The position numbers and the translations under genes were made by a program. Below are positions 1 to 20,902 of a DNA stretch of 20,902 nt, in pieces (the first letter of the stretch is position 1; every line of letters begins with the position of its first letter). Source of the stretch: a virus; IMG/VR virus record IMGVR_UViG_3300047554_000847, positions 1-20,902 of that record; one strand, given 5' to 3'. The notes beneath the pieces are model-generated. The model saw nothing but the letters and a program-made list of their open reading frames with translations, made no database searches and was not told the DNA's origin.

Positions 1-826
1 CCTCAAAAACGGCCTTGTTCGTGCCGTCATCGAAGATTCCATCCAGCCCGACGATTTCATACTGCGTATCCGTGGAGGCCCAGCTAAGGTCGCGGGCTCC
101 AAGGTGTACCGCGATGCACCCGTTTGCCATAGTCGAAGCAACGCCGTTGGTCAGACTCGACAGGGTGGGGTGATTGGCCTTGTAGGTCGTCGCATTGGTC
201 TCGAAGACGACTACGTTGGTCGAAGGGGTGATGTATTTGATTCTCTGTCCGAAAATAGCCGAAGCGGACGAACCGGGAACCGTGTCGCCTGCGGAAGCGT
301 AGAAGTCAACCAACTGGCCTTCCTGCATATACATGCACCCGATGTCGTTGTCGAACGTACCTGCCCAGGTACCTGCGGGAACCGTTGCGGCTGCGGACAG
401 TCTTCCGAGCTGACCATACCCATCCCAATGGCTCATCCTGTTCAGATTCGCCAGAAGGGATTTGTAATGGTCGTCGATTTCATCCGAGAGGCTGTCAACA
501 AACGCCATCTCGTTACCCTGCGCGGACTCGATTGCCGGACCCGTAATACGGAGCGATTCATAGACGTACTTGGGGGTGATTGTATACTGGTCCTTGATGC
601 CGGTCAGCGGGTCGGGCAGTTTTGCGGACTCAGCACGACCACCGCCGCTCTGGGCGCGGGCGTACCGGACGGCTCCGATGTACCCATTTCCGCCGGGCTT
701 CTTGTCCGACTTGTCAAAAAGGTTATAGGTAATGTTCTCCTCGGGGAACTGGTTGGTCATACCAACCCCGTAAACGTTCTTGAGATTCTCAACTATCGAA
801 TCTCGGGCTGCATAATCTGTTGCCAT
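1..826 (-). CDS. Major capsid protein, N-terminal part (runs off window start)
   Basis: The reading frame stays open from the ATG at 826 to the window edge, so about 275 N-terminal residues are present and the C-terminus is missing. The protein starts MATDYAARDSIVENLKNVYG and later reads ITPKYVYESLRITGPAIESA, followed by a region describing a DDHYKSLLANLNRM helix. This fits tailed-phage major capsid proteins, which form the icosahedral shell, but I see no single diagnostic residue. Position supports the call: it is the first gene after the scaffold, four genes or more downstream of portal and terminase. A GAGGAGGA ribosome binding site at 833-840 lies inside the last codons of the scaffold gene, so the two genes are probably translationally coupled, with the capsid protein made in large amounts. 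Confidence 0.8.
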   Translation of the reverse strand, partial: MATDYAARDSIVENLKNVYGVGMTNQFPEENITYNLFDKSDKKPGGNGYIGAVRYARAQSGGGRAESAKLPDPLTGIKDQYTITPKYVYESLRITGPAIESAQGNEMAFVDSLSDEIDDHYKSLLANLNRMSHWDGYGQLGRLSAAATVPAGTWAGTFDNDIGCMYMQEGQLVDFYASAGDTVPGSSASAIFGQRIKYITPSTNVVVFETNATTYKANHPTLSSLTNGVASTMANGCIAVHLGARDLSWASTDTQYEIVGLDGIFDDGTNKAVFE

Positions 827-829
827 TTT

Positions 830-1663
830 TTATCCTCCTCTTAACGCCTTTGCGATGTTGTCTCTAAACACCGATTTGGCGTTTTTCATGGGTATTTTTG
901 GGGGTTCAATATCTACTCCTGCACTCGAAGACCCGACTTTCGGGATGTCGTCTTTTTTAGCGAGGTAAGCCTTGATAACGGCTTGGTCGTAGGCTTCTTT
1001 TTTCTTCTGGGCTTCCGAGACAAGTCGTTTGATGGCTTTTCTATCGGTGATGTCGATGTCGTTTGCGGGGTTCCCGACTCCCATGAATTCGAGAATGAAT
1101 CCTTGCTGATCCTTCGGCATCTCCATCTCTCGGATAAGACTTTTAACCTCATTGTCGTATCCCTCAATCGCTTTGCGGGCGTTTTCAGCCTGCAATCTTT
1201 CCATTTCCTTTTGCTGCTCCTTGACGCTTTTGGTTTTAAGAGCGTGTTCAAGGCGAGCAATGGTATGTTCCGGGTCTTCGGTTTCGCGCCGCTTCCGTTC
1301 TTCCTGATCCGCCCATACGGGGCGATAACGTCTGATTTCCTCCGCGTCCTCAATGATTTTATCGAGGTCGTTGAGGTCTCTGAGTTTCCCCTTGACTACC
1401 TTGCCTCTGGCTACGAGGTCTTCCAGTTCGTCAGGGTCTTCAATTCCGTTGGCTTTCAGAAGGGCTTCGAGCTTCTTTTCGGCTTGTCGCGCCGCCTTCC
1501 ACTTGGGCTGTTTGTCCCAAGGAAGGGGTTTGCCCTTGTCATCAAGCAACACCTCGGGTGAGGAGTCCGATACTTCCTCTTTCTTGTCGGTTGGGGGTTC
1601 CGACACTTGCCCCTTATCCGCAGGTACGGCCCCTGCTGCGTCCGTGTTTTTTACTTCTTCCAT
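830..1663 (-). CDS. Capsid assembly scaffolding protein
   Basis: A 277-residue, very acidic/basic, low-aromatic protein. Residues about 1-50 are disordered and rich in E, D, P and K. The centre is long charged helix suited to coiled coil (for example RLEHALKTKSVKEQQKEMERL), and the C-terminus MKNAKSVFRDNIAKALRGG is a short basic amphipathic tail of the kind scaffold proteins use to bind coat. It would guide procapsid assembly and then leave. The start at 1663 was chosen because AAGGAG precedes that ATG at good distance; an upstream TTG (1705) would add 14 residues but has no ribosome binding site. It lies between portal and major capsid protein, the usual scaffold position, and its 3' end carries the capsid gene's ribosome binding site. 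Confidence 0.75.
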   Translation of the reverse strand: MEEVKNTDAAGAVPADKGQVSEPPTDKKEEVSDSSPEVLLDDKGKPLPWDKQPKWKAARQAEKKLEALLKANGIEDPDELEDLVARGKVVKGKLRDLNDLDKIIEDAEEIRRYRPVWADQEERKRRETEDPEHTIARLEHALKTKSVKEQQKEMERLQAENARKAIEGYDNEVKSLIREMEMPKDQQGFILEFMGVGNPANDIDITDRKAIKRLVSEAQKKKEAYDQAVIKAYLAKKDDIPKVGSSSAGVDIEPPKIPMKNAKSVFRDNIAKALRGG

Positions 1664-1721
1664 TTCCTTCTCCTTTGAGTTTGTCTGGGGGATCATTGGT
1701 TCCAACGAGCACCTAGACGGT

Positions 1722-1760
1722 TAAATAAAAAGGCGCGTCCATCTAAATGGAATCGCGCCT
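1722..1760 (-). terminator. Strong intrinsic terminator upstream of scaffold gene
   Basis: Read on the minus strand, AGGCGCG (1760-1754) pairs with CGCGCCT (1737-1731), and inside it TCCAT pairs with ATGGA around a TTAG loop, leaving a two-base bulge. TTTTTATTT follows directly. This is a textbook rho-independent terminator. It sits between the cluster of very small genes and the scaffold/capsid pair, in the middle of the head operon. Confidence 0.8.
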
Positions 1761-1787
1761 CCGTTGTTCGGATAGCTTATGTGCTAC

Positions 1788-1955
1788 TTATTTTGTTTCA
1801 TAGACTATTTCTAAATCCCCAACTTCTCTTTTATCGGCCCACCCATAACTACCCCACGGGTACTTAAAAACAACCCACGGAGTCCCGAAACGAGCATAGT
1901 TATCATTCGCATAACTAATCGCTTGTTCTCTTGTGTAATCACCCATCATTCCCAT
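1788..1955 (-). CDS. Small hypothetical protein, 55 aa
   Basis: Not recognised. A 55-residue protein beginning MGMMGDYTREQAISYANDNY and ending in GDLEIVYETK, rich in aromatic residues (six Y, four W or more), with no membrane segment and no cysteines. The start at 1955 is supported by GGAGGGGGAG directly upstream; two more in-frame ATGs follow within four codons. It is the last gene before the intrinsic terminator at 1722-1760, in the series of tiny genes behind the portal. The compact aromatic composition suggests a small folded domain, possibly a minor head component or host-interaction protein, but nothing in the sequence decides this. Confidence 0.6.
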   Translation of the reverse strand: MGMMGDYTREQAISYANDNYARFGTPWVVFKYPWGSYGWADKREVGDLEIVYETK

Positions 1956-1979
1956 CTCCCCCTCCATTGTTTGAATAGG

Positions 1980-2105
1980 TTAGTCTATCTTAACTGTCTG
2001 CACCTTTTTCAAAAGAACTATCTTACCAGCCTCGAACTTTATCTCAAGGCTTCCATAAAATTTATCATCTATGAGCTTCTTAATCAAGACAAACAGTTTA
2101 TCCAC
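1980..2105 (-). CDS. DUF2292/YezD-like small protein, 41 aa
   Basis: A 41-residue protein starting with GTG immediately after the TGA of the upstream gene (TGAGTG), so translation is probably by reinitiation. An N-terminal helix (DKLFVLIKKLIDDKF) is followed by YGSLEIKFEAGKIVLLKK. The pattern helix, then YGS-hydrophobic-x-I, then GKIV-hydrophobic-x-K, matches the small DUF2292 (YezD) family from memory. The biochemical role of that family is not established. In phages such proteins occur as stand-alone small genes. Size is at the short end for the family. The family assignment rests on pattern recognition only. Confidence 0.6.
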   Translation of the reverse strand: MDKLFVLIKKLIDDKFYGSLEIKFEAGKIVLLKKVQTVKID

Positions 2106-2243
2106 TCATTTGCCCTTCGTCTGTGCGTAAATTGCACGCATTTGCCTCTTTGCCATTCTAAGGGTCATGGGCTCCTTTGAGAAAGTCCTATTTGGACTGG
2201 CTACCTTGTACCCCTTGCCTATTTTGCGTAATTTATAAGGCAT
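2106..2243 (-). CDS. Small basic hypothetical protein, 45 aa
   Basis: A 45-residue, strongly basic protein starting MPYKLRKIGKGYKVASPNRT and ending in a K/R/Q-rich helix with MAKRQMRAIYAQTKGK. It resembles a widespread class of tiny viral proteins with an MPYK(L/I)RK start, a short beta segment and a helix containing KAxxQxRAI, whose function is unknown to me. Start and stop choice are well supported: the ATG at 2243 overlaps the TAA of the upstream gene by one base (TAATG), and its own TGA abuts the GTG of the next gene. A shorter internal start at 2168 with AAAGGAG upstream is also possible. Nucleic-acid contact would fit the charge but is inference. Confidence 0.6.
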   Translation of the reverse strand: MPYKLRKIGKGYKVASPNRTFSKEPMTLRMAKRQMRAIYAQTKGK

Positions 2244-2464
2244 TATGTCCACCTTGATGGGTTATTGAGCACCCAATCATAATACCTCTGTAGTTCATCT
2301 TCCTGAATACCGAAATCATAGTCCCCTATCTCTTCGGGATTCGGTATAAATTCCCGGTTTTGATACTCCGTTTCTACATCGCCCTGCCTCCCATAGTACC
2401 TATGGGAGCGTTCTTTTAAGTATCTACTTCCCGGTCCCAGAAGATTTTGACTGTTGTAAGGCAC
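2243..2464 (-). CDS. Small hypothetical protein with LLGPGSRY motif, 73 aa
   Basis: An acidic, tyrosine-rich 73-residue protein. Residues 8-15 are LLGPGSRY, identical in sequence and position to the N-terminus of the protein at 6668-7012 beside the terminase. The remainder (for example RYYGRQGDVETEYQNREFIP and a C-terminal YYDWVLNNPSRW) is not recognised. The first 41 bases overlap the portal 3' end in another frame, and the stop overlaps the next start (TAATG), so the gene lies inside a coupled chain portal, 73 aa, 45 aa, 41 aa. The shared peptide suggests that both proteins dock on the same head component, perhaps portal or capsid; this is inference. Confidence 0.6.
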   Translation of the reverse strand: MPYNSQNLLGPGSRYLKERSHRYYGRQGDVETEYQNREFIPNPEEIGDYDFGIQEDELQRYYDWVLNNPSRWT

Positions 2465-4193
2465 GTTCTTTGTTCCCTTCTGTCATTCCGTGTTTCAAGA
2501 GGTCGATATTCATCTCTCTATTTTTCTGCGCCGCGGTCACTTGAAACTGTTTCATCTTGTTGGCTTCTTTAAGTTCAGTCTGCATGATTTTCTCTTTGGA
2601 CTTAACCACTACGTCACTTGTGGGAACGCCCGCCTCAGTTTCGCTCGGGTCTTCAACAATACCCATTTGAGCCAAAAGCATAGCCCTGCCGGAAGGTTTC
2701 AACAGCGGAAGGAGCTTGTCGTACTGCACGAACTCTCTAATATCCGGCGGGGCGGATTCCATCTGCATCTGGTGGGCTTCAGCGTGTTTAACCGCTACCG
2801 CTTGGAACTCCACCGGCAATTCCTTGAACTCAGGCGAAAGAATATACTTCCTGTGAACCTCGTAATGCACCGGGTGTATGTCAATCGCAAACAAAGGGTC
2901 GTCAGTCACAGGCACAGGCTCTCCGGTTTCAGGGTCTTGGGTGAAAGTCATCACATCCTGAGACCCGGAAGCTAAGGCAGAGTTTTCTTCCTCGGCTCTC
3001 TCGACATCGACGTTGGTTTCGTCTGAGAACGAGGTCATCCCCATCCTCTGAAAGACTTCCTGTCTCACAGTGGGGGATACGGTGTCATCTTGGAAGAAGC
3101 CCGACTGAATCATATTAAGCAGCATCTGAGCCTGGCCGGATTTGGTCGCAATCAACCCAGAGTCGAGTTCCAACCTGACGTCGGTATTCCCTCTCAAATC
3201 CGACGCCTTGAACTTCATGATCTTGACTTTGTTCCCCTTACCGGTGACTTTAAGAAGCCTCTCTTCGGTCATTATCTCTTGGGCCAAAAGGATACGTTTC
3301 TTGTAGACCCTTGTTAAAGACCGGTTGAATCTGTCAATATCGGGGTATTTGCCTCGTTCTGCGGTTTCCCTTAGGATGTCCGTAAGAACTCCGGAGGCGT
3401 TGGCAGAGGGCTGCTGGCCTTTCAGGACGTTTTTAGGGTCCCCGGACATATCCTGAATCTGCTGTTTCTGCAAAAGTCTCTCTTCTAAGACCTGCTGAGG
3501 GAGTGGAGTCCCCTGCTCAAAAGAAGGTTTAGCCCCCATGATGGGGTTGTAGGACAAAGAAACAAACCCATGCCCGCCGATACCTATCAGTTTCAACCCC
3601 ACATCTCCCGGAGTAATAACTTTGGGTCTTCCCATGCCTTTCCGGTTGATCGAGAGGGCTTGGTCGATTTCATTAATGATGTTCTGAGGGCTTATAAGAT
3701 CGCTCACGGGCGCATCCGACCAGAACCTCCCAGGGACGTAGTTATAGTGAAAATCAGTTAAAGTATAGTTCCACTGGTTATCAACGGTTTGAATCGGGAG
3801 CCTGTTGGAGATTTGGAGTATCTTGTTCCCGCACTGGACTACGTAACGCCCTTCGGGGAATTTCCTTTGTGGGGCGAACTCGACCTCTCTAAAAAGCACC
3901 ATATCGGAGTCGTCAGACTCGAGGGCTTGGTTGGTCAGCGAAACCCCCTTCCAAGGAGACACATTGGCAACTAACTTAGCAAGGCTCTTTTGGTAGTCAA
4001 CGTAGGCTTTATTATCCGTGGCTTCGATCTTGGTCTTAAAGGTGTCCTCAACCCACTCCTTATCCTTTAATGTTTGCACCCCGACCCACCGTTTGCGTTT
4101 CATATTGTCGCCCAACTCATCGACACGGACGTTGAACGGAAGGATACACTCCGAGGCCACGTCTCCGGTTTTACGTCCGTCGGGCATCCACAC
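2424..4193 (-). CDS. Portal protein, C-terminal fragment (frame break after N-terminal part)
   Basis: About 589 residues that continue the portal begun at 4614 in a different frame. It reads VWMPDGRKTGDVASECILPFNVRVDELGD, then a core with SQNIINEIDQALSINRKGMG, KNVLKGQQPSANASGVLTDILRETAERG and RIFLAQEIMTEERLLKV-type helices, and ends in a polar, Q-rich helical tail. Joined with the upstream part, the protein is about 730 residues, the size of P22-type portals, the dodecameric ring at the capsid vertex through which DNA enters. The first in-frame codon is a GTG at 4193, with an ATG at 4187; GGGGAGGGG just upstream could serve as a ribosome binding site, so separate translation of this fragment is not excluded. 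A single-base indel or sequencing error is the simpler explanation. Confidence 0.75.
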   Translation of the reverse strand: MWMPDGRKTGDVASECILPFNVRVDELGDNMKRKRWVGVQTLKDKEWVEDTFKTKIEATDNKAYVDYQKSLAKLVANVSPWKGVSLTNQALESDDSDMVLFREVEFAPQRKFPEGRYVVQCGNKILQISNRLPIQTVDNQWNYTLTDFHYNYVPGRFWSDAPVSDLISPQNIINEIDQALSINRKGMGRPKVITPGDVGLKLIGIGGHGFVSLSYNPIMGAKPSFEQGTPLPQQVLEERLLQKQQIQDMSGDPKNVLKGQQPSANASGVLTDILRETAERGKYPDIDRFNRSLTRVYKKRILLAQEIMTEERLLKVTGKGNKVKIMKFKASDLRGNTDVRLELDSGLIATKSGQAQMLLNMIQSGFFQDDTVSPTVRQEVFQRMGMTSFSDETNVDVERAEEENSALASGSQDVMTFTQDPETGEPVPVTDDPLFAIDIHPVHYEVHRKYILSPEFKELPVEFQAVAVKHAEAHQMQMESAPPDIREFVQYDKLLPLLKPSGRAMLLAQMGIVEDPSETEAGVPTSDVVVKSKEKIMQTELKEANKMKQFQVTAAQKNREMNIDLLKHGMTEGNKERALQQSKSSGTGK

Positions 4194-4614
4194 CCCTCCC
4201 CGAAAGGCAGAGCCAGATACAGAGTTTCTCCTTCTCGTCGAAGAAGGAAGCGTCGTTTGACTGGTCCATCCACGTCAAAAGGTTCTCTCCGAGGTCGGCG
4301 GCTTGGATATCTTCTTTTTCGTTAGTATTCGGCCACACCCTAGGAACCATTTTCTGGTTCATCAGCATGGCTTTTACTGAACGGACGAACTCTCTTATCT
4401 CATTTGAAACGGGAGTAGGGATGAAATCGGGGATAATTCGTCTCTTGAACGACTTCGAGGAGGGCATAAACTGGATATACTGTTCACCAGAGTAGTAAAG
4501 TAAATTTCGCCAAATGATTTGCTCATTCATCTGTCGGAAAACGTCCAACTGGTCTGAAAAAGATTCCGTTACCCATCTGCTGAGAGCGTCTTTTGACTCA
4601 AAAATATCCTTCAT
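4171..4614 (-). CDS. Portal protein, N-terminal fragment
   Basis: About 147 residues starting MKDIFESKDALSRWVTESFS; residues 20-60 contain RNLLYYSGEQYIQF and 70-100 contain PTPVSNEIREFVRSVKAMLMNQKMVPRVWP, typical of the N-terminal wing of large portal proteins (first helices contacting DNA-packaging neighbours). After EKLCIWLCLSG the frame leaves the portal and ends within nine residues at 4171. The downstream frame (2424-4193) takes up the protein with VWMPDGRKTG. The frames can be joined between about 4171 and 4205 by a shift of one base in a purine run (TCGGGGAGGGGTGTGG on the coding strand). The start at 4614 has GAGGCTAGAAA upstream. Read together with the following entry as one gene. 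Confidence 0.75.
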   Translation of the reverse strand: MKDIFESKDALSRWVTESFSDQLDVFRQMNEQIIWRNLLYYSGEQYIQFMPSSKSFKRRIIPDFIPTPVSNEIREFVRSVKAMLMNQKMVPRVWPNTNEKEDIQAADLGENLLTWMDQSNDASFFDEKEKLCIWLCLSGRGVDARRT

Positions 4615-4624
4615 TTTCTAGCCT

Positions 4625-4855
4625 CTAAACCGGTATGCCTCTTTCCTGCTGCATTTCGTAAATCTGTTCAGGAGTCAGAGGTTGCTTCACCTGCTCTTTG
4701 GCGACTTCCCCTTGGATGTAGGTCGGGTAATGATTCGCCATGATTCTGTCTAAGAGATTCTGCTCCTTTTTCTCAAAATACCGTCTCTGGTCGAAATTTA
4801 CCCATCCCTGATAGAGGATCACCCCTATGAGAATGAGAATCGCCGCGAGTTCCAT
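4625..4855 (-). CDS. Small membrane-anchored protein, 76 aa
   Basis: Residues 3-17 (LAAILILIGVILYQG) form one membrane segment at the very N-terminus; the rest is a soluble, charged tail with a short coiled-coil-like stretch (RRYFEKKEQNLLDRIM) and a C-terminal LTPEQIYEMQQERGIPV. It is not recognised. Topology suggests a single-pass protein with its tail in the cytoplasm. The start overlaps the stop of the upstream gene by one base (TAATG), and the portal follows ten bases later, so it is co-translated with head genes. A holin-like or membrane-tethering role is possible but unsupported: only one membrane segment is present and no lysis genes are nearby. Confidence 0.6.
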   Translation of the reverse strand: MELAAILILIGVILYQGWVNFDQRRYFEKKEQNLLDRIMANHYPTYIQGEVAKEQVKQPLTPEQIYEMQQERGIPV

Positions 4856-5091
4856 TATATAACCTCCCCTAAAGACGTTAGGATTGCATGTACCATTGGC
4901 TGAACCTCACTGTAATACCCTGAATATTCCAGTTTCTGCTCATCATGCCCGTAATAAGCCTTGAAAATGAGAGTAAAGTAGTTTTCAAGCTCAATCCCCC
5001 CGTTTTCCTCGGGGGACATGACGAAATACCTAATCCCCGCTATCTCTTTCGGGTCGAAAACTATATTCCCTACTTTCACCATGCCTACCAT
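4855..5091 (-). CDS. Hypothetical protein, 78 aa
   Basis: Not recognised. The protein starts MVGMVKVGNIVFDPKEIAGIRY, has alternating hydrophobic residues typical of a small beta sheet (FVMSP, YFTLIFKAYYG, KLEYSGY), and ends in a helix, PMVHAILTSLGEVI. No cysteine cluster or membrane segment. The start overlaps the last seven bases of the large terminase gene in another frame, and the stop overlaps the start of the next gene by one base, so it is embedded in the packaging operon. The compact alpha/beta look suggests a stand-alone small domain; a role in packaging can only be guessed from position. Confidence 0.55.
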   Translation of the reverse strand: MVGMVKVGNIVFDPKEIAGIRYFVMSPEENGGIELENYFTLIFKAYYGHDEQKLEYSGYYSEVQPMVHAILTSLGEVI

Positions 5092-6665
5092 GCGTTCAAA
5101 GCATCCAGTTGGTTGGACAAAACTTCGTCCATTATAGCCGCAAGTTCCAGGTTCTTGACCTCAGTTATATCACTGGGCGGGCGCGAAATCTCCACTTTGG
5201 TACTCGGAATTGACGTAATAGGTCGCGCCATGAACAAGAGAGCTGCTTCGTCCCCGCAGTGGTCCTCTCCCGAAGAATCTACATCCTCTATGTTGTTAGG
5301 GTCGGTGATTAAAGCCGGTACCGTACGGATGAAATGATGGCAGTTAGAGTAAACCTGAACCATCGGGACGCCGTTTACCTGCTCGTTCTCGTCCCTGGGG
5401 ATTCTTAAGTGCTCGTGGAACTGTCTCCACTTCAAAACTCTCGACGGGTCGCCAGGCATCATGTTAAGTCCCATGCTCATAAAGACTTCCGCAGTGGACA
5501 TCCCCTGCCCGCCACCTTTGTAATCGGGTTTCTTGTTAAAGCAGGTAGGATCACAGATCCTCTTGATGTGCGGATTTAGCACACTACCTTCTTTAACATC
5601 AAACCCCATCTGTTGTTCTCGTTTAATAATGCCCAAAGCTATTTCGGTGTCGGGAAGTCTCAACCCTTGGTCGGGGGTTCCGTTCCACCCGTACCATTCG
5701 TTGAACCGATATTTCCTTCCGTCAGAGTCAATCCACCACCAGCCTACTGAAAAGGGCTTCCCAAACCCCCAGTCAAAGGTCATATAAATAGGTACGCCTT
5801 TAGGCACATCTACAGGTTCGATGACATGATGGTTCCGGGACCACTCCTGAAACGCCTGACCCACGAAAACATCCCAACTACCGTCTTTAAAAGCACCTCT
5901 TAAATGCGGCGGAAGGGTTCCGAGCATTTGCCAATAAGCAGCATCCAAGTAAGGGTTATCCTCCGCCTTAGAAGGGACATAGGCGAACATCTTCCGATAG
6001 TCTGTGGGTTTAATAAACTCAATGGGGAAGTTCTGGTCCATCCAAAGGGCCTTTACGAAGTTATGCCCAATCCCCCCAGGGTTGGTGGCGCCGATAAAAG
6101 GGCATTCCTCGTCCTTTAATCCCGGCCACCTAAGTCGCATTCTCAAATGGGTAAAGGTATCAACGTCGTTTTTGGTTAACTCATCCACCCCTATCGCCGC
6201 CCACTCGGAAGACTGATACTTGGAAGGATCGTCAAGATTCCTAAAACAAAGTATCCCGCCGCCATAATCCTTATCCAAAATAAAGCACCTTCCGTAGTCC
6301 TTGTGGTCACTATAACTCTTCCCCAACCAGGGAGGGAACTCCATACCTATCTTACTTAACTGCCGGTCTTTAAGGGAAGGATAATCCTCACAAGCCAGCA
6401 TCACCGCAACCCCTTTAAGGCCTCGCATAAAGAACCAAGTCATCAAAAGTCTGACCAGGCACCACCTTAAGAAGTAACTTTTCCCCCCTCCCAGGGCTCC
6501 CCCATACAAAAGAAACTTCACCGGAGGCTTACCCTCAAAGACTAAATCCAAATGCCTCACGGCTTCCATTTGTCTTTCGGTGAACTTCGCTATGTCAACA
6601 TCAAAATTCGCCTTGGGCTGCTCTGCCTTCGGTTTCTCAGTCCCAAATCGCTTAGCTTTGTTCAT
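5085..6665 (-). CDS. terL: Terminase large subunit (packaging ATPase/nuclease)
   Basis: A 526-residue DNA-packaging motor. Walker A is at residues 55-63 (GGALGGGKS), Walker B at 157-162 (AIGVDE) and the coupling motif at 193-198 (ATNPGG). The C-terminal RNase H-like nuclease shows D298 in FDWG, D372 in RICDPTC, and D472 in HCGDEAALLF, the three acidic positions expected for metal binding. The length is typical. The protein binds procapsid portal, translocates DNA using ATP and cuts concatemers. It is followed at once by two small genes and the portal, and preceded three bases upstream by the LLGPGSRY protein gene. The presence of all catalytic residues makes this the most secure call in the window. 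Confidence 0.97.
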   Translation of the reverse strand: MNKAKRFGTEKPKAEQPKANFDVDIAKFTERQMEAVRHLDLVFEGKPPVKFLLYGGALGGGKSYFLRWCLVRLLMTWFFMRGLKGVAVMLACEDYPSLKDRQLSKIGMEFPPWLGKSYSDHKDYGRCFILDKDYGGGILCFRNLDDPSKYQSSEWAAIGVDELTKNDVDTFTHLRMRLRWPGLKDEECPFIGATNPGGIGHNFVKALWMDQNFPIEFIKPTDYRKMFAYVPSKAEDNPYLDAAYWQMLGTLPPHLRGAFKDGSWDVFVGQAFQEWSRNHHVIEPVDVPKGVPIYMTFDWGFGKPFSVGWWWIDSDGRKYRFNEWYGWNGTPDQGLRLPDTEIALGIIKREQQMGFDVKEGSVLNPHIKRICDPTCFNKKPDYKGGGQGMSTAEVFMSMGLNMMPGDPSRVLKWRQFHEHLRIPRDENEQVNGVPMVQVYSNCHHFIRTVPALITDPNNIEDVDSSGEDHCGDEAALLFMARPITSIPSTKVEISRPPSDITEVKNLELAAIMDEVLSNQLDALNAW

Positions 6666-6667
6666 AA

Positions 6668-7012
6668 TCAGTCCGCATAAACAGAAAACCCCTTCCGCCT
6701 TCTCTGACGGGCAAACTCAACCGCCTTATCAACTATCGACCTAGTAGCTCTGTTTCCAGCCAAAATATAATCAAGTTCATCCTGCTCCAATGTAGGAACT
6801 ATCAAAGGGATGTCCTCATCGTCCACGGAAATGGTAAGCTCGGTCGCCGACCGGCCATCACTCATAGGTAACGGCCCCAACCACCCCTGCCCCTTCGGAG
6901 TCCCATTAGGACGAAGACCATACCCGTATTCATCAAACTGGTTGAGAACATCCTCATCTTCCGAAGAATATCTACTACCAGGGCCTAAAAGACGGTTGTT
7001 CATCTTCGCCAC
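6668..7012 (-). CDS. Small conserved phage structural-type domain protein with LLGPGSRY, 114 aa
   Basis: Residues 8-15 are LLGPGSRY, shared with the 73-residue protein at 2243-2464. From about residue 33 the sequence GLRPNGTPKGQGWLGPLPM, then ATELTISVDDEDIPLIVPTLEQDELDYILAG and a basic helix ending RRRKGFSVYAD, matches a short domain I recall from large internal or structural phage proteins, where it appears as one module. Here it stands alone. The GTG at 7012 is the reported start; an ATG at 7003 three codons later is equally plausible and neither has a strong ribosome binding site. It lies three bases before the terminase gene. A role as a minor head or ejected protein is inference. Confidence 0.65.
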   Translation of the reverse strand: MAKMNNRLLGPGSRYSSEDEDVLNQFDEYGYGLRPNGTPKGQGWLGPLPMSDGRSATELTISVDDEDIPLIVPTLEQDELDYILAGNRATRSIVDKAVEFARQRRRKGFSVYAD

Positions 7013-7108
7013 CAGATGGCCACAGACAAGTTGCTGTAATTACTTACTTTAAGCATTTTACACCAAGAAATTCCCATGGTTCGTTGGCCACAGCCCCGAA
7101 TACCTTAT

Positions 7109-7456
7109 TTATCGACACTCCCTAAACTCAGGGCAAGGTCTACCATGTTTCGCATGAACCAAACGAGCTATGTTCTGAACCTGATCCACCGTTATATCAT
7201 CCCTTATAAAAATCCCGTCCGCCGTCCAGGAAGTAACACCCAAATCTTTCTTGAGGTCCAAACCCAAATCCGCCACTATGTCCACCACCCCAGCCGGCAC
7301 CCCAACCTCTGCAACGCTAAGGTCATCTTGTAACGCTAAGGGACTTTCTGTAACGCTAACTCCCTTCCTGTGAAACGCTAAGCGGCACCCACCCGAACAA
7401 AACCTCGCCGTAACCCTCGTCGCCTCAAAATCCTTCCCACACTCAATACACTTCAT
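7109..7456 (-). CDS. Zinc-finger protein near terminase, 115 aa
   Basis: The N-terminus MKCIECGKDFEATRVTARFC with SGGCRLAFHRK gives a zinc-binding C-x2-C (C3, C6) and C-x3-C (C20, C24) arrangement followed by an H/R/K helix, a pattern common in small phage DNA-binding proteins. The middle (residues 32-50) is a low-complexity linker whose DNA contains four copies of the octamer AACGCTAA. The C-terminal half, from DLGLDLKKDLGVTSWTADG to the end, is a small unrecognised domain with ITVDQVQNIARLVHAKHGRP. A GGGGGAG ribosome binding site supports the start. Lying between terminase small- and large-subunit genes, it may help recognise the packaging site, but this is only positional. Confidence 0.65.
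   Translation of the reverse strand: MKCIECGKDFEATRVTARFCSGGCRLAFHRKGVSVTESPLALQDDLSVAEVGVPAGVVDIVADLGLDLKKDLGVTSWTADGIFIRDDITVDQVQNIARLVHAKHGRPCPEFRECR
7313..7381. repeat. Four copies of octamer AACGCTAA at about 20-bp spacing
   Basis: The exact octamer AACGCTAA starts at 7313, 7332, 7352 and 7374 (spacings 19, 20 and 22), that is, about two helical turns apart on one face of the DNA. It lies in the linker-coding part of the zinc-finger gene and falls in more than one reading frame, so protein sequence alone does not explain it. Confidence 0.8.
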
Positions 7457-7506
7457 GACCGCTCCCCCTTCATTATCTCCAAATTAATACGGGGAAACCA
7501 GTGGAG

Positions 7507-7716
7507 CTACTGGCCTTCGGGAGCTACCCTATCCCCGTAATTTCCTTCAAAACTTATCCCCATACCCCTCACCGGCATAGAGGGACTGTCCATTATACCC
7601 AAATAACACGTAGGCAGAACCTCTACTACCAAATCCCCATCCCATGCGTATCTATCAAACCTACAAACCCCTTTAGGAGATATAACCTGTGTGTATCCAT
7701 CTATATATGGGCCCAT
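7507..7716 (-). CDS. Hypothetical protein, 69 aa
   Basis: Not recognised. The protein starts MGPYIDGYTQVISPKGVCRF and continues with short beta-prone segments (DLVVEVLPTCYLGIMDSP, MGISFEGNYGDRVAPEG). It has no membrane segment and no metal-binding cysteine pair. The ATG at 7716 overlaps the TGA of the small-terminase candidate (TGATG), and GGTGGAG upstream in that gene's last codons serves as ribosome binding site, so the two are coupled. Coding is supported mainly by this coupling and by gene order. A role in packaging is positional inference only. Confidence 0.5.
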   Translation of the reverse strand: MGPYIDGYTQVISPKGVCRFDRYAWDGDLVVEVLPTCYLGIMDSPSMPVRGMGISFEGNYGDRVAPEGQ

Positions 7717-8243
7717 CACTCCACCTTCAAAGGGTCTACCCCCCCTACCTCTCCCGCAGATAAAAGCATGCTTTGTTCATTGGTTACATCAACTATGGTA
7801 GGTCTATCCTCTTGTCTCTGGCTGTGCTGTGCTGCTGATAGCTGTGCCTGGCCTATGTTAATTTGAATCATTGGTTTTGCACTACCATCTGACCCTGTAC
7901 GTTCGATAGTTTCCTTGTCGTATAGGATACCTAGAGCACTAAGGCGTTGTAAGAGAGAGGCAGCTTTTATGTCGCTCTTGGTGATGCTTGCGATGATACG
8001 AGACTGCAGGCCAGCAAAGATAGAGCTACGGTGTTTAGTGTACGACTCTACTGCACCATGATCTATTCCATATGTCTTAAGTGTGCGTACTACGTGGGCA
8101 TGATCGCATTTATTGATTGCGGCGATTTCCCTTACAGTAAGGTCCGGATGTTCTGCTTTGGTGTTTAGTATGGCGGCCTTGAGGGGTGTTTTTTTAGGTG
8201 TCTTGGTGACTGAATTAGAGGCATTAGATTGCGAGTTTGGCAT
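7716..8243 (-). CDS. terS: Terminase small subunit candidate (HTH protein)
   Basis: A 175-residue protein. Residues 1-20 are a flexible S/T/K-rich tail; residues about 33-60 (DLTVREIAAINKCDHAHVVRTLKTYGI) form a helix-turn-helix; residues 68-115 are helical (YTKHRSSIFAGLQSRIIASI, then SLLQRLSALGILYDKETIERTG), a pattern I associate with small-terminase-like proteins placed ahead of phage terminases; the rest is acidic tail. Small terminase subunits form rings that bind the packaging site and hand DNA to the large subunit. It is the first gene of the minus-strand head block, downstream of a sigma70-like promoter. No strong ribosome binding site precedes the ATG at 8243. Alternative: an HTH regulator of late genes. 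Confidence 0.65.
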   Translation of the reverse strand: MPNSQSNASNSVTKTPKKTPLKAAILNTKAEHPDLTVREIAAINKCDHAHVVRTLKTYGIDHGAVESYTKHRSSIFAGLQSRIIASITKSDIKAASLLQRLSALGILYDKETIERTGSDGSAKPMIQINIGQAQLSAAQHSQRQEDRPTIVDVTNEQSMLLSAGEVGGVDPLKVE

Positions 8244-8342
8244 GGTCTTAACCCAGTTTAATGCGCCGGTGTTCCAAGGTCCGCTAATAGTATGAGCATA
8301 TGAGCTCTATTTTATGGATGTTGGCCTGGTCCTAGCGCGACT

Positions 8343-8374
8343 ATTATATACACTAGATGGCGGTTTTTTGTCAA
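8343..8374 (-). promoter_or_regulatory. Sigma70-like promoter for head/packaging operon
   Basis: On the minus strand a perfect TTGACA (8374-8369) is followed after 18 bases by TATATA (8350-8345), which overlaps TATAAT at spacing 20. It points at the small-terminase candidate, 100 bases downstream. A host-like promoter in front of late genes would need repression or activation to be timed correctly. Confidence 0.6.
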
Positions 8375-8434
8375 GCTATATCATAATTGATACACATTTG
8401 CGGCGGGTTTTTAATCACTTAGCTATACCGTAGG

Positions 8435-8469
8435 CGATTTGATACGCGATTTGAATACGTTTTGATACG
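8435..8469. repeat. Three tandem direct repeats, GATTTGATACG type
   Basis: CGATTTGATACG (8435-8446), CGATTTGAATACG (8447-8459) and TTTTGATACG (8460-8469) follow each other without gaps, 12-13 bp apart. A related TTGATACAC lies at about 8388. The arrangement looks like iterons or an operator array. Confidence 0.7.
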
Positions 8470-8479
8470 TTTGCCACTT

Positions 8480-8495
8480 GTCCATTCAAATGGAC
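8480..8495. promoter_or_regulatory. Palindrome GTCCATTCAAATGGAC, possible operator
   Basis: Seven-base arms GTCCATT and AATGGAC are separated by CA. It lies just after the direct repeats. A similar 16-mer occurs at 12433-12448 ahead of another plus-strand promoter, and a third, less symmetrical one inside the terminator at 1737-1752. Confidence 0.5.
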
Positions 8496-8694
8496 GATGT
8501 GCATTTTTCGCACACGCTATTCGTCTATTTCTTCCTTGTTTCAATCGCTTACACGACCCCTCAATTCCGTGCGATTATTGCAACATTGTAACCTATTGAT
8601 TTTATTCGCTGCACGTTCAAATATCGCACGCTTGCCCATGTGTTACATGGTACGCATGGTAGTGGGGCTTTAAACTATTTTCACTTGCAAACTA

Positions 8695-8722
8695 TTGATT
8701 TGTTTCGGTAAGTCAAAATAAT
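8695..8722 (+). promoter_or_regulatory. Weak promoter candidate for plus-strand accessory genes
   Basis: TTGATT (8695-8700), a 16-base spacer and AATAAT (8717-8722) match the sigma70 consensus at four and five positions. It is the best plus-strand match I found by eye in front of the gene at 8806. Confidence 0.3.
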
Positions 8723-8805
8723 TCAACCCCTGGCTGTATTGTGGCATATGGTATGCACATATTAAAGGCAAAGGGCAACACAATAAATAATAGGAGGAAA
8801 TGGAA

Positions 8806-8961
8806 ATGAAAATCTACGAAGTCCGGAAAAACAGCGGCTGGAACTGGAATCACAGGGGGGCGTGGTGTGTAGTCGCTCATGGTTGGGGAATCATTGCCAG
8901 TTACATGAGCAAGGACGACGCCGACGCTGTCGCAAAGGAGTTGAATGATGCAGAGATGTGA
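8806..8961 (+). CDS. Small hypothetical protein, 51 aa
   Basis: A 51-residue protein, MKIYEVRKNSGWNWNHRGAW followed by CVVAHGWGIIASYMSKDDADAVAKELNDAEM. A beta-hairpin-like first half rich in W is followed by a helix, resembling a small alpha/beta fold; I do not recognise a family. The ATG at 8806 was chosen because AGGAGG lies eight bases upstream; an in-frame ATG at 8800 is too close to it. First gene of the plus-strand accessory block and overlapping the next start by 17 bases. The A-S-Y-x-S-K-D-D-A-x-x-V-A-K-E-L pattern is typical of phage small proteins whose job is unknown. Confidence 0.7.
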   Translation: MKIYEVRKNSGWNWNHRGAWCVVAHGWGIIASYMSKDDADAVAKELNDAEM

Positions 8962-9367
8962 ATGCCCTGGGTGCAAGGGCCATGTGGCGGATTGTTTGCG
9001 GCAGGGGGTGATTAAAATCCCCCTGCGCGATGGGTCTGGGAATGGGTATATCTGCGAAGAATGCGTTATCAATCAATTCACCGAACTAACTGAATTAACA
9101 CTAACTAAACGAGAGGAGGAAATGAAAATGCAAAAGGCAGAATATAAAAGACTTGATGGTGCTGTGCGGGCGGCAAGAAATGATTCACCCATCAACCCAC
9201 CTCTTTGCGTAGATTTGTCCGTTTCTCGTATTCTCACAAAATGTGAACGGATAAGGGGCGTCTCTGCAGCAAAGAGCATTATTGATGGGAGGATATGGAT
9301 TGACGGACCATGCGTCCCCTATGATCCGCCCGTTACTTTACGGACACGGACACTGTTTGACTTTTAA
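8945..9367 (+). CDS. Zinc-ribbon hypothetical protein, 140 aa
   Basis: Residues 5-17 (CECPGCKGHVADC) and 37-40 (CEEC) supply the cysteines of a small zinc ribbon. A linker TELTELTLTKREEE joins it to a second part starting MKMQKAEYKRLDGAVRAARN, with no motif I recognise. An exceptionally good ribosome binding site (GAGAGGAGGAA) sits in front of an in-frame ATG at 9121, so the C-terminal part (about 80 residues) may also be made alone, or two formerly separate genes have run together. AAGGAG lies before the main ATG pair at 8945/8948, inside the previous gene. Function unknown; host interaction or DNA/RNA binding are both possible. Confidence 0.65.
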   Translation: MMQRCECPGCKGHVADCLRQGVIKIPLRDGSGNGYICEECVINQFTELTELTLTKREEEMKMQKAEYKRLDGAVRAARNDSPINPPLCVDLSVSRILTKCERIRGVSAAKSIIDGRIWIDGPCVPYDPPVTLRTRTLFDF

Positions 9368-9389
9368 TAACACGAAAGGAGATAAGAGT

Positions 9390-9635
9390 ATGACAAAAGA
9401 GGCTTGGATTGAACATATCCGCAACACTGAAGGCATTTTACCGCCATCAAAGGGAGGGAGTAAAGGAGATTGGGATTATGCGCTCGATCTTCACAAAAGT
9501 ATGGCTTGTCGGGAGTGCGCGGCCAGGAACAGAACACGCATGGCGAACATGAATAGAAAAATAAAAGACGGGATTATGCGGGACATGGGCCTTGTTAAGG
9601 TCCGGGGAGCATTAGGCGGAACATATTACGAATGA
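9390..9635 (+). CDS. Conserved-type hypothetical protein, 81 aa
   Basis: The start MTKEAWIEHIRNTEG at 9390 follows AAAGGAGAT at good spacing; the frame is open further upstream but has no ribosome binding site there. Residues 45-60 (MACRECAARNRTRMAN) hold a CxxC and a basic helix, and the C-terminus is MGLVKVRGALGGTYYE, an ending I have seen on small phage and prophage proteins without known function. The basic helix and Cys pair suggest nucleic-acid or metal contact. It lies 22 bases after the preceding gene in the accessory block. Confidence 0.7.
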   Translation: MTKEAWIEHIRNTEGILPPSKGGSKGDWDYALDLHKSMACRECAARNRTRMANMNRKIKDGIMRDMGLVKVRGALGGTYYE

Positions 9636-9648
9636 TTAACCTATCCAC

Positions 9649-9674
9649 CTTATCCCTTATCAATAAGGGGTAAG
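9649..9674 (+). other. Intergenic hairpin CTTATCCCTTAT/ATAAGGGGTAAG
   Basis: Nearly perfect inverted repeat (one G-T pair) with a tight loop, between the genes at 9390 and 9714. No T-tract follows, so it is more likely an mRNA-stability or processing element than a terminator. Confidence 0.5.
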
Positions 9675-9713
9675 ATTGAACGGGTTAAACCACTAACAAG
9701 GGAGGGCAAGAAA

Positions 9714-9896
9714 ATGGAATTTACAGCGAAAATAAACATGGACAATGCGGCTTTTGAAAACTTCACTGGGGACGAACTGGCGCGGATACTGCTGAAAATC
9801 GCCACGCAGGTCCAGGGGCTTGCAGGACATGACCTTGATGGGGAAATAATCAGAGACATAAACGGAAACAAAGTCGGCAAATGGTATGTTATCTAA
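9714..9896 (+). CDS. Hypothetical protein, 60 aa
   Basis: Not recognised. An acidic 60-residue protein: MEFTAKINMDNAAFENFTGD, then a helix ELARILLKIATQVQGLAGHD and a beta-turn end DGEIIRDINGNKVGKWYVI. The layout beta-helix-beta with a final DxNGNxVGxW resembles small proteins encoded next to early phage genes, but no activity can be assigned. AAGGGAGGGC before the ATG supports the start. The stop is 26 bases before the next ATG. Confidence 0.65.
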   Translation: MEFTAKINMDNAAFENFTGDELARILLKIATQVQGLAGHDLDGEIIRDINGNKVGKWYVI

Positions 9897-9922
9897 CACC
9901 CGAAAGGGGAAAGGGAAAAACC

Positions 9923-10327
9923 ATGAACGCAAAGCAAAGAATGAACGGGCGGATTTTATCTCACGGGTTAGATTTGAAACGGGCGCTTTTTGCAGACCCT
10001 TATTCAGGGCCGGGGCCGGTTACGCTCTGCAAGGCATTGCATAGACTGGAAGTAAAAGCGACCAGAGTCACAACGGCATACTGCAACGGGGAAAACACCG
10101 AAGCGGATCTTGATAAAATGGAAAAGAGCGTCATGACTTCACTGATCGGGATATTCGGAAAAGAAAAAGTCATGGAAACGGGGATGTTTATCAATCAAGA
10201 TCCTCGCGGCTACGCTCTGAAGATTTCCGATGAATGGATGAAGGGGTACGAATCAAAAGGCGGGCGCTTGCACAAAGATTGGGGCGGATATGGAATCCTG
10301 GCGCCCGAATTTGACGGCAGACCATAA
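9923..10327 (+). CDS. Conserved-type hypothetical protein, 134 aa
   Basis: The start MNAKQRMNGRILSHGLDLKR at 9923 follows AAAGGGGAAAGGG; upstream in-frame codons overlap the previous gene and are not needed. Residues 95-110 read NQDPRGYALKISDEWM, a DPRGYALKI signature I have seen in hypothetical proteins of phages and bacteria, where it seems to mark the C-terminal part of a small alpha/beta protein. No catalytic residues are evident. The end of the protein (GYGILAPEFDG) is conserved-looking too. A longer member of the accessory block, probably a stand-alone cytosolic protein of unknown function. Confidence 0.7.
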   Translation: MNAKQRMNGRILSHGLDLKRALFADPYSGPGPVTLCKALHRLEVKATRVTTAYCNGENTEADLDKMEKSVMTSLIGIFGKEKVMETGMFINQDPRGYALKISDEWMKGYESKGGRLHKDWGGYGILAPEFDGRP

Positions 10328-10331
10328 CCTC

Positions 10332-10361
10332 TTACCCGTCCCCGTCCGGGTAAAGACGGGG
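10332..10361 (+). promoter_or_regulatory. Two mutually exclusive hairpins before gene at 10376
   Basis: TTACCCG (10332-10338) can pair with CGGGTAA (10347-10353), or CCCCGTC (10340-10346) with GACGGGG (10355-10361). The two stems share bases and cannot form together. The second ends ten bases before the ribosome binding site of the next gene. Confidence 0.4.
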
Positions 10362-10375
10362 AGAAAGAAGGAGTT

Positions 10376-10567
10376 ATGAGTTTCAAAATGACAAGAGATT
10401 TGGCTTGGGCGGCGGCTTGTGACGTGGCAGACAAAAATATGCGAAAAGGCGGCCGAACAAAATGGAATGGCGAGGATTATCGTATGGGCGGATATGAATT
10501 TGAGCGGTTATGGCCTCTAGAAAAAGATCTCGGCCGTATGCCTGAACAAGAAAAGGGGGCAGCATGA
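10376..10567 (+). CDS. Hypothetical protein, 63 aa
   Basis: Not recognised. The protein reads MSFKMTRDLAWAAACDVADK then NMRKGGRTKWNGEDYRMGGYEFERLWPLEKD. A short N-terminal helix of the type seen in DWAWAAACDVAD (possible small-helix interaction face) is followed by a polar part with WNGEDYxxGGYEFERLWP, a composition found in other small phage proteins. AAGGAG precedes the ATG. The stop and next start overlap as ATGA, so it is translated together with the DUF1660-like gene. Unknown function. Confidence 0.65.
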   Translation: MSFKMTRDLAWAAACDVADKNMRKGGRTKWNGEDYRMGGYEFERLWPLEKDLGRMPEQEKGAA

Positions 10568-10971
10568 CTGGGCTTGTCATTTGCAAGTTTTTTGGCCATA
10601 GGTGGGATGGTGGACACAAGAGAACATCTGTAGACCCGGGGGAACTCGGGTGTGGTGGGCTACCGGCATCATACGGATGCCCAGACACAAGGATTGTTCT
10701 TACCTGCCTCAGATGCGGGTATGAAGATTCATCAATACACTGGGAAAAGAATACACTGGGAAAAGGGGGCAAAATGGACGAACAAACCACAGAAAGAACC
10801 TTGCAAGCTATGGAGTATAACGTAAGATGCAAACAACAAATCATTGACAAGCTATTAGCGGAAAACATGGCGCTCGAAGAAAAAGTGGCGGACCTTGAGA
10901 AAAAACTGGGGATCGTATCAGATGACAGGTGCTCCTTGTTTGCATATTCACAAGAAAGGGGGGAGGCATGA
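10564..10971 (+). CDS. DUF1660-like zinc protein fused to coiled-coil protein, 135 aa
   Basis: Residues 1-60 start MTGLVICKFFGHRWDGGHKR and include LTCLRCGYED, matching the short DUF1660-type prophage protein (a CKxFGHxW start and CxxC ribbon). Residues 71-135 (MDEQTTERTLQAMEYNVRCK, then IIDKLLAENMALEEKVADLEKKLG) are a leucine-zipper-like coiled coil. The second part has its own ATG at 10774 behind AAAGGGGGC. The joint is a perfect tandem duplication of 16 bp (10734-10765), which changes the frame: with only one copy, the first gene would read past the second start in another frame and stop soon after. The fusion is thus probably recent. Either part may be translated separately. Confidence 0.65.
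   Translation: MTGLVICKFFGHRWDGGHKRTSVDPGELGCGGLPASYGCPDTRIVLTCLRCGYEDSSIHWEKNTLGKGGKMDEQTTERTLQAMEYNVRCKQQIIDKLLAENMALEEKVADLEKKLGIVSDDRCSLFAYSQERGEA
10734..10765. repeat. Perfect 16-bp tandem duplication
   Basis: AATACACTGGGAAAAG occurs at 10734-10749 and again at 10750-10765 without a gap. Because 16 is not a multiple of three, the copy number sets which reading frame follows. Confidence 0.9.
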
Positions 10972-11066
10972 AAGCAGATACCTTTACTTTGGCGGTGGCG
11001 TGTTTTTGCTTCGGGATCATAACGGGGTTGATATTAGCTCACTGTATAATTGAATTAACGTATTGA
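10968..11066 (+). CDS. Small membrane peptide, 32 aa
   Basis: MKADTFTLAVACFCFGIITG followed by LILAHCIIELTY. Residues 5-29 form one continuous membrane segment with three cysteines and almost no soluble part. The ATG overlaps the stop of the upstream gene (ATGA), and GGGGGGAGG precedes it, so coding is well supported despite the size. Single-pass phage peptides of this kind include lysis-timing and superinfection-exclusion proteins; nothing here distinguishes them. Confidence 0.6.
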   Translation: MKADTFTLAVACFCFGIITGLILAHCIIELTY

Positions 11067-11078
11067 AAGGGGGAAGAT

Positions 11079-11270
11079 ATGAAAGTAGATATATGTAACA
11101 TATGGACGTTCGAGGAAAAACTGGAAAGTTATCGTATCCACTTATCAACCATGCAAGGGTGCTATATAATCTCTAAAGAGGGTGAAAATGCGCGGATTCA
11201 ATATGAAGATGGAACGGAGGCAACTGTCCCCATTCTCACATTACGCAGGGAGGATCAAATAAATTGGTAG
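11079..11270 (+). CDS. Hypothetical protein, 63 aa
   Basis: Not recognised. MKVDICNIWTFEEKLESYRI is followed by CYIISKEGENARIQYEDGTEATVPILTLRREDQINW. The second half has the alternating pattern of a small SH3-like or Tudor-like beta barrel (GENARIQYEDGTEATVPI), a fold often used for nucleic-acid or peptide binding. AAAGGGGGAAG precedes the ATG. It follows the membrane peptide gene by 12 bases. Confidence 0.65.
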   Translation: MKVDICNIWTFEEKLESYRIHLSTMQGCYIISKEGENARIQYEDGTEATVPILTLRREDQINW

Positions 11271-11294
11271 GCGAAAGCCAGAAAGGGGAAAGAT

Positions 11295-11441
11295 ATGATA
11301 GAAGAAATCTTTGCCGACATAAAAGAACTGGAACGCGCGATTTTAGGGGAGGAGAAATACGACGAACTGGTCGATCGGTACACAATGAAACGCGAGGCAA
11401 AAAGGGAAGAAAGAGAAGTCTATAACTGGGAGGAAAGGTGA
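11295..11441 (+). CDS. Small charged helical protein, 48 aa
   Basis: MIEEIFADIKELERAILGEE then YDELVDRYTMKREAKREEREVYNWEER. Highly charged and wholly helical in appearance, with no cysteine or membrane segment. AGAAAGGGGAAAG precedes the ATG. The stop is followed four bases later by the pentapeptide-repeat gene, whose ribosome binding site (GGGAGGAAAGG) overlaps the end of this gene. Unknown function; an inhibitor-like or adaptor helix is possible. Confidence 0.6.
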   Translation: MIEEIFADIKELERAILGEEKYDELVDRYTMKREAKREEREVYNWEER

Positions 11442-11445
11442 GAAC

Positions 11446-11994
11446 ATGGAATTTGAAATCAAGCATAGATTAAGCGGCGCGGTCTTGTTTTCCCTTGAAA
11501 CAAAATCACTTAAACTGTGTGTCGAGGCAGCTGTAAGAGAAAAAGCGAACTTGCGGGGAGCGGACTTGCGGGAAGCGGACTTGCGGGAAGCGAACTTGCG
11601 GGGAGCGGACTTGCGGGGAGCGAGAGGAGTAAATAAAAATATTTGCACTCCCCTTGTTATGCTCTTGGATCAACCAGGGGCTATACGGGCTTATAAGCTG
11701 GTGAACAGCAACATGGAGGGGCCGTATAACGGAGGGATAGTCTACGAAATAGGCAAGTCTTTCAAGGTGGACGATGCAGATACAAATGATATGGACCATT
11801 GCGGGGCGGGGATAAATATCGCAACGCTTGATTGGTGCATGAAAGAATGGAAAGAGGGGTATAGGATACTCATAGTTGAGTTCAAAGCTAAGGATATTGC
11901 GGCGATTCCCATTGCAACCGACGGTAAATTTAGGATCCACCGGTGTAAAGTGGTTGGTGAAAAAGACCTTAAAGAAATCGGGTTGATAAAATAA
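11446..11994 (+). CDS. Pentapeptide-repeat protein with DUF5758-like C-terminal domain, 182 aa
   Basis: After a short N-terminal segment (MEFEIKHRLSGAVLFSLETK) residues 34-59 carry five pentapeptides of the A(D/N)LR(G/E) type. From about residue 75 a second domain follows: AYKLVNSNMEGPYNGGIVYE, then AGINIATLDWCMKEW, YRILIVEFKAKDIAAIPIATDGKF and a RIHRCKVVGEK end. This pairing of a pentapeptide block with a DUF5758-like domain is one I recall in phage proteins. Long pentapeptide proteins mimic DNA and inhibit gyrase, but five repeats make little more than one coil, so that role is doubtful here. The repeats are nearly identical at DNA level, suggesting recent copy-number change. Confidence 0.8.
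   Translation: MEFEIKHRLSGAVLFSLETKSLKLCVEAAVREKANLRGADLREADLREANLRGADLRGARGVNKNICTPLVMLLDQPGAIRAYKLVNSNMEGPYNGGIVYEIGKSFKVDDADTNDMDHCGAGINIATLDWCMKEWKEGYRILIVEFKAKDIAAIPIATDGKFRIHRCKVVGEKDLKEIGLIK
11545..11619 (+). repeat. Five 15-bp tandem repeats coding pentapeptides
   Basis: Units of the form GCGRACTTGCGGGRA start at 11545, 11560, 11575, 11590 and 11605; they differ only at two A/G positions. Such identity points to slippage or recombination, not old divergence. Confidence 0.9.
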
Positions 11995-12006
11995 AAGGAG
12001 GGCATA

Positions 12007-12156
12007 ATGGACAAAAGAGTGTACTTAGTTCTAGGGGTTGTAGCGGCGGTTCTTGTGGGGGCCGTGGTAGTATGGGCGGCAACAGACTGGCAATGCATGT
12101 CGGACTGCACACAGCGGTATTCGTGGTCTTACTGCAAACGGATGTGTTCATATTAA
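12007..12156 (+). CDS. Exported or membrane-anchored Cys-rich peptide, 49 aa
   Basis: MDKRVYLVLGVVAAVLVGAV then VVWAATDWQCMSDCTQRYSW and SYCKRMCSY. Residues 5-24 are a membrane segment or uncleaved signal (positive N-terminus, hydrophobic core, then WAAT). The mature part holds four cysteines as twin C-x3-C motifs nine residues apart (C30, C34, C43, C47), able to make two disulphides in a helical hairpin outside the cytoplasm. I recall similar short DWQC...CQRxCSY peptides as uncharacterised phage and bacterial proteins. AAGGAGG precedes the ATG. Candidate periplasm-facing host-modification factor; inference. Confidence 0.7.
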   Translation: MDKRVYLVLGVVAAVLVGAVVVWAATDWQCMSDCTQRYSWSYCKRMCSY

Positions 12157-12173
12157 ACGAAAGGAGAAAGAAA

Positions 12174-12428
12174 ATGGATTACAACGAAACGTATCCGCAC
12201 AGGTCAATGGTGTTTTTCAAAGACGAAACGAAAGGAGATCACGCAAAGAGAATGAGGAAAGCCGAACTTTACGGGCGGTTTGAGAAATGCCCCCGATTTG
12301 CGCCGATGGTGGCCGAACATCTAGTAAACAAAGATGCGACGGTGTTCGCAACGGCCCTCCATCGCTTAGGGCTGAAGTTCAAGCAGCTCAGGGGGGTCGG
12401 GAAAGATTCTTTCCTGATTGAGGGATGA
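12174..12428 (+). CDS. Hypothetical protein, 84 aa
   Basis: The start MDYNETYPHRSMVFFKDETK at 12174 follows AAAGGAGAAAG; the open frame upstream overlaps the previous gene and is not used. The protein is basic and mostly helical (HAKRMRKAELYGRFEKCPRF, then EHLVNKDATVFATALHRLGL), ending FKQLRGVGKDSFLIEG. I do not recognise it. It is the last protein gene of the plus-strand accessory block; a palindrome and a promoter follow directly. Confidence 0.65.
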   Translation: MDYNETYPHRSMVFFKDETKGDHAKRMRKAELYGRFEKCPRFAPMVAEHLVNKDATVFATALHRLGLKFKQLRGVGKDSFLIEG

Positions 12429-12432
12429 GATA

Positions 12433-12448
12433 GTCCACGTAAATGGAC
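12433..12448. promoter_or_regulatory. Palindrome GTCCACGTAAATGGAC, possible operator
   Basis: Arms GTCCA and TGGAC flank CGTAAA. Twelve of sixteen or more positions match the palindrome at 8480-8495. It lies 27 bases ahead of the promoter at 12475. Confidence 0.45.
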
Positions 12449-12474
12449 GGGAAGGGGGTGATAGAAAAAAATTG

Positions 12475-12503
12475 TTGAAAAAGGCGGCGTTTTCGGGTAT
12501 GGT
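12475..12503 (+). promoter_or_regulatory. Sigma70-like promoter for RNA unit
   Basis: TTGAAA (12475-12480), 17 bases, TATGGT (12498-12503). Spacing is ideal and both boxes are close to consensus. Expected start of transcription is near 12510, so the product ends at the terminator after roughly 130 bases. Confidence 0.6.
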
Positions 12504-12509
12504 TTAGTC

Positions 12510-12639
12510 GCCTGGGAGGTAGTTATGAAAAAACAAACCATCCAAATCAGCGGGAAGAAACTATGTGACGGTCATAGCTACCTTCAGGCAACCGCTGGTA
12601 AAAAGAACCTGGTAGTCAAGAGATTGCCAGGTTTTTTAT
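12510..12639 (+). ncRNA. Candidate pseudoknotted small RNA or switch
   Basis: Framed by a promoter and a strong terminator. Stem P1: AGGTAGTTATG (12517-12527) pairs with CATAGCTACCT (12573-12583), ten Watson-Crick pairs plus one G-U, extended by CCTG (12511-12514) with CAGG (12585-12588). Stem P2: CAGCGG (12548-12553), in the loop of P1, pairs with CCGCTG (12592-12597) beyond P1, so the two together make a pseudoknot. P1 buries a good ribosome binding site (GGGAGGT) and the ATG at 12525. A local hairpin, CTATG (12561-12565) with CATAG (12573-12577), competes with P1. It may be a stand-alone RNA or a leader that switches. I know of no family that it matches. Confidence 0.5.
12606..12639 (+). 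terminator. Strong intrinsic terminator
   Basis: A 12-bp stem (two G-U pairs) from AACCTGGTAGTC (12606-12617) and GATTGCCAGGTT (12622-12633), loop AAGA, followed by a T-tract (12632-12637, then ATT). It would end transcripts started at 12475. Confidence 0.85.
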
Positions 12640-12713
12640 TGTCTTTACATTGGCTTGCCGATGATAAAGGCTTACATAACTGCTCAATAGTTGGAGAATC
12701 AGTCACCTGGTAG

Positions 12714-12894
12714 GTGCGCCGGCTGGTTCACCGGCACAATAAATTTGAACTATCCCGATGCAACGACCGTCCTGGCTTAACAGCGGCTGGCATCTGTAAG
12801 GGGGAAACGCAGTAACTCTCTCTGGTGGGTAAAGGCAGACCGTGGACCACTTATATAGATGCTTCGAGGCGATAGCGACCGACCGCATACGCAC
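12714..12894. ncRNA. Candidate structured non-coding segment
   Basis: No credible gene. The ends pair: GTGCG (12714-12718) with CGCAC (12890-12894). Inside, GATGC (12757-12761) pairs with GCATC (12790-12794) enclosing CCG/CGG and CTG/CAG steps around a GCTTAA loop, and GTGC plus CGG (12714-12722) can alternatively form a hairpin with CCGGCAC (12731-12737). A terminator-like hairpin follows at 12898. Strand is uncertain because these pairings exist on both. It resembles no riboswitch, ribozyme or intron core that I can name. Confidence 0.3.
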
Positions 12895-12897
12895 AAA

Positions 12898-12920
12898 AGC
12901 TCCCTGAAGTATAGGGGGCT
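12898..12920. terminator. Bidirectional terminator-like hairpin
   Basis: AGCTCCCT (12898-12905) pairs with AGGGGGCT (12913-12920), one T-G pair, loop GAAGTAT. Short T runs follow on both strands (CTTTATCT on plus, CTTTTGTG on minus). It sits between the converging plus and minus gene blocks. Confidence 0.55.
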
Positions 12921-12968
12921 TTATCTCTGCTCCGCTCCCTCCCGCTCCGCACTCGGCAAAAACAAGGC

Positions 12969-12986
12969 TTTCAGCAAACGCTGAAA
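12969..12986 (-). terminator. Terminator-like hairpin after metallophosphoesterase gene
   Basis: TTTCAGC and GCTGAAA form a perfect 7-bp stem around a four-base loop. On the minus strand GCCTTGTTTTTG follows, so the T-tract is offset by six bases. It would end the replication operon. Confidence 0.5.
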
Positions 12987-13004
12987 TACCCCTTAGTAGT
13001 GAAA

Positions 13005-13877
13005 CTAAACCTTAACCTCCTGAAGTTCTACCGGTTCTCGGTCTTTTACAATAAGTTTTAAATAGCCGATTTCAGTAGGGGGATACTCTGCGAGTTCTGA
13101 ATAGGTCGATACCCCCAATTCTTGACTCTTCAAAAAGCTACCCGAACAACCAAAAAATCTATGTTCACTTGGTATATATTCAGCGGTCTTTCCAATTCCC
13201 GCTTTGGTATAATGCTGCTTTATCTTGCCACGTTCTGATGTGAGAAATAACGTAGGTATCGGCGGAGTTGTCAAAACGATGTGAGAATGGCCGCGAACCA
13301 TTACTATACAGTCCCCGGCCATGTCCTCAAGGATTCTTTTCAATCGAAACTGCAAATAGGCTTTCTTTCTATGAGGGTCCGGGGAGATAGAGGTTATGGA
13401 TTTCCTCCCGTGGGTGCAGTAGACCTTAAACATGGGTGTCCCCTTTTCGGTCATTAACTCAAGCTTGTTGGTGAACGTCCCTGCGATAGGATATTGGCAC
13501 CCTGAGGCTAATCTGAGCCATTCACATAGCGTATTTGTGAAGTTGCCGACCTTGTTTTGGAGAGCGTGTTCGTGGTTTCCTTCTAAAATACTCAATAACC
13601 GCTTTGTTTTTACGCAGTCAGTGAGTATTTCTATTTCATGCTTCATCTGTTCGAGGGGCGGGGATTTACAAGTGGTTGGATCGTAACGCTTATCATCTAC
13701 CCAAAAAGCGTCGCATATATCACCCATGTGGACCCCATAGACATGCTCGTTTTGGGTGATGTACTTAATACACTCAAGATATTTGTCCTCCGCTTCGGCT
13801 ATATTCCCGTGTTGGTTGTCGCCGAAAAAAACGACCTCAAAGTTATCCGGCATGTTTGGTATCTGTGAGATTATCAT
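13005..13877 (-). CDS. Calcineurin-like metallophosphoesterase
   Basis: A 290-residue phosphoesterase with the full metal-binding signature: D20-x2-H23 in FFGDNQHG, G52-D53 in HMGDICD, G100-N101-H102-E103 in LEGNHEH, H156 in CTHGRKS, and G196-H197-S198-H199 in VRGHSH. Enzymes of this fold hydrolyse phosphodiesters or phosphomonoesters using two metal ions; in phages they may act as DNA nucleases, or as nucleotide or RNA-end phosphatases. The start at 13877 was chosen because GAGGAGG lies five bases upstream and it clears the preceding gene. A GTG at 13991 would add 38 residues but overlaps that gene by 58 bases. Last gene of the replication block, followed by terminator hairpins. Substrate unknown. 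Confidence 0.85.
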   Translation of the reverse strand: MIISQIPNMPDNFEVVFFGDNQHGNIAEAEDKYLECIKYITQNEHVYGVHMGDICDAFWVDDKRYDPTTCKSPPLEQMKHEIEILTDCVKTKRLLSILEGNHEHALQNKVGNFTNTLCEWLRLASGCQYPIAGTFTNKLELMTEKGTPMFKVYCTHGRKSITSISPDPHRKKAYLQFRLKRILEDMAGDCIVMVRGHSHIVLTTPPIPTLFLTSERGKIKQHYTKAGIGKTAEYIPSEHRFFGCSGSFLKSQELGVSTYSELAEYPPTEIGYLKLIVKDREPVELQEVKV

Positions 13878-13933
13878 ATGTTCCTCCTCGGTAATAAAAG
13901 CGGCATATTTGCCGATTTCAACCTGTTTATCCC

Positions 13934-14221
13934 CTATCGGTAATTGGGGCGCCTGGGTCTCATATTCTTCTCTTCGGAGCAGTTCTGGCACATCCTTGGC
14001 GCGTCATACTCAGGATTAAGTTTCTTCCCGCACTTCAAACAGAGGCTTTTGTCGAGCCTTAGTTTCCGGGCGTACTTTACATTGACCGCCTTAGTCATTA
14101 TCCAATGCTTTCTACAATATACCCCGTGGGTCGCTAATTCGGTGCAGGTTCTACAAAGCCCCTCTGCCTTATGCCTGGCCTTGTATCTTTCCCTTCTATC
14201 GGGATGATCAAGCCTATTCAT
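13934..14221 (-). CDS. Double zinc-knuckle basic protein, 95 aa
   Basis: The N-terminus is basic (MNRLDHPDRRERYKARHKAE). A first cluster, GLCRTCTELATHGVYCRKHW, gives C-x2-C plus C-x2-H; a second, SLCLKCGKKL then RMCQNC, gives C-x2-C plus C-x2-C, with lysine-rich linkers. This is a typical small phage protein with two zinc knuckles, probably binding nucleic acid. The start overlaps the stop of the upstream gene by eight bases. The second Cys pair falls before the C-terminal basic tail NMRPRRPNYR. No catalytic His-Asn-His core is visible, so I do not call it a nuclease. Confidence 0.65.
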   Translation of the reverse strand: MNRLDHPDRRERYKARHKAEGLCRTCTELATHGVYCRKHWIMTKAVNVKYARKLRLDKSLCLKCGKKLNPEYDAPRMCQNCSEEKNMRPRRPNYR

Positions 14222-14480
14222 AAGGCTCCGGGATATTTACTATTTTCTTTAATGCGGCGGCGAACTTATCAATATCGTCGGAGTCAATGGCCCATCGAGT
14301 CGTTTCGATAACAATATAACACCCACCACCCCCATCAGGGGTTGATACTTTAAGACACTGGCAAATATCCTCAGAGCCTTGGCAACTGTCAACATCTTGA
14401 ACAAACTCAAAAGTCACCTCGCCCAGCCTCACCCCTTTGATTCCCATGAAATCTCCGCACTTTTTAACGTCTTTTTTCAT
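14214..14480 (-). CDS. Hypothetical protein, 88 aa
   Basis: Not recognised. The protein reads MKKDVKKCGDFMGIKGVRLG, then VTFEFVQDVDSCQGSEDICQ, a G-rich turn (TPDGGGGCYIVIETTRWAID) and a helix DDIDKFAAALKKIVNIPEP. The alternation suggests a small alpha/beta domain; the cysteines are not arranged as a zinc site. The start overlaps the upstream stop (ATGA) and GGAGGAG lies just before it. The phrase GGCYIVIETTRWAIDSDDIDKF is like that of small phage proteins of unknown role. Confidence 0.65.
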   Translation of the reverse strand: MKKDVKKCGDFMGIKGVRLGEVTFEFVQDVDSCQGSEDICQCLKVSTPDGGGGCYIVIETTRWAIDSDDIDKFAAALKKIVNIPEPYE

Positions 14481-14653
14481 TTCTCCTCCAAGTGTTGCTC
14501 TGCGATTTTCTTAACCAAAACCGCCCAACTGTCTTTTCGTTTGTGTTTCTCAACCTTCCCTTCAGCTATCTTCTCCGCGTTTACCATGACGATATACTCA
14601 TAGTTTGAAATCGGTTTACATTGTGATACATTTCTGATGTATAACGTAAGCAC
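14477..14653 (-). CDS. Hypothetical protein, 58 aa
   Basis: Not recognised. Begins with GTG at 14653, which overlaps the TAG of the upstream gene by one base (TAGTG) and has GGAGGT six bases before it; a TTG at 14671 would overlap more and lacks that site. The sequence is basic: MLTLYIRNVSQCKPISNYEY, IVMVNAEKIAEGKVEKHKRK and a final helix AVLVKKIAEQHLEEK. A beta strand then a positively charged helix is all that can be seen. Coupled to both neighbours. Confidence 0.6.
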   Translation of the reverse strand: MLTLYIRNVSQCKPISNYEYIVMVNAEKIAEGKVEKHKRKDSWAVLVKKIAEQHLEEK

Positions 14654-14892
14654 TATTTCACCTCCAGCCAAACGTCTAAGTCAAGGTCCAATGGGGGATA
14701 ATAACCCTTCTCTGCGAGTTTTCTAAGGTCTTTCTTGGCGTTTACTATGTCCTCCCGGTGTCTTACGATCTCTTTTAAAAGAAAGAACGCCAGAGCATCC
14801 TGAGCCCCCTTACCCTGTATGGGGAACTTTCTTGACTTCCTGCCGATGATTATGCCGATGATGAAACATATTGAGCCGATCAAGATTTCCAT
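14653..14892 (-). CDS. Small membrane-anchored protein, 79 aa
   Basis: MEILIGSICFIIGIIIGRKS puts one membrane segment at residues 2-17, followed by a basic anchor (GRKSRKF) and a cytoplasmic helical part (LAFFLLKEIVRHREDIVNAK, then DLRKLAEKGYYPPLDLDLDVWLEVK). The start at 14892 was chosen because GGAGG lies five bases upstream. I do not recognise it. An N-out single-pass topology with a helical cytoplasmic tail fits small phage inner-membrane proteins that affect host processes, without further evidence. Confidence 0.6.
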   Translation of the reverse strand: MEILIGSICFIIGIIIGRKSRKFPIQGKGAQDALAFFLLKEIVRHREDIVNAKKDLRKLAEKGYYPPLDLDLDVWLEVK

Positions 14893-14918
14893 TTTGGCCT
14901 CCATTTCGTTTGCAATAG

Positions 14919-14935
14919 GTGACACTTTGTGTTAC
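14919..14935. promoter_or_regulatory. Inverted repeat GTGACAC-TTT-GTGTTAC
   Basis: Seven-base arms with one G-T pair and a TTT centre, in the 77-base gap between the genes at 14653 and 14970. It could be an operator or an RNA hairpin in the operon transcript; no T-tract follows. Confidence 0.35.
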
Positions 14936-14969
14936 TTTCCGAAAGCGAATGGTACAAAGGTGTCGGCAC

Positions 14970-15125
14970 TTACTTACTTTTGCCGACGTTTTTGTCCACA
15001 AAAGCCCCCTTAAAGAAATCCATAACCTCTTCATCGGTCATTATTTTCGGGCCTTCCTTGGTGATACAAAAGCAAATCTTCCCATCGACAAACCCCGTTC
15101 CTTTACACGCCGGACATTTCTCCAT
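14970..15125 (-). CDS. Small DnaJ-type zinc-motif protein, 51 aa
   Basis: MEKCPACKGTGFVDGKICFC followed by ITKEGPKIMTDEEVMDFFKG and a lysine-rich end. CPACKGTGFVDGKICFC is one CxxCxGxG element of the kind found in DnaJ zinc centres, here closed by CxC. Such single-motif peptides are common in phages and in bacterial regulators. GAGGT lies eight bases before the ATG at 15125, and the start overlaps the upstream gene by 23 bases. It is followed by a 77-base gap. Possibly a zinc-stabilised protein-interaction peptide. Confidence 0.65.
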   Translation of the reverse strand: MEKCPACKGTGFVDGKICFCITKEGPKIMTDEEVMDFFKGAFVDKNVGKSK

Positions 15126-15351
15126 TTTCGCTTACCTCAATCTTGATGTTGTATTTATTATGCTTCGAGTCGTACTCCCCGAAATACTCTTTGACGAAAT
15201 GAAGCATGTTCACCATGCACTCCAGTTCCCCAAGTTCGGTTTCGGGTTCCTCAAAGACTCTTTCAAATTGCCTAAACTCGCCGTCACTAAGTTCATCCCA
15301 CCACTCTGTGACAAACCCGTTCTCGGCTTTTCTTACTTTGATTTCCCACAT
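15103..15351 (-). CDS. Hypothetical acidic protein, 82 aa
   Basis: The start MWEIKVRKAENGFVTEWWDE at 15351 has AAGGAGG before it; an upstream in-frame ATG lacks one. The rest reads ELSDGEFRQFERVFEEPETE, then LECMVNMLHFVKEYFGEYDS and KHNKYNIKIEVSENGEMSGV. A beta strand, an acidic linker, a helix (the MVNMLHFVKEYF core) and a last strand resemble small phage proteins that I have seen annotated only as hypothetical. It overlaps both neighbours by about 20 bases. Confidence 0.65.
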   Translation of the reverse strand: MWEIKVRKAENGFVTEWWDELSDGEFRQFERVFEEPETELGELECMVNMLHFVKEYFGEYDSKHNKYNIKIEVSENGEMSGV

Positions 15352-15605
15352 ACGAGCCTCCTTATGCTTATAATGCACCCGATTGGAATCTTGAGGTCTC
15401 TCATCACCCCATCCATAGCCTCGCTTCTATCCGAAACAGTACAGATATACGTCTTGTCGTGGCTTAAATACTGGCAGACTGATCTAATAGTCACATCGTT
15501 ACTCCCGATTACCTCATCTTCCTCTTGCCAGCCAGCCTCTCTAAAGTGCGAATCAGTCCAGACAATCTCTAAAGCATCTCCAGGTTTAAGACGAGGTAGT
15601 TTCAT
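15333..15605 (-). CDS. Hypothetical small beta-barrel-like protein, 90 aa
   Basis: MKLPRLKPGDALEIVWTDSH then EAGWQEEDEVIGSNDVTIRS, VCQYLSHDKTYICTVSDRSE and DLKIPIGCIISIRRLV. The order GD-x-x-x-hydrophobic-x-W-D, GWQ, SVCxYLSxDKTYI and IPxGCIxSIRxL is one I recall in many phage hypothetical proteins, likely a small barrel. Its role is unknown to me. It overlaps the upstream methylase gene stop as ATGA, so the two are translated together. Confidence 0.7.
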   Translation of the reverse strand: MKLPRLKPGDALEIVWTDSHFREAGWQEEDEVIGSNDVTIRSVCQYLSHDKTYICTVSDRSEAMDGVMRDLKIPIGCIISIRRLVCGKSK

Positions 15606-16021
15606 AGCTCTAAGACTCCTTGCTTGTCTTTTGGGATTCCGAGAAACACAACAATCATGCTTGGGAAGGGCGCACCGTATTTTGCCCCCTTGAATTTCAA
15701 GCGTCCTTTTATGAACCGGATCTCATCTGCTTTCATACAATACTCATGGAACCATCTTGTATCTGTCCGTGATGGGATTAAAAACACACACGTTCTGCCT
15801 TTCCTGCTTTCGTGCAGCCCCTTACTTAACCATTTACCAATCTCGTTTCGGTATGGCGGGTTTATGAAATTCGACTTTCCCCAATCAATAATCAGCCCAT
15901 CCCATAGCGAATCTTTATTACAAGGGTCAAAATCAAAGGCAAATTCTTTATTTAGCTCATCATAAACAGCGTCCGGCGTTTCCCATGCATGATTGGCACT
16001 TGAAAACAATGCACGATTCAT
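15602..16021 (-). CDS. Phage DNA N6-adenine methyltransferase (Dam type)
   Basis: A 139-residue protein of the compact phage DNA adenine methylase family. Residues 12-18 (AWETPDA) and 28-34 (AFDFDPC) form the usual N-terminal signature, NPPY at 54-57 is the catalytic motif IV, and FLIPSRTDTRWFHEYC, then RFIKGRLKF and PFPSMIVVFLG complete the pattern. It would transfer a methyl group from S-adenosylmethionine to adenine in viral DNA, as protection from host restriction or as a replication or packaging mark. Short compared with full Dam, as usual for this family. GGGGAGGT lies before the ATG. Upstream is NinG, downstream a coupled small gene. Confidence 0.92.
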   Translation of the reverse strand: MNRALFSSANHAWETPDAVYDELNKEFAFDFDPCNKDSLWDGLIIDWGKSNFINPPYRNEIGKWLSKGLHESRKGRTCVFLIPSRTDTRWFHEYCMKADEIRFIKGRLKFKGAKYGAPFPSMIVVFLGIPKDKQGVLEL

Positions 16022-16033
16022 CCGCCACCTCCC

Positions 16034-16495
16034 CTAGATCCCAGTGTCGCGAACGATCAGTTCATCCACCCAACTCTGATAGTAAGCTATCTCACCTTCA
16101 TACCATTCCTTGGTAAGTTTGCGCGGTTTTTTGGACATAGTAACGAAATCTTCATAAGCCTTGATGCCGATTTCCTTAATCAACTTCGGGATAAAAACCT
16201 CGTAATTACCATGCTTATAGAGGTTACACGCTACGCACTGAGGTCTAATAACAGCTATCTCAAAAAGGATTGAGTTCCCGCGGCCCGAGATACCGTGGCC
16301 CGCCTGCAAAGACTTCCAATGGGCAGGGGTACCACAAGTGTAACACACATTCATCCCGTCAGGAGTAGCGTCCTTGAGTCGAACGAATTTCGACACCAAT
16401 GACCATAATTTGGCTTTTAAGCCCTTGGTGGCTGTCCTCGTACGTCTTTTAGGCGATCTCTTGTCCTGGGGCATCCTTGAGCGTTTTTTCGGCAT
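16034..16495 (-). CDS. ninG: NinG/Rap-type recombination endonuclease
   Basis: A 153-residue protein with a very basic N-terminus (MPKKRSRMPQDKRSPKRRTR), LWSLVSKFVRL at 30-40, and the zinc-bound core C51-YT-C54, QAGH (H67), GRGNSILFE, and C87-VA-C90-N. This order is that of lambda NinG (Rap), a structure-specific nuclease that resolves recombination intermediates. AGGAGGAAAT lies before the ATG. It overlaps the preceding HTH/zinc gene by 47 bases. In this phage it probably handles branched DNA formed by the replication machinery encoded upstream. Confidence 0.9.
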   Translation of the reverse strand: MPKKRSRMPQDKRSPKRRTRTATKGLKAKLWSLVSKFVRLKDATPDGMNVCYTCGTPAHWKSLQAGHGISGRGNSILFEIAVIRPQCVACNLYKHGNYEVFIPKLIKEIGIKAYEDFVTMSKKPRKLTKEWYEGEIAYYQSWVDELIVRDTGI

Positions 16496-16973
16496 ATTTC
16501 CTCCTTAGCCCGCATACAGTACACTGTTCTATTCCAATCGGTTGGAAGTCATGCGTTTCGCATCTGTCGGGCGGGACTTTTCCTTTTAGCTCCCTCAAGT
16601 AGCAGTCGAAGGCGCGGGCATTGGGTATCGAAGCGGCATTATGAAGTAACTCAGCCGTGTTCTCGTCTGTAAAGTGCGGCAACAGTTTAATCACCCTTGT
16701 AGGTTCGATGGTCTGTAAAGAAGGGTCTTCTAACATGGGTCTATGGCAAACCCTAAAGAAAGAGATAGCGTTGTATGCGGTCGATCTTGAAATAGGCAAA
16801 TGGCCGTCAACGTAAGCGTCGAAAGATTTAGACCCGGCCTCAAGCCAGAGGTTCCCGGAGTTAATCTCGTACAACCCTTCCCCCATCTCAAGAAACCCTT
16901 TTGCGCCCTGCAAAAGACCCGCCATTACTTTCTTCTCGTATCTGTCTAAGTGTTTAGCTTTTACTAATTCCAT
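16449..16973 (-). CDS. HTH DNA-binding protein with C-terminal zinc pair, 174 aa
   Basis: Residues 1-50 are helical (YEKKVMAGLLQGAKGFLEMG, EGLYEINSGNLWLEAG); residues about 50-78 (SFDAYVDGHLPISRSTAYNAISFFRVC) look like the sensor and helix-turn-helix arrangement seen in ParB/KorB-type and related phage DNA-binding proteins. The C-terminus HDFQPIGIEQCTVCGLRRKY carries a CxxC. I infer a phage regulator or replication accessory protein that binds DNA. Its first codons share a 21-base stretch with the start of the neighbouring gene at 17139. It overlaps NinG at its end. Confidence 0.65.
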   Translation of the reverse strand: MELVKAKHLDRYEKKVMAGLLQGAKGFLEMGEGLYEINSGNLWLEAGSKSFDAYVDGHLPISRSTAYNAISFFRVCHRPMLEDPSLQTIEPTRVIKLLPHFTDENTAELLHNAASIPNARAFDCYLRELKGKVPPDRCETHDFQPIGIEQCTVCGLRRKYAEKTLKDAPGQEIA

Positions 16974-17139
16974 CAGTCACCTCCTTGTATTTATCCACAT
17001 CAACAACCGGAGAGTATTCGTCGCTTCTCCCGAATCTTATGCACCGGCAACAGGGTATATCCCCTGAGTATCCATACGCCCTTCCGCTGGTAATCATTCT
17101 AAGAAGCTCGTAGCTGCCGCAACCCCTACACGTTTCCAT
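16954..17139 (-). CDS. Zinc-binding hypothetical protein, 61 aa
   Basis: METCRGCGSYELLRMITSGR then AYGYSGDIPCCRCIRFGRSD. Four or more cysteines (C4, C7, C30, C33) form one zinc ribbon. The tail YKEVTDGISKS is coded by DNA that also contains the ribosome binding site and start of the next gene. AAGGAGGTGACTG precedes the ATG. The upstream gene ends in the same KEVTDG peptide, because a 21-base segment is duplicated across the two junctions. Function unknown. Confidence 0.6.
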   Translation of the reverse strand: METCRGCGSYELLRMITSGRAYGYSGDIPCCRCIRFGRSDEYSPVVDVDKYKEVTDGISKS

Positions 17140-17299
17140 CAGTCACCTCCTTGTTTAGGTCATCAAGCCACTCCTCATACTCGGCGCGAAATTTTTTGTC
17201 CTGCATCATATTGTCCCAGTCAAAACATCGTTTATCCCGCACATATCTTTTGTAATTTGGGTAATTGCTTATCTCCGCGTCCATCTGATTGGATGTCAT
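17126..17299 (-). CDS. Hypothetical protein, 57 aa
   Basis: MTSNQMDAEISNYPNYKRYV then RDKRCFDWDNMMQDKKFRAE and YEEWLDDLNKEVTDGNV. Charged and probably helical, with several aromatic residues. The ATG at 17299 overlaps the previous stop (ATGA) and has AAAGGGGG upstream; the end overlaps the next gene by 14 bases. I do not recognise it. Coding is supported by the coupling on both sides and by the well-formed translation signals. Confidence 0.6.
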   Translation of the reverse strand: MTSNQMDAEISNYPNYKRYVRDKRCFDWDNMMQDKKFRAEYEEWLDDLNKEVTDGNV

Positions 17300-17460
17300 A
17301 AGGCCCCCTTTAGGGCTTCTCTTGCTGTATGCTTAATAAAGTTAAGAGCATCAGTCATTGGGTCAACTATCTTCTCCAACGCCTCCCTTAGCCGCGCAAT
17401 CTCTTGTTGTGCCTTTTCCAATCGTTTGGACAGGTCTCTTGCGGTTTCTCGGTCATTCAT
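17296..17460 (-). CDS. Small coiled-coil protein, 54 aa
   Basis: MNDRETARDLSKRLEKAQQE then IARLREALEKIVDPMTDALN and FIKHTAREALKGAL. Residues 5-30 have a clear heptad pattern (L, A, L, I spaced 3-4), so it is a coiled coil. The start at 17460 is preceded by AAGGAGG, and an upstream frame extension is not needed. It overlaps the HNH gene stop by eight bases and the next gene as ATGA. Such short ALREALE-type coiled coils recur in phage genomes with no known function. Confidence 0.65.
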   Translation of the reverse strand: MNDRETARDLSKRLEKAQQEIARLREALEKIVDPMTDALNFIKHTAREALKGAL

Positions 17461-18007
17461 CTTTGGCCTCCTTGCTGTGAAATTTCTTGTGGCACTTTTC
17501 GCATAAAACAATTAGGTCACTTAATCTTTCCTTGTAAACATGGTCGTAATTTACATGGTGAACGTGCAATATAGACTTCCCGTTACCGCATAGTTGGCAT
17601 TTATTTTTAGACCCCTTTCGCTTTTTTGCGGCAATTTTCTTCCATTTGTCAGACCTAAGATATTCCAGATATTTTTCTTTGTTGGTTTTCTCTTGTTCGG
17701 TGATCCCAACTCGGCTAGTTCCAATAACCCCCTGTACCATAAAGGTATTTCCTTTATGTTGATAAATCACCAATGTTGTAATTTTATCGCATATTTCACA
17801 GTAGAAGCAAATCCTAACCCCATCTCTTCGCGAACTAGGGTTCCATCTCATCCCCTTTCGCCTTAAAATCCCATTTCTATCTACATACACATTTACTCCG
17901 TCTTCCGAATCCTCCTCTTTTCTGAAATATACCTCCACTTTATCATGATGCAAATACCCCTCTCTGCAATTAGGGCATTGCAGAATAACATCATCCCCTA
18001 TTAACAT
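17453..18007 (-). CDS. HNH endonuclease with N-terminal zinc ribbon
   Basis: A 184-residue protein. Residues 11-14 (CPNC) and 70-73 (CEIC) form a zinc ribbon. The C-terminal nuclease has C137-QL-C140, the HVHHVNYDH core (H150, H151), and C169-EK-C172-H173 with H177, the zinc-finger HNH layout of McrA-type enzymes. It would cut DNA using the His of HVHH and a bound metal. Start chosen at 18007, where GAGGAATC precedes the ATG; a longer frame overlaps the upstream gene heavily. It could be a homing-type or defence-related enzyme, or a recombination nuclease. Neighbours are in the replication operon. Confidence 0.88.
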   Translation of the reverse strand: MLIGDDVILQCPNCREGYLHHDKVEVYFRKEEDSEDGVNVYVDRNGILRRKGMRWNPSSRRDGVRICFYCEICDKITTLVIYQHKGNTFMVQGVIGTSRVGITEQEKTNKEKYLEYLRSDKWKKIAAKKRKGSKNKCQLCGNGKSILHVHHVNYDHVYKERLSDLIVLCEKCHKKFHSKEAKDE

Positions 18008-18200
18008 TTTTAGATTCCTCCTCAATCCTGTAATTATCTTTCGATCCATCGAAGATCCCATAAACAATCGACGGATGTACATCATGTTCTTTAGCCAGTT
18101 GGTTAATCATCCGCATCTTTGCCGCCGCCTTACTGGGTGCATGTGAGTATTTAATAACCATTTCATGCGAGTAGTTAAAGATTCCTTTCCAGAGAGTCAT
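17991..18200 (-). CDS. Small HTH-like hypothetical protein, 69 aa
   Basis: MTLWKGIFNYSHEMVIKYSH then APSKAAAKMRMINQLAKEHD and VHPSIVYGIFDGSKDNYRIE. Residues 28-50 (MRMINQLAKEHDVHPSIVYGIF) may form a helix-turn-helix. The ATG at 18200 overlaps the stop of the primase/helicase gene (ATGA), and GGAGGTGG lies before it. The phrase VIKYSHAPSKAAAKMRMINQLAKE is like that of small phage proteins. A regulatory role is inference. Confidence 0.6.
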   Translation of the reverse strand: MTLWKGIFNYSHEMVIKYSHAPSKAAAKMRMINQLAKEHDVHPSIVYGIFDGSKDNYRIEEESKNVNRG

Positions 18201-19843
18201 TTCCACCTCCAGTTATCCGATGGTGAAAGCTTATGCCCGTCTATGATTTTAACCCTCCTGAACTTATCCCTAACATTATCAAATGGAGGTCTTGGCTCTT
18301 TCGCATCATATATCGTAACCTTGGTATGCTTCTCATCTTTGTTGTAATCCATAGTCAAATATAGCCGCGCCTTCTCAGCAGAGAAATCCCCACCTCTACC
18401 AAGTTCAGCCCCGGCTTTCATCTGGATACCAATGAAGCAAACACTATCTCCAAGTCTTTCGTGTATCTTCCTTATCGGGGTTCCTATCTCAAAGAAATTA
18501 TCATTCACCTCCAGGTAATCCACTATGTATATCTTATTTTTATCGCCAGTAATAAAATCATGGAAATTATTGTGGCACTTATGCCCCTTAATCTTCCATT
18601 TGCCTAGCGGCGCAAACTTTTTCATCCGCTTCTTGAACTCCGTAGGGTGCATTTCTGAATTAAGGTAAACTATCTCAAACCTGTCTTGGTTCATCCAAGC
18701 GATGTTCATTAGCATGGCAGTTTTCCCCGATGACTTCGTACCGGCAACCACGCATATATTCCCCGGCGATAAAATGCAAAGGTCGTTCAGGTCTATCGGC
18801 AAACGAACATTTACCTCTTGGATCTCATCTTCGGTTGAAAGATCCATTTCAGTTTCCGCTTCTTTCCCCCTCGATCTATAGTCGCCCCTCTTTTCCCCTA
18901 TCTTTTCTATAATTCCCTTTTCTTCAAGCCTATTTATAATGACTGAGAGGTTTTTTATATCCTGTTTTGTAGTAATATGTAGTTCTTGACGTATCAAAGT
19001 AGTATTCCAGTTGCCTTTTTGTAGTAATGTCCACTCATGTACCTCTTCGGCTAGATTCCTATCTTTTGATGAAATGCGACCAAATATTGACTTGATTTTC
19101 TCTTGTAATTCTTTTTCTGGAAACGGGGGGACGCAATTTTTCGCCAGTATATCTAACACGATAGGTATTCTATCCCTCTTGTATCTCCCGTCAGCCAAAG
19201 CCATCCCAATCTCAAAAAGGTCTTGATCTCTTGACCCCTGATGTAGTAAATTGTAGTCTGTGTTAGATGATGTTATGTAGTCTTTTTGTAGTTTATCCCC
19301 CCCCTTATACCCCCCTAATAAGGTACTTATTATTTTATATGGTAGCTCTTGAGGAGCTACATCCCATATGCTCAGCCCTTCTAACCATTGGTAGTTTTTA
19401 CCACTTATCTCGTTTTGGCTGGGCGGGGCGACGATAATCCCGCCTTCCCCCCTTGTATCAAGCCCCGGGATTAGTCTGGTTTTGGTGGGGAGCCGATTCC
19501 CGTTTGAGCATGAAACCCAAATGTGATGACCACCGCCAGCGGATAGCGCAGTTGGGGTAACAAATGTGTCGGGGAGCATGTCTTGTATTTTCTGGTATGC
19601 TTCTTCGCTATCACAGTCGATAGCGTATATACCGTTTATCTCCCCTGTCATTACCCCAATCATGGCGTTGGGCCATTTGCCCCACCACTCCCTGATTTCA
19701 GACTCGGTTTGTTTTTCGGTTTGGTATTTCTTCCAAGAGATGTTTACTTTTTTGAGGAACTTCTTTTCTTTATCGTCGTACTCTATTCTCATAGGGAGGA
19801 TGTTGAATCCTGCCTTATGATACTTCAAGGCGTGCTCAAGCAT
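18197..19843 (-). CDS. Primase-polymerase/helicase fusion
   Basis: A 548-residue replication protein. The N-terminal prim-pol domain has GIYAIDCDS with D76 and D78 (metal ligands), GGGHHIW with H106-H107, and DTRGEGGIIVAPPS (129-142), the standard three motifs. Residues 265-320 hold a winged-helix-like linker. The C-terminal RecA-like motor has Walker A at 368-375 (GTKSSGKT), Walker B at 438-442 (IYIVD) and a Q474 sensor (GIQMK). It would prime and unwind DNA at the phage origin. GAGGAGG precedes the ATG at 19843. Helicases of this size in other phages have longer motor domains, so this may be a compact version. Confidence 0.88.
   Translation of the reverse strand: MLEHALKYHKAGFNILPMRIEYDDKEKKFLKKVNISWKKYQTEKQTESEIREWWGKWPNAMIGVMTGEINGIYAIDCDSEEAYQKIQDMLPDTFVTPTALSAGGGHHIWVSCSNGNRLPTKTRLIPGLDTRGEGGIIVAPPSQNEISGKNYQWLEGLSIWDVAPQELPYKIISTLLGGYKGGDKLQKDYITSSNTDYNLLHQGSRDQDLFEIGMALADGRYKRDRIPIVLDILAKNCVPPFPEKELQEKIKSIFGRISSKDRNLAEEVHEWTLLQKGNWNTTLIRQELHITTKQDIKNLSVIINRLEEKGIIEKIGEKRGDYRSRGKEAETEMDLSTEDEIQEVNVRLPIDLNDLCILSPGNICVVAGTKSSGKTAMLMNIAWMNQDRFEIVYLNSEMHPTEFKKRMKKFAPLGKWKIKGHKCHNNFHDFITGDKNKIYIVDYLEVNDNFFEIGTPIRKIHERLGDSVCFIGIQMKAGAELGRGGDFSAEKARLYLTMDYNKDEKHTKVTIYDAKEPRPPFDNVRDKFRRVKIIDGHKLSPSDNWRWK
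18968..19292. repeat. Seven TGTAGT hexamers, three pairs at 10-11 bp
   Basis: TGTAGT starts at 18968, 18978, 19020, 19242, 19252, 19276 and 19287. The pairs 18968/18978, 19242/19252 and 19276/19287 are one helical turn apart. The copies fall in all three reading frames of the primase/helicase gene, so protein coding does not explain them. An AT-rich stretch (19305-19340) and an inverted repeat GTAGCTC/GAGCTAC (19342-19360) lie next to the second cluster. Confidence 0.65.
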
Positions 19844-19852
19844 TTCCCCTCC

Positions 19853-20059
19853 TCAGATTAGTTCTGTAACGTCGATCTCGCAACGCTTGGCGATCTTTTT
19901 CAGGTCTTCAATGTCCCACCGCTTATCGACCATCCTATTCCTGATTGTCTCTGGAGTAACCCCGAGAAGATTGGAGATTTCAACGTGTGTGACGTTTTTA
20001 AGTGCAAGCAATGCCTTTACTTTTCCGGATGTATCAAGGTTTTGAAATATACCGTTCAT
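19853..20059 (-). CDS. Small HTH transcriptional regulator (Cro/XRE-like)
   Basis: A 68-residue protein: MNGIFQNLDTSGKVKALLAL then KNVTHVEISNLLGVTPETIR, NRMVDKRWDIEDLKKIAKRC and EIDVTELI. Residues 13-42 form a helix-turn-helix with the second helix VTPETIRNRM, and the end EDLKKIAKRCEIDVTEL matches the last helices of XRE proteins. AGGAGGTGAAAG supports the start at 20059. It is the first gene of the minus replication operon, with a strong promoter of its own and a divergent promoter opposite, which is the lambda Cro/CI-type setting, so it is probably autoregulatory. Confidence 0.75.
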   Translation of the reverse strand: MNGIFQNLDTSGKVKALLALKNVTHVEISNLLGVTPETIRNRMVDKRWDIEDLKKIAKRCEIDVTELI

Positions 20060-20084
20060 TCTTTCACCTCCTTCCTGAGAAGGT

Positions 20085-20112
20085 ATTATACATAAAATAT
20101 TTTCTATGTCAA
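20085..20112 (-). promoter_or_regulatory. Strong sigma70 promoter for regulator/primase operon
   Basis: On the minus strand, perfect TTGACA (20112-20107), 16 bases, perfect TATAAT (20090-20085). The spacer and its edges carry a near-palindrome, CATAAAATATTTTCTATG (20091-20108), that could be the operator of the HTH protein it drives. Confidence 0.85.
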
Positions 20113-20123
20113 CGTTTTTTTTC

Positions 20124-20152
20124 TTGACAAACGAAAGCCGTTGTGCTTTAAT
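20124..20152 (+). promoter_or_regulatory. Strong sigma70 promoter, plus strand, for RNA/98-aa unit
   Basis: Perfect TTGACA (20124-20129), 17 bases, TTTAAT (20147-20152). Its -35 box lies 11 bases from the oppositely directed -35 box at 20107-20112; together they form an inverted repeat, so one bound protein could block both. Confidence 0.8.
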
Positions 20153-20183
20153 GACAGCCAACGAACAAGGTTCTTTGAGAAAT

Positions 20184-20291
20184 GCTGGTGTGGCGGAAGA
20201 GTAAAGACGCCCTGACATGCGGACTTTCCCGGAGGTCAGCAAACGTGGGAAGAAAAGAACATCCAGGTATCAAATCCTGGCACCAGCACCA
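20184..20291 (+). ncRNA. tRNA-like RNA with CCA end and enlarged anticodon arm
   Basis: The ends form a 7-bp acceptor-like stem, GCTGGTG (20184-20190) with CACCAGC (20281-20287), followed by ACCA. A class-II-type D arm, GCG (20193-20195) with CGC (20208-20210), is joined by TG as in tRNA-Leu. The T arm is CCAGG (20263-20267) with CCTGG (20276-20280), but its loop TATCAAAT has eight bases and lacks the standard TTC. The anticodon arm CTGAC (20212-20216)/GTCAG (20235-20239) has an 18-base loop with an inner CGG/CCG step, so no ordinary anticodon exists. CTTTCCC within it can pair with GGGAAG (20247-20252). The D loop lacks the GG pair. Confidence 0.55.
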
Positions 20292-20357
20292 GATAAGCGA
20301 CCCGCATCGAGGGTAGGAGTATCAGGTGCAAACAACTTAATATGAAGGAGATTGATT

Positions 20358-20654
20358 ATGGAAAAGACTTTACACAATTCGGACGTATCGGGAGCAAGGA
20401 AAAACGTGAAGGACATTGTTGTTGTTGGAAACGGAGATATGTTCCGCCTTCTCTGCAAGGCATCGAGTCAAGAGGAAGGGTGGATGAAGTCCACTAAGGC
20501 GATGGATGTTGGTCATGGCTGTGTTGTCCAAGTAACGACGCAGCAGAGAAATATTGACTTAACGTACTCGGTTGCCGAAGCGCTGGCTTATGTCCCAGGT
20601 GTTCAGATTGTTGACGACGCGAATAACGGGCGAAAACTCGTTCCACGCACCTGA
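20358..20654 (+). CDS. Hypothetical protein, 98 aa
   Basis: MEKTLHNSDVSGARKNVKDI then VVVGNGDMFRLLCKASSQEE and GWMKSTKAMDVGHGCVVQVT, ending VPGVQIVDDANNGRKLVPRT. The repeated short hydrophobic strands (DIVVVGNG, MFRLLCKAS, GCVVQVTTQQ, ALAYVPGVQIV) suggest a small beta-rich domain; I recall similar hypothetical phage proteins with KSTKAM and VVQVTTQQ. AAGGAG precedes the ATG at 20358; the in-frame codons before it lack a start signal of their own. It is the only protein gene in the RNA-rich end, between two copies of the CCA 12-mer. Confidence 0.7.
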   Translation: MEKTLHNSDVSGARKNVKDIVVVGNGDMFRLLCKASSQEEGWMKSTKAMDVGHGCVVQVTTQQRNIDLTYSVAEALAYVPGVQIVDDANNGRKLVPRT

Positions 20655-20679
20655 GCGACCTGGACGGCAGCACCAGATA

Positions 20680-20783
20680 TGCTGGGAGAGCACTGGCTGG
20701 AAAGAGGCCGATAGGGTACGGCGATTGGGCACAGGACCCGTCGGCAGACGCCTTAATATGCGGCCGTGGAATGCTACCCAGCA
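20680..20783 (+). ncRNA. Second structured unit closed by TGCTGGG/CCCAGCA
   Basis: TGCTGGG (20680-20686) pairs with CCCAGCA (20777-20783), followed by CCAG. Inside, GGCCG (20706-20710) pairs with CGGCC (20761-20765) and GGCG (20720-20723) with CGCC (20749-20752), with a GGG/CCC hairpin (20727-20739). Like the first unit it begins ATGCTGG and ends with the CCA 12-mer, but there is no D or T arm, so it is not a tRNA. No gene on either strand is credible here. Confidence 0.45.
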
Positions 20784-20790
20784 CCAGATA

Positions 20791-20902
20791 ATGGCATGGC
20801 GGCGTGGAAGGGCACGCAACGTCGCTAACGGAGCAGGAGAGCGCATAGGGTATGCTCCTACGTTGTGTCCGGGCGGTATGCGACAGACCTGGAGCCGGTA
20901 CT
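20791..20902 (+). other. Structured non-coding tail, continues beyond window
   Basis: No gene seen. CGCAACGT and ACGTTGTG (about 20816-20823 and 20861-20868) pair with one G-T, enclosing GGAGCA/TGCTCC and GCATA-GGG-TATGC. GC-rich and cut off at the window end, so its full extent is unknown. Confidence 0.4.

Follow-up and report, generated by a model that had tools for sequence, protein, structure and literature searches.

Our analysis identifies, at positions 20184-20291 of the window (the whole stretch of DNA analysed, 20,902 bases and a complete IMG/VR record), a predicted phage RNA that, judged by its sequence, retains a tRNA's acceptor stem, D arm and T arm and in which the anticodon arm is swapped for a phage-specific structured domain. 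The replacement domain is predicted to be a pseudoknot, a tri- or tetraloop hairpin or a larger structure, and the predicted family recurs in unrelated phages, suggesting that phages may use tRNA frames for stable non-coding RNAs. With its terminase, portal and primase genes, the window itself is probably part of a larger tailed-phage genome.

The tRNA-like RNA is a cloverleaf with a 7-bp acceptor stem and without an anticodon arm, and is composed of the following parts:

20184..20190, plus strand: acceptor stem 5' strand GCTGGTG, 7/7 Watson-Crick with 20281-20287.
20192..20211, plus strand: D arm GGCG-GAAGAGTAAAGA-CGCC, tRNA-Leu-like, without G18G19 (from sequence and fold; within a 22-mer that recurs in contig L059).
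20212..20216, plus strand: 5' strand CTGAC of stem S1, at the anticodon-stem position (from the fold).
20217..20234, plus strand: 18-nt loop in place of the anticodon loop (from sequence and fold; the L059 loop likewise has 18 nt).
20225..20231, plus strand: predicted 5' strand TTTCCCG of pseudoknot stem S2 (two G-U pairs), partner 20246-20252.
20235..20239, plus strand: 3' strand GTCAG of stem S1 (from the fold).
20246..20252, plus strand: predicted 3' strand TGGGAAG of pseudoknot stem S2, in the variable region.
20262, plus strand: T at the base-48 position (T in 68/68 listed members of the T8 class defined below).
20263..20280, plus strand: T arm CCAGG-TATCAAAT-CCTGG with an 8-nt loop (from sequence and fold).
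20281..20291, plus strand: acceptor 3' strand CACCAGC (20281-20287), discriminator A (20288) and encoded CCA (20289-20291), from sequence.

The original prediction had described a 7-bp acceptor stem with discriminator and CCA, a tRNA-Leu-like D arm without GG, a T stem with an extra base in its loop and an 18-base loop at the anticodon arm. The sequence agrees with this description throughout: the acceptor is paired in all seven positions, the D stem GGCG/CGCC closes the 12-nt loop GAAGAGTAAAGA from which GG is absent, CCAGG/CCTGG closes the 8-nt TATCAAAT, and CTGAC/GTCAG closes 18 nt. The variable region comprises 23 nt. The cloverleaf is also the minimum-free-energy fold of the RNA (-37.2 kcal/mol, z -2.44), which 2 of 200 shuffles equalled. 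In addition, a pseudoknot between the 18-nt loop and the variable region is predicted, with p = 0.06 for the window element alone. A descriptor combining the acceptor, the start of the D arm and the T arm matched only this element in the window, and had zero matches in reversed or block-shuffled copies of 5 Mb. ARAGORN called no tRNA at 20184-20291, and a sensitive Rfam search of 20120-20902 reported neither tRNA nor tmRNA up to E 10.

When IMG/VR was scanned for exact copies of the 22-base D-arm string, one other contig was retrieved, L059, whose 10-kb locus has no further DNA or protein similarity to the window. The L059 element has the same D arm; at its anticodon position ACCC and GGGT enclose 18 nt, its T arm is GCAGG-TATCAAAT-CCTGT, and its acceptor GAGAAAG/CTCTCTC is not followed by an encoded CCA. 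An 18-nt loop at the anticodon position recurs in this unrelated phage. A second tRNA-like element adjoins the first (L059:4085-4190); its D and T loops are canonical, and its anticodon arm is expanded to ~45 nt. Two looser D-loop/T-loop gap patterns yielded L059 and chance matches only (L060, L061 and L062; the L061 match lies inside a gene and no cloverleaf was seen in L062), and BLAST matches in Paenibacillus, positioned inside integrase genes, were likewise due to chance. With regard to the kin of the window phage itself, relatives of its primase-helicase were sought and none was found, while its terminase identified 19 relatives, many of them fragments. No T8 element was present in the available loci of these 19, and a pattern search of seven of the terminase-relative records gave a single one-mismatch match, in a distant relative.

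BLAST with the L059 T arm pointed to unannotated gaps in the tRNA arrays of Synechococcus phage S-CAM9, Levilactobacillus phage ENFP1 and Lactobacillus phage SAC12B, and a T-arm scan of viral contigs with CAGGTATCRAATCCTG returned at least 119 stretches. Since raw counts of a 16-mer prove little, acceptor pairing was used as the test. Among the matches listed, 32 of 71 non-redundant loci have a 7/7 Watson-Crick acceptor partner for the heptamer directly behind the T stem, compared with a mean of 1.0 and a maximum of 4 loci when the upstream sequence was shuffled, and with 0-3 loci when other heptamers from downstream were used; 68 of these 71 listed loci form the fifth T-stem pair. An independent scan with the D arm alone, GTGGCGGAAGNTAGACGC, gave 91 stretches, and most of those with full sequence have a downstream acceptor partner directly preceded by a T-arm hairpin. 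The combined descriptor found at least 117 distinct elements in the collected loci and none in reversed or block-shuffled copies, and removal of real tRNAs and near-duplicates left at least 100 non-redundant elements. The 100 elements listed comprise 68 of the T8 type (8-nt TATCRAAT T loop), 18 TGARAGT-like and 14 with a canonical TTCRAAT loop, counts that describe the coherence of the family and not its abundance, since the loci were collected by these motifs and the descriptor requires at least 6/7 acceptor pairs. For the same reason, weight is carried by the tests with controls, namely the acceptor shuffle of the 71 loci and the reversed and block-shuffled descriptor searches. We define the T8 class by a 7-bp acceptor, a TGGCGRAA D arm, an 8-nt TATCRAAT T loop, the lack of an anticodon arm and a T before the T stem. 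The window RNA has all of these features, which is a placement and not a proof of membership, since the class was partly defined from the window sequence. Among the 68 listed T8 members, the T loop reads TATCRAAT in 64, and 455 of 476 acceptor cells in the matches listed are Watson-Crick (shuffled partners: mean 192.6, maximum 224).

Canonical anticodon arms at the right place are as frequent as chance predicts (6/68 listed T8 members versus 7.4 in shuffles). Together with the altered D and T loops conserved across unrelated phages, this supports the earlier proposal of a CCA-terminated tRNA mimic that cannot decode, for which a role as nuclease decoy, processing signal or primer had been suggested. 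The D and T loops vary together: outside the D-arm harvest, G18G19 is found in the D loop of 2/30 T8 members, as opposed to 7/8 members with a canonical T loop (Fisher p 2e-5). In tRNA, contacts of G18 and G19 to the T loop have been described (PMC4810234). The invariant T ahead of the T stem is compatible with a Levitt-type 15-48 pair, which in the window RNA would involve the A of GGAA. The core fold therefore seems to be kept in the T8 class, with the contacts between G18/G19 and the T loop formed differently or not at all. A direct pairing of D-loop GATA with T-loop TATC was dropped, as D-loop variants break it.

The region replacing the anticodon arm was analysed in short members (up to 130 nt, n=26) against dinucleotide shuffles. 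They are enriched for one arrangement, in which a stem follows the D arm directly and its long loop pairs with the stretch immediately ahead of the T arm: for this S1/S2 pseudoknot the summed energy has a z of -3.25, with 11 of the 26 members at p <= 0.05, compared with a z of -0.5 for a two-hairpin control in the same test. When the position constraint was lifted, the pseudoknot enrichment was weak (mean z -0.6). Some members have a further hairpin within the D loop, and lengths range from 71 to 236 nt. One T8 element of 147 nt (L091:2719-2866) contains, within its central region, a tRNA-Val(AAC) of normal appearance. Among the 68 listed T8 members the discriminator is A in 32, C in 16, T in 16 and G in 4, and CCA is encoded in 7; an unconstrained discriminator and the few encoded CCA ends argue against charging by one synthetase.

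Members of the family are present in named isolates, where they lie inside tRNA arrays. In phAPEC8 and its relatives, some of which were isolated on E. coli K-12, a member of ~75 nt occupies the gap between the annotated tRNA-Asn and tRNA-Thr, and the same tRNA-Asn/tRNA-Thr place holds a member in phi92, EmilieFrey (Bas61), arall and a Serratia phage. In phAPEC8 and phi92 the anticodon position is occupied by a hairpin with a 4-nt loop, AAGA and ATTT, respectively. Between the phAPEC8 and phi92 groups (Stephanstirmvirinae), four pairs are changed on both sides, a result matched by 0 of 500 shuffles, and in the Lactobacillus phages ENFP1, SAC12B, 521B and LP65 the acceptor, T stem and central hairpin are kept with six pairs changed on both sides; both alignments are small, so that the shuffles are indicative only. 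In cyanophage members, the anticodon position is taken by a tri- or tetraloop hairpin. In the tRNA array of phAPEC8 we also noted an unannotated stretch closed by a long terminal inverted repeat around TTGTTTTTAA/TTAAAAACAA (L276:1144-1271, phAPEC8 59710-59837), which may be a further structured RNA.

The elements are intergenic, with 5/86 overlapping an open reading frame of at least 150 aa compared with 52% of random segments, and they mostly share the coding strand of their neighbours (71/82 upstream, 64/81 downstream). No neighbouring gene is constant; terminase, portal, dCMP deaminase, endolysin, thymidylate synthase and others were seen, one element lies 68 nt downstream of a gene for a CCA-adding enzyme, and the L076 element adjoins an RNA ligase gene. 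Proximity to tRNA genes is not clearly enriched overall (13/86 within 1 kb versus 10% of random positions). The strict T arm is rare in bacterial genomes, with 14 stretches in 257 Gb, several of which are real elements in MAG contigs. A scaffold of a Sphingobacterium hungaricum isolate (L264:4597-5020) has two elements side by side, of which one is T8 and the other has canonical D and T loops; neither has an anticodon arm.

In the window, the RNA lies between two further features:

20124..20152, plus strand: putative sigma-70-like promoter, TTGACA (20124-20129), a 17-base spacer and TTTAAT (20147-20152), its activity predicted from sequence.
20358..20654, plus strand: gene of a 100-aa conserved phage protein downstream of the RNA (open reading frame with homologues).

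Transcription is predicted to start at ~20159, ~25 nt ahead of the RNA. The original description of this promoter as near-perfect holds by count, with a consensus score of 11/12, and by count only, since the single mismatch falls on the -11 A, as a rule the base that matters most in the -10 box. TTGACA-N16-18-TNTAAT sites occur twice in the window (0.03 expected); the second is perfect, lies on the minus strand and serves a divergent helix-turn-helix gene, so that the two promoters face apart. The downstream gene is probably co-transcribed with the RNA. Its product has 57 relatives (57-89% identity) in viral contigs that are otherwise unrelated, and no Pfam or PHROG family match. A conserved linkage of this gene with the RNA was rejected, as the upstream sequence is unrelated among the 57 relatives. 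The repeat CAGCACCAGATA occurs at 20284-20298, after the acceptor of the RNA, and beyond the downstream gene at 20668-20682 and 20779-20793; together with a GCTGGG/CCCAGC bracket at 20681-20781, this suggests a possible second structured RNA near the contig end. The copies at 20668 and 20779 were dismissed as family members, as the descriptor found no second class member and their folds are unconvincing. Elsewhere in the window, an EGFOA RNA candidate at 12748-12863 (plus strand) scored 34.6 bits, below the gathering score of 37.7.

Taken together, it is moderately probable that the window RNA is a natural tRNA-scaffolded non-coding RNA, processed and non-decoding, with the variable central domain as its working part. 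Such an RNA would come from its own promoter or share a transcript with adjacent phage genes, and would be trimmed by RNase P and the 3' tRNA-processing enzymes, with CCA either encoded or added. The outcome would be a stable RNA, uncharged or weakly charged and not decoding, whose variable domain could bind a factor of the host or of the phage. The rapid turnover of this domain in a conserved frame makes an inhibitor or decoy in phage-host conflict our preferred guess for its use. The scaffold model is plausible by analogy, since E. coli processes engineered tRNA scaffolds in which another RNA replaces the anticodon arm, and these are stable there (PMC3753655). RNase P and others use the canonical elbow pair G19-C56 (PMC4810234), which most members cannot form in the usual manner, and this makes processing by RNase P uncertain. 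Only tentatively do we propose a previously unrecognised class in many kinds of DNA phage, with a natural tRNA scaffold, its own elbow (a D loop without G18G19 and TATCRAAT or TGARAGT T loops) and central domains that would inhibit host RNA-binding or defence proteins. No prior report of such a class was found in the open-licence literature, which is weak evidence as subscription papers and preprints were outside the scope of the search.

Several alternative explanations were considered. The RNA could serve as a decoy, as the original prediction suggested, for tRNA nucleases of host anti-phage defence or for other proteins that bind tRNA; its frame would be bound instead of a real tRNA, and the absence of an anticodon would make it uncleavable. 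A tRNA frame without a decoding loop, the many members in phage tRNA arrays and the L076 member beside an RNA ligase gene are consistent with this explanation. Nevertheless, we consider it unlikely, as the freely varying acceptor and discriminator (A/C/T/G = 32/16/16/4) argue against one fixed tRNA target, no single tRNA being copied, and anticodon nucleases usually read the anticodon loop, the very part that is missing.

Improbable as well is the view that the fold is mere punctuation, a processing signal at which RNase P and 3' nucleases would cut polycistronic phage transcripts. Although the position of the elements between genes on the coding strand (71/82 upstream and 64/81 downstream neighbours) would fit such a role, a plain tRNA would suffice for it, members sit in tRNA arrays that already supply cutting sites, and the pseudoknots, the altered elbow and lengths of up to 236 nt would be left unexplained.

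There is a slim chance that the RNA is tmRNA-like and acts on trans-translation as a competitor or partner of host tmRNA, in which a pseudoknotted insert is likewise linked to acceptor and T arms. The related phage L283, whose terminase is 78% identical to that of the window phage, encodes a 111-nt RNA (L283:1232-1342) that scores 62 bits against the tmRNA model (gathering 47) and spans model positions 1-374. It has G3-U70 and CCA but is too short to hold the usual tag region and pseudoknots, and ARAGORN misses it; this mini-tmRNA is possibly a trans-translation decoy. In the class of the window RNA, however, the D arm is paired and the tmRNA D-loop motif is absent, the window element has T3-A70 and not the Ala-type G3-U70, and Rfam reports no tmRNA match.

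Finally, a decayed tRNA gene or a sequencing error, which the original prediction had offered as an alternative in view of the lost D- and T-loop consensus bases and the abnormal anticodon arm, is hardly credible and was rejected, since unrelated phages independently conserve the same departures, together with acceptors that pair perfectly and stems that change in compensation, and this is incompatible with decay.

The reading as a tRNA-scaffolded non-coding RNA has consequences beyond the window. Annotation tools skip these RNAs, though they are present in well-studied E. coli phages (the phAPEC8 and phi92 groups and BASEL phage Bas61), in cyanophages and in Lactobacillus phages, and the coupled variation of the D and T loops provides a natural test of the extent to which processing enzymes require the tRNA elbow.

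Among known systems, T4 RNA C and tmRNA are the nearest relatives in kind. RNA C and RNA D are stable RNAs of the T4 tRNA cluster (species 1 and 2) whose role is unknown after decades (PMC3014915; PMC9697503); if the RNAs described here are stable, that old question reopens with ~100 comparative sequences and laboratory phages. Both T4 RNAs resemble the T8 class as non-decoding RNAs in a phage tRNA cluster, and RNA C also ends in a tRNA-type T arm (CCGGG-TTCGAAT-CCCGG), but it lacks both the GGCGGAA D arm and a 7-bp acceptor (5/7 pairs at best), and its T loop has the normal 7 nt. Similarly, tmRNA (RF00023) shares the acceptor/T-arm ends, and in it a long pseudoknotted insert replaces the anticodon arm; a pseudoknot at this place is predicted for the window RNA (p = 0.06 for this copy) and enriched among short class members. 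The class differs in its D region, its much shorter length, the lack of a detectable tag reading frame and of an Rfam match, and the window RNA shows neither detection by the tmRNA family model nor the tmRNA D-loop motif. Compared with tRNA (RF00005), the window RNA has the 7-bp acceptor/T-arm stack, the discriminator and CCA, but lacks a 5-bp anticodon stem with a 7-nt loop and U33 (its loop has 18 nt), a 7-nt TTCRANN T loop and G18G19 (TATCAAAT, GAAGAGTAAAGA). It resembles tRNA-Leu (type II) in its D arm, TGGCGGAA...AGACGC, and the long region ahead of the T arm, and differs from it in having no anticodon arm, no G18G19 and an 8-nt T loop. Plant-virus tRNA-like structures such as that of TYMV also represent viral tRNA mimicry via pseudoknots (PMC4810234); they are the 3' ends of RNA genomes with a canonical D/T elbow, whereas the class consists of separate RNAs of DNA phages. 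Engineered E. coli tRNA scaffolds likewise keep the acceptor, D and T arms and replace the anticodon arm (PMC3753655), but they are man-made and have a canonical elbow, whereas the phage class is natural and its elbow usually non-canonical.
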